Positions 1 to 64,000 of a DNA stretch of 64,000 nucleotides are shown piece after piece. This DNA is from Neptunomonas japonica DSM 18939 (GTDB taxonomy: Bacteria > Pseudomonadota > Gammaproteobacteria > Pseudomonadales > Balneatricaceae). Both the position numbers and the translations under genes were made by a program. The notes beneath the pieces are model-generated. The model was given only the letters and a program-made list of their open reading frames with translations. It made no database searches and was not told the DNA's origin. Numbering within the stretch: the first letter of the stretch is position 1; each line of letters opens with the position of its first letter. Location of the stretch: the NCBI RefSeq assembly GCF_000422765.1, contig NZ_AUGR01000017.1, positions 1 to 64,000 on the forward strand. The letters run 5' to 3'.

Positions 1-19
1 TACAGATCTACCTCAGGAC

Positions 20-95
20 GGGGCGTTAGCTCAGTTGGTAGAGCAGTTGGCTTTTAACCAATTGGTCATAGGTTCAAATCCTATACGCCCCACCA
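20..95 (+). tRNA. tRNA-Lys (anticodon TTT)
   Basis: This is a complete 76-nt cloverleaf with an encoded CCA end. The acceptor stem is GGGGCGT paired with ACGCCCC, the T arm contains GGTTCAAATCC, and the seven-base anticodon loop CTTTTAA places TTT at 53-55, so it reads lysine AAA/AAG codons. Its promoter is left of the window or within the first 19 bases. No second tRNA follows. Confidence 0.97.
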
Positions 96-352
96 TCCTA
101 GTGTGATTTGTAACATGCAGTAACTCCCTCATTTATTGCTTAACTATTCTCTTTTCTTACGGTATTCATATTTCTGAATGGTTCTTCGTTATTTGCTGCT
201 GCATGATCTTTAGCCCGTATTTACTTCGATTTAGTTGTGCGGCTTCCTAAGAGGAGCTTTGCACTGTGTTAGTATTCATTTAAAACGAACAATGAAAAAA
301 GGCTCATGACCTTTTACCGCGTTAATAGTATTCAAAGTATGGTTACAACGTG
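96..352. other. intergenic region between tRNA-Lys and greB
   Basis: These 257 bases hold no convincing reading frame. A short hairpin (arms AAAAGG at 297-302 and CCTTTT at 310-315) lies about 40 bases before greB and may be a weak terminator or part of the greB leader. I could not pick a promoter with confidence. Confidence 0.4.
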
Positions 353-838
353 ATGAAAACGAATTTAATTACGCGTGAAGGCTATGAAGCCCTGCAAAAA
401 GAGTTGAAGTACCTGTGGCTTGAATATCGTCCTGAAATAACCAAAAAAGTCACCTGGGCTGCAAGCTTAGGGGACCGCAGTGAAAATGCTGATTATCAAT
501 ATAACAAGAAGATTTTACGGGAAATTGATAGGCGAGTTAGGTACGTCAGAAAATGCCTTGATCAGCTAAAAATTGTTGATTACTCTCCTCAGCAAGATGG
601 CAAGGTTTTTTTTGGGGCTTGGGTTGAAATTGCGAATGAAGATGACGAAATTAAGAAAATCCGAATCGTGGGCGGTGATGAGATCTATGGTCGCAATGAC
701 TATATCTCGATTGACTCGCCTATGGCGCGAGCTTTGCTCAAAAAGGGAGTCGATGATGAAGTAGTTGTTCTCACACCAAAGGGAGAAAAACTTTGGTTTG
801 TGAATAGTATTTCGTATTGTGAGCCTCTAATAGAATGA
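353..838 (+). CDS. greB: Transcription elongation factor GreB
   Basis: GreB enters the RNA polymerase secondary channel and stimulates cleavage of backtracked transcripts. The 161-residue protein has the N-terminal antiparallel coiled coil (about residues 1-75) with the acidic tip signature GDRSENAD, where D41 and E44 coordinate the catalytic Mg2+, followed by the FKBP-like C-terminal domain. The region KKVTWAASLGDRSENADYQY is typical of GreB rather than GreA. ATG at 353 gives the usual MKTNLITREGY start; an adjacent GTG at 350 is in frame but less likely. No strong Shine-Dalgarno is visible. tamA follows closely downstream. Confidence 0.96.
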   Translation: MKTNLITREGYEALQKELKYLWLEYRPEITKKVTWAASLGDRSENADYQYNKKILREIDRRVRYVRKCLDQLKIVDYSPQQDGKVFFGAWVEIANEDDEIKKIRIVGGDEIYGRNDYISIDSPMARALLKKGVDDEVVVLTPKGEKLWFVNSISYCEPLIE

Positions 839-868
839 GTGGACTCGTCTGGACCAGAAGGCAGTTTG

Positions 869-2608
869 ATGTTTAAGCGATGGGCGTTGAATATTGTAAC
901 GCTTTTAGTATTGATGAGTTTCTCGTTAGGTCTTACAGCGGCTACCTTGGCGATTAAAATTGAAGGAGTCAGTAAAGACCAAGTAGAAAATATCCGCTCT
1001 ATGCTGAGTCTTGCGCCTTTAGAAGGAAAAGAGATCGCTAGCCTGAGCCGAGTAAGGTATTTATATGCTAAAGCTGATGACGAAATCCATAAAGCGCTTC
1101 AGCCTTTTGGGCTATATCGTCCTAAAATTAGTTCCCAGTTCGTTGAAGAAAGCGACCATTGGCTTGCTCACTTTAAGATTGAGCCGGGTGAGCTTTTGCC
1201 AATAGGTTTTTTGGATATTCAATTAAAGGGTGAGGCACTACAAGATGATGCTTTTAATTCAGTCTTGCTGAGGACCCCTTTACGTACTGGATCCCCTTTA
1301 GTTCATGGTGTTTATGAAGGTTTAAAAAAGCAGTTGCGCTCGTTAGCGGCTGAACGTGGCTATTATCAAGGGGAGTTTACTGAGCACCGAGTAGAGGTTG
1401 ATCTACTCAGCTATCAGGCTCGTATTACTCTGCATTATGATAGTGGCCCGAGATTTCGTATCGGTGATATTGTTTTTACTGATAGCCCTTTAGCAGATGA
1501 CTTTTTGATGCGATATGTACCGTTTAAGCGCGGTGATCCTGTGCAAAATAAGAGCTTGCTGAATTTGCAGGAGGCGCTTGTTGATAGCGATTATTTTCAG
1601 CAGGTTGAAGTGCGCCCGCGTTGGGATAAGGCCACAGAGGCTGACGTACCTATCGAAGTGATGCTCAATGCACAAAAGCGTACTAAGTATAGCGCGGGTT
1701 TTGGTTATGGCACGGATACTGGGGCCAGAATGACGCTAGGCATGACGCGCCGTTGGGTTAATAAGCGGGGGCATCAGTTCAACACTCAGTTAAGAGCGTC
1801 GCAGATCCGCTCTAATTTGGCAGCAGAATATGTGATTCCTGGATTACGGCCTCAACAGGATAGGTACGCGGTGAACCTTAGCTTGAATGAAGAGCATTCT
1901 GATAATGTTGATAACAGTAACCTGTACTTGGGAACCTCTTGGCAAAAGCAGCAAGGGCGTTGGCGGCAAGTGGCGGCACTTGGTTGGCAGCAAGAAGAGT
2001 TCAAGATAGGTAATGAAACAACGCAGAGTACTTTTCTTATTCCACGTATTAGTTTTTCAACCGTTTCTACTCAAGACCGCTTGAATGTTAAAAATGGCTA
2101 CCGCCTTACATTGCAGGCGTTAGGGGGCGCTGATCAACTACTCTCCGATACCAACTTTATACAGTTGAAGTTTGGCGCTAAAACTGTGCATAGCATTGCC
2201 TCAAAGTGGCGGGTGTTAGGGCGGATAGATGTAGGCACAACCTTTGTGGATGACTTTGATAAATTACCCGTATCGCAGCGTTTCTTTGCAGGTGGTGACA
2301 GCAGTGTACGGGGGTATGAGTATCAGAGCCTAAGTCCCAAAGATGCGGATGGCGAAATAATGGGTGGACAAAACCTGTTAGTGGGCAGTCTCGAAATTGA
2401 CTACCGCTTTAAAGGGAACTGGGGTGTGGCAGCTTTTATCGATTCAGGCAGTGCCTTTAAAGATATCCAAGCAAATTTGAGCACCGGAGTCGGAGTCGGT
2501 TTACGTTGGTTTTCGCCGATAGGGCCTGTACGTATTGATATTGCTGTACCGCAAAGCGGTGATAAGAACGGTATCCGCTTACATTTGAATTTGGGACCGG
2601 ATCTGTGA
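869..2608 (+). CDS. tamA: TamA, outer-membrane Omp85-family component of the TAM complex
   Basis: TamA is the outer-membrane barrel of the translocation and assembly module, which with TamB supports envelope assembly and phospholipid transport to the outer membrane. The protein has a signal peptide ending around LTAA, POTRA-type repeats to roughly residue 260, and an Omp85 barrel containing the conserved lid-lock motif VRGYEY near residue 485. Its length of 579 residues is close to that of E. coli TamA. I chose ATG 869, preceded by AGAAGG, over an upstream GTG at 839 that would delay the signal peptide. The stop overlaps the tamB start by four bases (GTGA), so the two are translationally coupled. 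Confidence 0.94.
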   Translation: MFKRWALNIVTLLVLMSFSLGLTAATLAIKIEGVSKDQVENIRSMLSLAPLEGKEIASLSRVRYLYAKADDEIHKALQPFGLYRPKISSQFVEESDHWLAHFKIEPGELLPIGFLDIQLKGEALQDDAFNSVLLRTPLRTGSPLVHGVYEGLKKQLRSLAAERGYYQGEFTEHRVEVDLLSYQARITLHYDSGPRFRIGDIVFTDSPLADDFLMRYVPFKRGDPVQNKSLLNLQEALVDSDYFQQVEVRPRWDKATEADVPIEVMLNAQKRTKYSAGFGYGTDTGARMTLGMTRRWVNKRGHQFNTQLRASQIRSNLAAEYVIPGLRPQQDRYAVNLSLNEEHSDNVDNSNLYLGTSWQKQQGRWRQVAALGWQQEEFKIGNETTQSTFLIPRISFSTVSTQDRLNVKNGYRLTLQALGGADQLLSDTNFIQLKFGAKTVHSIASKWRVLGRIDVGTTFVDDFDKLPVSQRFFAGGDSSVRGYEYQSLSPKDADGEIMGGQNLLVGSLEIDYRFKGNWGVAAFIDSGSAFKDIQANLSTGVGVGLRWFSPIGPVRIDIAVPQSGDKNGIRLHLNLGPDL

Positions 2609-5600
2609 AGCTTATTTATAAGCGTCTCGCTTGGGGTGTGCTAGCTACTTTCTCAGTATTTGTTGCACTTTTTCTGGCGGCTTTTATTTACTTTGGTGTG
2701 ACGACGCAGGGGTTGCAGCAGTTAATATCGCTTGGGCAGCGTTGGCTTCCTGGGGAACTGCAAATCGAATATGTTGAAGGTACTCTGTTGGATAAGGTTT
2801 CATTGCGGAGCGTGAGCTACCAAGATGAAAGTATGGATGTTAGCTTCAGGCAGCTACAGTGGGTTTGGTCTCCTAAGGCGCTGTTGAGCGGGCTTATCGA
2901 TGTCCAGAGTATTTCATTAGAACATCCCGTTATTACTCTGCATGCCAGTACGGCTGAGGCTGCTTCTGTAGAGCCACCTACAAAGTCGCTGCTTCCTCTT
3001 TCCATGCCTGATATTGTGCTACCGTTACAGCTACGTATTGAAAACCTTCAATTAAAACAGTTGGTGTTGAATCAAGCGAAAAAGACTAATCAGGCTGAAT
3101 CTGAGCCTATATTAATCCACTATCTCAAGTTGACAATGCACTCTGCAGAAAAAGCAGTAATAGTGGACGAGTTGCGGTTTATGGCTCAGCAAGGGCTGTT
3201 ACAACTAGATGCCCAAGTCGCTGGTAAGGTTCAGCCACAAGGCGCTTATCCATTTTTATTGTCAACGCAGTGGAAAGTACAGCAACCAGAAAAGAAGGCT
3301 CTAGAAGGAAGAGGAACCCTGTCGGGTGGCCTTACAAAGTTAGCAATGCAGCAGCAGTTATCGGGCATGTTCGATGGCGCAGTGACACTGTTGTTAAGGT
3401 TGTCGGCTGATACCTTATTTGTAGACGAATTGCAGATAATGCAGGCAGGAGACGAAGCGGGAACAGGTGCCGGGGTGTTTTTAAGCGGAGAAGTTTCGGA
3501 TTTACAAAAAACAGCAACAATTGCTATTGATGGACGCTGGGAGAACGTAAATTACCCACTCCAAGGCGATGCTGTTTATAGCAGTAAGCGTGGCAAGGTT
3601 AAGCTTTCGGGCAATATTGGAAATTACCATCTGAGGTTAGATAGTGAATTAGTTGGGTTGAGTGTGCCTGAAGGGCGCTGGGTTCTTGAGGCAGACGGCA
3701 ATACACAAGGTTTTAGTGCATTTACTCTACAGGGTGACACATTAGAAGGGCAGTTGTTGGGTAATGGTAATGTTGTCTGGTTACCCTCTTTGAGTTGGCA
3801 ATTAGATATTAAAGGGGAGCAAGTTAACCCAGGCAGCCAGTGGGAAGAATGGCCGGCAAAGTTGGACTTCCTCTTGAGTAGTTCTGGGTCGTTACAAGCG
3901 AGTGGGGGAGTGCAACTAAAAGCTGATTTAACCTCGCTGCAAGGGACATTACGTAATCAGCCCATTGAGGGAAATGCGGGAGTCTCGCTAGCGGGTTCTG
4001 AACTGACAATTAAACAGCTGCAGCTTAATGTTGCTAATGCTCAGCTGCAAGCGACAGGTGTTGCTGGGCAGCAGATGAATTTAAAGTGGCTGCTAAATGC
4101 TCCTTCACTTGCAAGTGTTCTTCCTAATGCTGAGGGCTACTTAACGGGGAACGGCACGTTACATGGCCCTTTAGATCAGCTTCAACTTATTGCTAATCTA
4201 AAAGGAAGTGGGCTTAAGTTTGAAAGTTATCAACTCGACAAACTTGATGCCGGTCTGGATATCGACCTCAGTGCACAACGGCGCTCCAATGTCCTTGTGA
4301 AAGCCGCTAACTTGAGTTTAGCGGGGCAGCGTTGGCAGTCCTTGCTCATAGAGGGAGAAGGAACGCCTTTGCAACACCAGCTAACGATGGCGTTGGAGCA
4401 GGGGCCTGCAGATGTGACTTTACAAGCAAAAGGCCAGTGGGAAAACTTGCAATGGAGTGGCTCATTAACCCAAACTGACCTACAAAATGAGTTAATGGGA
4501 ACGTGGCAGCTTTTGCATACCGTGAGTGTGACGGGCAGTGCTGATGAAGCGACATTAGATGACTTTTGTTTGCAGCGTATTCCTAACGATGCTGCGGGTA
4601 GTGATCAGATATGTGTTACAACCGAGTGGTCGAAAAAGAACGGAAGCCAGGGGCGCTTTAACGTTTCTCAGTTAGCGTTGAGTTTATTTGAGCCGTTGTT
4701 GCCTACGGGCACATACGCAGCAGGAGAAGTGCATGGTCAGGGTACTTTTCAGCAAAGAAATGGCGAAAAACCAGACTTCTCTGCCAGTATTAACGTTGTT
4801 GCAAGCCAGTTGCATTTGGAAGACACCAATTTAAGTGTTAAAGCAGGTGATCTGCGTTTGTTATTAAGTGGTAAGCAGTCACGCATCAAAGCAGACCTGC
4901 TGCTGCCTCTGATTCAGCCTGTTGGGCAGGTAGAGGCGTCGATCGTAGTAGATGACGCCTATGGTGAGGGTAAGCTAACAGGCTCCTTGCAAGCGGCTCT
5001 GAGTGATCTTGTATTTGTTTCTCTATTTTCGCCTGAACTACAAGCGGTTAAAGGTCAGGTTGAGTCGAAGCTGGCACTGCGTGGTTCTTTGAAAAAGCCG
5101 CAAGTTAAGGGGTATCTAAAACTTCAAGAAGGTCGAGCTGAGTTACCTGCATTAGGTATTACATTGGACGCTATTAATCTAGAAGTTCATGATCAGCCGG
5201 CAACGGATCAGCTGAGGCTTAGTGGCTCACTAGATTCAGGAAAAGGGGCGCTTGCGTTGTCAGGAGTGCTTGATCCTTTGAATTATTCTGGTCAGATAAA
5301 GCTTGAGGGCAAAGATTTTCAATTGACAGCAACTAATGCAATTCAGGCGTGGGTCTCGCCTGATCTTAGCTTATCTATTACGCCCGAGTTGGTGTCGGTG
5401 CGTGGTGAAATTAAAATCCCTAAAGCACAATTGTCGCCACCGAAAGTGACATCTACCACGCCGTTATCTTCAGATGTTGTTATTGTCGGTTCTAACTCGG
5501 TGCGTGCAGCGCCAGTGCCGGTCAAGCAGGCTCTTGATGCCCAAGTTCGTATCACGTTAGGCGACAAGGTTGAAGTTGATGCGGTTGGTTTTCAAGGGCG

Positions 5601-6240
5601 TTTAGAGGGCAGTGTACTAGTGGAAGATGATGGTCGTCGTGCAACACGTGCGACCGGTAGTATGGCTGTGGCTGCGGGTAAATATCGCCTCTATGGACAA
5701 GACCTTAATATTGAACGGGGTAGCTTAGTGTTTAGTGGTGGCCCTGTCGATAACCCAGGTTTAGATCTTCGCGTATCACGTATTGTGGAAGAGGTAACGG
5801 CAGGAGCAAAGGTGAGCGGCACATTAAAAGAGCCGCGCTTGACGTTATTTTCTGAGCCAAGTATGCCGGAAAGTAGTTTGCTCTCTTACCTTCTTTTTGG
5901 GCGAGCCCCAGGTGCTGCAAGTTCATCTGCTTCTGAGCAAGAGTTACTTTTTAGAGCCGCATCAGCACTGACACTAAAAGGCGGCAACGTTATTGCTGAA
6001 AAACTTTCAGACCTTTTTGATGTCAATGAACTAGGGCTTGAAGGAGATTCACTTAACGATACATCATTCTATATTGGTAAATATTTATCGCCTAAATTGT
6101 ATGTGAAGTATGGCGTGGGGATACTTGAGCCCACCAGTACTTTTTTCATGCGTTACCTATTGAGCAAGCGTTGGAGTATCGAGTCACAAACTGGCACTAA
6201 CAGTAGTGGCGGTGACATTATTTATACCTTTGAGCACTGA
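2605..6240 (+). CDS. tamB: TamB, AsmA-like inner-membrane bridging protein of the TAM complex
   Basis: TamB spans the periplasm from an N-terminal inner-membrane anchor to TamA and is thought to form a hydrophobic groove for phospholipids. The 1211-residue protein has one membrane segment at about residues 7-30, a very long beta-rich middle typical of AsmA-like repeat proteins, and the conserved C-terminal DUF490/TamB domain with motifs such as SSLLSYLLFGR and the terminal KRWSIESQTG region. The start is GTG overlapping the tamA stop. The length is close to E. coli TamB. No terminator is obvious in the following 98 bases. Confidence 0.94.
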   Translation: MKLIYKRLAWGVLATFSVFVALFLAAFIYFGVTTQGLQQLISLGQRWLPGELQIEYVEGTLLDKVSLRSVSYQDESMDVSFRQLQWVWSPKALLSGLIDVQSISLEHPVITLHASTAEAASVEPPTKSLLPLSMPDIVLPLQLRIENLQLKQLVLNQAKKTNQAESEPILIHYLKLTMHSAEKAVIVDELRFMAQQGLLQLDAQVAGKVQPQGAYPFLLSTQWKVQQPEKKALEGRGTLSGGLTKLAMQQQLSGMFDGAVTLLLRLSADTLFVDELQIMQAGDEAGTGAGVFLSGEVSDLQKTATIAIDGRWENVNYPLQGDAVYSSKRGKVKLSGNIGNYHLRLDSELVGLSVPEGRWVLEADGNTQGFSAFTLQGDTLEGQLLGNGNVVWLPSLSWQLDIKGEQVNPGSQWEEWPAKLDFLLSSSGSLQASGGVQLKADLTSLQGTLRNQPIEGNAGVSLAGSELTIKQLQLNVANAQLQATGVAGQQMNLKWLLNAPSLASVLPNAEGYLTGNGTLHGPLDQLQLIANLKGSGLKFESYQLDKLDAGLDIDLSAQRRSNVLVKAANLSLAGQRWQSLLIEGEGTPLQHQLTMALEQGPADVTLQAKGQWENLQWSGSLTQTDLQNELMGTWQLLHTVSVTGSADEATLDDFCLQRIPNDAAGSDQICVTTEWSKKNGSQGRFNVSQLALSLFEPLLPTGTYAAGEVHGQGTFQQRNGEKPDFSASINVVASQLHLEDTNLSVKAGDLRLLLSGKQSRIKADLLLPLIQPVGQVEASIVVDDAYGEGKLTGSLQAALSDLVFVSLFSPELQAVKGQVESKLALRGSLKKPQVKGYLKLQEGRAELPALGITLDAINLEVHDQPATDQLRLSGSLDSGKGALALSGVLDPLNYSGQIKLEGKDFQLTATNAIQAWVSPDLSLSITPELVSVRGEIKIPKAQLSPPKVTSTTPLSSDVVIVGSNSVRAAPVPVKQALDAQVRITLGDKVEVDAVGFQGRLEGSVLVEDDGRRATRATGSMAVAAGKYRLYGQDLNIERGSLVFSGGPVDNPGLDLRVSRIVEEVTAGAKVSGTLKEPRLTLFSEPSMPESSLLSYLLFGRAPGAASSSASEQELLFRAASALTLKGGNVIAEKLSDLFDVNELGLEGDSLNDTSFYIGKYLSPKLYVKYGVGILEPTSTFFMRYLLSKRWSIESQTGTNSSGGDIIYTFEH

Positions 6241-6338
6241 TCCGTATAACAATAATGTACGTATTGGGTAAAAAATATAAAGAATATCAGTAACCTGCCG
6301 ACATATTGGATAGTTACTGATGAGATACTAAAGTAAGT

Positions 6339-6782
6339 ATGCAAACTGAAAGAGTACAGGCGCGAATAGAGACGTATACATCGTCATTGCCACAGGCAGT
6401 GACGGCGTCTCATGGTGCTCAGTTTGCGATGCTACTAAGCCTGATATCAACCAATCAATCAAACAGTTATGAATACTCGCCTCAAGCGGCTCAGCAAGAG
6501 CGTGGAGAAGGCTTTACACTTCCAGAAGAGCGTTATCCATCGGTTGATGAGCTGCATACGCCTTACCTTATTGAACGTTTAAATCACTCGGTTAATGATA
6601 AGTTACCAGGTGACTTTGCCTACATTAATAGCCATATAGATGCGCGCTCCAATATAGCAAGGGTGCGTCGTGAAGCTGCTGATGAATTCGCCAAAATGGC
6701 GCTGTTATCGTCAGGGCGCTTAATGTTGGATCAGATCGGCAAAGCGCAAACATCAGTACCTTCTGTCTCTGTGCAGGCTTAG
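6339..6782 (+). CDS. Conserved-looking protein of unknown function, 147 aa
   Basis: I do not recognise this protein. It has no signal peptide or membrane segment. The N-terminal half is polar with a Gln/Ser-rich stretch, and the C-terminal half is predicted helical (SNIARVRREAADEFAKMALLSSGRLMLDQI). Codon usage resembles the flanking genes, and the frame is free-standing between tamB and the transporter. The ribosome site (AAAGTAAG) is weak. A function should not be assigned; it is probably a real cytosolic protein. Confidence 0.6.
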   Translation: MQTERVQARIETYTSSLPQAVTASHGAQFAMLLSLISTNQSNSYEYSPQAAQQERGEGFTLPEERYPSVDELHTPYLIERLNHSVNDKLPGDFAYINSHIDARSNIARVRREAADEFAKMALLSSGRLMLDQIGKAQTSVPSVSVQA

Positions 6783-6950
6783 ATGTAAGCTTGAATCTAA
6801 CGAACATAATTAAATAATCGCTTAAAATCTAGTGCAAGTGCCCTCCAAAATAGTATTACTCTCTAACTACATGTTTTTAATATGCGGTGACACTTTTGCT
6901 TTTAAACACAGCACACTACACTGGCTTTTTTATTTTGGGATGCTAATAGC

Positions 6951-7850
6951 ATGGATGGGAAAAACCAAAAGCAAGCAATGCTATTGGGAATCAGCGCTGT
7001 ATTGCTCTGGTCAACCGTAGCCACTGCATTTAAGTTGGCGTTACAGCATTTAACACCGCTGCAGTTACTCTCAATTGCGAGTGTAACCTCGGTAGCAATT
7101 TTGTTTTTGGCGGTGCTTAGAAAGCATCCATGGCATGACGTAGTGACTTGTTGGAAAAAAGCTCCGCTGAGATTCGCTGTGCTGGGGGCACTTAATCCCT
7201 TTTTATATTATGTGATCCTCTTTCAGGCGTATGACCTATTGCCAGCTCAGCAAGCGCAACCGCTTAACTATACGTGGGCGTTAGTATTGTCGTTGTTAGC
7301 GGTGCCTATATTGGGGCAATCATTGCAGCGTTCAGATCTTGTTGCACTTGTTCTAGGCTATTTTGGTGTCTTGGTGATCTCCACACGAGGCAACTTATTG
7401 GGCATGGAGTTTGATAGTGGCTTGGGTGTTGCGTTAGCGCTGGTTAGCACTGTTCTGTGGGCGCTGTATTGGTTGATCAATGCAAAAAATGATACGCCTT
7501 CAGAAATATCTCTATTGTTGTGCTTCTTAAACGGAACGCCGTTGGTGTTATTAGCCACATTACTGGTGGATGGTATGCCTAGTGGTATGGAGGGTGTTTT
7601 AAGCGCGATTTATGTTGGCTTTTTTGAGATGGGTATTACATTCATGTTGTGGATGAATGCGATGAAGCTAGCAACCCATACTAGCCGAGTCAGCAACTTG
7701 ATCTTTTTATCTCCTTTTCTGTCGCTAATTTTAATTCACAGTATCTTAGGAGAGGAGATTGGCGGGGCTACTTACATAGGTTTAATAATGATTGTTTCAG
7801 CGGTGGCTTATCAACAATATGCGGCTTATAAAACTAAGCCGCAGAGCTGA
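6951..7850 (+). CDS. EamA/DMT-superfamily transporter
   Basis: This is a 299-residue, roughly ten-helix inner-membrane protein with two EamA repeats (about residues 8-143 and 155-290), the layout of drug/metabolite transporters that export amino acids, metabolites or drugs. The N-terminal motif LLWSTVATAFKLAL and the repeat motif LGYFGVLVIST are typical of the family. The substrate cannot be read from sequence. The start ATG 6951 has GGGA about 12 bases upstream. It converges on the next gene with only six bases between stops. Confidence 0.9.
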   Translation: MDGKNQKQAMLLGISAVLLWSTVATAFKLALQHLTPLQLLSIASVTSVAILFLAVLRKHPWHDVVTCWKKAPLRFAVLGALNPFLYYVILFQAYDLLPAQQAQPLNYTWALVLSLLAVPILGQSLQRSDLVALVLGYFGVLVISTRGNLLGMEFDSGLGVALALVSTVLWALYWLINAKNDTPSEISLLLCFLNGTPLVLLATLLVDGMPSGMEGVLSAIYVGFFEMGITFMLWMNAMKLATHTSRVSNLIFLSPFLSLILIHSILGEEIGGATYIGLIMIVSAVAYQQYAAYKTKPQS

Positions 7851-7856
7851 TGAGGT

Positions 7857-8249
7857 TCAGGTCCATTGAATCAGTTCTTCGATAGTGTCTTCGACTTTCC
7901 ACCACTCATCCGGGTCGTCTCCGTTTTGCCAGCCGCTAGCGATACATCGCACTTGTGTTTCTAGGGCGGCTGATGCGACACGAGCGCAGTCAAGATCTTT
8001 CACCCAAGGGGTTTTATCTGATTGGAACCACACGCTGATCCACGCTTTTCCTGCGGCACGCTCATGAATGAAAACTGGAATAACAGTGCCCGCAATGGTT
8101 ACTGAAAACTCATGTGTATGTTTCTCTGCTGCATCTTGTGAAGTCGAGATTTCGCTGTCGTCCCCGAGTGTTGATAACCAACTCTGGATGGAGCTAATTG
8201 AGCGGTTTTTGATGTAGATTTCAATATCCGGGTGGCGCTGTTCATTCAT
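7857..8249 (-). CDS. Unknown small cytosolic protein, 130 aa
   Basis: This acidic, Trp-rich protein has no membrane segments or signal peptide. Motifs visible are WISVWFQSDKTPWVKDLDCAR in the middle and a C-terminal acidic tail DDPDEWWKVEDTIEELIQW. I do not recognise a characterised family; conserved proteins of this kind are annotated only as hypothetical. It is a lone minus-strand gene between the DMT transporter and the divergent YdgA-family gene. Confidence 0.65.
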   Translation of the reverse strand: MNEQRHPDIEIYIKNRSISSIQSWLSTLGDDSEISTSQDAAEKHTHEFSVTIAGTVIPVFIHERAAGKAWISVWFQSDKTPWVKDLDCARVASAALETQVRCIASGWQNGDDPDEWWKVEDTIEELIQWT

Positions 8250-8402
8250 TGCAGTTTATCAATACAGTTAGGTTGAAGGAGGCGGCCAGTATGCGGTTCT
8301 TGGCGAGGATGATCAAGAGGTGCGTACCTTAGGGGTAGATATTCCTTTTAAGCAAAGATCATGTATCCTTCCTCGCAGTATCTTATTTATGAAGGGTTTG
8401 GA

Positions 8403-9713
8403 ATGAACAAAAAAGCAGTCATAGGATGTGTATCTGTATTGGGGCTCTCCGCAATTTACCTTGCCGGTGTGTATTACTCGGGACAAGAAGCCAATAAATT
8501 TATACAGCAGGCAGTTGAGCAAGCTCAGGTTCAATCCAGTGGAAAGGCCTTTATCCATGTAGAAGCAAAACCAGGTTTTTACTCGTCAAGTTATCAACTT
8601 GTTTATACCCCAACAGAGCTACCTGAAAGTGCTGAAGAGTGGATGGGTGGCCGTGATATTCCGTTTAACCTTGAAGTGAAACATGGCTTTTGGGGTGCAG
8701 ATTCAACACTGGTATTGGCTGAAGGAAGCTTGTTAACCAAGCTGAAAACACTACAGACCAATGCTGCTAGTGCTCCGTTTGTTTTGGAGACGCAACAGCG
8801 CTTTAATCCATTTTCTAAGCAGCTGGCGGTGAGTGGTGAATTTGAAACGGACCAATTCGTTGTGCAATCAGAAGAAGGAGCAGCAACAGTTGGCGCTATG
8901 CAGATGGATTTTGATCAACAAGGGCGCGATTTTACGCTTGATTTGGTAATGCAAGACAGTGGCATTGATACCCAAGATTATAAATTGTCTGTTAAAGGCA
9001 TTACGGGTACGGAGAGTGGTCGTTTAGATCATGATGATCCTCTGCAAGCGGTGATGGCAGAAACCTTAGAAGCACTGTTTAATATTGAGCAGATTCTCGT
9101 TGAGAGTGAAGTCTATAACGTTGAGGCTAAAGGTTTGCGTCTAGGCGTACAGCAGAGTCTTAATGATGGCCGGATGCTTACCTCTATTGGTTATGCAGCA
9201 GACTCTTTTCAAGTTGTAGAGGCAGGAAAAACAGCCCCTGCTTTCATTGATCCAAATCTAAAGCTCAGTTTTGATCTGGACTTTGCAGCAACACGTGAGC
9301 TGGCAATCATGTTGCAAGGTATGCAAAGTGACCCTGATACTATGCACCAGCAAATGGAAGGTATTCTAGTTGTGGCTGATAGTGTGACCGAAAAAGGCAT
9401 TGGTGCAGATATTAATGACTTATCAGTTGGCTGGGAAGGTCATAAAGCGCAAGGTAGTGCAGAGCTTGATATCGCACCTTTTCAGGCATCTGAAATAATG
9501 ATGCAGCCCGATAAAATTAGACAGTACTTAACCTTGGATGCGCAGTTCGCTGTTCCAGTAGCAATGCTGGAAGCGATGCCAGATTACAACCCAGAGCAAA
9601 TAAATGCATTCGTACAGATGGGCTTTGTACAGAAACAAGGTAACAATTACAAAGTAGAGCTTCAGCTAAAAAAAGGTGAAGTCACATTGAATGGGCAAAC
9701 AGTGCCGATGTAA
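8403..9713 (+). CDS. YdgA-family (DUF945) protein
   Basis: The 436-residue protein starts with a single membrane anchor or uncleaved signal (MNKKAVIGCVSVLGLSAIYLAG) followed by a long beta-rich periplasmic part, with the family-typical pattern of an early YYSGQEANKF segment and repeated short strands. This matches DUF945/YdgA proteins, whose biochemical role is not established. ATG 8403 is preceded by GAAGGG; an in-frame ATG 42 bases upstream would place a hydrophilic stretch before the anchor. It is monocistronic, with a hairpin immediately after the stop. Confidence 0.8.
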   Translation: MNKKAVIGCVSVLGLSAIYLAGVYYSGQEANKFIQQAVEQAQVQSSGKAFIHVEAKPGFYSSSYQLVYTPTELPESAEEWMGGRDIPFNLEVKHGFWGADSTLVLAEGSLLTKLKTLQTNAASAPFVLETQQRFNPFSKQLAVSGEFETDQFVVQSEEGAATVGAMQMDFDQQGRDFTLDLVMQDSGIDTQDYKLSVKGITGTESGRLDHDDPLQAVMAETLEALFNIEQILVESEVYNVEAKGLRLGVQQSLNDGRMLTSIGYAADSFQVVEAGKTAPAFIDPNLKLSFDLDFAATRELAIMLQGMQSDPDTMHQQMEGILVVADSVTEKGIGADINDLSVGWEGHKAQGSAELDIAPFQASEIMMQPDKIRQYLTLDAQFAVPVAMLEAMPDYNPEQINAFVQMGFVQKQGNNYKVELQLKKGEVTLNGQTVPM

Positions 9714-9718
9714 ATGGG

Positions 9719-9742
9719 AAAGCGTACTTTAGGGTGCGCTTT
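9719..9742 (+). terminator. Hairpin after the YdgA-family gene
   Basis: AAAGCGTAC pairs with GTGCGCTTT (eight of nine) across a six-base loop, followed by a short TTAATTAT tract. This is a moderate rho-independent terminator candidate. The remaining bases to 9894 are AT-rich and probably carry the promoter of the chemoreceptor gene. Confidence 0.5.
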
Positions 9743-9894
9743 AATTATGGGGTTGTATGTTCAATTGTTAATATAATTTATTTATAAATATTAATTGCTT
9801 ATAATTTAATGCCTGCCGCTGCTTTAAAAAAATCATTTTTTTAAAATATCACACCTATACTCAAGTCTGTATTGTTTTAGCTGAGGCTATCTAT

Positions 9895-11760
9895 ATGGAC
9901 ATTAGAAGTAAACTTTTGATGCTGGTTGCTTTCATGATTATTAGCACGCTAATAATGTTCGGGCTCCAGCGCTACACCATCTATAATATCGAGCTATTTG
10001 ATAAGTCTATTTATCAGGTGAGTGAACTAGAAAGTAATATGTTGTTGCTGCGCCGCCATGAAAAAGATTTTTTAGCGCGCAGTGATAGGAAATATATTGC
10101 TAAATTTAATAACTCCTCTCAACAGTTTGATAATAAAATATCTAATATTAAGAAAGATTTAAGCTCGCTTAGTGTTTCCAGTGAGTCTATGGATCAGCTT
10201 AGTAGCATTCTTCAAATCTATAATAAAAGCTTTAATGAGTTGGCGCAGAAAAAAATTCAAATCGGACTGGACCAAAACTCTGGATTACGAGGCTCATTGA
10301 GGTCGTCGGTTAAGCTAGCAGAGGGAGAAGTAAGGGAATTACTTGATTACAAAATACTCTCAGAGATTTTGCAGCTTAGGCGTAATGAAAAAGATTTCTT
10401 GTTGCGAAAGGATTTGAAGTATCTGGATAAATTTTCTAAGAACTATTCAAAGATTAAATTAACGCTTAAAAATAGTGGGATACCTCAAACTCAACTTGCT
10501 GGTATTAATAAAAAACTCGATAACTATCAACGTGACTTTCTTGCTTTAGTGAAAACGTATGAAGAAGTTGGTTTGAATAGTAAGTCTGGTTTGCTAGGGG
10601 GGATGCGTAAGACTATACACCAATCAGAAGAGGTTCTTGCTGATACCGTTTCTTATATTATAGAAGTATCCTCTGAAAAAATTGAAAGCCTTAAAACGCT
10701 ATCAATAATTATTTCTATTGTGATAGGGCTCATCTCTTCGGGTTTTGCTTTATATATTGCGATAAGCATTATTAGACCTCTGGCAGCACTCAATGGGGTT
10801 ATGTCTAAAGCGAGAGAAAATAAAGATTTAACCTTGGAATTCCATAGTAATAGTAAAGATGAAATTACGACTATGGGGCAGAGCTTTAATAATATGATGA
10901 ATGAATTTAAGGCATTAATGAGTGAGGTTAATAATTCATCTATACAATTGAGTAGCGCTGCTGAAGAGGTGTCTTCTATTGCTGTTGAGACAGCGCAAGG
11001 TCTTGATTCACAAAGAGATGAGGTTTTGCAGGTAGCTTCGGCTATTAATGAAATGAATGGTGCAATGGTAGAGATATCAAAAAATACTGATATGACTGCA
11101 GCAACAGCACAAGAGTCTCAGACGAGTGCCGTTAAAAGCCAGAAAATAATAGAAAAGGCGATTGCAGATATTGAGTTGATGGCATCAGAAGCGGAACTAT
11201 CATCTGCTGCTATTTCAAAGTTAGAAGAAGAGAGTAATGCTATATGTTCTGTATTAGAGGTAATAAAAGGGATTGCTGAGCAGACTAACTTGCTGGCACT
11301 TAATGCTGCAATTGAAGCGGCTAGAGCTGGAGATTCAGGTCGAGGGTTTGCCGTTGTTGCTGATGAGGTTCGCGCGCTTGCGGCGAGAACACAATCATCA
11401 ACTGTCGAAATTGATGCGATGATTTCTTCACTTCAACAGCAAACAGAAATCGTCGCTGTGATGACTAATAAATCTGTTGAATTGAGTCGTATCAGCGCAC
11501 AAGGAGCGGCTGATAGCATAGATTCGCTAAATGTAATCATGACAGGAGCTGAGCATATTGTTGATATGACAGCGCAAGTTGCAACGGCGGTTGAAGAGCA
11601 GTCTGCTGTTGCTAGTACGATTACAATGAATACGGATCGAATAAAAGATATTGTCGAGCTATCAAGTGAGCAGGTGGGGCAGAACTCTTTGGCAAGTGAA
11701 GACGTAGCCAAGCAAGCAACGTTATTACATTCGGTAATCTCTAAGTTTAAAACGGTGTGA
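9895..11760 (+). CDS. Methyl-accepting chemotaxis protein with HBM-like periplasmic sensor
   Basis: This is a transmembrane chemoreceptor of 621 residues. TM1 lies at about 6-27, a helical periplasmic sensor at about 30-268, TM2 at about 270-293, HAMP at about 293-345 and the signalling domain at about 370-620 with the hairpin tip [32 protein letters not shown]. The sensor carries two related blocks, LLLRRHEKDFLAR and LQLRRNEKDFLLR, the hallmark of helical bimodular (HBM) sensors, some of which bind organic acids. The C terminus (SKFKTV) lacks a CheR-docking pentapeptide. It stands alone, 20 kb from the che operon. Confidence 0.93.
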   Translation: MDIRSKLLMLVAFMIISTLIMFGLQRYTIYNIELFDKSIYQVSELESNMLLLRRHEKDFLARSDRKYIAKFNNSSQQFDNKISNIKKDLSSLSVSSESMDQLSSILQIYNKSFNELAQKKIQIGLDQNSGLRGSLRSSVKLAEGEVRELLDYKILSEILQLRRNEKDFLLRKDLKYLDKFSKNYSKIKLTLKNSGIPQTQLAGINKKLDNYQRDFLALVKTYEEVGLNSKSGLLGGMRKTIHQSEEVLADTVSYIIEVSSEKIESLKTLSIIISIVIGLISSGFALYIAISIIRPLAALNGVMSKARENKDLTLEFHSNSKDEITTMGQSFNNMMNEFKALMSEVNNSSIQLSSAAEEVSSIAVETAQGLDSQRDEVLQVASAINEMNGAMVEISKNTDMTAATAQESQTSAVKSQKIIEKAIADIELMASEAELSSAAISKLEEESNAICSVLEVIKGIAEQTNLLALNAAIEAARAGDSGRGFAVVADEVRALAARTQSSTVEIDAMISSLQQQTEIVAVMTNKSVELSRISAQGAADSIDSLNVIMTGAEHIVDMTAQVATAVEEQSAVASTITMNTDRIKDIVELSSEQVGQNSLASEDVAKQATLLHSVISKFKTV

Positions 11761-11769
11761 TTCAATGAT

Positions 11770-11798
11770 AGTGAGGAGCAAAACGCTCCTCACTTTTT
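11770..11798 (+). terminator. Rho-independent terminator of the chemoreceptor gene
   Basis: A perfect ten-base stem, AGTGAGGAGC with GCTCCTCACT, encloses a five-base loop and is followed by a T-rich tract. It overlaps the stop codon of the convergent 93-residue gene. Confidence 0.85.
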
Positions 11799-12071
11799 CT
11801 TATTTTCATCACTAATCAAAAAACGAAATATCCGCAGGATGCTCAAGCTTATGTAGCCTGCAAGGGCTAGCAAAACACCTATGGCAACCAGAGCCATTCC
11901 TAAGAGAGCAACTAGTTCTTGTTGTAGTGATTGGCCAAATAAGAATTCTGCGATGGTAATCAGCAGTATGCCCAGCATACATAGGCCAAAACCACTGATC
12001 AGTAGTATTAGGTTTTGTTGGTAGTTATCAGCCTGCTTTATCAAGCGGCGCTTTGCTGCTTTCCATCTCAT
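11790..12071 (-). CDS. Small two-helix membrane protein, 93 aa
   Basis: The protein has a basic N-terminal stretch (MRWKAAKRRLIKQAD) and two hydrophobic segments at about residues 20-42 and 52-80, ending in a charged tail DENKKK. I do not recognise the family. Its ATG overlaps the rlmA stop by four bases, so it is the last gene of the dap-rlmA operon and is translationally coupled to rlmA. Confidence 0.65.
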   Translation of the reverse strand: MRWKAAKRRLIKQADNYQQNLILLISGFGLCMLGILLITIAEFLFGQSLQQELVALLGMALVAIGVLLALAGYISLSILRIFRFLISDENKKK

Positions 12072-12907
12072 AAACGGCGGAAAAAGCCTAAATTGACATG
12101 AAATGTTAGATGAAGTGGTGCAGAGGCGAGTAATGCCGCCATGCTGTCGTCATTGATGCGCTGGCTATGAGGGGTCATATCTAGAAGTGCTCGAATATCT
12201 TGCTCAGATTGCAACGAAAACTCAAAGCGTAATGTGTCCACTTTTTCACAGCTAAAGTGTTCAGCTAACTCTGTTGTCGGGTCATACTCAGAGACTTTTA
12301 TCTCTTTGTAGATGCTTTGGCGTAGTTCCAGTAAATGTTCTTGTGCAGGCCACGCTAGTAGCAATAAACCCTCAGGTTTAACAACTTTGGCAAATGCTGC
12401 TGGCATTAGACGGCTGAACATCACGAGTAACAGATCTTGGCTTTGTTCGGGTACTGGCATCTGTGCACCGGATGCGACTAGCCACTGAATAGATTTACTA
12501 CGTCGACAAGCCGCTTTGACCGCGTGCTTTGAGATGTCGAGACCGATGATCTCAACATCGGTATTACTCAATGCTTTTTCTACTTGAGCAGTGTAGTAGC
12601 CTTCACCACAGCCCATATCTAGCAGACGAGAATTGGGTTTGTTTGTCAGCTCTAGTTGAACGCTTTCGCTGACTTTATCGGCTAACGGCTGATAGTAGTG
12701 CTGATCGAGAAAATGTGTCCTAGCTGCCACCATCTGGGGGTTGTCACCTGGATCTTTGGAGCGCTTGCGCTGCACCAATAATAGATTCCAATAACCCTGC
12801 TTAGCCTGGTCGTAACTGTGATTTTGTTCACATGACAAAGAGTGCTCCTTTTGTGTTAAAGCAAGGGAGCAAACAGGGCAGGTTAGGTGGCCGCTAGTAA
12901 CATTCAT
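12068..12907 (-). CDS. rlmA: 23S rRNA (guanine-N1)-methyltransferase RlmA
   Basis: RlmA methylates N1 of G745 in 23S rRNA using S-adenosylmethionine. The N terminus shows the zinc-binding set CPVC...CEQNH, the conserved SYDQAKQGYWNLL region, and then a class I methyltransferase fold with the SAM motif LLDMGCGEGYYT near residues 95-107. The size (279 aa) is standard. It starts 12 bases after the dapE stop, so it lies in the dap operon. Confidence 0.93.
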   Translation of the reverse strand: MNVTSGHLTCPVCSLALTQKEHSLSCEQNHSYDQAKQGYWNLLLVQRKRSKDPGDNPQMVAARTHFLDQHYYQPLADKVSESVQLELTNKPNSRLLDMGCGEGYYTAQVEKALSNTDVEIIGLDISKHAVKAACRRSKSIQWLVASGAQMPVPEQSQDLLLVMFSRLMPAAFAKVVKPEGLLLLAWPAQEHLLELRQSIYKEIKVSEYDPTTELAEHFSCEKVDTLRFEFSLQSEQDIRALLDMTPHSQRINDDSMAALLASAPLHLTFHVNLGFFRRL

Positions 12908-12919
12908 TATTCAGGTCGC

Positions 12920-14083
<1,164 letters not shown>

Positions 14084-14146
14084 CTAGATAGAGGATAAGA
14101 TAGAATGCAGTGCAGCGTGCAATAGGTGTTGGTCAGAAGGTGCAGA

Positions 14147-14184
14147 CTTGGAGTTCTCGATGTGAAAACATCGGTTACTCCAAG
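14147..14184 (-). promoter_or_regulatory. Stem-loop between dapD and dapE
   Basis: An eight-base outer stem (CTTGGAGT with ACTCCAAG) and a six-base inner stem (CGATGT with ACATCG) are separated by a three-by-three internal loop and closed by a four-base loop. No T tract follows on either strand, so it is not a standard terminator. It could be a processing, stabilising or attenuating element within the dap transcript. The strand is assigned from the operon direction. Confidence 0.55.
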
Positions 14185-14198
14185 CCTACATAAGCATA

Positions 14199-15230
14199 TT
14201 AGTTATGCTTATGAAGTTCCGCATTCAGCTCGATGGCTGACTTGTTGGTTTTAACTTCAATACGACCGTTTTGTGAATTACGACGGAACAGTAAATCAGA
14301 TTTTCCAGCGAGTTCGCCCGCTTTAACGGTGCTGACTTCGTTGTTCTGATCATCGAGTAGCGTTACTTTTGAGCCAGCAGTAACATACAAGCCTGCTTCA
14401 ACAGTACAACGGTCACCTAGTGGCAAGCCTAAGCCTGCATTCGCACCGAGCAGGCAGTTATCGCCAACAGAGATAATCACATTGTTACCGCCAGATAGCG
14501 TGCCCATAGTAGAGCAACCGCCACCCAAGTCTGAACCATTACCCACAACAACACCGGCAGAAATACGTCCTTCAACCATGCTGACACCCATAGTACCGGC
14601 ATTGAAGTTGATGAAGCCTTCGTGCATGACTGTTGTGCCTTCGCCTACATAGGCACCTAGACGCACACGTGAAGTAGCTGCTACACGAACGCCTTCAGGA
14701 ACCACGTAGTTGGCCATTTTAGGGAATTTGTCCACAGAGTGGACATCTAATACGCGCCCTTGAGCACGTGCAGACAACTGACGACGTGGTAAGTCAGCGA
14801 GTGATACAGCGCCTTCGTTTGTCCAAGCAACGTTTGGTAGTAAGCCGAACATGCCCGACAGATCGATACCGTGAGGTTTAACCAAACGATGTGAAAGTAA
14901 AGCTAGCTTTAGGTAAACTTCAGGCGTCGATGCTGGAGAGCTATCTGTTTCTAGAATAGTGATGACCAGTGATTGTTGTGTACCTTTAAGTACTTCAACC
15001 ACTTCAGCCTGGTCTTCTGCATCCACGCTTAGGAAAGCGGCTTCTAGATCTTTTAGCTGTGCTTCACAGATTTCGATAGCGGCATCACCACCTTCGTAAT
15101 TCAGCTTTTCAGCAACTGCACTAATCAGTGCATCAGACGGGTTTAGGATCGGTGCGTTGTAGTAAATTTCTAACCAGTCACCGTTAGAAGATTGGGTACC
15201 AATACCCAGACCAAATGCAAAGTAGCTCAT
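14199..15230 (-). CDS. dapD: 2,3,4,5-tetrahydropyridine-2,6-dicarboxylate N-succinyltransferase DapD
   Basis: DapD transfers succinyl from succinyl-CoA to tetrahydrodipicolinate in the succinylase branch of lysine synthesis. The 343-residue protein is the long form found in Pseudomonas-like bacteria rather than the 274-residue enterobacterial form. The left-handed beta-helix hexapeptide region runs from about residue 175 to 295, with motifs such as GRISAGVVVGNGSDLGGGCS and the SGGNNVIISVGDNCLLGANAG block. It is preceded 20 bases upstream by yffB in the same operon. Confidence 0.95.
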   Translation of the reverse strand: MSYFAFGLGIGTQSSNGDWLEIYYNAPILNPSDALISAVAEKLNYEGGDAAIEICEAQLKDLEAAFLSVDAEDQAEVVEVLKGTQQSLVITILETDSSPASTPEVYLKLALLSHRLVKPHGIDLSGMFGLLPNVAWTNEGAVSLADLPRRQLSARAQGRVLDVHSVDKFPKMANYVVPEGVRVAATSRVRLGAYVGEGTTVMHEGFINFNAGTMGVSMVEGRISAGVVVGNGSDLGGGCSTMGTLSGGNNVIISVGDNCLLGANAGLGLPLGDRCTVEAGLYVTAGSKVTLLDDQNNEVSTVKAGELAGKSDLLFRRNSQNGRIEVKTNKSAIELNAELHKHN

Positions 15231-15250
15231 GTTTTAATTCCGCCTAGACG

Positions 15251-15616
15251 TCAAATTTGAAAAATTTCTGTGTATTCGTTTTCTTTAAAGCCGACAAACC
15301 GTTGTGGAGCCGCATCTGCTGAGCTGATCTCCAATACCGGACGTTTAATAATCGCCGGGTTTTCCAGCATCAGCGAACGGGCTGATGCTGCATCGATATT
15401 CTCTTTGATAGCATCGGATAACTGACGCCATGTTGTGCCGCGCTTATTCAATAGGATTTCCCAACCGAGCGAGTCGATGAGTGGATCCAGTTGCGCTTCT
15501 GTTAGTCCATCTTTACGAAAGTCATGAAACTGGAATTCAATATTATTGATATCCAACCATTTACGCGCTTTCTTGATTGTATCGCAATTTTTAATACCAA
15601 AAAGCGTAATACTCAT
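15251..15616 (-). CDS. yffB: ArsC/Spx-family protein (YffB type)
   Basis: This 121-residue thioredoxin-fold protein belongs to the ArsC/Spx family. It starts with the signature FGIKNCDTIKKARKWL, where the single N-terminal Cys10 sits where ArsC has its catalytic cysteine. The typical DFRKDGL motif follows at about residue 33. YffB-type genes are often found between dapC and dapD, as here; arsenate reduction is unlikely to be the main role, and the substrate is unknown. Confidence 0.88.
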   Translation of the reverse strand: MSITLFGIKNCDTIKKARKWLDINNIEFQFHDFRKDGLTEAQLDPLIDSLGWEILLNKRGTTWRQLSDAIKENIDAASARSLMLENPAIIKRPVLEISSADAAPQRFVGFKENEYTEIFQI

Positions 15617-15639
15617 ATTGATTCTCTCTTTGTTGCTTT

Positions 15640-16839
15640 TTAGTGTAAACCTTCAACAAAACGCTTAATACGTTGGGCACCTTCAACACACTCTTCAAGT
15701 GTTGCCACTAAGGCCATGCGTACATAGCCGGCACCGGGTACACCACCTTCAGCTTCACGTGATAGATAGCTGCCTGGTAGTACTGTCATGTTTTGCTCGG
15801 CAAAAAGCTGTTGTGCAAAAAGATCATCTGCTATCGGTGTTTTTGCCCATAAATAGAAGCTGGCTTCTGGTTGCTGTATATCCATCACTGGCGAAAGGAT
15901 TTCAACGACGCGTGCGAACTTTTCGCGGTATTGGTCGCGGTTCTCTTTCACGTGAGCTTCATCCTGCCATGCAGCAATTGATGCAATCTGGTGTTGTACT
16001 GGCATAGAGCAGCCATGATAGGTGCGATATTCCAAGAAAGGCTTCATTAATTTAGCATCTCCGGCAATAAAACCCGAACGCAAACCTGGCAAATTAGAGC
16101 GCTTAGATAAGCTATGCATGACCACGCACTTATCAAAGTCGTTGCGGCCTAAACGAGCACAGGCTTCAAGCAAGCCAACTGGCGGGTTTGCTTCATCTAA
16201 ATATATTTCGGAGTAGCACTCATCTGAGGCAATGATGAAGTTGTATTGATCAGCCAATGCAATGAGCTTTTTTAGAGTGTCAAAATCAGTCACTGCCCCA
16301 GTTGGGTTGCTAGGAGAGCAGAGAAATAGAATCTGGCAGTGTTCCCATACGTCACTAGAGACCGCATCATAATCGGGAATAAAACCGTTTTCACCTAAGC
16401 AGCTTAGGTAATAAGGTTCGGCACCTGCTAGGTAAGCAGCGCCTTCATAGATTTGATAAAAAGGGTTGGGTGATATTACCAATGCGCCTTCTTTGCGCTC
16501 AACAGCTGCTTGAGTAAAGGCAAATATCGCTTCCCGTGTTCCGTTAACCGGTAGTACATGCTGATCTGCTGTTAATGTATTTGCCGTTAAATGAAAGCGG
16601 CGAGTACACCAGTCGGCAATAGTTTTACGTAATTCAGGAATACCCTTGGTGGTTGGGTAATTTGATAGTGCATTAAGATTGTCGGTCAGTGTTTGAACAA
16701 CAAAAGCAGGAGATTTATGTTTTGGTTCGCCAATAGAGAACGCGATATGTGGCAATTCAGCGGGAGGTGTGACCTGCGCTTTCAGTTCTGCCAGCTTTTC
16801 AAAAGGGTAGGGTTGAAGACGCGCTAAATCCCGGTTCAT
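15640..16839 (-). CDS. dapC: Succinyldiaminopimelate transaminase DapC
   Basis: DapC is a fold-type I PLP aminotransferase that converts N-succinyl-2-amino-6-oxopimelate to N-succinyl-LL-DAP. The PLP lysine lies in the motif HSLSKRSNLPGLRSGF, and further hallmarks are the SPSNPTGAV loop and the N-terminal FSIGEPKHKSP. The assignment to DapC rather than another class I/II transaminase rests on its position at the head of the dapC-yffB-dapD-dapE operon and on the DapC-like N terminus LQPYPFEKL. Confidence 0.92.
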   Translation of the reverse strand: MNRDLARLQPYPFEKLAELKAQVTPPAELPHIAFSIGEPKHKSPAFVVQTLTDNLNALSNYPTTKGIPELRKTIADWCTRRFHLTANTLTADQHVLPVNGTREAIFAFTQAAVERKEGALVISPNPFYQIYEGAAYLAGAEPYYLSCLGENGFIPDYDAVSSDVWEHCQILFLCSPSNPTGAVTDFDTLKKLIALADQYNFIIASDECYSEIYLDEANPPVGLLEACARLGRNDFDKCVVMHSLSKRSNLPGLRSGFIAGDAKLMKPFLEYRTYHGCSMPVQHQIASIAAWQDEAHVKENRDQYREKFARVVEILSPVMDIQQPEASFYLWAKTPIADDLFAQQLFAEQNMTVLPGSYLSREAEGGVPGAGYVRMALVATLEECVEGAQRIKRFVEGLH

Positions 16840-17017
16840 AAATATTTCCTGCTCTGGGGTGAGGCTGTTATCAAAAATAGGCTGGAAATTATACCGGATG
16901 CGGCGGTGTCTATTAAGTGTTTCCTCTTTGATATGTCGATGTGAGGCTTACTTGTACGACTATATTTGCTTTGTGGAGCTGTTAGGAAGGTGTTTTTTAG
17001 AGGTTTTTAGATAAAAC

Positions 17018-17064
17018 TAAAAAAACGCTCCGGCGTAAATTGTGGGGGGAACATGCCGGAACGT
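17018..17064 (-). terminator. Rho-independent terminator of the EF-hand gene
   Basis: On the minus strand a ten-base stem (nine of ten; ACGTTCCGGC with GCCGGAGCGT) encloses a 20-base G/C-rich loop and runs into a T tract at 17025-17018. Confidence 0.75.
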
Positions 17065-17080
17065 TGGGTGCAGGGGGAGA

Positions 17081-17311
17081 TTACCCTTTAGCTAGCAGGC
17101 TGAACTCATCAGCACTTAACTGTCCATCTTTGTTTAAGTCCAGTGTTTCAAACTGCGCTAATACAGGTTCATGTATTTTTGCTTCGTCAGCGCTAATCAT
17201 CTGGTTCGCATCAACATCTAATAAAACGAATAAATCAGTTCCGCCTGCTGGTTGAGCAATGGCAGTAGCTGAAGCAAAAGTGAAAGCAGCGATAGTCATT
17301 AATTTTTTCAT
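17081..17311 (-). CDS. Secreted EF-hand calcium-binding protein
   Basis: This 76-residue protein has a signal peptide (MKKLMTIAAFTFASATAIAQ) and two EF-hand loops in about 50 mature residues. The first loop is at residues 32-43 (DVDANQMISADE) and the second at 58-69 (DLNKDGQLSADE), both with acidic residues at positions 1, 3, 5 and 12 or accepted substitutes. It is probably a periplasmic Ca2+-binding or calcium-sensing protein; the partner is unknown. It is monocistronic. Confidence 0.85.
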   Translation of the reverse strand: MKKLMTIAAFTFASATAIAQPAGGTDLFVLLDVDANQMISADEAKIHEPVLAQFETLDLNKDGQLSADEFSLLAKG

Positions 17312-17549
17312 GGGTTATCTCTCTTTATGTCGTGATTGGATACCCGATGTATTGCTTAAAATGTGCCACGCTTTGCTTTTTTCTTTTAAAACAGTTGTTT
17401 AGATGTTTCTGAAGTGTTGTTTTGGAGTGAAGTCAACATCACAGCCGTCATTGGTGAGGAAAGAATGCGCATAACTGTTGCTTTTTGCTAACAGTTATCT
17501 TGTATTGAGTTTTAATTTGTTTTAAATCAATAGCTTATAATGTTGTAGA

Positions 17550-17580
17550 ACGGCGACTGAAGGGTTGTTTCAGTCGCCGT
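17550..17580 (-). terminator. Perfect 12-bp hairpin at the end of the RND operon
   Basis: ACGGCGACTGAA pairs perfectly with TTCAGTCGCCGT over a seven-base loop, 22 bases past the permease stop. The expected T tract is poor (TCTACAAC), so termination may depend on other factors or the hairpin may protect the 3' end. The rest of 17312-17601 shows no gene. Confidence 0.6.
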
Positions 17581-17601
17581 GATGAGAATCAGAAGTTAAC
17601 C

Positions 17602-20600
17602 CTAGGAAGCGTCTTCTGATAATTGACCGTGGTGTACTCTTAGTCCTAAGCGTGCTTTGCTGTGTTCTAGGACAGTCAGTATTGCGGGAATAAATAAGAG
17701 AATGAGCAGCGTGCCGTAGGCTAAACCGAAAACGATAGAAGTAGCCATCGGGATAAGGAATTGAGCCTGTAGTGAGGTTTCAAAAAGAATCGGTGTTAAC
17801 CCTGCAATGGTTGTTAAAGACGTGAGCAGTACTGCACGCAAGCGCTGGCAAGCGGCTTCTTCGATAGCATCTTCTACTGCCATACCGGTAGCTCTTAGCT
17901 TTTTATAAAAGGTAATCAGTACGATAGAATCATTGATAACGATGCCTGATAACCCAAAAAATCCAAATAAAGAGAGAATGGTGAGGTCAAGCCCTGTTAT
18001 AAAGTGTCCGAGAATAGCGCCTGTTAACCCTAGCGGGATAGCGAGCATGACAGTGATAGGCCAGCTGTATGACGCAAATACCCACGCAAGAATGATATAG
18101 ATAAGACATAAGGCAAGGAGAAGCCCTAGCTGCATATCAGCGAGTGTTTCTCTCTGGTTTTTATTTTTACCTTCAAAGCTGGCTTCGACACCATATTTAC
18201 TAAGTACGCTGTCTAGTTTACCTGTTTCCAGGTCGCTAATAATGTCATTGGCATTAGCTGCTGATTCGTCCAAATCTGCCGTGACATTAATAGCGAGTTG
18301 TCCATTGATTCTCTGTAGGGTGTCTAAGCCTCGCTTAGGCGAGAACTGTACAATATTAGACAATGGTGCGCTAGAACCGTCTGGAAGAATAATGGGAAGG
18401 TATTCTAATGCACTTAAGCGATTACGCTCCGAGTTAGGAAGTACCACGCGTACCGCAACTTCATCCTGACCGTTATAAAAGGTTTGAGCTTCAATGCCAT
18501 CAAATGCCGCACGTAGTTGTCTACCAACTTGTTGTAGTTTTAAACCCGAAGCTTTGCCGGTAGGTGTTAATTCATAAATCAGCTGAGACTTGCCGAACGG
18601 AAGGTCATCGTCGACATTCGATAATCCTGAGTATTGTTTGAGTACGCTTTGAACTTCGATGGATGCTTGTTTTAAGGTGCCCACGTCATTGCCCGATAGT
18701 TTGATTTCTATCGGCTTTCCTCTAGGTCCGCTAGTGGATTGGTCAATGGAGAACTTTTCAACTCCGGCAGGAATATTGATCTTCTTGCGCCACTCCTTAA
18801 TAAATTCGCGGTTGGTAATGTCACGGGTGTCGGCTGGATTCATCTCTACGTATAAAGAGCCAAACTCGTCACCGCTGGTGGATGCTGAGCTGGTGCGTGT
18901 AAAATTGGCGATGCCATACTCACGAAAAGCGACTTTAATTAGGTTATTACCTAGCTCTTCTTCTGTTAGCTGAATCGTGCCATCTAAATGCGCTAAGAAC
19001 TGTTTTACCTGAGAATTATTTGTACCAGCGGTGAACTGCACATTGGCTGTAAATACTTCTCGTTCGACTGACGGGAAGAATGTGAATTTGACTCTTCCTC
19101 CCATTATTAGTCCGATAGCAATAATGAAAATGCCGATTGCACTGGCTAGGGTTGTCCAACGAAAGGTAATTGCTATTCTGACAAAGCGGCGAAAGGTGTG
19201 GTCACGAAAATGATTGATACGTGCTTCGAGTGCGAGGCGAGTTTTAGATGCGTGTAAATCAGCTTTGCTGCGTAAGCTGTGGTGTAGATGTCCAGGCAGG
19301 ATCAGGAAACACTCGACCAAGGAGGCTAGTATTACGCAAATGACTACCGTGGGGATATCTACAAGGATATTGCCAATGGTTCCACCGATAATCAGTAGCG
19401 GTAAAAAAGCAGCAATAGTCGTAAGGGAAGAGGCGATAACCGGTGACAGCATTCGGTGTGCTCCGCCAATCGCCGCTTGAAGGCCACTTTCACCCATCTG
19501 TAAATGCGTCAGAGTATCTTCGCCAACCACAATCGCGTCGTCGACGATAATTCCTAATGCCATGATAAGGCCAAATAAGCTGATCATGTTGATTGAACCG
19601 CCAATCATATAAAGCACAGCTAGGGTTGCCATAAAGGACACAGGAATACCCACGGTTACCCAGAAAGCCACCCGCGCATTTAGGAATAAAAATAGGATGG
19701 CGATAATGAGAACTAAACCGCCCAAGCCGTTTTTCAATAGGAGATCGATACGTGCTTGAACCTGCATCCAGCGTTCATCGTAGGTGACTAGCTCTATACC
19801 TTGGGGTAATTGCTCGCGGGCATTGCCGATCCAGTTTTCCATAATGCTAGCGGACTGCAAAGTATCATCGCTTTCGGTGCGTTTCAGTACCATTAAGATG
19901 GCTGGCTGGCCGCGGTAACTGAGTACTATTTGGCTATCTTTAGTGCGCCAGTCAATCTCTGCTATATCGCCTAAGCGCACTAACCGCCCAGTGTTATCAG
20001 AAATGATAGGGAGTTGTTTAAACCCTTCGACGTCGCGTTGCTGGCTTAAACTGCGTATCTGTCTGGAACCGTCACTTTTAGCGGCTGTTCCAGCGGGTAA
20101 GTCGACACTACGTTGGCTTATATTGGTGGCGATATCAGACAGTGACATACCTAGCGAATGAAGCTGTTCTGTCGGTACTTGAATAGCAATCTCTTCTGCT
20201 GGCATTCCTGTAAAATCGATCTTGCGGATGCCCTTGTCTAGCAACTCTCTTTCAAAACGACGTGCTAACACTCGTAATTCACTGATGGCAGCGTTTTCTG
20301 AAGTGATGAGCATTGATGCGATATTTTCATAACGAATAATACGCTGAACGACGGGCTCTTCGGCATCAGAAGGAAGGGAGCTGCGAATGTTGGCTATCTT
20401 CTGCTTTACCTCATCCAAGGTGTATTGCACGTCAGAGTTTTCGGTTAACTCGAGCCGAATTGAGGCTCGGCTTTGGCTGCTTGTAGAGTAAAGTGTGTCG
20501 ATGCCATTAATTGAGCGAATTTCTTCCTCAATAGGTAAGACAATAGACCTTTCAACATCTTCGGCTGCGGCGCCACTCCAGGCAACACTGACAATGATGA

Positions 20601-20754
20601 TGTCTAGTTCAAATGAGGGGAAGAACTGAGTATTAAGTTTTTTTACGCCCCAAACACCTGCTAGAAGCATCAAAATCATTAACAGATTGGCAGCGACTCG
20701 GTGCTCTGTAAACAGTGCTGTCAGGTTCTGTAGTGGACCGTTATAAGTACGCAT
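17602..20754 (-). CDS. RND-family efflux transporter permease
   Basis: This inner-membrane proton-driven pump has the typical 1050-residue length and two sets of six helices with two large periplasmic loops. The essential proton-relay aspartates are D405 and D406 in GIIVDDAIVV, matching AcrB D407/D408. It belongs to the AcrB/MexF-like hydrophobe/amphiphile clade, but the substrate cannot be inferred. It follows the adaptor gene with a three-base gap. No outer-membrane factor gene is adjacent, so a TolC supplied elsewhere is likely. Confidence 0.93.
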   Translation of the reverse strand: MRTYNGPLQNLTALFTEHRVAANLLMILMLLAGVWGVKKLNTQFFPSFELDIIIVSVAWSGAAAEDVERSIVLPIEEEIRSINGIDTLYSTSSQSRASIRLELTENSDVQYTLDEVKQKIANIRSSLPSDAEEPVVQRIIRYENIASMLITSENAAISELRVLARRFERELLDKGIRKIDFTGMPAEEIAIQVPTEQLHSLGMSLSDIATNISQRSVDLPAGTAAKSDGSRQIRSLSQQRDVEGFKQLPIISDNTGRLVRLGDIAEIDWRTKDSQIVLSYRGQPAILMVLKRTESDDTLQSASIMENWIGNAREQLPQGIELVTYDERWMQVQARIDLLLKNGLGGLVLIIAILFLFLNARVAFWVTVGIPVSFMATLAVLYMIGGSINMISLFGLIMALGIIVDDAIVVGEDTLTHLQMGESGLQAAIGGAHRMLSPVIASSLTTIAAFLPLLIIGGTIGNILVDIPTVVICVILASLVECFLILPGHLHHSLRSKADLHASKTRLALEARINHFRDHTFRRFVRIAITFRWTTLASAIGIFIIAIGLIMGGRVKFTFFPSVEREVFTANVQFTAGTNNSQVKQFLAHLDGTIQLTEEELGNNLIKVAFREYGIANFTRTSSASTSGDEFGSLYVEMNPADTRDITNREFIKEWRKKINIPAGVEKFSIDQSTSGPRGKPIEIKLSGNDVGTLKQASIEVQSVLKQYSGLSNVDDDLPFGKSQLIYELTPTGKASGLKLQQVGRQLRAAFDGIEAQTFYNGQDEVAVRVVLPNSERNRLSALEYLPIILPDGSSAPLSNIVQFSPKRGLDTLQRINGQLAINVTADLDESAANANDIISDLETGKLDSVLSKYGVEASFEGKNKNQRETLADMQLGLLLALCLIYIILAWVFASYSWPITVMLAIPLGLTGAILGHFITGLDLTILSLFGFFGLSGIVINDSIVLITFYKKLRATGMAVEDAIEEAACQRLRAVLLTSLTTIAGLTPILFETSLQAQFLIPMATSIVFGLAYGTLLILLFIPAILTVLEHSKARLGLRVHHGQLSEDAS

Positions 20755-20757
20755 GGG

Positions 20758-22020
20758 TTACTCCGTCGCTTTGACTGGCAAGCCAGAGATGGCGTTAGGG
20801 AGCTGGGTAATAATAAGGGAGTCGCCTGCTTGAAGCTCGCCAGGCTGAATAAGAATGAGGGGGGATCCGTTGTCATCATGCGCATCGCCCACTTTGTTGA
20901 CGGTAACTGATTCCAGCTTTGCGTCACGGACACGATATACCCGGTCAGTCCCATACAGTGCCGAAGGAGGGATGGTCACTACGTTGTCAACTTCAGGTAA
21001 AAATAGCGTTAATGATAGCGTACGCCCAGGTTCTGGAATGAACTGATCGGCTGTGAATTGTAGAAGAGCATCCACCCCGGTGTTACCGTTGCTCACTGAG
21101 CTTGCTAGGTGTGACAAATTTAAAGTGATCGTTTGTTTGTCGATAACCGCCGTTGCTTTTAAGTCTTGGCTTTCTAACAGCCCTTGGCGTACCCAGGGTA
21201 AGGTTTTAGATGGGATTTGGGAGCGCAACTGTAATTGTGTAGGGTCGTAAAGCGTAATCAACGGATCTCCACTTTTTACGCGATCACCTGTGGCTGTTTT
21301 TATGCTGGATATACGCGCTTTAAAAGGTGCGGTGATTGATGTTCTTTCTAGATCGAGTAAAGCGCTATCACGTAGCGCTTTAATTTTTTCTTGTTCGGCT
21401 TTGAGTTGTGCAAGCTGAGATGGATAAGCGTTGATGGCTTGTTCACTGTTGTTTAAGGCGAGCGCTTGTTGTTGGAGGTTTTTTCTGGCGGTATCAAGCT
21501 GATCGTCCGAACCTACTTTTCGCTTACTTAGATCTTTGTAACGGGATACTGATTTACTGGCTAAGGCATAGAGCTTTTTCTCTATGCTTAATGCCTTTTT
21601 ATCAGCGCTATTCTGAGTTCTAGCCGCACTTAATTTGGCATTTACACTTTGCAAATCGGCTTCGCGCTGACGTACGATCAGTTGAGTATCACGAGGGTCT
21701 AATTTAACCAGTAGATCACCTTTCTCAACTTGTTGGCCTTCTTTGCTGATAACTGACTCGACAAAAGCCGTAACTGAAGAGGATAACTGCGTCATTTGTA
21801 CAGACTCTACCTGTCCATACAAAACAACTTCAGGACGAATAGTTGAAAAGCTTACCGTTTGTGTTTGGACACTCCAGCTCTTCTCTAATGCGGGGCGGGA
21901 AGGTGTTTGTGGTTTGCTAGACTTGAGCGCTAGAAAAACGCCTATGGCTACGGCCATTACCAGTAGTGGCAAAATCCACGTGAGGTGACGAGTTTTTTTT
22001 TGATGAACCGCAGTCGACAT
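20758..22020 (-). CDS. RND efflux periplasmic adaptor (membrane fusion protein)
   Basis: The 420-residue adaptor has an N-terminal membrane anchor (LTWILPLLVMAVAIGVFLAL), a lipoyl half-motif VEKGDLLVKLDPRD near residue 100, a long coiled-coil hairpin (about 110-225), the second lipoyl half and a beta-barrel domain. It bridges the permease to an outer-membrane channel. It is the first gene of the operon, with the permease directly after. No dedicated regulator gene is next to it. Confidence 0.92.
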   Translation of the reverse strand: MSTAVHQKKTRHLTWILPLLVMAVAIGVFLALKSSKPQTPSRPALEKSWSVQTQTVSFSTIRPEVVLYGQVESVQMTQLSSSVTAFVESVISKEGQQVEKGDLLVKLDPRDTQLIVRQREADLQSVNAKLSAARTQNSADKKALSIEKKLYALASKSVSRYKDLSKRKVGSDDQLDTARKNLQQQALALNNSEQAINAYPSQLAQLKAEQEKIKALRDSALLDLERTSITAPFKARISSIKTATGDRVKSGDPLITLYDPTQLQLRSQIPSKTLPWVRQGLLESQDLKATAVIDKQTITLNLSHLASSVSNGNTGVDALLQFTADQFIPEPGRTLSLTLFLPEVDNVVTIPPSALYGTDRVYRVRDAKLESVTVNKVGDAHDDNGSPLILIQPGELQAGDSLIITQLPNAISGLPVKATE

Positions 22021-22249
22021 ATCAACCTCAATCTAGAATCATTGGTCTTTAAAAAAGGGTTACAATAAATAATCTGTTATGTATTAGCGCTTTATGATGG
22101 AATAGTTTATCTGGTTTCGAACCGATATGGGGGTTTGTTTACGCAACTTTACAATTCTGTTAGGAATGATAAGTTACGATAGTAAATACGCTCCGATATG
22201 CTGAATGGATCAGCATGCTTCATACTTTAATTCAAAAGGAATACTTCAC
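22021..22249. promoter_or_regulatory. Divergent promoter region
   Basis: These 229 bases separate the RND operon from the plus-strand hydrolase operon and must hold both promoters. The stretch is AT-rich, but I could not identify specific boxes or a repeat that would mark a regulator site. Confidence 0.4.
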
Positions 22250-23089
22250 GTGCGCACTGAATCAGTAATGGGATTAAGTTCTTCTGGGCTTCATCGGATG
22301 GTTTATCATGAGTGGGGTAGTCAGGATAATGAGCGAGTATTGGTATGTGTTCATGGCTTGGCAAGAAACAGTCGCGACTTTGATGAAATAGCAAAAGCAT
22401 TGTCACGCGAATATCGTGTCATTTGCCCTGACATTGTTGGCCGGGGAGAAAGTGATAGGTTATTAAATCCTGCTGACTACGGTATGCCGCAGTATCTGTC
22501 CGATATTATGGTGTTATTGGCACGTTTGAATATAGAAAAAGTTGATTGGCTAGGGACGTCCATGGGCGGCATTATCGGTATGTTGTTAGCGTCTATGCCT
22601 AAGTCTCCTATTAGGAAGCTGATATTAAATGATATCGGTGCGTTTGTTTCACAGGATGCATTGGAGCGAATAGGCGACTATTTAGTACCGAAGTATTTTA
22701 CAACGCTTGATGAGGCGCAAGCCTTTATGCAAACAACATATTCTGGGTTGCGCAATTTAACCGATATTCAGTGGCAGAGCTTGACCAAACACGGTTTTAA
22801 GCAGGAGCCGCAAGGTTGGACGCAACATTATGATCCGGCTATTGGTGATATCACGCGATCTACTGCAAACCAAGATATAGATCTTTGGCCTGTATGGCGC
22901 GCTATACAATGCCCGCAGATGCTGATTTGGGGTGAAGACTCAGATGTATTGAGCCGAGCGACAGTCGAGCAAATGCAGCAAGAAAATTCCGCAATGTCGC
23001 TCTATAGCTTGCCCGGAATTCCACACGTACCTTCTTTAATGGAAGAAGCGCATATCCACGAAATAAGCCAATGGTTACGAATGAGTTAA
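22250..23089 (+). CDS. Alpha/beta hydrolase
   Basis: This is a 279-residue alpha/beta-hydrolase-fold enzyme. The oxyanion motif HGLARNSRDF, the nucleophile elbow GTSMGG (Ser), the acid in WGEDSDVL and the histidine in GIPHVPSL form a complete catalytic set. The substrate is unknown. I chose GTG 22250 because AAAAGGA lies nine bases upstream; an in-frame ATG at 22205 adds 15 residues and has no clear ribosome site. The gene precedes the kinase gene by 43 bases. Confidence 0.82.
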   Translation: MRTESVMGLSSSGLHRMVYHEWGSQDNERVLVCVHGLARNSRDFDEIAKALSREYRVICPDIVGRGESDRLLNPADYGMPQYLSDIMVLLARLNIEKVDWLGTSMGGIIGMLLASMPKSPIRKLILNDIGAFVSQDALERIGDYLVPKYFTTLDEAQAFMQTTYSGLRNLTDIQWQSLTKHGFKQEPQGWTQHYDPAIGDITRSTANQDIDLWPVWRAIQCPQMLIWGEDSDVLSRATVEQMQQENSAMSLYSLPGIPHVPSLMEEAHIHEISQWLRMS

Positions 23090-23132
23090 CAGGTACGTCA
23101 TTATTAATTTTTTAGCATTAAAAGGAAACTGA

Positions 23133-24137
23133 ATGAGCTTGTTGTCCCCTTGGCCTACCGAGCAGCTTTGCTTGTCTCATGATGAGCGCAAAGAAGCTGT
23201 TAAAGCAGTTGAGCAAGCGTTTGCTACTGCGCTTGCATCATTAAAAGTTGATATCGGCCTTAAAGAGATGTTTGAGTCCCTTTATGTGCCTTTGGGTGCA
23301 TGGTTGTTGTGTCGAAAACGACAACAAAATGGGCCGTTGGTGGTGGGCATTAATGGTGCTCAAGGGGCGGGTAAGTCGACGCTGTTTAATTTAATTGAGG
23401 TCATTCTTAGTGAAGGTTTCGGGCAGAAAGTGGTCGGCTTTTCAATAGATGATCTATATAAGACACGCCATGAACGGGAGCGCTTGGCTGAAATTGTCCA
23501 TCCATTACTGATTACTCGAGGTGTGCCCGGTACACATGATGTTCAGTTGGGTATCGATATTATTAAGTCTTTAAAAGAAGGCGACCCCGAAAACCCGACT
23601 AAGATCCCCGTTTTTGACAAATCGATTGATGATCGTTGCCCTACCTCAGTATGGCAAGAGTGGGTTGGCCCTGCCGATGTGATTGTCTTTGAAGGTTGGT
23701 GTGTTGGTTCTTTACCTGAGAGTGATGAAAACCTTACTCCACCGGTAAATGCACTAGAGCGGGTAGAAGACGCTAATGGTGATTGGCGCCGTTATGTAAA
23801 TCGCCAGCTAGAAGAGAAGTATCAGGAATTGTTTAGCATGATTGATTCGTTGGTGATGTTGAAAGTACCCAGCATGGAAGCGGTTTATAGTTGGCGCTCC
23901 CTGCAAGAAAAGAAATTGGCTGAAAGAGTTAAATTCAACTTTGATACGCAACAGCCTGCAGATCATCTGCGTATCATGAATGAAGAAGAGATCGTGCGTT
24001 TTATCCAGCACTATGAGCGTTTAACAAGAACTATGCTAGATGAGATGCCTAAGCGTGCTGATGTGACGTTAATGCTTAATGAAAACCATAAGATTAGTGA
24101 TATACAGATTAATAAGCCGATGACACTGTGTCGTTAA
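23133..24137 (+). CDS. D-glycerate 3-kinase-like P-loop kinase (GLYK/Tda10 family)
   Basis: The 334-residue protein has a Walker A motif GAQGAGKST near residues 74-82, then FSIDDLYKTR and the HPLLITRGVPGTHD block, a combination typical of the plant-type glycerate kinase/Tda10 family (pantothenate kinase-related). Family members phosphorylate D-glycerate to 3-phosphoglycerate, though not all have been tested. A good ribosome site AAAAGGAAA precedes ATG 23133. No photorespiration or glyoxylate genes are adjacent. Confidence 0.82.
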   Translation: MSLLSPWPTEQLCLSHDERKEAVKAVEQAFATALASLKVDIGLKEMFESLYVPLGAWLLCRKRQQNGPLVVGINGAQGAGKSTLFNLIEVILSEGFGQKVVGFSIDDLYKTRHERERLAEIVHPLLITRGVPGTHDVQLGIDIIKSLKEGDPENPTKIPVFDKSIDDRCPTSVWQEWVGPADVIVFEGWCVGSLPESDENLTPPVNALERVEDANGDWRRYVNRQLEEKYQELFSMIDSLVMLKVPSMEAVYSWRSLQEKKLAERVKFNFDTQQPADHLRIMNEEEIVRFIQHYERLTRTMLDEMPKRADVTLMLNENHKISDIQINKPMTLCR

Positions 24138-24190
24138 GTGTTGCTTAGGTAATCTAGGGTTTATGTCAATATGAAAGGAGAAGAGGTCGG

Positions 24191-24832
24191 ATGTTAAAAA
24201 AATTATTGTTATTGTCTTTTGTGATTTTACTGACAGGTTGCCAGAGTGCCTATTACTCCGCGATGGAACAGGTCGGAGTGCATAAGCGCGAAATTTTAGT
24301 CGACCGAGTTGAAAATGCGCGTGATGCCCAAGGTGAAGCACAAGAACAGTTTAAAGATGCATTAGAGCAGTATCGCGCAGTGGTGCAGTTTGATGGCGGT
24401 AAGCTGGAAACGCTTTATGATCGATTACAAGCTGAATACGATGATAGCGTTGAAGCGGCAGATAATGTATCAGAGCGTATCAAGGGTGTTGAACAGGTAG
24501 CACAAGCGCTTTTTGAAGAGTGGGAAGATGAACTAGAGCAGTATCAAAGTGCTAATCTGCGTGCTCAGAGTGCTAAACAGCTGAAGGATACAGAAAAGCG
24601 TTATACGGCTCTTCTACGGGTAATGAAGCGTGCTGAACAACGCATGCAGCCGGTACTTTCGGCGCTCAATGATAATGTTTTATACCTTAAGCATAACTTG
24701 AATGCTCGGGCTGTTGGTGCCTTAAAAGGTGAATTTGCAGGCATTCAACAAAATATTGATCGCTTAATAAATGAAATGCAGCGCTCGATCCAAGAGTCGG
24801 ATACCTTTATTCGTGCGATGGAAACACAGTAG
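24191..24832 (+). CDS. DUF2959 lipoprotein
   Basis: The 213-residue protein has a lipoprotein signal with lipobox LLTGC (Cys at about 17) followed by an almost entirely helical, coiled-coil-rich mature part with many Glu/Gln residues. This matches the DUF2959 family of gammaproteobacterial lipoproteins, whose function is unknown. AAAGGAG lies 11 bases before the ATG. It may be cotranscribed with the kinase gene 53 bases upstream. Confidence 0.82.
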   Translation: MLKKLLLLSFVILLTGCQSAYYSAMEQVGVHKREILVDRVENARDAQGEAQEQFKDALEQYRAVVQFDGGKLETLYDRLQAEYDDSVEAADNVSERIKGVEQVAQALFEEWEDELEQYQSANLRAQSAKQLKDTEKRYTALLRVMKRAEQRMQPVLSALNDNVLYLKHNLNARAVGALKGEFAGIQQNIDRLINEMQRSIQESDTFIRAMETQ

Positions 24833-24839
24833 TCTTTAG

Positions 24840-24872
24840 CTAGGCTGCTTGTGGTTGAGCATAGCAGCCTAG
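24840..24872. terminator. Convergent hairpin
   Basis: CTAGGCTGCT and AGCAGCCTAG form a perfect ten-base stem over a 13-base loop between the two convergent lipoprotein genes, overlapping the stop of the minus-strand gene. There is no T tract, so it is only a probable bidirectional terminator. Confidence 0.55.
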
Positions 24873-25570
24873 ATTGGCAATAAGGTGGTTGATGCTACGC
24901 CGTGTAAAACTTTGTTGATGGTACGGTTATTCTTATCAGAAAGAATGCGTGCCATCATGTCCTGCAAAGATATCATTTTTGCTAAGAGCCGTTCCGTGCT
25001 CAGGTTGGTTTCTCCGGTCACACTATTAATACTGTTGCTAACGAGTAATAGCTCTCCGCGTGTATCACGCCGATGGTGTAACTGCCATGCAATAGATTCT
25101 AAATTCCGTGCGCAGTGATAGAGTTTTTGCTGATCTATTTCATCCAGCATAAAAAACTCGTCCTGATAATTGTATGAACCGTGAATCATGCCCGCAATAC
25201 CCACCATTAGAGCAAAGACTCTATCTCCTGAGAAATCGGGGTTGAAAGCGACGGGTACAGCTGTGGTTCCATAAGGTTTTCCAAGTTCTGCAAACTGGAT
25301 AATTCGCGGCATACTAAACAGCTGATAAATACGCTTGTCGACGGTCATTCCCGCTGGGGCTTTAGACAGCTCTCTGGGGTTGAGCTTGTACATCTTTACC
25401 AAGAGATCACGTGCCAGCTTACTGAGTTCTTGCAAGTGAGCGTCTGTCACCATATCGATATCTGATTTAGCTAGGTTCTTAACATTAAAAGAGCGAACTT
25501 TTCCCTGCTGGCAACCTGCTAATAAACTGATGATCATGCCGAATACTATGGCTTTTAAAACTATGGGCAT
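24869..25570 (-). CDS. Lipoprotein encoded with the LetAB lipid transport genes
   Basis: The 233-residue protein has a lipoprotein signal with lipobox LLAGC (Cys 20) and a mostly helical mature part containing a Met/Gly segment (LMVGIAGMIHGSYNY) and conserved-looking DEIDQQKLYHCARNLE. It does not resemble PqiC. It starts 15 bases after letB, so it is the last gene of the letA-letA-letB operon. By position it could be an outer-membrane-side partner of the MCE tunnel; that is inference. Confidence 0.72.
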   Translation of the reverse strand: MPIVLKAIVFGMIISLLAGCQQGKVRSFNVKNLAKSDIDMVTDAHLQELSKLARDLLVKMYKLNPRELSKAPAGMTVDKRIYQLFSMPRIIQFAELGKPYGTTAVPVAFNPDFSGDRVFALMVGIAGMIHGSYNYQDEFFMLDEIDQQKLYHCARNLESIAWQLHHRRDTRGELLLVSNSINSVTGETNLSTERLLAKMISLQDMMARILSDKNNRTINKVLHGVASTTLLPI

Positions 25571-25585
25571 TATTTAACTCCAGAA

Positions 25586-28192
25586 TTACATCTCATCAAT
25601 AACAAAAACCTCACCTGAGCTTGCTGGTTGGCTCTGAGGTGGAGAAGTGAAACTCAGCCCGCCGCCAATCATGGTTTCTAAGCTATCTGCGCGAAAGTCG
25701 ATTCCGCCAAACAGTGAGAAATCGATTCTCACGCCGCTGGCATTTCTGAACTCACTATTTTTACGCACGAAAAGGGCGTATTCCGGTTTTATATTGATAA
25801 ATATTTCTACGCTTTTCCCGCTCTGTGTTAGGTCAAAACCTGTGACTGAGCCGACAGGAACCTGGCGATAAAATATTGGGCTGCCCTTAAAGAGTGACCC
25901 TAGTGTGGGAGCGTGTACAATTAAGTTAAGCCCCACTTTATTCTCAAATGCAGGTGCCTTAGTGACACCTTTAAAGGAGAAGGTGGCGGGTCCTTCTCCT
26001 GATGCCGCTTCGATAAAGTTACCGGTTAGAATGCCTTCTGGATGGTCAACCCCGCTTAAGCGGATAGCAGGCTCAACGACCCAAAATAAGCTGTGCTTAC
26101 GGGCTAAGAAATGACCATCACGAAATAGATTCAAATCAACCAGTAATTCATTACCATCACTGGTAACAGCTACTTTTGTCACTTTTCCTATTACTTGTCC
26201 TTTAAAGCGAAGATCGGTGTTTGGTTGGATACTTTTCCCTGCCGGGAATGTTATTTGTATACCCAGAGGTTGTTGCAGGCTAGTGGTGTGATCGGGGTAA
26301 AGCGCAAATAGGTGATTTGGCTTGATCGCTTTGCCTGTATGCTCTGTTTCGAAAGCAATACCGCCTTGCACTAAGGTTTTAATTGATTCGGAACGTATCG
26401 TTAATTGTTTTAAGGAAATATCAGCTTTAATGCCACTGGCTATCCAAAAGCGGCTGCCTTCATTTATAAGGTGATTATAGGCGGGATCAATAAAAGCATA
26501 AATAGTAACGCTGTTGCCATCTTTGTTAAGCACAGTCTGTGCTATCTCCCCTACAGGAATCTGCTTGTAGAGAATAGGGTCTCCTGCACTAAGGGCTCCC
26601 GAGCCTTCGCTATGTAAGCGGATTTTTAAAGCCTTTTGAAAGCGCTTGTCAGTTAAGGTGCCTTTCTCAGATGCTTGATGATAATCACTATAAAGCTGAT
26701 ACACAGAAGTGTGTTTTTTAGTTTTGCTTGTTTGGGGAGGATTAAAAAAGGCAACGCCGCCGCGCAGTAATGCTGCGGCCGACTCAGTACGCAACTCGAG
26801 ACCGTCAATATTGGCGGTCAGGTCGATGCCACTGGCATTCCAAAAACGACTATTACTTTTGATCAGGTGGCTGTAGCGCTGCTCTATTGCTGCATGAATA
26901 ATAACTTGTTTTCCTTCGCCATCTAGCTCGTAGTTAATAACTTCACCTACGGGCAGTTGGCGGTAAAGAACGGGCGCCCCTTTGGAAATAGAGCCAAGCT
27001 GTCCTGTACGTAACTCAATGGCTTTTCCCATACTGAGCTGGCGTTTAATGGGGGCGATTTCAAGTGCGTTATATGATCGCTTGTCAGCACCTTGACCGGC
27101 TTCTAGTTCAATGTAACTGCCACGTAGTAGCGAGCTAATATTGCCTAGGTTCTCTAAAGATATTTCGGGTTTTTGCAGCCAAAATTGTGATCCCTCTTTG
27201 AGAAGGTCTTGAGCGCGAGGGTCAATTAATAAAATACTATCGAGGTGTTTGAAATCATCTGTCAGAGTGACCTGTTTTACACGGCCAATCTGAATGCCTC
27301 GGCTCTGTACGGTTGCTCCTTCTCGAAGCTCTGTGGCTCCGGGGAATCTTAACGCGACCTCGATACCATCTTGTGCGGCTTCATAGTCATCATAGAGAGG
27401 CAGAATTTGGCTGTTGTTGGCTTCAGGGGCAGATTCATCGGGTGTTGAAAAGTGGATGCCGCCAGCAATAATAGAGGCGAGAGAACCGATCTGGATATCT
27501 ATTTTTGAAAAATCTGCTTTTACTTTAATGCCACTGGCATTCCAAAAGCGTGTGTTTGCTTTAATAAGATAGGTGAAGCGAGGTTCTATATAGGTCTCTA
27601 TCAGCACTTTTTTACCGTCGGTACTGAGTGCATGGCTGAGCACTTCGCCCACCTCAATATCGCGGAAATAAACCTTAGCTCCCTGATAAACAGAGCGAGC
27701 GTTATCGGCGGTTAACGTGATGTAAAGACCTCCAGAGTTTTTAATCGGCGGAGGCGGCTGATCAAGCGCTTCAAATGCACGCTTAGGCTCGCCTTCTAGG
27801 CTTGGTTGATAGCTGATGTAGCTCCCAGAAAGTAATGTTTCTAGACCTCGAACCCCAGAGAGAGAGACTTGCGGTTCTACTAGCCAAAATTGTGCATTGT
27901 CGGTGAGTGTTTTCTCAGTTTGTGGCACCATCTCAATCAGCGCTTTAATACGCCTAAGGTCATCATCAATCTTTAATTCTTTGACTACTCCCGCTGGCAA
28001 CCCGCGATAAAACACTTTAGTTTTTTTGGCTTCAAGTCCCGCCGCAGAGTTAAAAATAACTTCAATTAAAACACCTTTATTATCATAGTTTTTGTAAACC
28101 AGCCAGCCAGCAATAATGGCGGCCAGCAGTGGTAAAAACCAGATAGCAGAAGGCAAATGGCGGCGGGTAATAATAGGGTCATGATCGCTCAT
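25586..28192 (-). CDS. letB: LetB (YebT/PqiB family), seven-domain MCE tunnel protein
   Basis: LetB forms a periplasm-spanning hydrophobic tunnel for lipid movement between inner and outer membrane. The 868-residue protein has one N-terminal membrane helix (about 16-34) and seven MCE/MlaD domains, recognised by seven copies of a motif of the type K-V-x-Y-R-x-x-P-V-G-x-V (for example VFYRGLPAGVV, VLYRQLPVGEV, IFYRQVPVGSV). Seven copies match E. coli YebT and not the three of PqiB. Its start overlaps the upstream gene stop by four bases. Confidence 0.93.
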   Translation of the reverse strand: MSDHDPIITRRHLPSAIWFLPLLAAIIAGWLVYKNYDNKGVLIEVIFNSAAGLEAKKTKVFYRGLPAGVVKELKIDDDLRRIKALIEMVPQTEKTLTDNAQFWLVEPQVSLSGVRGLETLLSGSYISYQPSLEGEPKRAFEALDQPPPPIKNSGGLYITLTADNARSVYQGAKVYFRDIEVGEVLSHALSTDGKKVLIETYIEPRFTYLIKANTRFWNASGIKVKADFSKIDIQIGSLASIIAGGIHFSTPDESAPEANNSQILPLYDDYEAAQDGIEVALRFPGATELREGATVQSRGIQIGRVKQVTLTDDFKHLDSILLIDPRAQDLLKEGSQFWLQKPEISLENLGNISSLLRGSYIELEAGQGADKRSYNALEIAPIKRQLSMGKAIELRTGQLGSISKGAPVLYRQLPVGEVINYELDGEGKQVIIHAAIEQRYSHLIKSNSRFWNASGIDLTANIDGLELRTESAAALLRGGVAFFNPPQTSKTKKHTSVYQLYSDYHQASEKGTLTDKRFQKALKIRLHSEGSGALSAGDPILYKQIPVGEIAQTVLNKDGNSVTIYAFIDPAYNHLINEGSRFWIASGIKADISLKQLTIRSESIKTLVQGGIAFETEHTGKAIKPNHLFALYPDHTTSLQQPLGIQITFPAGKSIQPNTDLRFKGQVIGKVTKVAVTSDGNELLVDLNLFRDGHFLARKHSLFWVVEPAIRLSGVDHPEGILTGNFIEAASGEGPATFSFKGVTKAPAFENKVGLNLIVHAPTLGSLFKGSPIFYRQVPVGSVTGFDLTQSGKSVEIFINIKPEYALFVRKNSEFRNASGVRIDFSLFGGIDFRADSLETMIGGGLSFTSPPQSQPASSGEVFVIDEM

Positions 28193-28815
28193 GGAAAGAC
28201 CTCAAGTTGTTCCAGGTGTTTGTCCCATATTAAGCGGGTATCAAAACAGTTGGCGGCTAACATAGTAAAAATAACGGCGGCGGCAAAGGCGGTTGCGCCA
28301 GTGTTGCCTGTGACGCTGGCAAGGTTTCCCAGCTGAACAATAGCAGCAAGGATGGCGACAACAAAGATATCAAGCATAGACCAACGACCGATCCACTCGA
28401 CAAAATGATACATCAGCATTTTTTGACGCACATTGGTAGTCCAGCCTAGTTGCACTGTCAGCAGAAGGATGATCAAACCGATCACTTTCATGACAGGAAT
28501 AATAATGGATGCTGTCAGTACAACCAGTGCAATGCCTAACATGTCGTGCTCAAGAAGCTGTAAAACACCTTGCATAATTGTGGCAGGATCTCCTTTTCCT
28601 AATGATTTAAAAGTCATTATAGGCAGTAAGTTAGCAGGGATCAGCATGATCATTGATGCAAGCAGCAAAGCCCATGTGTAAGCAACTGAGTGTCGTTTAC
28701 GACGGTGGATATGGGTGCCACAACGGGGGCAAGGCTGCCCATCTTGTTTTATTGATGCGGGTTTTTCGCAGCGATGGCAAATAATAATGCCGCGCGTTAG
28801 TGCTGAGTGTTGCAT
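28189..28815 (-). CDS. LetA/PqiA half protein, second copy
   Basis: This 208-residue protein has an N-terminal zinc-ribbon-like segment (CHRCEKPA...CPRCGTHI) and four membrane helices, the composition of one PqiA/LetA domain. E. coli LetA (YebS) is a fused two-domain protein of about 427 residues, so this gene and the next upstream gene together equal one LetA. I chose ATG 28815 because it overlaps the upstream stop (TAATG) and has GGAGAGG at ideal spacing; a farther ATG at 28848 is less likely. Confidence 0.88.
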   Translation of the reverse strand: MQHSALTRGIIICHRCEKPASIKQDGQPCPRCGTHIHRRKRHSVAYTWALLLASMIMLIPANLLPIMTFKSLGKGDPATIMQGVLQLLEHDMLGIALVVLTASIIIPVMKVIGLIILLLTVQLGWTTNVRQKMLMYHFVEWIGRWSMLDIFVVAILAAIVQLGNLASVTGNTGATAFAAAVIFTMLAANCFDTRLIWDKHLEQLEVFP

Positions 28816-29453
28816 TAACGCCTCTCCAGTTGTTCTATGCGTCGCCAAAAGCGATGGCGATCAAGTTGTGTGGACGTAAGTAAGGTCACAATAATAAGCC
28901 CAGCTAAACTATATAAACCGATACCTGGAGTGACATCGGCAACATCAACGAGTTTCACAATAGAAACCAGAATGCCCAGCATATAGATTTCTAACATTCC
29001 CCAACTATCCAGCTGCTGGTAGCTACGCATTGCCCACGAAAGTAACGGCGCTGGCTTATGGAATAAAAGGCAGCCGCTTAAATAGGCCATGAGCAAAAGT
29101 TTCATTAGAGGGACAACAATTGCTGACATTAAGACGAGAGCTGAAACAGCAAACAGGTGACTATCGTAAAGTGCCGTAACCGACATGAATATGGTTTCTG
29201 ATTGAGAAAGGCCCAGTGTCGTGAGTGTCAGAATAGGAAATAAGTTGGCAGGAAAAAATAAGATTAAGCCAGCAAGGGCAAGCGCGAGTGTCCATTCAAT
29301 AGAGTGACGTTTGCTGGAAACGATTAAAGACTGGCAGCGAGGACAATGTGCTTCGTGTCGATTGGGTATGGCACGACGGTTCATTAATAGATCACATTCT
29401 GGGCATACCCAAAATTTACCCGGTTGTGTCGATGCTAAATCCCTGTCTGTCAT
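28815..29453 (-). CDS. LetA/PqiA half protein, first copy
   Basis: The 212-residue protein has an N-terminal paired-CxxC segment (CPECDLLMNRR...CPRCQSL) and four membrane helices, again one PqiA/LetA domain. LetA-type proteins work with LetB in lipid transport, and recent structural work describes LetA as having its own fold with zinc ribbons. It is the first gene of the operon and is divergent from pdxH. Two separately encoded half proteins probably form a heterodimer equivalent to fused LetA. Confidence 0.88.
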   Translation of the reverse strand: MTDRDLASTQPGKFWVCPECDLLMNRRAIPNRHEAHCPRCQSLIVSSKRHSIEWTLALALAGLILFFPANLFPILTLTTLGLSQSETIFMSVTALYDSHLFAVSALVLMSAIVVPLMKLLLMAYLSGCLLFHKPAPLLSWAMRSYQQLDSWGMLEIYMLGILVSIVKLVDVADVTPGIGLYSLAGLIIVTLLTSTQLDRHRFWRRIEQLERR

Positions 29454-29593
29454 AAGCCTCTAAAGATCTGTTTTATCAAAGCGCAGTATGCCAGAAAGGG
29501 CCATGTTATGGCTATCGACACAAAACCGCATCAGGACAGATGTATGGGGTGCAGGTTTTCGTTATAGTAGGCCGCTTATATAGGAGATTAAAG

Positions 29594-30244
29594 ATGTCAG
29601 ATAATGCGGGTGATGTTACCCATTTACGTCGTGAGTATGTGTCTTCGGGGATTACTCGCGACACTATCGACTCCGACCCGTTCGTACAGTTTACTGAGTG
29701 GTTTGATATAGCTTGTAAGATTCGCCCTGATGATGCATCTTCTATGACTCTGGCAACTGCAAATAAGCAGGGAATGCCATCGGCAAGAATTGTATTGTTG
29801 AAGCATTTCGACGTTGAGGGTTTTGCGTGGTATACCGATTATCAAAGTCAGAAAGGCTGTGAGCTTGAAGAAAACCCACAAGCTGAAATTATGTTTTATT
29901 GGTACGGGCTAGAAAGGCAAATTCGTATTCAGGGGCGTGTTGAAAAGCTAACCCCAGAGCAAGCAGATAACTACTTTCATCAACGCCCTATAGGGAGTCA
30001 GCTGAGCGCGGCTGCCTCACAGCAAAGCCAGCCGATACCCTCACGTGAAGAGTTAGAGAAACGTGTAGAGCAGTTGCAATCCCAATATAAAAATCAAGAA
30101 GTGCCTTGCCCTGAACGTTGGGGCGGTTATCGTTTAATTCCTACCAAGTTTGAGTTTTGGCAGGGGCGGGAAAGCCGTTTGCATGATCGCTTCACTTACT
30201 CGTTAGATGAAGATTCGTGGGAAATTAAGAGGTTGCAGCCATGA
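29594..30244 (+). CDS. pdxH: Pyridoxamine/pyridoxine 5'-phosphate oxidase PdxH
   Basis: PdxH is an FMN enzyme that oxidises PNP or PMP to pyridoxal 5'-phosphate. The 216-residue protein shows the FMN-binding segment GMPSARIVLLKHFD, the motif RIQGRVEKL and the C-terminal signature EFWQGRESRLHDR. I chose ATG 29594, preceded by AGGAGA, which gives the E. coli-like length; an upstream in-frame ATG at 29540 adds residues that do not fit the family. Confidence 0.95.
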   Translation: MSDNAGDVTHLRREYVSSGITRDTIDSDPFVQFTEWFDIACKIRPDDASSMTLATANKQGMPSARIVLLKHFDVEGFAWYTDYQSQKGCELEENPQAEIMFYWYGLERQIRIQGRVEKLTPEQADNYFHQRPIGSQLSAAASQQSQPIPSREELEKRVEQLQSQYKNQEVPCPERWGGYRLIPTKFEFWQGRESRLHDRFTYSLDEDSWEIKRLQP

Positions 30245-30903
30245 TAGACAGTGACATGATAGTTGTTGAAACAAAATCTGAATGTGATGCCGCCATTATT
30301 TGGATGCATGGGTTGGGGGCTGATGGTTCTGATTTTCCTCCAACTATTCCTTATCTTAAGCTGCCAGAAGAACTCGCCGTTCGTTTTATGTTCCCTAATG
30401 CGAAGGAGCAGGCTGTCACCATTAATGGTGGTTTTGTGATGCGCTCTTGGTACGATATTTTAAGTATGGGTAATGGTCGCGAGATTAATGAAGCGCAGCT
30501 AGACGTTTCGGTTGAGCGCATATCTGTTCTGATAACTGAACAAATTAAATCCGGTATAGCACCTGAAAGAATTCTGTTGGTAGGTTTTTCACAAGGCGGC
30601 GCTGTCGCTTATGAGACCGGTTTGAGTTATGTGGCAAAACTTGGTGGCATTGCTGCTATGTCAACGTACCTGCCGCGCCCTATTGCAGATACAAATACTG
30701 AAGCAGAGACAACGATGCCGATTTTGTCTATTCATGGAACGCAGGATGATGTCGTTCCGTTAACCTTGGGCGAAAACGCGGTTATGCAGTTACAAATGAA
30801 AGGTTACAGTCCAGAGTGGCAAACATTTCCGATGGCTCATGAAGTATCAATAGAGTCGCTGGCTGTTTTAGGGCGCTGGATAAGTGAACGATTAAGTAAA
30901 TAG
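30241..30903 (+). CDS. Phospholipase/carboxylesterase-family hydrolase
   Basis: This is a 220-residue alpha/beta hydrolase of the acyl-protein thioesterase/carboxylesterase II family. It has the family start IIWMHGLGADGSDF, the nucleophile elbow GFSQGG, the acid in HGTQDDVVP and the histidine in MAHEVS. It is translationally coupled to pdxH (ATGA overlap) and is probably cytosolic. The natural substrate is unknown. Confidence 0.9.
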   Translation: MIDSDMIVVETKSECDAAIIWMHGLGADGSDFPPTIPYLKLPEELAVRFMFPNAKEQAVTINGGFVMRSWYDILSMGNGREINEAQLDVSVERISVLITEQIKSGIAPERILLVGFSQGGAVAYETGLSYVAKLGGIAAMSTYLPRPIADTNTEAETTMPILSIHGTQDDVVPLTLGENAVMQLQMKGYSPEWQTFPMAHEVSIESLAVLGRWISERLSK

Positions 30904-30914
30904 AGGGTTTTTTA

Positions 30915-31385
30915 ATGCAAATAACTGATAATGCTGTGGTCTGTTTTCATTACGCATTGATCAATGATCAGGGCGAAGTATTAGATGGCTCTAAGGGAGG
31001 GGAGCCTATTCCTTACCTGCACGGGTGCCATAATATTGTGCCAGGTTTGGAAAAAGCGATGGCTGGTCGGTCTGTTAACGATCATTTTCGTGTATCACTA
31101 ACGCCACTAGAAGCTTATGGCGAAATAGATGAAGAAAAAATCTACGACGTTGAGCGAGCACTGTTTGCCGATATGTCAGAACTGGCCGTCGGGTTGATGT
31201 GCCATATGACCAATGAATCAGGCGAAGATGAAGTTGTCAGCGTTATTGAAATCGAGGACGACGTCGTTACTGTAGATGCTAATCACCCATACGCTGGTGA
31301 AAGCCTTACATTTGATGTCGAAGTCGTATCAATACGAGAAGCAACGGCACAAGAAATTCAAGCCGGCCAGGCTAATCCTGTGTAA
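30915..31385 (+). CDS. FKBP-type peptidyl-prolyl isomerase, SlyD type
   Basis: This 156-residue protein has a split FKBP domain with an inserted IF (chaperone) domain, as in SlyD. Motifs visible are YLHGCHNIVPGLEKAM and DANHPYAGE, the latter close to the canonical DANHPLAG. It lacks the long His/Cys-rich C-terminal tail of E. coli SlyD, so a nickel-storage role is unlikely. It starts 11 bases after the esterase gene and probably belongs to the pdxH transcript. Confidence 0.9.
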   Translation: MQITDNAVVCFHYALINDQGEVLDGSKGGEPIPYLHGCHNIVPGLEKAMAGRSVNDHFRVSLTPLEAYGEIDEEKIYDVERALFADMSELAVGLMCHMTNESGEDEVVSVIEIEDDVVTVDANHPYAGESLTFDVEVVSIREATAQEIQAGQANPV

Positions 31386-31400
31386 TAGCCTCGATTCACC

Positions 31401-31436
31401 ACGGCGTTTGCTGTCTCAAGCGCCGTTAGACTTTTT
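31401..31436 (+). terminator. Terminator of the pdxH-slyD operon
   Basis: ACGGCGTTTG pairs with CAAGCGCCGT (nine of ten) over a six-base loop and is followed within a few bases by CTTTTT. It overlaps the stop of the convergent small gene. Confidence 0.75.
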
Positions 31437-31683
31437 CCCGCCACTCCAGTTCTCCGATATGTACATTTAACCACTCGAAGCCAATTTTTCTAGCGACAGC
31501 CGCTGCGCCGTCCAAACTCTTGAACTCCCTTTCTTTCTTGCTGCGCTGCAGATCCAACGTAATGACATTGTTGTCTTTTGCGATGAATTTAAGTGTCCAT
31601 CCTCGTGACATGGCAATGGGTGTTGCCTGACAAGACTCAAACACGCCGGCATTAAAAAGAAGCTTTATTTCTTTCTCTTGCAT
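31426..31683 (-). CDS. Small protein of unknown function, 85 aa
   Basis: The 85-residue protein has no signal peptide or membrane segment and reads as a compact alpha/beta domain with a helix around SLDGAAAVARKIGFEWL. I do not recognise it; proteins with a similar layout (a C-terminal LDGAxxVARxIGF helix) are seen in plasmid-partition-associated families, but the match is too loose to name. It stands alone next to the AT-rich region before the che operon. Confidence 0.55.
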   Translation of the reverse strand: MQEKEIKLLFNAGVFESCQATPIAMSRGWTLKFIAKDNNVITLDLQRSKKEREFKSLDGAAAVARKIGFEWLNVHIGELEWREKV

Positions 31684-32142
31684 TGTCTTATTCTCTTAAT
31701 GATTAGTCTTTAATAACTTATGATAAGTATAAAATAAATATTGATTTATCGCAAATAAATGCCAATAAAAATTCCTATCTAACTCTTTGTTTTTAAAAGA
31801 ATTTTAATAAATATTTCGAGAAAGTTTTATATATGAAGTGTTTTCGTTTAAGTATTTGATTATAAAGAGTTTTTAAGTATGGTTTTTTTGTGATTTTTTA
31901 TAAAAATATTATCAAAACAAGTAATCTAAATTTATATTCGATTTACCATTTTCTATTTTTGATTGCTTGAATCATATCCATAAAATTCGCTGTAAAAATA
32001 GCGGGGTATCACTGATTGAGGAGTGTTGGAAGAGTTCTTTATTAAGATAAAACAAAGGTTTTAACAATAAATGCCGATGAACCTCTCTGCAGGGCAGTAT
32101 TTAGGCTATCTTGTAATTAGTTTGCTAAGGAGATTTTCCACT
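31684..32142. other. AT-rich intergenic region upstream of the che operon
   Basis: These 459 bases contain no credible gene; a frame starting at 32071 simply runs into the STAS gene. The stretch 31700-31990 is strikingly A/T-rich with long T runs. The right end holds a candidate sigma-28 promoter (32054-32080). It probably contains the promoters of both flanking genes and may bind nucleoid proteins. Confidence 0.6.
32054..32080 (+). promoter_or_regulatory. Candidate sigma-28 (FliA) promoter of the che operon
   Basis: The -10-like octamer GCCGATGA at 32073-32080 matches the FliA consensus GCCGATAA in seven of eight positions. At the consensus spacing of 11 bases, AAAGGTTT at 32054-32061 matches TAAAGTTT in six of eight. 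The start of transcription would be near 32087, about 56 bases before the STAS start codon. Confidence 0.55.
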
Positions 32143-32406
32143 ATGGTTTTGCCTGAACACCTGACCATCACTGAAATTGCGCAGTGGAAAGAGAAGTTTC
32201 TCTCTCAAACCAGAGAGTCTTCTGTTTTGAATATCGATACATCTACTCTTAAGAAGATTGACTCGACGGGTATTCAGTTATTGTTTGCTGTGAAGCAAGC
32301 ACTGCAAGCAAAGGAAGGTGATATACATTGGTCGGGCAATTCAGTTGTTTTATCAAAAAGCGCTCAATGGTTAGGTATGAGTGATGCCTTAGGTATTGCT
32401 TGGTAG
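32143..32406 (+). CDS. STAS-domain protein heading the chemotaxis operon
   Basis: This 87-residue protein is a single STAS domain, of the anti-sigma-factor-antagonist type, with the conserved phosphoacceptor-like segment LKKIDSTGIQLLFAV (Ser in DSTG). ATG 32143 is preceded by AAGGAG ten bases upstream. An in-frame ATG at 32071 would lie inside the candidate promoter and is rejected. Single STAS proteins start several chemotaxis clusters in Proteobacteria, where their role is little understood. cheY follows after 18 bases. Confidence 0.85.
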   Translation: MVLPEHLTITEIAQWKEKFLSQTRESSVLNIDTSTLKKIDSTGIQLLFAVKQALQAKEGDIHWSGNSVVLSKSAQWLGMSDALGIAW

Positions 32407-32424
32407 ATTTTTTGGAGATGGTAA

Positions 32425-32787
32425 ATGACAACAATTTTGGTTGTTGATGACTCAGTATCGTTACGCAGCATGGTGACCTTTACATTAACAAAACGAGGCT
32501 ATGACGTTGTTGAGGCTGAAAATGGAGAAGATGCCTTATATAAAGCCAAACATACTGCATGCGATTTGGTTTTAACTGACGTCAATATGCCAAGAATGGA
32601 TGGTATTACTCTGTGCACTGAATTACGTAAATTAGAATCGTTTAAATTTACACCAATCTTAATTCTAACCACTGAAAACTCTCAGGAAATGAAGCATAAA
32701 GGTAAAGCGGCAGGTGCTACGGGTTGGTTGGTAAAGCCGTTTAATCCCGATACTTTGCTGTCCACTTTAAAACGTGTCGTGCGGTAA
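32425..32787 (+). CDS. cheY: Chemotaxis response regulator CheY
   Basis: This 120-residue single receiver domain has all catalytic residues: D8, D9, phosphoacceptor D52 (TDVNMPRMDG), T82 and K104 (VKPF). It would carry the CheA signal to the flagellar switch, or act as a phosphate sink. No output domain is present. It lies between the STAS gene and cheA, consistent with this operon type. Confidence 0.93.
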   Translation: MTTILVVDDSVSLRSMVTFTLTKRGYDVVEAENGEDALYKAKHTACDLVLTDVNMPRMDGITLCTELRKLESFKFTPILILTTENSQEMKHKGKAAGATGWLVKPFNPDTLLSTLKRVVR

Positions 32788-32793
32788 TCTCAT

Positions 32794-34983
32794 ATGAGCA
32801 TTGATCTATCCCAGTTTGTTCCGGTTTTTCTTGAGGAGAGCTTTGAAGGGCTCGAAGTCATGGAGTCAGGCCTTTTAAATCTTGAGGAAGATGATGCTGA
32901 AGCCATCAATGCTATTTTTCGCGCCGCGCACTCAATTAAAGGAGGAGCCGGCACATTCGGTTTCTCTAACATTACCGATTTTACCCATGTGGTTGAAACA
33001 CTTATGGATGAGCTGCGCGCAGGGCGTAGGTCATGCAGTGACTCGTTAAAAAGTGTCTTATTATCATCTGTCGATTGCATACGTTTATTACTTGAAGCGG
33101 CAAGAGACGGAACTTCATGTGACGACCCTCAAATTAAGCAAGTACATCAGCAATTAGAAGCAGAGTTATCTTTTGATAATAAAGATAAGGTTGCAATTGT
33201 TGATAATGAGTTTGAGAAAATTGAGATCTCTTCTTCTCCAGTTGCAGTTAAGGAGACACAAGGTTGGGTGATTGATTTTGCTCCTGCTCCTCATCTACTG
33301 ATGACAGGAAATGAGCCTATTTTATTGATTTCTGCACTAGCGGATCTAGGACAACTAGTTACGTATGCAGCCACAGATCAGGTGCCTAGTTTAGATGAGT
33401 TAAATCCTGAGGAGTTATTCCTACATTGGAAAATAGATCTCTATAGTGATTGTAGCGAACTTGCTGTACGTGAGGTTTTTGAATGGGTAGAGGGTGACTG
33501 CTCACTATCCGTTTTGCCTTTGCAGACGTTGGCAGATGAGGTTTCTGAAGAGAGTGTTCCAAATGATTCAGTATCTGACGAGATAGCTTTTGATAAAGTA
33601 GCGGAGAAGTCTTCGACTGCTTTAGTTTTGAATAACGAAAGTGTAGAGCAACCTACTATCAGGTCTGAAACAGCAAGCTCTAAAAATAATGACGACTCTA
33701 GTGCGGCTCCAGCGCAAAACACAAGAAAAATCCAGGCCGACCAAGGCTCTATTCGCGTCGGTATTGATAAGATTGATGGGCTGATTAATAGAGTTGGTGA
33801 GCTAGTAATTACACAGTCTATGTTAGGACAGGTTGGTTTAGAAATGTCTGACTGTGATCACCCTGGGGTTGAGCGTTTAAATGACGGTTTAGTTCAGTTA
33901 GAAAGAAATACTCGTGACCTTCAAGAAGAGGTAATGAGAATTAGAATGCTACCTATAAGTTTTGTGTTTAACCGCTTCCCAAGGATGGTGCATGACATCA
34001 GCAGCAAGTTGGGAAAAGTGGTCGAGCTGACTCTATCTGGAGAGCAGACCGAGCTGGATAAAACCGTGATGGAAAAAATAGGAGATCCATTATTACATTT
34101 AATACGCAATGCTTTAGATCATGGTTTGGAAACACCGCAAGAGCGTATTGCTACTGGAAAAGCTGAGAGTGGGACGATTCACCTAAGTGCTTCTCATCAA
34201 GGTGGCTTTATTATTATCCAAATTAAGGATGATGGACGAGGGTTAGATACCAATAAAATACAAGAAAAAGCCTTGTCCAGTGGCCTCATTACTACAGACC
34301 AAGTACTCAGTGATTCTGATATCCATGACTTAATATTTGTGCCTGGTTTTTCCACTGTAGCAGAAGTTAATGACCTTTCTGGCAGAGGCGTTGGTATGGA
34401 TGTAGTACGCCGGAATATTGAGGCCTTAGGTGGGTATGTTGCGGTGGTATCTGAAGCAGGAGAAGGTTCTACTTTTACTGTTAGTTTACCGTTGACGCTC
34501 GCTATTCTTGATGGTCAGTTAATAAAAACGCAGCACGAGATTTATATCATACCGTTGCTCTCTATTATCGAGTCTATTTGGGTCTCAACTGAGTCTCTTA
34601 ATGCTGTTGCAGGTCGAGGGCGTTTGTTTTTATTTAGAGATGAGTACATTCCAGTTATTAACCTCAGCGATGTTTTTTGCCTTAGTGAAACGACTAAAAG
34701 TTTTACTAATAGTTTAATGGTGATTGTTGAAGGTGGCGGTAAAAGGGCTGGCTTAATTGTAGATGAGCTGCAAGGTCAGCAGCAGGTAGTAATAAAAAGC
34801 TTAGAGACAAATTATAAGCGAGTAGAAGGTTTTTCCGGCGCAACGATTTTAGGCACAGGACAAGTGGCTTTGATTCTTGATGTGGCAGGTGTCATAAAAA
34901 TGGGGTTGGATTCATCAACAAAGCAGTATCCACATGCAATAAATAAGGATGACGGATACCTATTGGCAAAGGTGGATATATGA
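32794..34983 (+). CDS. cheA: Chemotaxis histidine kinase CheA
   Basis: The 729-residue kinase has the Hpt (P1) domain with phosphorylated H46 in AAHSIKGG, a P2-like domain at about 155-240 (GWVIDFAPAPHLLMTGNEP...REVFEWVEGDC), a Ser/Asp-rich linker to about 315, the dimerisation segment IRVGIDKIDGLINRVGELV, the ATPase with N box LLHLIRNALDHG (N439), GDGRGL-like and GRGVGMDVV boxes, and a C-terminal CheW-like P5 domain. All catalytic residues look intact. cheW follows with a four-base overlap. Confidence 0.97.
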   Translation: MSIDLSQFVPVFLEESFEGLEVMESGLLNLEEDDAEAINAIFRAAHSIKGGAGTFGFSNITDFTHVVETLMDELRAGRRSCSDSLKSVLLSSVDCIRLLLEAARDGTSCDDPQIKQVHQQLEAELSFDNKDKVAIVDNEFEKIEISSSPVAVKETQGWVIDFAPAPHLLMTGNEPILLISALADLGQLVTYAATDQVPSLDELNPEELFLHWKIDLYSDCSELAVREVFEWVEGDCSLSVLPLQTLADEVSEESVPNDSVSDEIAFDKVAEKSSTALVLNNESVEQPTIRSETASSKNNDDSSAAPAQNTRKIQADQGSIRVGIDKIDGLINRVGELVITQSMLGQVGLEMSDCDHPGVERLNDGLVQLERNTRDLQEEVMRIRMLPISFVFNRFPRMVHDISSKLGKVVELTLSGEQTELDKTVMEKIGDPLLHLIRNALDHGLETPQERIATGKAESGTIHLSASHQGGFIIIQIKDDGRGLDTNKIQEKALSSGLITTDQVLSDSDIHDLIFVPGFSTVAEVNDLSGRGVGMDVVRRNIEALGGYVAVVSEAGEGSTFTVSLPLTLAILDGQLIKTQHEIYIIPLLSIIESIWVSTESLNAVAGRGRLFLFRDEYIPVINLSDVFCLSETTKSFTNSLMVIVEGGGKRAGLIVDELQGQQQVVIKSLETNYKRVEGFSGATILGTGQVALILDVAGVIKMGLDSSTKQYPHAINKDDGYLLAKVDI

Positions 34984-35477
34984 CAGAAGCAGTAGAACCC
35001 TTACTTCTGGAAACTCGCCAATTTTTGACTTTTATTTTAGCTGATGAAGAGTATGGGGTAGATATTTTGCGTGTACAGGAGATTCGAGGATGGGTTCCTG
35101 TGACGCGGATTCCTAATTCACCTGGTTACATGAAAGGGGTGCTTAATTTACGCGGAGAAATCATACCAATTATCGATTTACGTATGCGCTTTGGTTTACA
35201 AAGTCGAGAGTATGGAGCCACGACAGTGGTGATTGTTGTCTGGATTAATGGCCCTGAAAGTGAACATTGCATGGGAATTGTCGTCGATGCTGTAGCCGAC
35301 ACCTATGACGTATCTAGTGATGACATACAGCCCGCGCCTTTGATAAGAAATGGCATCGATCCAAAGTTCTTTGAAGCGCTGGCTACAATGAACGAAAAAA
35401 TGGTAGTCCTATTGGATTTAGACTATTTGATGAACTCGGATGAGCAAAGCTGTGTTGATCTGGACCGATTGCAATAG
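34980..35477 (+). CDS. cheW: Chemotaxis coupling protein CheW
   Basis: CheW links receptors to CheA. The 165-residue protein is a single CheW domain with the typical opening FLTFILADEEYGVDILRVQEIRG (LxFxLxxExYGIxIxxVxEI pattern) and the segment MKGVLNLRGEIIPIIDLRMRFG. Its ATG overlaps the cheA stop. The C terminus (DLDRLQ) lacks the acidic-Phe tail shared by three other proteins in the operon. Confidence 0.96.
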   Translation: MTEAVEPLLLETRQFLTFILADEEYGVDILRVQEIRGWVPVTRIPNSPGYMKGVLNLRGEIIPIIDLRMRFGLQSREYGATTVVIVVWINGPESEHCMGIVVDAVADTYDVSSDDIQPAPLIRNGIDPKFFEALATMNEKMVVLLDLDYLMNSDEQSCVDLDRLQ

Positions 35478-35545
35478 TGGATTAATTTGAATATTTATCA
35501 AGCAGGCATTGGTCAAGTGACAGCTCTGTTTGAGGAGAAAGTTAA

Positions 35546-37903
35546 ATGAAAGTTAACATGCCAGTGACTGATCACGAAAGACACGTAATCCCAGGGCAGG
35601 AGTTGGTGACTCAAACTGATCTTAAGGGGCGGATAACTTATGTAAACCCGGCTTTTATTCAGGTTAGCGGTTTTAGCGAAGAGGAGTTGGTCGGGCAGAA
35701 CCATAATGTGGTCCGCCACCCCGATATGCCTAAGGAAGCGTTTGAAGATTTGTGGTCAACATTAAAGCTTGGCCGGCCTTGGTGCAAAATGGTAAAAAAT
35801 CGCTGTAATAATGGTGATTTTTATTGGGTGAAAGCGAATGTAACACCCGTATATAAAAAAGGACAAATTGTCGGTTATATGTCAGTGCGTACAGCTCCCA
35901 CTGATGCTGAAAGACAGTCTGCTGATATTTTTTATACAAAGTTACGTAATAAAGAAGCGCGGTTATCTGACCCTACTAAAATTCCCACACAAATACTTGA
36001 TAAAAAGTTATTTAACTGGGCAGCAATAGCTTTAATAGTAATGCTGTTAATTGCTGGTGGGCTATATAGTTCTGGGCATACTTCACTTATTGCGCTTGGT
36101 CCATTTGCAGCTTTTCTTATTATGCTTTTTGGAGCAGTAAGTTGTATCAGGACTTATGTGAAGCAACCATTATCTGAAACTATTGCCACTCTTAAACGAG
36201 TCAGTGAAGGGGATTATCATACCGATATAGAAGTAGAGCAAGAAGGAGAAATTGGTAGTCTTAACCGTGCTGCGAAATCATTAGCCATTAAGCTTGGTTT
36301 TGAAATAAATGAATCTCGTTTAGAAGCGCTTCGCTCAAGTCGAATCACACAAGCGCTCGATAGTGTCTCATCAAATGTGATGATGGCAGATCCTACGGGG
36401 CGAATTATTTATGTGAACGATGCCATTCTTAACATGTTTAATATTGCTCAAAATGACATTTGCACTGACTTACCAAAGTTTGATTATAAACTTTTACTGG
36501 GAAGCAATATCGATGAGTTTCATGCGGATCCTACTCACCAGAAAAGATTACTAGAAGCGTTAAAGTCATCATTTGAAAGTCGAATTAGTGTGGGAGGGCG
36601 TACGTTTATTTTATTGGCTAACCCAGTCTTTTCTCCTGATAAAGAGCGTTTAGGCACAGTAGTTGAGTGGAAAGATTTAACAGAGCAACTGCAAGCAGAA
36701 AAAGCAATAGAGCGATTGATTCAAGATGCATCTAGCGGCAATTTGAGCCAGCGCTTAGACGATTCGGCTTATGAAGGTTTTATGAAAAATGTAGCTTCTG
36801 GTGTTAATGAAATGCTGGATGCTGTTGTTGAGCCTGTACAAGAAGCTAAGCGTGTACTGCTTGCTTTGGCTGATGGTGACTTAACACAGAATATGCAAGG
36901 TAACTTCTCCGGTGAATATGAAGAACTAAATGATGCACTGAATATTTCGATGAATAAGTTACAAGATATGGTGAGTGAGATCCGCTCAGCTGGCGCTAAT
37001 ATTACTACGGGTGCGTCTGAAATTGCTCATGGCAATGCAACACTGAGTCAGCGAACTGAGAGTCAGGCTACAAGCTTGCAGGAAACCGCAGCGAGTATGG
37101 AGCAGATGACTGTTACCGTGAAGCAAAATGCTGTAAATGCGCAAGAGGCGAGCCGATTAGCAGAACAAGCAAAAGTGCTAGCGGATGACGGTAGTACGAT
37201 ATCCGTGAAAGTTGTTAGCTCCATGGGCGATATCAGTAAGAGCTCTAAAAAGATTGCAGAAATTATCAGCGTTATCGATGAAATTGCTTTCCAGACTAAT
37301 TTACTAGCACTTAATGCCGCAGTAGAAGCTGCAAGGGCGGGAGAGCAAGGCCGAGGATTCGCAGTGGTAGCTGCTGAGGTTCGCAATCTTGCTCAGCGAA
37401 GTGCTAGTGCAGCAAAAGAAATTAAACACCTGATTAGTGATAGCGTAGAAAAAGTTGAAGAAGGTAGTCACTATGTTGATGAGTCGGGGCGTGCACTAAA
37501 TGAAATAATGCAGGGGGTCTTGAAGGTATCTTCTATTATTCATGCAATTGCAGAAGCGAGCCGAGAACAAGCCAATGGTATTGAGCAAGTTAACTTAGCT
37601 GTCACGGCTATGGATGAAGGAACACAACAAAATGCTGCGCTTGTCGAAGAGGTTGCCGCTGCTTCTGAGTCGATGGATGAGCAAGCCCAGCAGCTGCAAC
37701 ATCTTGTAAATGTATTCAAGGTGAGTATTGTTACACCCTCAAATGTTACTCACTTACCAACAATCAATATTAAAAATCAGGGGTGGAAAACAAAGCATTT
37801 GCATTCGGAAGAAGCTGTACGGATTCCTGCTACAGGCTCATATAAAAGTGAAACCATTATTATGAAGGAAACACCTGACGATACTGAGTGGGAAGAATTC
37901 TAA
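35546..37903 (+). CDS. Aer-like PAS-containing chemoreceptor with CheR-docking tail
   Basis: This 785-residue receptor starts with an Aer-type PAS domain (about 10-125) carrying [26 protein letters not shown] and [11 protein letters not shown], the pattern of the FAD-binding energy sensor. Two membrane segments follow (about 152-205), then HAMP, a second PAS (about 265-390), a further HAMP-like linker and the signalling domain with [26 protein letters not shown]. The last five residues EWEEF fit the xWxxF CheR-docking pentapeptide. GAGGAG lies before the ATG. It likely drives aerotaxis or redox taxis. Confidence 0.94.
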
Positions 37904-37940
37904 TGGGTTCTATCGTTTGATTCATAAGGACATTGAAAAA

Positions 37941-38789
37941 ATGGCTGTGATTGACATGGACGTACCACCTGAACGGGAATTTGTTTTTACTGACAAAGAT
38001 TTTGAAACCATACGAAGTCAGCTATATAAACATGCCGGCATTTCCTTGTCTGATTATAAAAAAGATATGGTTTATAACCGCCTAGTGCGGCGTATTAGAG
38101 TGTTATCACTGGATAGCTTTAGCGCTTATTTTTCTTACTTAGCAAGCAATGTAGGAGAGTTTTCACTTTTTATAAATGCATTGACGACTAACTTGACTGC
38201 GTTTTTTAGAGAGAGTCATCATTTTGAATTTCTAAAAGAGGTAGTGATACCTGATGTGGCAGCCAGTGGTTCGCAGCGAGTTCGAATCTGGTCAGCAGGC
38301 TGCTCTATGGGAGAAGAGCCTTATAGTTTAGCGATGGCCCTCGGAACGAGCGATATTGATTTACGCGAATGGGATATTAAAATATTAGCGACAGATATTG
38401 ATTCTGATGTGCTGAAAATTGCTCAAGCAGGTATGTATGGAGCAGATCGCATCGATGCTATGCCTCAGGTATTTCAAACGCGTTTCTTTAGAAAAGGGCG
38501 AGGGCAGTATTCAGGCATGGTTAAAATTGTAGATGAGCTTAGGGCTATGATTACATTCAAAGAGCTGAATTTAATGCACTCCTGGCCGATGAAAGGGCCC
38601 TTAGATGTAATTTTTTGTCGTAACGTTATGATCTATTTTGACAAAAAAACACAAAAGCTACTTTTAAACCGCCTGGCTGATTTATTAAAACCCGGTGGGT
38701 TTCTTTTTGTAGGGCATTCAGAATCACCCTTTCGGTTAACAGATCGGTTTAAATTGATCGGTAATACGATTTATCAAAAGGTCTATTGA
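37941..38789 (+). CDS. cheR: Chemoreceptor methyltransferase CheR
   Basis: CheR methylates glutamates on chemoreceptors with S-adenosylmethionine. The 282-residue protein has the N-terminal helical domain, the SAM motif IWSAGCSMGEEPYSLAM and the motif VIFCRNVMIYF. ATG 37941 with AAGGA upstream gives the usual length; a TTG at 37917 is an alternative. The receptor encoded just upstream carries a CheR-docking tail, which fits the pairing. Confidence 0.94.
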   Translation: MAVIDMDVPPEREFVFTDKDFETIRSQLYKHAGISLSDYKKDMVYNRLVRRIRVLSLDSFSAYFSYLASNVGEFSLFINALTTNLTAFFRESHHFEFLKEVVIPDVAASGSQRVRIWSAGCSMGEEPYSLAMALGTSDIDLREWDIKILATDIDSDVLKIAQAGMYGADRIDAMPQVFQTRFFRKGRGQYSGMVKIVDELRAMITFKELNLMHSWPMKGPLDVIFCRNVMIYFDKKTQKLLLNRLADLLKPGGFLFVGHSESPFRLTDRFKLIGNTIYQKVY

Positions 38790-38790
38790 T

Positions 38791-39417
38791 ATGATCGGAA
38801 ATTGCTTGGAGTCGCCACAGCGAGTATTGCCGGGCTTTGAAAATTCCAATCGATACTGGCTGGAGTCACGAGGTTGTTTCGCCGTGAAAATCAAACCAGG
38901 TGAGTACTATGTTACCCAAAGTAATGAAGCCATTACTACTATTCTCGGTTCGTGTGTTGCTGCCTGTGTTAGAGACCCTGTTACTGGTGTTGGCGGAATG
39001 AACCATTTTATTTTGCCCTTCGCAGAAAGTAAACGAGCAACAGATTGGGCTGATTCTTCACGATATGGTGCCTATGCCATGGAGACCTTGATTAATGCCG
39101 TTATGAAATTTGGTGGTGTTAAGGAACGTTTGGAGATAAAGATTACAGGTGGTGGTCGCATGGTCCAAGGCATGAGTGATATCGGTAAGCAAAATATTAG
39201 ATTTGTTACTCAATACTTACGAGAGGAAGGGTTCGATATGTTGTCAGCGGATGTTGGTGGTGATCAGCCGCGTAATGTTGTGTATTTGCCTCAGCAAGGG
39301 CGTATGTTAGTAAAAAAATTAGCCACTTTACACAATGAGAAATTATTGAAAGCAGAAAGTAACTTTAAAAACAGGTTGGCAGCTGAGCCAATAGGCGGCG
39401 ATGTTGAGTTGTTTTGA
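38791..39417 (+). CDS. cheD: Chemoreceptor glutamine deamidase CheD
   Basis: CheD deamidates glutamine residues on chemoreceptors and in some species interacts with CheC. The 208-residue protein has the catalytic pair Cys55 and His72 in ILGSCVAACVRDP and GGMNHFILP. The C terminus ends in GDVELF, closely similar to the tail of the last protein of this operon. It starts one base after cheR, and cheB overlaps or directly follows. No CheC gene is present here. Confidence 0.94.
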   Translation: MIGNCLESPQRVLPGFENSNRYWLESRGCFAVKIKPGEYYVTQSNEAITTILGSCVAACVRDPVTGVGGMNHFILPFAESKRATDWADSSRYGAYAMETLINAVMKFGGVKERLEIKITGGGRMVQGMSDIGKQNIRFVTQYLREEGFDMLSADVGGDQPRNVVYLPQQGRMLVKKLATLHNEKLLKAESNFKNRLAAEPIGGDVELF

Positions 39418-39437
39418 GCGAGAAAAAGGAGGAGTAC

Positions 39438-40499
39438 GTGGAACGTATTAAGGTCTTAATTATTGATGACTCCACCCTGATATGCCATGTGATAACAGAG
39501 ATTATATCTGCGGATAGCGCTTTTGAGGTTGTGGGTGCAGCTCATGACCCTTATGAAGCGCGGGAAATGATAAAAGAGCTTAAACCCGATGTGCTTACGC
39601 TTGATATTGAAATGCCCAAAATGGACGGCATTACCTTTTTACGCAATTTAATGAGATTACATCCTTTACCGGTCATCATGTTATCAACCTTTACAGCCAA
39701 AGGAACTGATGAAACGTTGACGGCATTGGCCATCGGTGCGATTGATTATATGCCAAAGCCATTAACAGGTGCTCAAGGCATGGCGATAAGTGATTTTGCT
39801 GAAGAGCTAAAAGAAAAGATAAAAGCGGCGGCTAGTTTAAAAAATAAAATTGTAATGCGCCTTCCTCCCGCACAGCGTCCACAATCACCATCTATACTGA
39901 AATCACTGAACTTAGAAAGCAGCATAGGGCAAAAAATCATTGCTATAGGGGCATCGACGGGAGGAACGGAAGCATTACAGGAAGTACTCTCTGTTTTGCC
40001 TAAGGATATTCCTCCCATTGTTATAGCTCAGCATATATCTGCTTCATTTAGTGCTCGTTTGGCAAAACGTATCGACGAAAAAAGTACTATCTCTGTAATA
40101 GAAGCGACTGATGGTTTGACGTTAGAACAAGGTGTTGCTTATTTTGCGCCAGGAGGGTGCCACCTTAAGGTCGAGCGCAGCGGCACAATATTAAAATGCA
40201 GAGTAGAAGATAGTGCTCTGGTAAACCGCCATAAACCTTCAGTTGGTGTGCTGTTTGATTCACTGATTGCAGCAAATGTAGAGACAGCTATCGCTGTTTT
40301 ATTAACTGGTATGGGTAATGATGGTGCGGAAGCGATGCTTCGCTTAAAGAGAGAAGGTGCTTATACAGTTGCTCAAGATGAAGAGAGTAGTTTGATATGG
40401 GGTATGCCTGGTTCAGCTGTTAAATTGGGAGCTGTGGTAGATGTATTACCATTAGAAAAAATATCTCAAGCGTTGGTGGGTAGATTTAAAACACAATAA
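39438..40499 (+). CDS. cheB: Chemotaxis response regulator and methylesterase CheB
   Basis: CheB removes methyl groups from receptors when phosphorylated by CheA. From GTG 39438 the protein has 353 residues, with receiver phosphoacceptor D56 (LDIEMPKMDG) and methylesterase triad S173 (GASTGGTEAL), H199 (AQHIS) and D295 (GMGNDGAEAM). I chose GTG 39438 because AGGAGG ends five bases upstream; an in-frame TTG at 39414 overlapping the cheD stop is the alternative. Confidence 0.95.
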   Translation: MERIKVLIIDDSTLICHVITEIISADSAFEVVGAAHDPYEAREMIKELKPDVLTLDIEMPKMDGITFLRNLMRLHPLPVIMLSTFTAKGTDETLTALAIGAIDYMPKPLTGAQGMAISDFAEELKEKIKAAASLKNKIVMRLPPAQRPQSPSILKSLNLESSIGQKIIAIGASTGGTEALQEVLSVLPKDIPPIVIAQHISASFSARLAKRIDEKSTISVIEATDGLTLEQGVAYFAPGGCHLKVERSGTILKCRVEDSALVNRHKPSVGVLFDSLIAANVETAIAVLLTGMGNDGAEAMLRLKREGAYTVAQDEESSLIWGMPGSAVKLGAVVDVLPLEKISQALVGRFKTQ

Positions 40500-40529
40500 A
40501 TATAGTAGTGCTAAAAATGGATGTGAGTG

Positions 40530-41273
40530 ATGCATAAGAATACAGGGCTAGTTGTTTTAGTTACTTCATTATTAGTACTCATTGCCGCCGAAATTATGGC
40601 TATTCCTAGTGTTCGCTGGGCTGCTGAAGTGGGTTTGTTTTCTGGGGTTTTTCTGGTGGGGTTGCCGTTTATTAAAGGTACTAAATTACCTTCTGATGAT
40701 ACTGTTCAGCAAGCATCAGCTGTACTGGAAAAAGAGATTGTAGCTCCAGTCTTTGATGAAATAGAGCAAATAATAGCTCATGAAACGTTGACTATTAAAC
40801 AGGAAGTGACACGTATTGGTGGACTAATTAAAGAGGCTGTTCAGGTATTAGGCGTCAGTTTTAAAACCGTCAATATGCTCTCTAGTCAACAAAGAGAGCT
40901 TTCAAGTGAGCTCTTGAATAAAGTCAATAATGGAGTTAAAGCTGCTGATGTTTATAACTCTGTTAACGAACATACCCAGATGATAGATGCTTTAGGAGAG
41001 CAACTCGACGGTGCGATTAATCATGCTGTTAGATCGTTACAGTTTGAGGACTTATCTTCACAGGCGTTAGCTGCGTTAGGTCAGAATATTCATTTATTGA
41101 ATCAAGTCGCGGAACAGCTGAAGTTAATATCATTTCAGGATGCTGCGCAAACACAAACACAGATGCATAACTTATTGCGCAGTTGCCGTGCAATAAGGCT
41201 ACAGCAATCGATAGTTGTTAAGCGTCCTGTTACCCAAGTTGGGATGCATGCGGGGGAAGTTGAAATTTTTTAA
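40530..41273 (+). CDS. Membrane-anchored protein with a CheZ-like D-x3-Q signature
   Basis: The 247-residue protein has one or two N-terminal membrane segments (about 6-25 and 35-49) and a long helical, coiled-coil cytoplasmic part. Within it, QFEDLSSQAL (D174, Q178) copies the spacing of the E. coli CheZ active-site motif FQDLTGQ (D143, Q147). The C-terminal GEVEIF resembles the acidic, Phe-ending CheY-binding tail of CheZ. As last gene of an operon lacking cheZ, it may be a membrane-tethered CheY-P phosphatase. That role is inference; the motif and context are seen directly. ATG 40530 adjoins a GTG at 40527. Confidence 0.75.
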   Translation: MHKNTGLVVLVTSLLVLIAAEIMAIPSVRWAAEVGLFSGVFLVGLPFIKGTKLPSDDTVQQASAVLEKEIVAPVFDEIEQIIAHETLTIKQEVTRIGGLIKEAVQVLGVSFKTVNMLSSQQRELSSELLNKVNNGVKAADVYNSVNEHTQMIDALGEQLDGAINHAVRSLQFEDLSSQALAALGQNIHLLNQVAEQLKLISFQDAAQTQTQMHNLLRSCRAIRLQQSIVVKRPVTQVGMHAGEVEIF

Positions 41274-41358
41274 GGAAAGAACCCAGCGATGCTATCTTAG
41301 CCAAGTGCGCGGTGAATGTTGAATATGTATGGCGCGACTCGAAGAGTATTTTAATATA

Positions 41359-41372
41359 TTGATTTAGATCAA
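41359..41372 (+). promoter_or_regulatory. Perfect FNR/Anr box
   Basis: TTGATTTAGATCAA matches the FNR/Anr consensus TTGAT-N4-ATCAA at all ten specified positions. A -10-like TATAAA at 41402-41407 lies at roughly the distance expected of a class II FNR-activated promoter. It lies 171 bases before the start of the 44-residue membrane protein. Confidence 0.7.
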
Positions 41373-41410
41373 TTTTTAGCGTTTAACGCAAAGCTGCTTT
41401 ATATAAAATA

Positions 41411-41424
41411 CTGATAAATATCAA
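41411..41424 (+). promoter_or_regulatory. Second FNR/Anr-like box
   Basis: CTGATAAATATCAA matches the FNR/Anr consensus at nine of ten positions and lies 52 bases downstream of the perfect box. It could serve a second promoter or act as a repression site near the transcription start of the first. Confidence 0.5.
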
Positions 41425-41542
41425 TTGGATAAAATTAGTAATGATAGCTCTGAGCACAAAGGTTGAGCTATATCAATTTTTTCTAATGTGTTCGCGTGTA
41501 ACCTATCTCTAATGATAAAGAATTCTCTATGAGGTGATGGTT

Positions 41543-41677
41543 ATGTTTGGTATTGATCCCTATGTTATGGAAACTCTTATACCCAGTTTGGTGGGGGTAG
41601 CTGCAATGGCAGGTGCAATGATATGGGGTTTCATAAAAATTCGTCATCTGATGAACGATGACCAATCTGGAAAATAG
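41543..41677 (+). CDS. 44-residue single-helix membrane protein
   Basis: The frame encodes an acidic N terminus (MFGIDPYVMETL), one hydrophobic helix (about residues 11-33, rich in Gly, Ala and Met) and a basic then acidic tail (KIRHLMNDDQSGK), suggesting the C terminus is cytoplasmic. GAGGTG lies six bases before ATG 41543; an ATG six bases earlier is in frame. It is flanked by FNR/Anr boxes upstream and a strong terminator 13 bases downstream, so it is a self-contained unit. The family is not recognised. Confidence 0.72.
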   Translation: MFGIDPYVMETLIPSLVGVAAMAGAMIWGFIKIRHLMNDDQSGK

Positions 41678-41689
41678 TTTGAGTCTTCT

Positions 41690-41718
41690 AAAAAAACCCG
41701 CCTTTGCGGGTTTTTTTG
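41690..41718 (+). terminator. Strong rho-independent terminator
   Basis: AAAACCCGC pairs with GCGGGTTTT over a four-base CTTT loop and runs into seven or more T residues. With the flanking A run it could also act on the minus strand. Confidence 0.92.
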
Positions 41719-41879
41719 TTTTATCTTCACACCTTTTCAACTCTTCTTATTCAAAGCATTAGGTATAATACTGCTTATAGTAAACATGTATGAGAATTAA
41801 GTTTAAGCCTGAAATATCTCATAGTGAAAATTTACCTTTTTTCTTGTCATCAATAGGGAGTTATTAGAGGGTGTAACTA

Positions 41880-42302
41880 GTGGCAGATTATCAAATACAA
41901 CCACTGTTATCAGAACACAAGTTAGCGCTTTCCCAATTCTATAAGCGCAATCAATACAAAGGTAAGGTCAAAGGCTCTGATAGGGTTTGGGTTATTGTCC
42001 AAGCGGGTAATCAGGTCGTGGGTGCAGCGCGTTTTTGTCAGCAAGCGGGTTGTACGGTGTTACGAGGTGTTTTGATTGAAAGAGAGTTACGTACCCAGGG
42101 TTTAGGGCATCAGTTACTACAGTATTTACATTGTGAAGGTGAACTCAACGGCTGTTATTGTTTCCCCTATCTTCACCTAGAAGTGTTTTATGCTACGCAT
42201 GGCTTCAAGCGCGTAGAGCCTATTCCCATTTTGTTACAGCCAATTTTAGAGCGTTATAATCGGAAAAATGAGCAAGTGCTCTTAATGGTTAAACAAGCAT
42301 AA
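41880..42302 (+). CDS. GNAT-family N-acetyltransferase
   Basis: The 140-residue protein has the acetyl-CoA-binding motif A of GNAT enzymes, ERELRTQGLGHQLLQYL (pattern R/Q-x-x-G-x-G/A), and the strand-turn VVGAARFCQ before it. The acceptor substrate is unknown. The start is GTG 41880 with AGAGGG upstream. It is probably monocistronic. Confidence 0.82.
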   Translation: MADYQIQPLLSEHKLALSQFYKRNQYKGKVKGSDRVWVIVQAGNQVVGAARFCQQAGCTVLRGVLIERELRTQGLGHQLLQYLHCEGELNGCYCFPYLHLEVFYATHGFKRVEPIPILLQPILERYNRKNEQVLLMVKQA

Positions 42303-42346
42303 CTAAGTAAGGGCTGTGATTCGAGACACTGCTATTTTAGGTGCAG

Positions 42347-43045
42347 TTATTTAGGTTTAGGTGAAAAACGTACTTGCTCTGTATTTAGGGAGAATTCAAC
42401 AGTGACCGGCGACAGTGTTGTTTTATCAGCTTCACTTGCGGTATCACGCTCAGTATATTCGATAGCAATGAGTCGGCCTTGGTTGTCAGGCTCGATGCTA
42501 ACAATGTTTACCCTATCCCCAATAAAAATACTATCGATATGATTGATCGTATGTCGTTTGGTATCTTGTGAAAACAGTCCCAAATAAAAAAATACACCAG
42601 ACCCTTGGTTTGAAACACTAAAAGGGGCTGCGAATATTATCTGATTGTCTTTAATGTCTGCATTAATAGTTCTGATTGTATCGAAATTAAGAGAAATGTT
42701 ACCGCGTTCTTCACCAATAGAATATTGGCCTGTGGCCCAGCGTTGCATCTCCTGTTTTTTAATCTCGTTTAACGGCACAGCAATTGGTGCACTATCTTGC
42801 TCTGGGAGGAATACTATAAAGTCTTGCAAAGTGCGGATGCTGAACAATGACAGCATGACTTTTGAGTAGCCTTTTTTTTCTGCTTCGCGCATCAACTTAT
42901 CGTATTGCACTACTTCACCATCCGCTAACTCAATATAAATATCTGCATTGGTGTAACTGAATTGATAAATGCCCATAATTATTACGATAGTAGGCAGGAT
43001 GATTAGGGATGATAGGGTTATCCAAAAGCGTTTTTTAAAAGCCAT
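42347..43045 (-). CDS. Membrane-anchored periplasmic protein of unknown function, 232 aa
   Basis: The protein has a single N-terminal membrane helix (FWITLSSLIILPTIVIIMGIYQF) followed by a beta-rich soluble domain with motifs IYIELADGEVVQYDKLM and SLFSIRTLQDFIVFLP. I do not recognise the family. I chose ATG 43045 because GGAGG lies six bases upstream; a longer frame from 43171 is unlikely. It has no close neighbour on the same strand. Confidence 0.65.
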   Translation of the reverse strand: MAFKKRFWITLSSLIILPTIVIIMGIYQFSYTNADIYIELADGEVVQYDKLMREAEKKGYSKVMLSLFSIRTLQDFIVFLPEQDSAPIAVPLNEIKKQEMQRWATGQYSIGEERGNISLNFDTIRTINADIKDNQIIFAAPFSVSNQGSGVFFYLGLFSQDTKRHTINHIDSIFIGDRVNIVSIEPDNQGRLIAIEYTERDTASEADKTTLSPVTVEFSLNTEQVRFSPKPK

Positions 43046-43550
43046 TGTGTCCTCCGTAGCTATATGTTGATGCACGCGATAGTTAATTTCTAGCCGCTTT
43101 GCGTCACACGTATTTGTGCTTTCAACTTTCATTATGATCAGAATGTACCAAGTTATATAGGCTGGAAACAAGTAAAAGCCTGATCTATATAGAGTAATTT
43201 GTTGTTAATATTGCATAAAAAGATGAAAGTGCTAAAAGGTATATGTCGTACTTGTTGCGCATTTTTTATTTATTGTTCGAAAAGCACCCAGTTGTTGAAT
43301 CCCTTAATCTGTGGGCTTTAGGGGGATATGTTCAATTGAAACTGACATACTTATCCACAAGAAGTGTGAGTATCTTTTTAAAAACAAAATTATGTGTTCA
43401 GCGTCCCCTGTAAAAGGAAAGGTCAGCTAAACTTTGTTGTGTTTGATAGGTTCGGCGGTGTGTTTCTCAGTATGCGATGAGAGTGTTCTTTGCCTAAGAT
43501 AATAAATATATGAAGCAATAAAATATCTGATAGCTATAAGGGACGAAAGG
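43046..43550. other. Gene-free divergent region
   Basis: About 500 bases separate two divergent envelope-protein genes. They are AT-rich and hold no credible frame. A single perfect DnaA box (TTATCCACA at 43351) is present but expected by chance about every two such windows. Promoters for both neighbours must lie here; none is clear. Confidence 0.5.
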
Positions 43551-44099
43551 ATGCGTAAGGTTGTTATTCAAAGGGTAGTTATGGCTGTATTGTTACTTGT
43601 CTCAAGAGGTGCTGTGGCTGAGAACTTTGTTTTACAAAGCTATCTCTCATTTACGCATTCTCTTAGTAGGGCAATCAGCCAGCAATACACAGAAAGTGCA
43701 GGCTTGACGTTAGATTCGGTGATGGTTGATTACCAAGGTCAGCCTGTAAGTTACCAATACCAAATGTGGCGCTTGAAACCTAATAGTGTGTGTTTACCCT
43801 TAAAAGATATTGATGTGCTGCAGTACTCTCAGTGTTCGATGGCGGCGCAACAGTTGTTTAAAGAAACCTGTAGGCAATTTATAAATAATCCCAATAGAAA
43901 AGATTGGTTGTATCCGAAATATAAGCGTTTGTATTGCAACGCTGCAGCAAGTTTTCAACCGGTTGTGGCTCAAGTGAGACTTTCATTGCCTGTGGAAGAA
44001 AATACAGTGAAAAAACAGCAATGCTCACTTCTTGTCTTAAAAGCTATGAGCAGTCGTGACCCATTGGATATACAGCTAAGAGATGAAGCATGCCAATAG
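43551..44099 (+). CDS. Secreted six-cysteine protein of unknown function
   Basis: The 182-residue protein has a signal peptide (MRKVVIQRVVMAVLLLVSRGAVAEN, cleavage near AVA-EN). The mature part holds six cysteines, in SVCLP, YSQCS, KETCR, LYCNA, KQQCS and DEACQ, enough for three disulfides, so a periplasmic or secreted location is likely. AAAGG precedes the ATG. No family is recognised. Confidence 0.65.
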   Translation: MRKVVIQRVVMAVLLLVSRGAVAENFVLQSYLSFTHSLSRAISQQYTESAGLTLDSVMVDYQGQPVSYQYQMWRLKPNSVCLPLKDIDVLQYSQCSMAAQQLFKETCRQFINNPNRKDWLYPKYKRLYCNAAASFQPVVAQVRLSLPVEENTVKKQQCSLLVLKAMSSRDPLDIQLRDEACQ

Positions 44100-44160
44100 C
44101 TCCGTAGTTGTATTGCCTAAGCCGTACAGAATAAAATAGGCACGTTAAACGTGATGAATG

Positions 44161-44194
44161 CATGGTTGGAGTTTTTTGCCCAACCATGTCTTTT
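44161..44194 (+). terminator. Terminator after the six-cysteine protein gene
   Basis: CATGGTTGG pairs perfectly with CCAACCATG over a ten-base loop, followed by TCTTTTGT. The T tract is short. Confidence 0.65.
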
Positions 44195-44250
44195 GTATCA
44201 ATATTCATCTGCTTAGTTGATGCTAATTGAATGAGCACGTGTTTGTGATA

Positions 44251-44808
44251 TTAGACATTTAGGTTTACTAATAACTCTATTGTGCTGCTTACGTTGGCAT
44301 ATGATGAGCTAAGCGCTGCCATAAACGCTGCATGTACATGAGCAGCAGGTACCGTTGTGCCATTAAATTCCAGATCACGTGTAGCACAAGCATCATGCGC
44401 TACCGATACCTCATAGCCTAGATCTGCGGCCGCACGAACGCCTGCATCGATACACATATGGCTCATTGCACCAATAATAATGAGTTTTTCTACCTTCAGT
44501 TTTTTAAGCACCTCTTGAAGCTCGGTATCACGAAAGCTATTAGGTTTGTGTTTGAGAATAACAGTTTCATTTTCTAGTGGGGTTACTGAGTGATGAATTT
44601 TCGCACCCTCAGATCCTTCTAAAAAGAATGGCGCGTTAGCTGTTAAAAATTCATGGCGAACATGAACGATAGGTAAACCTTGGTTGCGAAATGTTGTCAG
44701 TAGTTTAGCGCCTTGCTCCGCGGCTGCTTCAGCACCGCTGAGTGGCCATTTACCCTCTGAAAAATAATCGTTTTGAAAGTCGATTAATAATAATGCTGTA
44801 TGGGACAT
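44251..44808 (-). CDS. Isochorismatase-family cysteine hydrolase
   Basis: The 185-residue protein has the triad of the isochorismatase-like hydrolases: D10 (LLLIDFQNDYF), a lysine in LKHKPNSF (K88) and Cys119 in GAMSHMCIDAG. Family members hydrolyse amides such as nicotinamide, biuret or N-carbamoyl compounds, but the substrate here is unknown. It is divergent from a GlxA-type regulator, a pairing often seen with this hydrolase subgroup, which suggests that regulator controls it. Confidence 0.9.
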   Translation of the reverse strand: MSHTALLLIDFQNDYFSEGKWPLSGAEAAAEQGAKLLTTFRNQGLPIVHVRHEFLTANAPFFLEGSEGAKIHHSVTPLENETVILKHKPNSFRDTELQEVLKKLKVEKLIIIGAMSHMCIDAGVRAAADLGYEVSVAHDACATRDLEFNGTTVPAAHVHAAFMAALSSSYANVSSTIELLVNLNV

Positions 44809-44922
44809 ATGTACTCTTCCTATCTTATTGTGGAGTTTGTATTGAGGTGTTGTGACTATTATCTTAAAAAGCAGGTCTATATACTGGAGTCATAATAGGC
44901 ATATAAAAGGTTAGAACTGACA

Positions 44923-45879
44923 ATGGTCCTGATTCATATAGGCATTATTGATTACCCAGGTGCACTTCAATCTGCTGTTCAAGGTCTTAAAGAGATGTTC
45001 ATTGCAGCAAACCGTATCTGTGTACAGCAAGATCTGACTATCGCTTTTGATATAGACATATACAATGTTGAACAGGTTTCAGTATCTTCGACTAAGGGGT
45101 TTTTAGAGGAGCAGCAGACGAGTAACCCATTACAAGTTGTGATTCTTCCCCCTTGTCTGGAGGGTGAGTATTACATTGGCCCAGATCAAAACCTTAAAGA
45201 GTGGTTATTAGAGCAGCGTGCACAAGGCGTGATACTTTGCTCCGTATGCGCTGGAGCTTTTATCCTGGCTTCTTGCGGGTTATTGGATCAGCGTCCGGCG
45301 ACGACACATTGGGGCTTGGCTGAACGCTTTAACAAAACTTATCCCACCGTCCTTTTAGACAGTAATAAAATATTGATAAACGATACTGATCTTATTACAG
45401 CGGGTGGCCTTATGGCGTGGCTGGATTTAGGCCTGGAGCTGGTGGCTCAGTTTACTCAACCGCGCATAATGCGATTACTAGGGAAGTATTTGATTGTTGA
45501 TACAGGCTCACGAGAGCAGCGCTATTATCGTAGTTTTGTGCCAGCGCTAAATCATGGTGATCAAGCCGTCCTTACTGTGCAGCATCATTTGCAGGTTAAT
45601 TTTGCTAAAAATATTTCGATGAGTGATTTAGCAGCACTAAGTTGTCTAGGTGAACGTACTTTTTTACGGCGCTTTGTTAAAGCAACAAAACTAAAACCCA
45701 GCCAGTACTTGCAGCAGTTACGTATCCAAAAAGCCTGCGACTGGATTGAAAGTAGTTACGACAGTGTAGAGCTTATAGCCGCAAAAGTGGGTTATGAAGA
45801 TGTGAGTGCATTTCGTAAAATATTTATTAAAACGATGGGGCTGACTCCGCGTGAGTTTAGACACCGCTTTGCGCATTGA
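44923..45879 (+). CDS. GlxA-family transcriptional regulator (DJ-1/PfpI plus AraC HTH)
   Basis: The 318-residue protein has an N-terminal DJ-1/PfpI domain (about 1-190) with the cysteine elbow SVCAGAFILASCGLL and the THWGLAERF segment, and a C-terminal AraC DNA-binding domain (about 220-315) with two helix-turn-helix units and the signature VGYEDVSAFRKIFIKTMGLTP. Such regulators sense small metabolites. The neighbouring hydrolase transcribed in the opposite direction is the likely target. Confidence 0.92.
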   Translation: MVLIHIGIIDYPGALQSAVQGLKEMFIAANRICVQQDLTIAFDIDIYNVEQVSVSSTKGFLEEQQTSNPLQVVILPPCLEGEYYIGPDQNLKEWLLEQRAQGVILCSVCAGAFILASCGLLDQRPATTHWGLAERFNKTYPTVLLDSNKILINDTDLITAGGLMAWLDLGLELVAQFTQPRIMRLLGKYLIVDTGSREQRYYRSFVPALNHGDQAVLTVQHHLQVNFAKNISMSDLAALSCLGERTFLRRFVKATKLKPSQYLQQLRIQKACDWIESSYDSVELIAAKVGYEDVSAFRKIFIKTMGLTPREFRHRFAH

Positions 45880-45883
45880 GCAT

Positions 45884-45911
45884 AAAAAACCGGCTGGAGT
45901 TGCCGATTTTT
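45884..45911. terminator. Bidirectional terminator between convergent genes
   Basis: A stem with AAAACCGGC and GCCGATTTTT (one mismatch), extendable outward with GCATAA and TTATGC, lies between the GlxA regulator gene and the convergent AhpD-like gene. A and T runs on both sides allow use in either direction. Confidence 0.65.
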
Positions 45912-45940
45912 CTTATGCGTTGTTGTATGTACTTTGAAGG

Positions 45941-46480
45941 TTATAGAAAAGCAGAAAAGCGCTCATCGAGTGGCGTATCTGCTAAGTGGTTAATGTAGTT
46001 GCTCATGATTTTTTGGGCCAAGCCTAACACTATCTCTAATAACTGCTTCTGGGTATAGCCTGCGTCATAGAAGTTTTGTACTTGTGCTTCAGAAATTAAA
46101 CCACGGTTACGAACGATGGCTAGGGTTGTGTCATGCAATGCCTGTAGCTTAGGGGTAGGCATTGGACTACGGCTGCGCAGTGCGACAGTAAGTGCATCGT
46201 CTACTTTCATCATTTTTGCAATGGCGGCATGAGCGGGAACACAGTAGTGGCAGCCATGTTCAACGTTAATAGTTTGCCATACTACAGTAAGCTCTTCTGC
46301 ATCCAGAGAGGTTGCTTGGAAAAGCTTGTGGAGTAATTGGTAGGCCTCAAGCGCTTCAGGTGATTCAGCCATAACACCGTGTAGGCTGGGGATAGAGCCA
46401 AATGCTTTAATAGAGTTGTCTAGTAGAGCTTTGCTTTGTTCTGGAGCGGTTTCGCGAGTGTGTACATTAAGGTTGTTCAT
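45941..46480 (-). CDS. Carboxymuconolactone decarboxylase/AhpD-like protein
   Basis: The 179-residue helical protein has the redox motif CHYC (C77, C80) followed by H84 in GCHYCVPAHAAI, the signature of AhpD-like peroxidase or reductase members of the CMD family. A role in disulfide or peroxide metabolism is likely. It is divergent from a TetR regulator over a large palindrome, so it is the probable regulated target. Confidence 0.88.
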   Translation of the reverse strand: MNNLNVHTRETAPEQSKALLDNSIKAFGSIPSLHGVMAESPEALEAYQLLHKLFQATSLDAEELTVVWQTINVEHGCHYCVPAHAAIAKMMKVDDALTVALRSRSPMPTPKLQALHDTTLAIVRNRGLISEAQVQNFYDAGYTQKQLLEIVLGLAQKIMSNYINHLADTPLDERFSAFL

Positions 46481-46530
46481 AAGTGCTTCCTATTTTGATC
46501 GATTGTTCAATAATTCAAGGTTATTTGATT

Positions 46531-46569
46531 TTGAGCAGTTGTTCAAGTTAAAATTGAACGACTGCTCAA
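46531..46569. promoter_or_regulatory. Large palindrome, probable TetR-family operator
   Basis: Two 16-base arms, TTGAGCAGTTGTTCAA and TTGAACGACTGCTCAA, are reverse complements at 15 of 16 positions and flank a seven-base spacer. The right arm ends 13 bases before the TetR gene start codon, and the element lies 50 bases before the AhpD-like gene. A related sequence (TTGTTCAATAATTCAA) occurs at 46503-46518. Confidence 0.8.
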
Positions 46570-46582
46570 ACTGGAACTTATC

Positions 46583-47173
46583 ATGGCTAATGTTGCTAAA
46601 TACGATCGTGCTGATGTAATAAAAAAAGCGATGCTACTTTTCTGGGAAAAGGGCTTTAATGGCACTTCAACGCGGGATCTTCAGCAGGCCGTGGATCTTC
46701 GCCCAGGCAGTATTTATAGTGCATTTGGCAGCAAAGAAGGTTTGTTTAAAGAGGCTCTACGCTGCTACTCAGCCAATACATATGCATTACTCCAGGAAAA
46801 AATTCAGCAACAAGGTTCTCCTTTGTCTGGGCTGCAGGCATTTATTCACTGCGTCGTGGTTAGCAATCGTAGCTCTGCGCCTAGCGATATGTGTATGCTA
46901 GTTAAAGCGGTTGCGGAGTTAACTGATAGCAACCCAGAATTATTACAAGAAAGCCAAATATTGATGAAAAAAGGTGAGCTAAGCTTTACTCGAGTTCTAC
47001 AAGAAGCACAATCACAGGGCGAGCTTTCTTCTAATGCAGACCCTCAGTCCTTGGCTAAATATATACAGGTTCAACTCATAGGCTTACGTACTTATTTACG
47101 TACTAGTAATGATGTTGTTGCGGTTGAGCAGTTGATTGAAAACACCTTTCAAATGTTAAAAGCGCCTCACTAA
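46583..47173 (+). CDS. TetR/AcrR-family transcriptional regulator
   Basis: The 196-residue protein has an N-terminal TetR helix-turn-helix (about 8-54) with the signature FNGTSTRDLQQAVDLRPGSIYSAFGSKEGLFKEAL, followed by a helical ligand domain. The layout resembles repressors that control divergently encoded redox or solvent-response genes. The palindrome upstream suggests autorepression and control of the AhpD-like gene. Confidence 0.92.
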   Translation: MANVAKYDRADVIKKAMLLFWEKGFNGTSTRDLQQAVDLRPGSIYSAFGSKEGLFKEALRCYSANTYALLQEKIQQQGSPLSGLQAFIHCVVVSNRSSAPSDMCMLVKAVAELTDSNPELLQESQILMKKGELSFTRVLQEAQSQGELSSNADPQSLAKYIQVQLIGLRTYLRTSNDVVAVEQLIENTFQMLKAPH

Positions 47174-47344
47174 CTAGCTATGACCGCTAATGACTTTTCC
47201 ACTTTATTCTTAGAGAAAATGTGGTCCTATATTTCGATCTTGGCTGGTACTTCCTCCCCATCCTTATATTGTTAACACTGATTTAAAAATAACAATAAAA
47301 ACAGAAGAGTAGATGCATGCTTTCTGGGATATGGAGTTGCCGTT

Positions 47345-48085
47345 ATGACGCCGATAGAATGGCTTTTGCTGACAGTAATTATCGCTATTGCTGGGGTAGT
47401 CCGTGGTTGTATTGGGTTTGGTTTTTCTGCTTTAGTTGTTGCCTCATCAACACTGTTTCTTGATCCAACAATCGTAGTGCCCATGTTGGCGATCCTAGAG
47501 ATCATTGCCAGTATTCATATGGCCATCACAACATGGCGGGATGTGGAGCGTAAGATACTCATCTATCTCATGATTGGCGCAACAATCGCCACGCCGTTAG
47601 GTGTTTATGTATTGGTTATATTGCCCGCAGACAGCATACGTTTGTTACTGTCATTGATGATATTAATTCTAAGTGGCCTGTTGGCCAGTGGTTGGCAGTA
47701 TCGTGGCCGACGCGGACCCGCAACGTTTTTTTCTCTTGGTTTACTGTCAGGCGTTTGTAACGGTGCAGCAGCTGTCGGGGGGTTGCCTGTTGCTACTTTT
47801 CTAACAGCGATGAACCTGAGTATGGCGTCTTTGCGCGCTACCTTAGTATTGTTCTTTTTTGGAACAGATATTGTTTTTATACTCAGTGCATCAGGCCACG
47901 GGCTGTTCACTCAATCGTTACTGATTATGAGTGCCTTGATGATAATCCCTATGACGTTGGGTGTTCATTTTGGAGGGAAACTATTTACAATCGTTCCCGA
48001 ACAACGTTTGAGATCCGGAGTTATTGGCTTGCTGATACTGCTGTCACTCATAGGCCTAGTACGTGCGGCTATCGGTCACTTTTAG
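47345..48085 (+). CDS. TauE/SafE-family permease
   Basis: The 246-residue protein has about eight membrane helices and the TauE/SafE opening GVVRGCIGFGFSALVVA plus the repeat motif GLLSGVCNGAAAVGGLPVA. The family moves sulfite, sulfoacetate or related anions, in either direction depending on the member. GGAG precedes the ATG. The stop overlaps the convergent cyclase gene by 17 bases. The anion is not evident from context. Confidence 0.88.
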   Translation: MTPIEWLLLTVIIAIAGVVRGCIGFGFSALVVASSTLFLDPTIVVPMLAILEIIASIHMAITTWRDVERKILIYLMIGATIATPLGVYVLVILPADSIRLLLSLMILILSGLLASGWQYRGRRGPATFFSLGLLSGVCNGAAAVGGLPVATFLTAMNLSMASLRATLVLFFFGTDIVFILSASGHGLFTQSLLIMSALMIIPMTLGVHFGGKLFTIVPEQRLRSGVIGLLILLSLIGLVRAAIGHF

Positions 48086-49787
48086 CTTTGTACATCTTCA
48101 TATCAGCAGCTTTGATTAATGACTTAAGGTCACGCCCATCGTCTGGATAAATAGCGACACCAACAGATGCATGTAACTGCAGTGTATTATTAGGGAGTAA
48201 GCAACCCAAAGGTTGGGTTAGTGACGTTTCAAAGCGGTCTTTAATTATTTCTGCTGAAGGTAGGCTAATATTATCGGTTAATACAACGACAAACTCATCG
48301 CCGCCAATGCGCGCCAGTAAGTCATGTGGTCTCATCAGCATTGCAAAACGTTGTGCCACTTCGATTAATGCCTCGTCACCCTTATCATGACCGTACTTGT
48401 CATTAAGCTGTTTAAAGTTATCTAGATCAATAAAAAGTAATGCGAAAGAAGGTGCCGGGCACTGGTCATCTGACTTAAGTAGCTTTGAGACAAATAACTC
48501 AAGGGCCGCGCGGTTTGCGGTATTTGTTAATGAATCAGTGAGTAGGTCGCGGCGCATTTCCATTAAAGAGCGTGCTAACACACCAATTTCATCAGTCCGC
48601 TGTAGTGTTATATTGGATAACTCCGGTTCACCTCTTTCCATAACGGCATGAGCCATAGAGGTTATATCACGAGTAAACCTCATCAAGATCATTAGCCCTA
48701 GTAACATAGCTAATACCACGGCGACTATGCCTAATATTAGTACCATGTAAACCTGCTGTGTAACACCGGTGAGAATATCGCTATTAGGTACAGCAATTAC
48801 CGCGATCCAGTCTAGTCCGGCATTATCTGTAATGTGCTTATAAGCCACATTAATTTTTTCGCCAAACTTGTCCGTAAATGTCAGGGTTCCCACCGATGAA
48901 CGGTTCTCTTTTTTAGCTATTTCGGGGATAAGAACCTGATAAGTGGATTTGATCATGACATTGCCAGAGTCATTCACATCCATTCTGGTCATCTGCCCGT
49001 CGCTAGTTTTTTGGACATTCGGTACATTGGACGCTGCAAGCAAGTCACCATTACTCTCTACCAGAAATGCTAATCCATGCTCACTTACTTCTAGGTCAGA
49101 AATAAAACGGTTGAGCTTTAATAAGGAAACATCAGTCGCCACTACACCCGTAAAGCTCCCTGCAAGTGAGAGTACTTGACGGGCACGCGTCACGACTAAG
49201 TCTTGAGTAGAAAAGTCCACATAAACAGATGTCCACATGTGACGATTCGCGCTTTTCTCTCTTGAACTAAACCAAGGGCGTGTGCGTGGGTCAAAAACAC
49301 TGCTTTCAATTGAAACTTGCGTAGTTTCTCCGTTAATACTACTTAAACGTAAATAGCGGCGAGGCTCAATCGGATCTGTTTTAATGCGGATTTCAGCTTC
49401 TTTATTATTAAGTCGTTTAAGGCCATAAGATTGTCCTGCGAGATTTCCATAATAAACATAATCATTAGGGTCGGTGTGCAAGGTCGTGGCGGTCCAAAAA
49501 CGGGTGCGCATCGCATCCAGCTCAGTACTAATATCATCGGAAGCGGCTAAACCAACAGGAAAGGCTGCTTCTAAAACAGCGCTAGAGCCGTACATGTGGT
49601 GATCTACTGCTTGGCCAATACGTTCTACCATTTCTAAAGAAAGACGTTCTGAAAGACGTGAAACGGTATTGCTACCAGCCCAGTAGGAAAGCAGGCCAAT
49701 GGTGATCGTAAGAAGAATGATCAGAAAGACATATGGAAAAATCAGTGTTACTTTCAGCGACCGGAAACTTATTTTGGTTGCAGACAT
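48069..49787 (-). CDS. Membrane diguanylate cyclase with Cache sensor
   Basis: The protein has TM1 at about 10-33, a periplasmic dCache-like sensor (about 40-320), TM2 at about 330-360, HAMP (about 365-410) and a GGDEF domain. The active site GGDEF is intact, and RPHD five residues upstream is an RxxD inhibitory site, so it probably makes c-di-GMP with product inhibition. I chose ATG 49787 (572 aa); a TTG at 49802 is the alternative. The ligand is unknown. Confidence 0.92.
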   Translation of the reverse strand: MSATKISFRSLKVTLIFPYVFLIILLTITIGLLSYWAGSNTVSRLSERLSLEMVERIGQAVDHHMYGSSAVLEAAFPVGLAASDDISTELDAMRTRFWTATTLHTDPNDYVYYGNLAGQSYGLKRLNNKEAEIRIKTDPIEPRRYLRLSSINGETTQVSIESSVFDPRTRPWFSSREKSANRHMWTSVYVDFSTQDLVVTRARQVLSLAGSFTGVVATDVSLLKLNRFISDLEVSEHGLAFLVESNGDLLAASNVPNVQKTSDGQMTRMDVNDSGNVMIKSTYQVLIPEIAKKENRSSVGTLTFTDKFGEKINVAYKHITDNAGLDWIAVIAVPNSDILTGVTQQVYMVLILGIVAVVLAMLLGLMILMRFTRDITSMAHAVMERGEPELSNITLQRTDEIGVLARSLMEMRRDLLTDSLTNTANRAALELFVSKLLKSDDQCPAPSFALLFIDLDNFKQLNDKYGHDKGDEALIEVAQRFAMLMRPHDLLARIGGDEFVVVLTDNISLPSAEIIKDRFETSLTQPLGCLLPNNTLQLHASVGVAIYPDDGRDLKSLIKAADMKMYKAKSDR

Positions 49788-50222
49788 CTCATTTTGTCCC
49801 AATAGTGCGAGCTGGCGATAGATATATTCTTGCTTATTGTATCGTGTATCGTTGCTATATTAAGACATTTTATAATTATGTTTCTAAATAAGTTATTTCA
49901 GGCGAATGGTATCAATGTTAATAATGGAAACTGTAGCGTAAACAGGACTAGGCCATTTTTCAAATAGTGATATTTTGCTTCTGGTTGAGTAAATCGGTGA
50001 CGCTATAAGAGCTTGCTCTTAATGGTGATAGCCCCGGAATTATTATTCCGAGGCTGGGATGATGCTGTAAGCAGCTATCTCGGAGCTCGGGCGCATTTAG
50101 AATAGTGTCAGGAATTTATCTTTCCCTTTTATGTAAGCTAAGTTAACTTCTAATTTTTCACGCAAAAATCCCGACTGATGTCGGGATTTTTATAGCTACT
50201 TAAGTAAAACTGGAAGCGTGTT
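49788..50222. other. Gene-free region with hairpins
   Basis: No credible gene lies in these 435 bases. Three inverted repeats are present: TAAGAGC/GCTCTTA at 50006-50021, a GCCCCGGAAT-type stem at 50030-50055, and the valS terminator at 50164-50191. A small RNA or a decayed gene is possible but not shown. Confidence 0.5.
50164..50191 (-). terminator. Terminator of valS
   Basis: A perfect 12-base stem (AAAAATCCCGAC with GTCGGGATTTTT) over a TGAT loop lies 32 bases past the valS stop. It has T runs in both directions. Confidence 0.92.
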
Positions 50223-53093
50223 TTACAACGCTTCGATTTTTCCATACTGTTCTGTCAGCTGGCTTTGTGCTGACTTGGCAGTATCGAGTTTTTCTTTCTC
50301 TTTAGCGATAACAGCATCAGGCGCGTTGGATACGAATTTCTCGTTTCCTAGCTTACCTTCTACACGGCTGATCTCTTTCTGAAGTTTATCCATCTCTTTT
50401 TTGAGACGCCCTAGTTCCGCATCTTTATCGATCAATCCTGCCATTGGCACCAATACCTGCATATCGCCTACTAGCTGCGTTGCTGACATGGGTGCTTCGT
50501 CGTCTGCGTTAAGCCAGGTTATTGAAGCAAGAGAAGCGAGTTTTGATAGGAAGTTTTGGTTCGCATCCAAGCGAGCTTTATCTTCAGCATTACCGTTTTG
50601 TAGCAGGATATCTAGCTCTTTAGCTGGAGATATACCCATTTCACCACGGATATTACGTACACCAGCAATAACACCTTTCAGCCACTCGATATCGGCTTCT
50701 GCTGCTGTATCGATTTTGGCTTCATTGGCAATAGGAAAGCCCTGTAGCATGATGGTGTCTCCTTCAACACCCGCTTCAGTTTTGATAGACTGCCAGATCT
50801 CTTCGGTGATATACGGCATGATTGGGTGAGTCAATCGCAAGATCACTTCGAGTGCACGTACCAATGTGCGGCGTGTACCGCGTTTGGCTTGTTCAGAAGC
50901 GTTTTCATCCCACAGTACAGGCTTAGATAGTTCTAGGTACCAACCGCAGTACTCGTTCCAAATGAAGTCATACAGTGTTTGTGATGCAAGGTCGAAGCGG
51001 TATTCTTCAAAGTGCTTGCTTACGTCAGCTTCCACTTGCTGCAAGCGGCTAGCAATCCAGCGATCTGCCAGTGACAATTCTACATCGCCCGCCTTGCCAT
51101 CAACCAGGATCTGGCCGCAATCTTCGCCTTCAGTGTTCATCTGTACGTAACGTGCAGCGTTCCAGATTTTATTACAAAAGTTGCGGTAACCTTCTAAGCG
51201 TTTTACATCCCAGTTGATATCACGGCCAGTAGAGGCCAATGCTGCCAGTGTAAAGCGCAGTGCATCAGTACCGTGTGCGGCGATGCCTTCTGGGAATTGC
51301 TTCTCAGTACGCTTACCAATCTTTTCAGCCAGTTGCGGCTGCATCATGTTACCGGTGCGTTTTTCCAGTAAGTCTTTAAGTTCGATACCATCGATCATAT
51401 CTAAAGGATCAAGGACGTTACCCTTAGACTTAGACATTTTGTCGCCATTTTCGTCACGGATAAGGCCAGTAACATAAACGGTTTTGAACGGTATTTGTGG
51501 TTTGCCATCCTCATCTTTGACCAAGTGCATCGTCATCATCATCATACGAGCAACCCAGAAAAAGATGATATCAAAGCCTGTAACGAGCACATCCGTTGGG
51601 TGGAAGGCTTTCAGGCGTTCGGTGTTTTCAGGCCAGCCAAGTGTGGCGAATGTCCATAGGCCTGAACTAAACCATGTATCCAAAACATCATCGTCTTGGC
51701 GTAGTTCTGTCTCAAGGTCTAAACCATACTTAGCACGTGCTGCATCGGCATCTTTAGCAACGTAAACATTGCCTTGGTTATCATAAAACGCCGGGATACG
51801 GTGGCCCCACCATAGCTGACGAGAGATACACCAGTCCTGAATATCGTTCATCCAAGCGAAGTACATATTTTCGTACTGTTTAGGGACAAATTTAATGTCG
51901 CCATTCTCAACGGCTTCAATAGCAGGTTTTGCTAGTGTTTTAGCATCAGCAAACCATTGGTCTGTTAGCATCGGTTCAATGACAACACCACCACGGTCTC
52001 CGTATGGAACCGTCATGGCGTTTTCTTCAACTTTTACGAGTAACTCAAGGGCTTCGAAATCTGCAACAATGGCTTTACGTGCCGCAAAGCGTTCCATACC
52101 ACGATATTTCTCGGGTAGGGTTTTGTCGAGATCGTTGCTTTCGCGGCCATCAGAAGTAAACGTTTGTGCTTCGTCTCGGATGTCACCGTTAAGTGTGAAG
52201 ATATTGACCATCGGTAGCTTGCAGCGTTTACCGACTTCGTTATCGTTAAAATCGTGTGCAGGTGTGATTTTCACACAACCCGTACCTTTATCCATATCAG
52301 CGTATTCATCGCTGATAATAGGAATACGCCGTCCAACAAGAGGTAGCTCAATAAACTTACCAACGATACTTTGAAAGCGCTCATCTTCTGGATTTACGGC
52401 TACAGCCGTATCGCCGAGCATAGTTTCGGGACGTGTCGTACCCACGACTAAATAGTTTTTACCTTCGGCTGTAGTCGCGCCATCGGCTAGAGGATAGCGT
52501 AGGTACCACATCTTGCCCTGGACTTCGCGGTTCTCTACTTCAAGATCAGATATGGCCGTATGTAGTTTAGGATCCCAGTTAACCAGGCGCTTACCACGAT
52601 AGATCAGTTTATCGTCGTACATGCTGATAAAGGCTTCTTGTACGGCACTGTAAAAACCTGCATCCATAGTGAAGCGTTCAGTTGGCCAGTCAACTGAGTC
52701 GCCTAGACGGCGCATTTGGCGTGTAATGGTATCGCCAGACTCTTCCTTCCATTCCCAAATCTTTTCGATGAAGGCTTCACGGCCTAAATCGTGACGGGTC
52801 TTTTGCTCTTCTGCTGCCAGCTTACGCTCTACTACCATTTGGGTTGCGATACCGGCGTGATCGGTACCTACTTGCCACAAGGTATTTTTACCTTTCATGC
52901 GATGGTAGCGAGTGAGTGCGTCCATGATGGTGTGCTGGAATGCGTGGCCCATGTGCAGGCTGCCGGTAACATTCGGTGGTGGAATCATGATGCTATATGA
53001 TTCGCCTTCGCCAGAGGGGGCGAAGTAACCGTTGTCTTCCCAGGTTTTGTACCAGGATTTTTCAATCTCGTGTGGCTGGTAGGTCTTATCCAT
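50223..53093 (-). CDS. valS: Valyl-tRNA synthetase
   Basis: ValS charges tRNA-Val and edits mischarged threonine. The 956-residue class I synthetase has the HIGH-type motif HMGH at residues 47-50 within [14 protein letters not shown], the [13 protein letters not shown] segment, KMSKSKGNV near residue 555, an anticodon domain and a C-terminal coiled-coil arm rich in Lys/Glu. It follows holC with a 172-base gap that shows no further gene. Confidence 0.98.
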
Positions 53094-53265
53094 CGTGGTC
53101 TGCGTCTCTTGGCACTGTTTGTTTAAGGCTGCGTGTTTAGGGCGGCTTAATTAAGGACTGGCGGCATACCGGACGCTCTTTAGAAGTACGTGCGGTGCAA
53201 ATAGATACAAGTGTAGCCAGTAAAACAGAGAATTATACCTGTAGAGACGGTATCAATGAAGGCGT

Positions 53266-53703
53266 TTAGGTGGATCGTTTACGCATATCGTGCATGCGAG
53301 GCTGGATTCCGGCGCCTTGGTATTCTTTAAAGCGTCCTCGCGTGAGAGCGAGTATCTCATCGGATTGGATAACAATTTCGGCGATGCGGTTAAACTCTAC
53401 TGTTTGAGTAGGAAAGATAGCTGAAAGATTTACTAACATATCGGGTGTGTTAGGGATGTGATCCGGCTGCCAGCCGATCAAAATAGGCGCATGCAGTTTT
53501 TCTGTAGGCAAGCTGTTGGCTAAAAAGCTTTCGGGTGACGATTGCCACAAACGCTCGCTGATACGCTCAGCCAGATGCTCAGAATCTGTGTGAATGTACA
53601 GCCAGTGACCCGCGCTTATTGCACGGGTCGCCAGTTTACCTAGAAACTGATAGCGGCTGTCTTCATCTGCGCTGGGCAGAATGTAAAAGTCGGCTTGAGA
53701 CAT
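53266..53703 (-). CDS. holC: DNA polymerase III chi subunit HolC
   Basis: HolC (chi) links the clamp loader to single-stranded DNA-binding protein. The 145-residue protein has the family opening ADFYILPSADEDSRYQFLGKLA and the motif FLANSLPTEKLHAPILIGW. Its start overlaps the pepA stop, and the order pepA-holC-valS is conserved in gammaproteobacteria, which supports the call. Confidence 0.92.
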   Translation of the reverse strand: MSQADFYILPSADEDSRYQFLGKLATRAISAGHWLYIHTDSEHLAERISERLWQSSPESFLANSLPTEKLHAPILIGWQPDHIPNTPDMLVNLSAIFPTQTVEFNRIAEIVIQSDEILALTRGRFKEYQGAGIQPRMHDMRKRST

Positions 53704-55211
53704 TACTCGTCGTCTGTCATCTCGTCGGCTGCTTGGTTAAGCAGGTATTGACTTAGTAAAGGTACACAACGACCAGTAGCGCCTTTGGCTTTTCCTGCAC
53801 TGTTCCAAGCCGTTCCTGCGATATCCAAATGTGCCCAGCGGTATGACTTAGTAAAGCGGGATAAGAAACAGGCGGCTGTAATAGTTCCTGCAGCTGGTCC
53901 GCCAATATTGGCGATATCAGCAAAATTGCTATCGAGCAACTCCTGATAGTCATCCCACAATGGTAAGCGCCATGCGCGATCATTCGCGTAGTCTCCAGCG
54001 ATGCTTAATTCGCTAGCGAGTTCTTCATCGTTGGTCAGCAGACCACAAACGCTATTCCCCAGCGCGACGATAACTGCTCCTGTTAAGGTTGCAATATCGA
54101 CTACGGTTTTAGGGTTAAAACGTTCAACGTAGGTTAGTGCGTCACAGAGTACTAAACGGCCTTCGGCATCAGTGTTGAGTATTTCAACGGTTTGACCAGA
54201 GAGTGTCGTAACAATATCACCCGGTTTAGTTGCTTTGCTGCCCGGCATGTTCTCTGCGGCAGCAATAACTCCAATAACATTGATTTGCAGGTCCATTTCA
54301 GCGATAGCATGCATGGTGCCCATCACTGATGCTGAGCCACACATGTCGAATTTCATCTCGTCCATTTTAGCGCCAGGCTTAAGCGAGATACCGCCAGTAT
54401 CAAACGTTACACCCTTACCAACAATGACATGCGGTTGTGCATCAGTTTCGCCACCGTTGTATTTCATAACGATTAAGCGAGAAGGTTGCTCACTACCATG
54501 ACCCACTGATAGTAATGAGCCCATGCCGAGGTGCTCCATGGCGTCTTCGTCGAGAATTTCGCACGTGACAGAGTCGTATTCGTTGGCAAGTTCTATTGCT
54601 TGTTCTGCTAGATAGCTTGGTGTGCAAATATTACCTGGCAGGTTACCTAGATCACGGGCAACATTCATACCATTAGCAATGGCAGTACCGTCAACCAGCG
54701 CTCCTTCACCTTCTTCAGTGTCAGCTTCTTGCAAATGAATCCAAAGCTTCTGGATAGCGTGGGGATCTGCTTTTTTGCTTTTGGTTTGGTCGTATTGATA
54801 AAGATCGGCGGTAACCCACTCGGTTAGGTGGCGAACTTGACGGTAGGTATCATCTGTTTTGGATGCAAGTCCATCAAGAGCAATGGTTGCTTCTGTTAAA
54901 TTGCTCGATTTAATCGCAGCGCTAATCGTTGTAACGATTTTCTTGTAGTTACGGTCATGGCGGCCATCTGCTTTGCCAAGGCCGATCAATAAAATACGTT
55001 TAGCAGTGACACCGTTGATTTTCTGTAGCAATAACGACTCAGCGGTTTTGCCCTTGATATCACCGCTATTAATTAGGCTGCTAAGGTAGCCCTGTGAGGC
55101 TTGATCCAATGCGAGTGCCGATGGGCTAAGCGTTGCCCCATCTTCTATGCCGATAACTAGACATTCGGTTTCTAGAGATGCAACTGCACCGTTTACAATT
55201 TCAAAATCCAT
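53703..55211 (-). CDS. pepA: Cytosol (leucyl) aminopeptidase PepA
   Basis: PepA is a dinuclear-metal M17 aminopeptidase that in E. coli also binds DNA at xer sites and regulates carAB. The 502-residue protein has the metal-site signature NTDAEGRL and the catalytic-lysine segment VGKGVTFDTGGISLKPG. I chose ATG 55211, with GGAG upstream, giving MDFEIVNG; a longer frame from 55289 reaches into the divergent promoter region. lptF is divergent. Confidence 0.96.
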   Translation of the reverse strand: MDFEIVNGAVASLETECLVIGIEDGATLSPSALALDQASQGYLSSLINSGDIKGKTAESLLLQKINGVTAKRILLIGLGKADGRHDRNYKKIVTTISAAIKSSNLTEATIALDGLASKTDDTYRQVRHLTEWVTADLYQYDQTKSKKADPHAIQKLWIHLQEADTEEGEGALVDGTAIANGMNVARDLGNLPGNICTPSYLAEQAIELANEYDSVTCEILDEDAMEHLGMGSLLSVGHGSEQPSRLIVMKYNGGETDAQPHVIVGKGVTFDTGGISLKPGAKMDEMKFDMCGSASVMGTMHAIAEMDLQINVIGVIAAAENMPGSKATKPGDIVTTLSGQTVEILNTDAEGRLVLCDALTYVERFNPKTVVDIATLTGAVIVALGNSVCGLLTNDEELASELSIAGDYANDRAWRLPLWDDYQELLDSNFADIANIGGPAAGTITAACFLSRFTKSYRWAHLDIAGTAWNSAGKAKGATGRCVPLLSQYLLNQAADEMTDDE

Positions 55212-55345
55212 GATGGCTCCAAACAAGACATTAATGCTGGTTTGATAGATAATGCCGTGTAGTTTCCGGCATCTATAATTGTTTGGCACTATAAACTATT
55301 TTTCTTTGAGATACATAAACCCTTTAGCTTCTAGGTTGGTTTACT

Positions 55346-56461
55346 TTGATTATTTTTCGCTACTTGTCTCGTCAGATCATGATGAGCACGCTGGCTGTTA
55401 GTACTGTACTTACACTGTTAATTGTCAGTGGTCGCTTTGTTAAGTACCTCTCTTATGCGGCAGCAGGAAAGCTATCACCAGAATTTGTATTTCAATCAGT
55501 CATGTATCGTATACCGGGTATGTTGGTACTGATTATCCCTCTAGGCTTGTTTTTGGGAGTGTTACTAGCTTATGGAAGGATGTATTTAGAAAGCGAAATG
55601 GTCGTTCTTAACTCAAGCGGCGTGAGCGGTCGGCGATTAGCCGCGTTTGCTTTAGGGCCTGCTACTGGTGTGGCTTTGCTAGTGGCGTTATTGAGCTTGT
55701 ATATATCGCCACTTTGCTGGAAGCAGGTGGAAATTATTTATGATAAGCAGAGCGCAAAGAGTGAGCTGGATAGTCTGACCCCCGGCAGGTTCCAGAATCT
55801 AGGCAAAGGCGGAGGGCGCACCACTTATATCAATGGAGTAAAAGAGGGTGGGAAAGAACTCGACCTTATATTTGTTTCAGAGCGTGACAGCAAAACCGGG
55901 GAGCTGCGAGTTGTATTGGCAGAATCCGGCAAACAAGTGATTACTGATCCTAGAACAGGTGAGCGCTTTGTTGTACTGAGAAATGGTTATCGTTATTCAG
56001 GTGTACCAGGGCAAGCTGACTATCAAGAAATTAAATATGCGGAATATGGCTTCTTGATGCCTAGATCAGGCGCTAACTTACGAGGCCCTGAAATTGAAGC
56101 AATGACGCTGACTGAACTCCTTGGTCGTTCAGAACCGCGTTTTAAAGCTGAACTGCATTGGCGTTTATCCATGCCTCTTTTGGCACTCATTATTACTTTA
56201 ATTGCCGTGCCTATGAGTAAAACTAACCCCCGTCAGGGGCGCTATGCCAAGCTCATTCCATCAATACTGCTTTATATGTTGTATCTCACGCTTCTCACCA
56301 GTGCCAAAGGCATGATTGATGATGGCGATGCATCGGTTGGTTTATTGTGGATGATTCATGCGGGTTTCTTTTTATTAGCCATGAGTTTGATATTTGCCTC
56401 CGGTGTTTGGGAACGGCTGTTCAGTATGGTGCCGTCTATCCCTAAGCGAGGTAAGGCATGA
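55346..56461 (+). CDS. lptF: LPS export ABC transporter permease LptF
   Basis: LptF and LptG form the inner-membrane part of the LptB2FG lipopolysaccharide extractor. The 371-residue protein has six membrane helices split by a periplasmic beta-jellyroll domain (about 120-265), with the LptF features MIIFRYLSRQ at the start and the ESEMVVLNSSGVSGRRL coupling helix. The start is TTG, the only position that gives the conserved N terminus. lptG follows with an ATGA-type overlap. Confidence 0.95.
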   Translation: MIIFRYLSRQIMMSTLAVSTVLTLLIVSGRFVKYLSYAAAGKLSPEFVFQSVMYRIPGMLVLIIPLGLFLGVLLAYGRMYLESEMVVLNSSGVSGRRLAAFALGPATGVALLVALLSLYISPLCWKQVEIIYDKQSAKSELDSLTPGRFQNLGKGGGRTTYINGVKEGGKELDLIFVSERDSKTGELRVVLAESGKQVITDPRTGERFVVLRNGYRYSGVPGQADYQEIKYAEYGFLMPRSGANLRGPEIEAMTLTELLGRSEPRFKAELHWRLSMPLLALIITLIAVPMSKTNPRQGRYAKLIPSILLYMLYLTLLTSAKGMIDDGDASVGLLWMIHAGFFLLAMSLIFASGVWERLFSMVPSIPKRGKA

Positions 56462-57522
56462 TGAAATGTTTAGACCGATATATCGCTTATCAGGTACTCA
56501 GTGCTATTTTTGTTATCTTGTTAGTTATTGTTGGGCTCGATCTGGTTTTTGAGTTTGTAGAGCAAACCGGTGAAATTAATGACCGCTACCGTTTTGTAGA
56601 TGTATTGAGTTATTTAATGCTCAGAATACCTAGTCGTTTATATGAGTTTTTGCCTCTGGCAAGTTTAGTTGGCTGCTTGGTTGGTTTAGGCATGTTGGCA
56701 AGCAATAGTGAGCTAACAGTAATGCGTGCAGCAGGTATTTCCATACAGCGAATTGTATTAGCGGTTATGAAGCCCGCTATGTTGCTGGCTGTATTTGCGT
56801 TGATTTTGGGAGAATATGTTGTCCCTGTAACAGAGCAAAAAGCACAGAGTTCGCGTGCCTTAGCACAATCAGCAGGACAGGCTCTACGCTCTAAGCATGG
56901 GGTGTGGCACCGTGAGGATAATCAATTTATCCATATTAACGCGGTAGAGCCCGGCGGAAAAATACACGGGGTGACGCGGTATTCTTTTAATGATCAGCGT
57001 CAGATGGTGGCATCGAGTTTTGCTAAAAGTGGTGTTTATAGTACCGGCGGTTGGTTACTTGAAGATGTGGTGAGTACCTTATTTTTAGGTGATCGTACAC
57101 AAACAGAGCAGGTTGATGAAGAAAGTTGGAAGTCTGGATTAACCCCTACTTTGTTATCAGTTATTGTTGTTGATCCAATGGACCTTTCAATCAGTGGTTT
57201 ATGGTCTTATTCAAGCTATTTGGGTGAGCAGGGGTTGGACTCTAATCAGTACTTATTAGCTTTTTGGAGTAAGGTCCTACAGCCCGCGGGTATATTTGCT
57301 TTGGTTCTGATCGCGATTTCTTTTATTTTTGGGCCACTAAGAAGCGTTACTGTCGGGCAGCGAATTATTGCCGGAGTGATTGTTGGCCTCATCTTTAAGT
57401 TCTCTCAAGACCTGCTGGGGCCAGCCAGTACAGTGATAGGCTTTACACCGCTACTGGCAACCGCTATTCCTATTGTTATCTGTTTAATTGTCGGGTTGTT
57501 CTTATTAAGAAAAGCCGCTTAG
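56458..57522 (+). CDS. lptG: LPS export ABC transporter permease LptG
   Basis: This is the partner permease of LptF, 354 residues, with the same layout of six helices and a periplasmic jellyroll domain. The N terminus LDRYIAYQVLSAIFVILLVIVGLDLVFEF and the coupling segment ELTVMRAAGISIQRI are diagnostic. It overlaps lptF by four bases. It converges with the RDD gene, with which its stop overlaps. Confidence 0.95.
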   Translation: MMKCLDRYIAYQVLSAIFVILLVIVGLDLVFEFVEQTGEINDRYRFVDVLSYLMLRIPSRLYEFLPLASLVGCLVGLGMLASNSELTVMRAAGISIQRIVLAVMKPAMLLAVFALILGEYVVPVTEQKAQSSRALAQSAGQALRSKHGVWHREDNQFIHINAVEPGGKIHGVTRYSFNDQRQMVASSFAKSGVYSTGGWLLEDVVSTLFLGDRTQTEQVDEESWKSGLTPTLLSVIVVDPMDLSISGLWSYSSYLGEQGLDSNQYLLAFWSKVLQPAGIFALVLIAISFIFGPLRSVTVGQRIIAGVIVGLIFKFSQDLLGPASTVIGFTPLLATAIPIVICLIVGLFLLRKAA

Positions 57523-57530
57523 CCGGCTTT
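57511..57530. terminator. Hairpin at the lptG/RDD convergent stops
   Basis: AAAGCCG pairs with CGGCTTT over a CTTAGC loop that contains the lptG stop. Flanking A and T residues allow weak termination in both directions. Confidence 0.5.
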
Positions 57531-57974
57531 CTTCTGCTTCTTTTTCGCAGGTAATTGAACGACTCGTGTGCCTGAAACTTGGTCGTGCCAGGTGAGTTTT
57601 TGATCCGAAAAAAGCATCCATAAATAACCTAAACCAAGGCATGCAATAGACACGCCAGCCATAAAGAAACGGATTAATGAGTGAACCCAGCTCAGGCTGT
57701 ATCCCTCCGCCGTTTGTACTCTAATTCTCCATGCCATCATGCCAATTGTTTGGCCTGAGCGTGTCCAGAAATATCCAAAAAATAGAAACATAGCAACCAA
57801 CAAAAGTGACTTGTAGAGGGGGCCGGATACAGGTTCTCCGTCATTAATAGCGACACCTATTCCGCTCACTATAAATAAAATAGCAATCACAATGAGTACG
57901 TCATAAACCAGTGCTGCAAGCCTGCGTAATAATGAGGTTTGTAGAACTTTAGTTTGGTCATAAACTTTTGGCAT
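57519..57974 (-). CDS. RDD-family membrane protein
   Basis: The 151-residue protein has three to four membrane helices and the RDD-family opening LLRRLAALVYDVLIV with conserved Arg and Asp, plus the motif GQTIGMMAWRIRVQT. Function is not established; some members act as ion antiporters. I chose ATG 57974; a longer frame overlaps the upstream transporter gene. It starts 23 bases after that gene and may be cotranscribed. Confidence 0.85.
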   Translation of the reverse strand: MPKVYDQTKVLQTSLLRRLAALVYDVLIVIAILFIVSGIGVAINDGEPVSGPLYKSLLLVAMFLFFGYFWTRSGQTIGMMAWRIRVQTAEGYSLSWVHSLIRFFMAGVSIACLGLGYLWMLFSDQKLTWHDQVSGTRVVQLPAKKKQKKAG

Positions 57975-57997
57975 GGTGGTCCTTTGTTTTAAAAATC

Positions 57998-59245
57998 TTA
58001 ACAGCGAGTATTGGTGGCAGTTAGGTTGCTCAGTTTGAATAGTGGTCGGATCGATGTACCGATTATAGTGCCTATAAAAGCAGCAACTAACCATAACCAG
58101 CCGTGCAAGCTACCTGATGCTATACCGCTAAAATAAGCACCGATATTGCAGCCGAAAGCGATAGTCGCGCCGTATCCTAGCATTAGACCACCAATAATAG
58201 CCGCTACCCAGTGTTGCCATGGCATACGCCATTGTATGGTGAGTTTGCCCGCAATTGTTGCGGCTAGTAAAGCACCCATGATAATACCTACGTTCATCAG
58301 TGTGCCAGCGTCAGATGTGAGTGGCTCCATTAATGCGGATTCACGTCCTGGCTGCATCCAGTATGTCCAAAAATCTAACTCAAGATCAATGTTCAACCAT
58401 TCAGCGGCTTTGGCTCCCCATAAAGGGTAGGCAACGGCGACTGCCCATGGGCGGCCAAGCATGGCGAGAGTAGTAAAGTTAAGTATTGCTAAAGCCATGG
58501 CCCCCCAGATAAACGGCCAAGGACCTGATATCAGCTGTTGATAAAGTGGCAGAGATGTATTGTGAGTGTCTTTATCAATAAAGCCGTGTCGACGCTTTTC
58601 TATAATCAATGTAGCTAAAGTAATGAATGCAAATACTGCTAAATTAATCATCAAGGCTGGCATGACGCCAAACTCTTCAATGAAAGAGTAGGGGGCTAGC
58701 TGAGGAAGTGTAGTCCACCATTCGTAGTCTTTTGTTGCCCAGAGTGCGCCGACAGTAAAACCAATCATGCTTGGGATCGCGCGGAACTGTCCACCCCCCG
58801 CATGGTACAGGTTACCCGAGGCACAGCCATTGCCTAGCTGCATACCTATACCAAAGATAAAAGCACCCACTACGATGGACCAACCTAGTGGTCGGACAAA
58901 GCCTGAAACCTGAGAGCCAAAGAGTTCTCCAGACGCTAATGCAGGAAAAAATAAGCACACAGCTACAGCGAGCATCAGCATTTGTGCTCTAAGGCCTTTA
59001 CCATGCCCATGTGTAATAAAAGTTCGCCATGCGGTCGTGAAACCAAAAGCAGCATGATAAAGCGCAAGACCAAGAGCTGCGCCTAGTATTAATAAGTTGG
59101 CTTCATGCCATGACTCAATATTAGCAAGCCAAAAAACACCGGTAACGAAAAGCAATATCGTTGCAGTCAGGGGAATAATATAACGTGCAGTCAGTTTTGA
59201 AGTGGCAATGCTAGTGTCAGTGTTATGGCGGATATTGGTGGACAT
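57998..59245 (-). CDS. YeeE/YedE-family sulfur-compound transporter
   Basis: The 415-residue, roughly ten-helix protein has the two duplicated YeeE/YedE (DUF395) signatures, FGIGMQLGNGCASGNLYHAGGG and LGYGATIAFGCNIGAYFSG, each with a conserved cysteine. In characterised members of the family (thiosulfate transporter TsuA/YeeE) such cysteines line the substrate path. Thiosulfate or a related sulfur species is the likely substrate, but no TsuB/TusA-like gene is adjacent. Confidence 0.88.
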   Translation of the reverse strand: MSTNIRHNTDTSIATSKLTARYIIPLTATILLFVTGVFWLANIESWHEANLLILGAALGLALYHAAFGFTTAWRTFITHGHGKGLRAQMLMLAVAVCLFFPALASGELFGSQVSGFVRPLGWSIVVGAFIFGIGMQLGNGCASGNLYHAGGGQFRAIPSMIGFTVGALWATKDYEWWTTLPQLAPYSFIEEFGVMPALMINLAVFAFITLATLIIEKRRHGFIDKDTHNTSLPLYQQLISGPWPFIWGAMALAILNFTTLAMLGRPWAVAVAYPLWGAKAAEWLNIDLELDFWTYWMQPGRESALMEPLTSDAGTLMNVGIIMGALLAATIAGKLTIQWRMPWQHWVAAIIGGLMLGYGATIAFGCNIGAYFSGIASGSLHGWLWLVAAFIGTIIGTSIRPLFKLSNLTATNTRC

Positions 59246-59403
59246 AATAGGAAGCCAGATAAATGCAGGAACTAAAAAAGTTGGCTAATATATCACCAGT
59301 TGATGACTTCGTTAAGTGATAACTGCGTAAGGAGGGGAGCAGACGATAGGAAAATAGTCTGACGACAGTGCGCCAGACTATTATATTGCTTTCATTAGAC
59401 TGA

Positions 59404-60213
59404 TTAGTTTTTGAAAGGCTTTACATAGTTTTCTTCATAATCTGAGGCCAGTGATTTGGCTTCTTTCATTTGATTGTCTTGAAGTTTCATTAGAAGACGG
59501 CTTTCAATAGATGAGGCAGTACCGTTACCTAGAGCAGCGGCATTATGCATCCATGCATAAGCGATGACATCAGCTGGATGGCTATTATCTTGGCCATAAC
59601 CGTTTGAGTACAAGGTGCCTAAGAAAAACATGGAATTGGTATAACCTTGCTTGGCTGCCATACGATACCAGCGCTCGGCTTCTTCAAAGTTTTGTTCAAC
59701 ACCAGTACCAAAATTATAGCTACGGCCGACATTATGTTGAGCTGCAACTAAGCCTTGGTCAGCGGCTTGTTGGTATAGTTCAAAAGCCAAACTACCATTG
59801 CGTTCTGCACCATAACCAAACTCATACATCTCTCCAGCACGGTTTTGTGCAGAGGCATCACCTGCTTTGGCTTTTGGTAATAGTGCGTCTAACTCGACTT
59901 TATATTCTTTATTCTTTAGTTTTCTAAGACTATTAACGCTATTGAGGTTCCCCTGTCGGGCGCCTTGGTCATAAAGTGATTGTGCTTTTTTGATGTCCAG
60001 GTCGACACCCCAACCATTTTCATAGAGCTGGCCTAAGAGGTTGGTAGCATCAGCGTTACCTTCTTTTGCTAAGTCTTCAAGGTTATCCAGTGCAGTTGCA
60101 TAGTCCTGCTTTTGAATAGCTTCATTAGCAGCTGACATACTGGCTGCCATAACACTCATAGATTGCAGCCCAAAGATAAGGCCTGCAGCGGCCAATAACA
60201 TTTTCTTGCTCAT
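59404..60213 (-). CDS. Secreted Sel1-repeat protein
   Basis: The 269-residue protein has a signal peptide (MSKKMLLAAAGLIFGLQSMSVMAA) and several Sel1-like TPR repeats, for example ATNLLGQLYENGWGVDLDIKKAQ, AQNRAGEMYEFGYGAERNGS and AQHNVGRSYNFGTGVEQNFEEAE. Such periplasmic repeat proteins usually mediate protein contacts; the partner is unknown. It is monocistronic. Confidence 0.88.
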   Translation of the reverse strand: MSKKMLLAAAGLIFGLQSMSVMAASMSAANEAIQKQDYATALDNLEDLAKEGNADATNLLGQLYENGWGVDLDIKKAQSLYDQGARQGNLNSVNSLRKLKNKEYKVELDALLPKAKAGDASAQNRAGEMYEFGYGAERNGSLAFELYQQAADQGLVAAQHNVGRSYNFGTGVEQNFEEAERWYRMAAKQGYTNSMFFLGTLYSNGYGQDNSHPADVIAYAWMHNAAALGNGTASSIESRLLMKLQDNQMKEAKSLASDYEENYVKPFKN

Positions 60214-60290
60214 ATCTGGTCATGCCCCAACGGTTTTATGGGATTAAAAGTGGCATCATTATACAGATGCACGGTCTCTATATGAAATTG

Positions 60291-60331
60291 CTAATCCATT
60301 AGCACTTAGAATAAGATCGATAATGGATTAG
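60291..60331. repeat. Perfect 11-bp inverted repeat
   Basis: CTAATCCATTA at 60291-60301 and TAATGGATTAG at 60321-60331 are exact reverse complements with a 19-base spacer. It lies between the gloA and Sel1 genes, 78 bases upstream of the Sel1 start, and could be an operator or a gloA terminator. No T run follows. Confidence 0.55.
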
Positions 60332-60434
60332 AGCTTTCTAATGTTCGTTATTTTAACGGATCATATGCTGTACTGCAGCAAAAAACCGCTGAAATCTTGA
60401 TATCGGTTAATTTTCTGAAGAAGGCAAATAGTTT

Positions 60435-60833
60435 CTAGTCTGAACGTTTTGGGCTGAGAAGTTCAATCATATAACCATCGGGATCTTTTACGAAGGCTAA
60501 AATAGTACCGGAAGTGCTGTTTTTCATTGGCCCAGCTTCACGTACAACCTCACCACCTTTTGCTTTGATTGCAGCGCATGCCTGATAAACGTCTTCTACT
60601 TCAATGGCAATATGACCATAAGCATCACCTAATTCGTAGTGGTCAGTATCCCAGTTATGAGTTAGTTCAAGTGCAGTGTGCTGGGATTCATCGCCGTAAC
60701 CAAGAAATGCCAATGTGAAACGCCCTTGTGGGTAGTCTTGTTGGCGTAATAGCTTCATCTCTAGTGTCTTTGTATAAAACTCGACAGATTTACTTAAATC
60801 AGTGACACGTAACATGGTATGTAACAGGCGCAT
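60435..60833 (-). CDS. gloA: Glyoxalase I (lactoylglutathione lyase)
   Basis: GloA isomerises the methylglyoxal-glutathione hemithioacetal. The 132-residue protein has the metal ligands of GloA: H5 (LLHTMLRV), E57 (ALELTHN), H74 (GHIAIEV) and E124 (YMIELL). ATG 60833 has AGGAGAGG upstream; an in-frame ATG 21 bases earlier is less likely. The length and absence of insertions fit the short, usually Ni/Co-dependent bacterial type. Confidence 0.96.
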   Translation of the reverse strand: MRLLHTMLRVTDLSKSVEFYTKTLEMKLLRQQDYPQGRFTLAFLGYGDESQHTALELTHNWDTDHYELGDAYGHIAIEVEDVYQACAAIKAKGGEVVREAGPMKNSTSGTILAFVKDPDGYMIELLSPKRSD

Positions 60834-60960
60834 AAACCTCTCCTGGGTGGTCATTAAATCTTAGAAACTGGACCTAACAAAGTTGCTGAAAGCCTTTTAG
60901 AATGTAAGTATATCCTATGCACAGTTATTAATGTCGTGCGGTTTACGGAAGGACATAACA

Positions 60961-61287
60961 ATGTTTCAAGATATGACAAAAAAAATGAATGAATCTATTG
61001 AGCCTTTTAAAGAGTTAGTCAATATTCAAACACGTATGCTCGAAGACCTTACCCGCCAACAAATGGAGTGTACTAAGTCCTGTATCAATGCGACGCTTGC
61101 GCAAACTAAACAACTCCAACAGTGCAAATCAGCTAATGACTTATTGGTTCTGCAGCAGTCTTATGCCCAAGAGTTAGAAGATACATTGAAAGAAGCCAGT
61201 GATGAAAATCTAAAATCACTGCATGATGCCCGCGATGAGATAGAGAAGATAACTAAAGATGCATTTAACGCTTTTGCTTCTGAATAG
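60961..61287 (+). CDS. Phasin-like protein
   Basis: The 108-residue protein is nearly all helical, with heptad-like hydrophobic spacing, and resembles phasin-family proteins that coat polyhydroxyalkanoate granules (FKELVNIQTRMLEDLTRQQ). ATG 60961 follows GGAAGGA. No PHA synthesis gene is nearby, so the assignment rests on sequence type alone. Confidence 0.75.
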   Translation: MFQDMTKKMNESIEPFKELVNIQTRMLEDLTRQQMECTKSCINATLAQTKQLQQCKSANDLLVLQQSYAQELEDTLKEASDENLKSLHDARDEIEKITKDAFNAFASE

Positions 61288-61305
61288 TTTTTTGGTTTTA
61301 TAGAT

Positions 61306-61329
61306 AAAAGCAGCTTTGGCTGCTTTTTT
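61306..61329 (+). terminator. Terminator of the phasin-like gene
   Basis: AAAAGCAGC pairs with GCTGCTTTT over a TTTG loop and continues into a T run. Confidence 0.9.
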
Positions 61330-61391
61330 AATGCCTATATAAAACTGTGATCATCCTTATAATGGGAACCTGTGTTGAATGTGGGGTAGTT

Positions 61392-61907
61392 ATGAGAAAG
61401 CAGGTCGGCGTTATTTATGGATCGACAACAGGTAATACTGAGCGTGCGGCGGAGCTAATGGTTGAGCAGCTAGGGCAGCAGGCTGTATTACACAACATTG
61501 TAGACGTAGGCCTGGAAGGTATTGCTGATTATGATATTTGTATTTTTGGCATACCTACATGGGATTTTGGTGAGTTACAGGAAGATTGGCAAGATGTCTG
61601 GGATGAATTTTCTAACGTAAACCTGCAAGGAAAACCGTGCGCCTTGTTTGGTTTGGGGGACCAAATTGGTTATGGAGAATGGTTTCTGGATGCGATGGGG
61701 TTACTTCATGACCTCTTGCAACAAGCAGGTGCCAAAGTATATGGGCAGTGGTCAATAGAAGGGTATAGGTTTGAGGCCTCTAAAGCATTAACTGAAGATG
61801 GGCAGTTTTTTGTAGGTCTAGCACTGGATGATGATTGCCAATTTGCAGAGTCAGACGAGCGCATTAGTATATGGTTGGAGCAGTTAAAACCGGTGTTTGA
61901 ATTGTAA
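61392..61907 (+). CDS. fldB: Long-chain flavodoxin, FldB type
   Basis: The 171-residue flavodoxin has the FMN-phosphate loop GSTTGNTERAA (about residues 10-20), the isoalloxazine-side segments IPTWDFGELQEDW and GLGDQIGYGEWF. The stretch WFLDAMGLLHDLL and the tail SDERISIWLEQL resemble E. coli FldB more than FldA, so I call FldB, an electron carrier. ATG 61392 was chosen over an upstream ATG at 61347, which adds an unusual hydrophobic extension. Confidence 0.88.
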   Translation: MRKQVGVIYGSTTGNTERAAELMVEQLGQQAVLHNIVDVGLEGIADYDICIFGIPTWDFGELQEDWQDVWDEFSNVNLQGKPCALFGLGDQIGYGEWFLDAMGLLHDLLQQAGAKVYGQWSIEGYRFEASKALTEDGQFFVGLALDDDCQFAESDERISIWLEQLKPVFEL

Positions 61908-61970
61908 AAATTTGCTGATAGTATAAATTAGTTGTAACTAATGTTGCCGAGCAGTCAAAGGAAGATCGTG

Positions 61971-62420
61971 ATGAAAAAGATTTATGCAATTGGTTTGGCC
62001 GTAACAGTCTTAACGGGAAGTAACCTCGCTTTGGCCGACAAAGTGGAAGATGCTATTGAATACCGTCAAGGTGTTTTCAAAACGATAAAGTGGAACTTTG
62101 GGCCGATGGCTGGCATGGTCAAAGGAAAGATTGACTTTGATGCAACTGAATTTTCCCGACGAGCTGACTTAGTGGCTGTTTTGGCAAAAATGCCAGGAGA
62201 AGGCTTTATTGATGGTTCAGATATGGGTGATACTGATGCTAAATCTGAAATCTGGGAAAATAAAGCTGAGTTTGATAAAGGGATGGATGCTTTAGCAGAA
62301 AATGCTGCAGCGCTGGCCGTAGCAGCACAATCAGGTGATATGAGTGTTATCAAGCCTGCATTTGGTCAGCTAGGTAAAACCTGTAAAGGGTGTCATGATG
62401 ATTTTCGCGAGAAAGAGTAA
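61971..62420 (+). CDS. Cytochrome c'-type periplasmic cytochrome
   Basis: The 149-residue protein has a signal peptide (MKKIYAIGLAVTVLTGSNLALA), a helical bundle and a C-terminal heme motif CKGCH, the layout of the cytochrome c'/c-556 family with the heme at the extreme C terminus. These proteins bind NO or shuttle electrons. The fold contains the typical YRQGVFKTIKWNFGPMAGM helix. AAAGGAAG precedes ATG 61971. A strong terminator follows. Confidence 0.92.
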   Translation: MKKIYAIGLAVTVLTGSNLALADKVEDAIEYRQGVFKTIKWNFGPMAGMVKGKIDFDATEFSRRADLVAVLAKMPGEGFIDGSDMGDTDAKSEIWENKAEFDKGMDALAENAAALAVAAQSGDMSVIKPAFGQLGKTCKGCHDDFREKE

Positions 62421-62440
62421 CGTAAATCTTGATACAAAAA

Positions 62441-62467
62441 AACGAAGCGCTTAGCTTCGTTTTTTTA
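62441..62467 (+). terminator. Terminator of the cytochrome c' gene
   Basis: AACGAAGC pairs perfectly with GCTTCGTT over a five-base loop, followed by a run of T residues. The preceding A run allows minus-strand use as well. Confidence 0.92.
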
Positions 62468-62565
62468 TGGGTTGACACTTTTTGCTTAGATATACCCTCA
62501 GGAGTATTATCGTACTAAGGCTTGTGATGAACTGTCATGGTTATATATGTTTGTCAGGTGGTGGT

Positions 62566-63054
62566 ATGAAAGAGAAAGCACGTAATTTTGCGATTAATGC
62601 GCATGGTTCACAAATGTATGGTGAGAAGCCGTATTCAGTGCATCTTGATGCTGTTGCATCCTTGGTAAAGCCGCACGGGGAAACCGCTGAAGTTATCGCT
62701 TACTTACACGATGTTGTTGAAGATACCGATGTTGCATTAGATATCATTACTAATGAATTCGGTGCTTTTGTCTCTGAATGCGTAGCAATTGTGACGGACG
62801 AGCCTGGCAAAACAAGAAAAGAGCGAAAAGCTAAAACATATGAAAAGATGGCTCATGTCCACGGAGCAGAGGAACTTGCTTTACTGGTTAAGGCCGCAGA
62901 TCGTTTAGCAAATGTGAGATCATGCGTCGCGGGGGATAACCATCGCTTGATGGGTATATATAAGTCAGAATTTCCTGTTTTTAAGCAGTCAGCTTATCGT
63001 GAGAATATGTGTGAAGATATCTGGTTAGAGTTGCAAAAAATACATGATAGCTAG
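62566..63054 (+). CDS. SpoT-like HD-domain hydrolase (small alarmone hydrolase type)
   Basis: The 162-residue single HD domain has PYSVHLDAVASLV (H26), the metal motif HDVVED (H48-D53) and the KAADRLANVR segment (D112), all characteristic of the RelA/SpoT (p)ppGpp hydrolase domain. No synthetase domain follows, so it resembles Mesh1-type small hydrolases. (p)ppGpp or another nucleotide is the likely substrate. I chose ATG 62566; in-frame ATG 62527 is the alternative. Confidence 0.87.
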   Translation: MKEKARNFAINAHGSQMYGEKPYSVHLDAVASLVKPHGETAEVIAYLHDVVEDTDVALDIITNEFGAFVSECVAIVTDEPGKTRKERKAKTYEKMAHVHGAEELALLVKAADRLANVRSCVAGDNHRLMGIYKSEFPVFKQSAYRENMCEDIWLELQKIHDS

Positions 63055-63062
63055 TGGGAAAA

Positions 63063-63734
63063 TTAGGCCTGGCTGATCAGAAGGTAAACAACCGTTGCCG
63101 CAACACTGGCGGATAGCAGCATAAAAAAGTAGTTAGGGCGTGTGTTTATACGACTAGGCCGAGGAGACTGCTTTTCCCCTGTTAGCATACTTTTTATTAA
63201 TGCTTCTTTCTTGATGAGTACATGGTAAGCAACAGCGCCAATGTGTAGAGCGATCGCCGCAAGAAGGACATTGAAATTAAGATGATGAATAGATGTAAAT
63301 AGCTCACTGGTTTTACTGCTAATGAGAGAGTAAAAAGGCCCCTCTGTAAAAATATCATCACTGCTGAATAGCCCGCTAAACGCTTGAGTAAATATCAAAA
63401 TCATAAGTATGATGACCATCCAGCCACCGAGCGGGTTGTGCCCTAGGTAATCTGTTTTTTCGCCTTTTAGGATGTTTTTTAGGTAAGTGAAGGTATGAGA
63501 AGGCCTTTTAAAAAATTCTGAGAAACGTGCATAAGGGCTACCGATAATCCCCCAAAAAATCCGATATACAATTAGCCCCAACATGGCGCAGCCAATATAA
63601 ACATGCCAGGTCATGATATTGCCGCCTTCTTCCCCTGAAAACCATAAAAAGCCAATACCAGCGACCAAAGACCAGTGAAAGATACGAATGGAAATATCCC
63701 ATACTTTAATGGCGTATTTTTTGGTGGTGCTCAT
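63063..63734 (-). CDS. Cytochrome b561-family membrane protein
   Basis: The protein (223 residues from ATG 63734) has four membrane helices with paired heme-ligand histidines: RIFHWSLV in helix 1, the MTWHVYIG segment in helix 2 and LHIGAVAYHVLI in helix 4, plus GHNPLGGWM. It resembles the diheme b561/Ni-Fe-hydrogenase-type cytochrome b family. An alternative start ATG 63758 lies just two bases past the nhaD stop; neither has a strong ribosome site. It probably shares the nhaD transcript. Confidence 0.85.
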   Translation of the reverse strand: MSTTKKYAIKVWDISIRIFHWSLVAGIGFLWFSGEEGGNIMTWHVYIGCAMLGLIVYRIFWGIIGSPYARFSEFFKRPSHTFTYLKNILKGEKTDYLGHNPLGGWMVIILMILIFTQAFSGLFSSDDIFTEGPFYSLISSKTSELFTSIHHLNFNVLLAAIALHIGAVAYHVLIKKEALIKSMLTGEKQSPRPSRINTRPNYFFMLLSASVAATVVYLLISQA

Positions 63735-63760
63735 GTGGGCTCTGAGAAGGTCGGGCATGA

Positions 63761-64000
63761 TTATGTTCCATTTATCCATAAATGAGTGAAGATGCTGAGT
63801 ACGTAACCTAAGGCGATGGCCCAACTCCATTTCAGATGGCTTATAAAGGTATAAGTTCCTTGGGCTTGGCCCATTAAGGCGATTCCCGCTGCCGAACCAA
63901 CTGAAAGTAGTGATCCACCCACACCAGCGGTGAGGGTTACCAAAAGCCACTCATTAGTGTTCATCACAGGGTTCATGGTAAGTACGGCAAACATCACGGG
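63761..64000 (-). CDS. nhaD: NhaD-type Na+/H+ antiporter, C-terminal part
   Basis: The gene is cut by the window edge; about 79 C-terminal residues are visible in an open frame continuing past 64000. They contain the NhaD-family block MNTNEWLLVTLTAGVGGSLLS and VGSAAGIALMGQAQGTYTF followed by a final helix. NhaD exports Na+ in marine and halotolerant bacteria. The cytochrome b561 gene follows immediately, suggesting an operon. Confidence 0.88.
   Translation of the reverse strand, partial: PVMFAVLTMNPVMNTNEWLLVTLTAGVGGSLLSVGSAAGIALMGQAQGTYTFISHLKWSWAIALGYVLSIFTHLWINGT

Follow-up and report, generated by a model that had tools for sequence, protein, structure and literature searches.

A shared C-terminal tail on CheD and a tip-less McpA-type protein of a Neptunomonas japonica che operon, and a possible family of CheZ-like CheY phosphatases

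The window analysed here, a 64,000-nucleotide stretch of contig NZ_AUGR01000017.1 of Neptunomonas japonica DSM 18939, contains a che operon in which CheD and the product of the last gene end in nearly the same short acidic peptide, which raises the question of why both proteins carry it and what it might bind. All genes of the cluster lie on the + strand. The first encodes a STAS-domain protein (32071..32406; PF13466, E 8.8e-9), followed by genes for CheY, the docking partner proposed below for the tail (32425..32787; PF00072, E 7.9e-30), CheA (32794..34983; domains Hpt, H-kinase_dim, HATPase_c and CheW), CheW (34980..35477; PF01584, E 7.6e-38), an Aer2-like receptor with PAS, HAMP and MCP domains (35546..37903; PF00015, E 2.4e-52), CheR (37917..38789; PF01739, E 3e-65), CheD (38791..39417; PF03975, E 3.1e-26, 92.1 bits against a cut-off of 25), CheB (39414..40499; PF01339, E 2.7e-58) and the last protein (40527..41273), which is membrane-anchored and McpA-type and whose family is named ZL here. 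The receptor matched the NCBIfam Aer2 model at E 1e-170, yet under the cut-off of that model, and the PRK13487 model was aligned with CheD through its final position (201/201). The reference F7 stage 1 order is STAS, cheY, cheA, cheW, aer2, cheR, cheD, cheB, mcpA, STAS and serine phosphatase, and the operon follows it as far as the place of mcpA, with a single cheW. No ORF of about 550-580 aa was present between 41274 and 46480 in the ORF list, which covers ORFs of at least 100 aa.

Three acidic tails ending in Phe had been reported in the first-pass annotation, and these were read from the sequence as TEWEEF in the receptor (EWEEF codons, 37886..37900, +), GGDVELF in CheD (GDVELF codons, 39397..39414, +) and AGEVEIF in the last protein (GEVEIF codons, 41253..41270, +). 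The remaining Che proteins had been said to lack such a tail, as their ends confirmed (CheA LLAKVDI, CheW VDLDRLQ, CheR TIYQKVY and CheB VGRFKTQ). Across the 4.39 Mb genome, the codon pattern G-[DE]-[VIM]-[DE]-[LIMF]-F-stop had two occurrences, one in cheD and one in the last gene, and its backward control had none; the match between these two tails is therefore beyond chance.

Conservation of the tails was then compared across 221 CheD loci. In 213 of these loci CheD had the core [VIA][DESTN][LIF]F among its final 20 residues; these were the window itself (1/1), 133 of 140 genome regions and 79 of 80 loci of a further set that was ranked by match to a tail-containing query and is thus biased towards the tail. 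A lack of conservation in relatives, which would have refuted the first-pass reading, was not seen for the CheD and McpA-type proteins that belong to operons of this type, although the core was absent from all 20 of a separate group of lower-scoring CheD loci. A strict tail was carried by 236 of the 13,415 complete ORFs in the 221 loci (149 CheD, 84 relatives of the last protein and three other receptor-like proteins), which places it on chemotaxis proteins only. The tail common to the last protein and CheD is ancient and conserved, which would account for its presence at the end of two neighbouring and otherwise unrelated proteins. That a C-terminus so short and hydrophobic acts as a degradation signal, or as another signal of a free C-terminus, is highly improbable given this restriction and the presence of at least one residue after the core in 53 of the 213 CheD proteins.

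The three tails fall into two classes. Of 195 complete receptors of more than 450 aa, 168 had an aromatic residue (W/F/Y/H) at the W position, versus 0 of 213 CheD proteins, and the receptor of the window belongs to the former class, in agreement with its earlier assignment to the CheR-docking pentapeptide type. The end x-[HFYW]-x-x-[HFYW] was found in this receptor, whereas CheD and the last protein have V at the corresponding position. The G[DE][VI][DE]LF tail resembles the xWxxF pentapeptide, to which CheR and CheB bind, in being an acidic C-terminal peptide with a final Phe, but it has V or I in place of W and is carried by CheD and ZL instead of the main receptors. Docking to CheR as a weak receptor pentapeptide, to which the length and Phe end shared with EWEEF might point, is very unlikely, since the two classes were unmixed and, in the portion of PMC7184735 available, the valine variant of P. 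aeruginosa McpA blocked interaction with all four CheR homologues (0/4 bound).

The last protein looks like a chemoreceptor minus its signalling tip, with a motif retained that resembles the catalytic site of CheZ, the phosphatase that terminates the chemotaxis signal. Pfam MCPsignal gave no match in it, the tip columns were blank in the alignment, and both it and its relatives had the conserved McpA-type tail, in which V is the second pentapeptide residue. Compared with the McpA-like receptors of F7 clusters, as described in part of PMC7184735, it occupies the same site after cheB and has the same conserved tail and a similar stalk (best relative, E 2.9e-24), whereas it and other ZL members are without the MCP tip. 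The first-pass annotation had treated the three tails as a single convergence inside the operon; this view was replaced by two tail classes and a last protein that is a tip-less McpA derivative. In its available text PMC7184735 describes the McpA tail as conserved and important, with an unclear role, and mentions neither a CheZ-like motif nor the CheD tail; the McpA tail is thus already in print, and no source for the CheD-tail match or the CheZ-like motif was found in the literature searched.

The motif of the last protein (QFEDLSSQ codons, 41040..41063, +) lies in SLQFEDLSSQ, where D and Q stand at the CheZ spacing and S replaces the A of AxxF. Among 28 aligned tip-less ZL proteins, Met1, the final Phe and the three QFxDxxxQ residues Q, D and Q were the only invariant columns. 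In 92 ZL sequence windows, position -5 was A in 37 and S in 28, position -2 was F in 90 and position -1 was mostly E, Q or Y; motif counts from the ZL model are partly circular, because the model was made from motif-bearing proteins. The tail and QFxDxxxQ were linked, with both present in 81, the tail only in six, the motif only in 43 and neither in 6,592 of 6,722 non-CheD complete ORFs of at least 100 aa, and with corresponding numbers of 36, two, three and 189 among MCP-tip proteins. Three tailed proteins (L049, L059 and L085) were without D...Q.

In E. coli CheZ the motif residue is D143. CheZ proteins have A-x-x-[YF]-Q-D-x-x-x-Q and a Phe-ending C-terminal tail (excerpts of PMC7750401 and PMC3035606; 15 CheZ parsed). 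The comparison of the tail with that of CheZ, made in the first-pass annotation, was a good lead because the last protein's family also bears the CheZ-like catalytic motif. Like CheZ (PF04344; PMC7750401, in part), ZL is helical and has AxxF-x-DxxxQ and a Phe-ending tail, and the genes of both frequently adjoin cheY; in 18 of the 94 ZL-containing loci the ZL gene precedes cheY by no more than 400 bases. The two differ at position -1, in that the ZL tail is G[DE][VI][DE]LF and the CheZ tail DDLLSSLGF, and in that many ZL members bear an MCP tip or membrane helices, small soluble proteins being among the others; moreover, the genome encodes its own CheZ elsewhere.

Homology between ZL and CheZ was not detected. 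Pfam CheZ gave no match in the last protein or in nine ZL proteins, and a CheZ model built here gave no significant match to ZL, its best hit there having E 0.03, so that the last protein was not assigned to the CheZ family. Profile comparison of ZL and CheZ gave P 0.008-0.05 at low probability, without significant homology. Below the Pfam CheZ cut-off, matches were obtained in G035 (E 4.3e-4, on the CheD contig) and in G032 (E 1.8e-4), and searching the PDB with the sequence of one ZL protein returned nothing useful. This lack of detectable homology is in keeping with ZL being a non-catalytic scaffold or localisation protein, with a structural function for D and Q and with a tail that would bring ZL and CheD together at the array with a shared partner, for example CheA. 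The helix was interrupted at the motif's first Q in both AlphaFold2 fusion models described below, making a structural role possible, and the motif region of CheZ has been tied to polar localisation (PMC7750401, in part). This reading is nevertheless unlikely, as D and Q with CheZ spacing, invariant in 28 diverged proteins, exceed the needs of a coiled coil.

ZL and CheD also tended to occur together. ZL model matches were found elsewhere in the genome in 24 of 26 genomes with a tailed CheD and no nearby ZL, several of them stopping before the tail, and in one of 20 genomes without CheD. The FF-for-LF change was seen in the tails of both CheD and ZL at L095, L102 and L140, with L056 and L100 odd; these matching changes do not single out a partner because the receptors at those loci differ too.

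Target peptides are bound at the alpha4-beta5-alpha5 face of CheY. In an AlphaFold2 monomer fusion of ZL with CheY the tail was modelled as a strand, at a low tail confidence (pLDDT about 62), whereas in the CheB fusion it was disordered; the comparison covered intact tails only. CheY is thus weakly favoured over CheB by these models. Of the partners CheY and CheR suggested in the first-pass annotation, CheY was retained. Fold searches of both fusion models were filled with CheY, receiver and CheB chains and hence were uninformative on the ZL part, so that the absence of CheZ among the matches listed carries no weight. F7-like CheY had Glu at T+2 in 138 of 160 proteins (22 of 160 unparsed), and, according to the title of 1mih, Glu 89 of CheY takes part in the dephosphorylation carried out by CheZ. 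F7-like CheY occurred together with a tail-less CheD in seven of the 20 lower-scoring loci and at L112 and L118, and CheD retained VELF in two Cupriavidus plasmid regions in which the sole CheY in reach was F6-like.

Docking of the tail to CheB, with the V/I class recruiting CheB alone to CheD and McpA, was weighed against docking to CheY. The gene for CheB lies between those of both tail carriers, CheB was present in 209 of the 221 CheD loci, receptor pentapeptides bind CheB besides CheR, and a KD of 93 uM is reported for the binding of the McpB pentapeptide by CheB2 of P. aeruginosa (excerpt of PMC7698151). The disordered tail of the CheB fusion argues against such docking, L112, L113, L115 and L116 retain CheB though the CheD tail is lost, and the motif-tail link and the ZL position beside cheY would be left unexplained; docking to CheB is accordingly rather improbable.

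The preferred reading, held at slightly below even confidence, is that ZL is a family of CheZ-like CheY phosphatases that is docked to CheY by its tail and serves this class of che system, and that CheD carries the same tail. The Asp and Gln of [AS]xxFxDxxxQ, on a long ZL helix, would reach into the active site of CheY-P in the manner of CheZ, and G[DE][VI][DE]LF would be a linear docking motif for the CheY of the same operon, keeping it at the catalytic site. ZL comes in three forms, one free and soluble, one fused to McpA-type receptors at their C-terminal end and one, found in this operon, in which a membrane-anchored McpA has kept the motif and the tail but lost its tip. CheD would bind the same CheY through the same tail, so that CheY phosphorylation may regulate the deamidase, much as CheC and CheY-P act on CheD in Bacillus. 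Counted in favour were the restriction of the strict tail to CheD and ZL-type proteins, the motif-tail link, the invariant Q, D, Q and F, the resemblance of motif and tail to those of CheZ, the position of ZL beside cheY, the ZL-CheD co-occurrence, the AlphaFold2 strand and the CheY Glu. Counted against were the lack of CheZ homology, the circular ZL model, the tailed proteins without D...Q, the tail-less CheD beside F7-like CheY, the Cupriavidus regions, the genome-wide ZL matches that stop before the tail and the low pLDDT.

It is suggested, more tentatively, that McpA-type receptors are receptor-phosphatase fusions, that one branch of the proteobacterial che systems, said to possess cheY but no cheZ, relies on a phosphatase family of its own whose members may be soluble, fused to a receptor or membrane-bound without a tip, and that G[DE][VI][DE]LF is the CheY-docking code of this branch, by which CheD comes under direct control of CheY phosphorylation. 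In Bacillus, the CheC-CheD-CheY-P feedback connects CheD with CheY-P and with a CheY phosphatase (PMC3513319, in part); the link proposed here is similar, but would be made by direct binding of CheY to the tail of CheD itself. In the same available text of PMC7184735, cheZ in stages 1 and 2 is assigned to F6 systems only, and the co-evolution of McpA with the F7 system despite its location in the F6 array is called puzzling. If the proposal is true, the role of the McpA tail, this co-evolution and the limitation of cheZ to F6 would all be touched by the presence of a phosphatase part that docks CheY through its tail; ZL would supply the missing signal-ending step, and CheY would be linked directly to CheD.

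The cluster at 32071-41273 comprises genes for STAS, CheY, CheA, CheW, an Aer2-like receptor, CheR, CheD, CheB, and a last protein of 248 residues (40527-41273). The C-terminal tails given in the first-pass annotation for the receptor (EWEEF), CheD (GDVELF), and the last protein (GEVEIF) were confirmed. A codon pattern for G-[DE]-[VIM]-[DE]-[LIMF]-F followed by a stop has two occurrences across the 4.39 Mb genome, one each in cheD and the last gene; the backward control gave 0. Among the ORFs of at least 100 aa listed in 41274-46480, none was sized like a response regulator-PP2C protein (~550-580 aa), and the usual sigma-factor output genes may therefore be missing there; such a protein comes after McpA in related clusters, e.g., that of locus L110.

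Neither the last protein nor eight relatives lacking the MCP signalling tip had a meaningful match to a Pfam or NCBIfam family. A search with the last protein gave matches in 11 of 293 genomes of the order, its own included; among the readable matches, L003, L006, L009, L011, and L012 encode MCP-tipped receptors of ~390-440 aa whose tails are of like kind, and the tip is absent from L005. When aligned with six McpA-type receptors (F7-cluster chemoreceptors), the window protein was found to keep the hydrophobic N-terminus, the pre-tip stalk, and the C-terminal part, the MCP tip being missing. Among the fetched loci, the closest relative was the 405-aa McpA encoded at L229 in a Neptuniibacter MAG, with 31% identity across 244 aligned residues (E 2.9e-24). 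Other tip-less members of the window protein's family, designated ZL, lie after cheB (L078, L165), before cheR (L131, L139, L173), or before cheY (L118, L130, L273, L274, L280, L284, L285).

Tail conservation in CheD was assessed in 221 loci: the window, 140 regions around CheD, which were mostly higher-scoring places from two Pfam CheD searches (matches in 121 of 369 class genomes and 96 of 293 order genomes), and 80 further loci. In 213 loci, CheD contained the tail core within its C-terminal 20 residues. Counting back from the tail F in these 213, position -5 was G in 176, -4 was D or E in 166, -3 was V or I in 210, -2 was E or D in 205, and -1 was L in 206. CheD terminates at the F in 160; another 50 extend 1-3 residues past it and 3 extend farther, so that a free carboxylate seems unnecessary. 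The core was absent from CheD of L056, L100, L112, L113, L115, L116, L118, and L244, the last of which ends SVELWD. The tail was found in 0 of 20 lower-scoring CheD loci, in 7 of which CheY resembled the F7 model more closely than the F6 one, these labels here and below being based on gene order and models built from neighbours and not on a published classifier. In six plasmid loci from outside the class or order, the CheD C-terminus was GDVELF for Azospirillum oryzae, MELF plus 3 residues for A. brasilense, SSIEFF for both Shinella and Sinorhizobium, and VELF plus 10 residues for two Cupriavidus plasmids. The annotated plasmid neighbours of the two Azospirillum cheD genes (L307, L310) include no core che gene; one MCP lies ~5 kb from cheD in L307.

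The strict tail was carried by 236 of 13,415 complete ORFs of at least 60 aa in the 221 loci, namely 149 CheD, 84 ZL, and 3 other receptor-like proteins. Longer receptor-like proteins in L226 (771 aa) and L244 (972 aa) end TGDVELF and AGEVELF. The CheR-type pentapeptide (xWxxF) forms a separate class: of the complete receptors exceeding 450 aa, 168 of 195 are aromatic at the W position, against 0 of 213 tailed CheD; 7 of the 27 receptors lacking the aromatic bear a CheD/ZL-type tail. PMC7184735 describes striking conservation and an unclear role for the McpA tail, and states that the valine variant of the pentapeptide in McpA binds none of four CheR homologues. The CheD and ZL tails both shift to FF in L095, L102 (SITFF and SISFF), and L140 (DITFF and EITFF), with L056 and L100 as odd related cases; this joint change may point to a shared partner, though the receptors in these loci also have different tails. 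The ZL-like proteins of L300 and L301, which contain QFQDRTSQ and QFQDRTDQ and end in VTFF, neighbour a tail-less CheD and an F7-like CheY, so that a ZL tail does not require one on CheD. The L118 operon has a soluble ZL (GSVELF) before cheY and a tail-less CheD, and the search applied to its 18 kb region found no receptor ORF.

Nearly all tailed non-CheD proteins contain QFxDxxxQ ~60-90 residues from the C-terminal end. Among 6,722 complete non-CheD ORFs of at least 100 aa, 81 had tail and motif, 6 the tail alone, 43 the motif alone, and 6,592 neither (Fisher p 2e-147, uncorrected for relatedness); the corresponding counts were 30, 3, 38, and 6,392 for ORFs without an MCP tip and 36, 2, 3, and 189 for those with an EAARAGE tip. 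Three of the tail-only proteins (L040, L110, L256) retain QxxDxxxQ with F replaced, and three (L049, L059, L085) lack it. In an alignment of 28 chosen tip-less proteins, which share 12-53% identity with the first of them (most others are tail-less), only Met1, the Q, D, and Q of the motif, and the last F were invariant. The 15 CheZ sequences of the order that were parsed, from 28 loci, show A-Q-x-[YF]-Q-D-[LI]-[TS]-G-Q; the conserved CheZ motifs are given as AXXFQ and DXXXQ in PMC7750401, and action of the Gln and an acidic residue at the CheY active site is described in PMC3035606. Family-level homology between ZL and CheZ was not detected, and a main rival to a CheZ-like phosphatase is that ZL is a non-catalytic scaffold.

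ZL lay inside the fetched region in 94 of the 221 loci, in 18 of these no more than 400 bases upstream of cheY. The model used for ZL derives from proteins that bear the motif, a point against the CheZ-like reading, since counts of the motif based on it are partly circular. In 26 genomes hand-picked from 121 loci with a tailed CheD and no nearby ZL, a model match was found elsewhere in 24, several matches ending before the tail, and the best match was in an ORF of 157-226 aa in 18. ZL was found in 1 of 20 order genomes without a CheD match (p 9e-10 for 24/26 versus 1/20, uncorrected for relatedness) and in none of the 10 of these that have CheZ. Four genomes whose CheD lacks the tail were searched for ZL: G118 gave a match, and G036, G257, and G101 gave none; the G036 and G257 operons (L115, L116) contain an F6-type CheY and CheZ. 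Among 27 genomes sampled from 71 CheD-bearing ones listed in other classes of the phylum, 20 matched the ZL model at E <=0.01, in 16 with the best match extending to its last column, and G665, G678, and G703 have matching ORFs of 330-357 aa ~2 kb from CheD.

Candidate partners of the tail were compared using one fusion model each for CheY and for CheB, the main rival partner. In the read-through fusion of the L273 ZL and its adjacent CheY (mean pLDDT 83.5, pTM 0.70), tail residues I-E-L are predicted as a strand; since no second strand exists within ZL, its pairing must be with CheY. The pLDDT of the tail block is 62, versus 45 in the linker after it. In the fusion of the window CheB and last protein (pLDDT 78.6, pTM 0.46), the tail has a pLDDT below 50 and no strand. 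The first Q of the motif is a helix break in both models. CheY would thus be weakly favoured over CheB.

Conservation of the McpA tail, unexplained, is already in print. No print source was found for the CheD-McpA tail identity, the CheZ-like motif, or the stand-alone proteins, subscription literature being mostly outside the search, and term searches inside PMC7184735, PMC7698151, and PMC9855816 gave no mention of them; this is a weak negative. PMC9855816 reports more swimming on McpA overproduction in S. oneidensis, read by its authors as signalling via the F6-type Che3 system; another reading would be a phosphatase acting on CheY. Taken as a whole, it is somewhat short of an even chance that ZL is a family of CheZ-like phosphatases whose tail would dock CheY, with CheD using the same docking motif for feedback.
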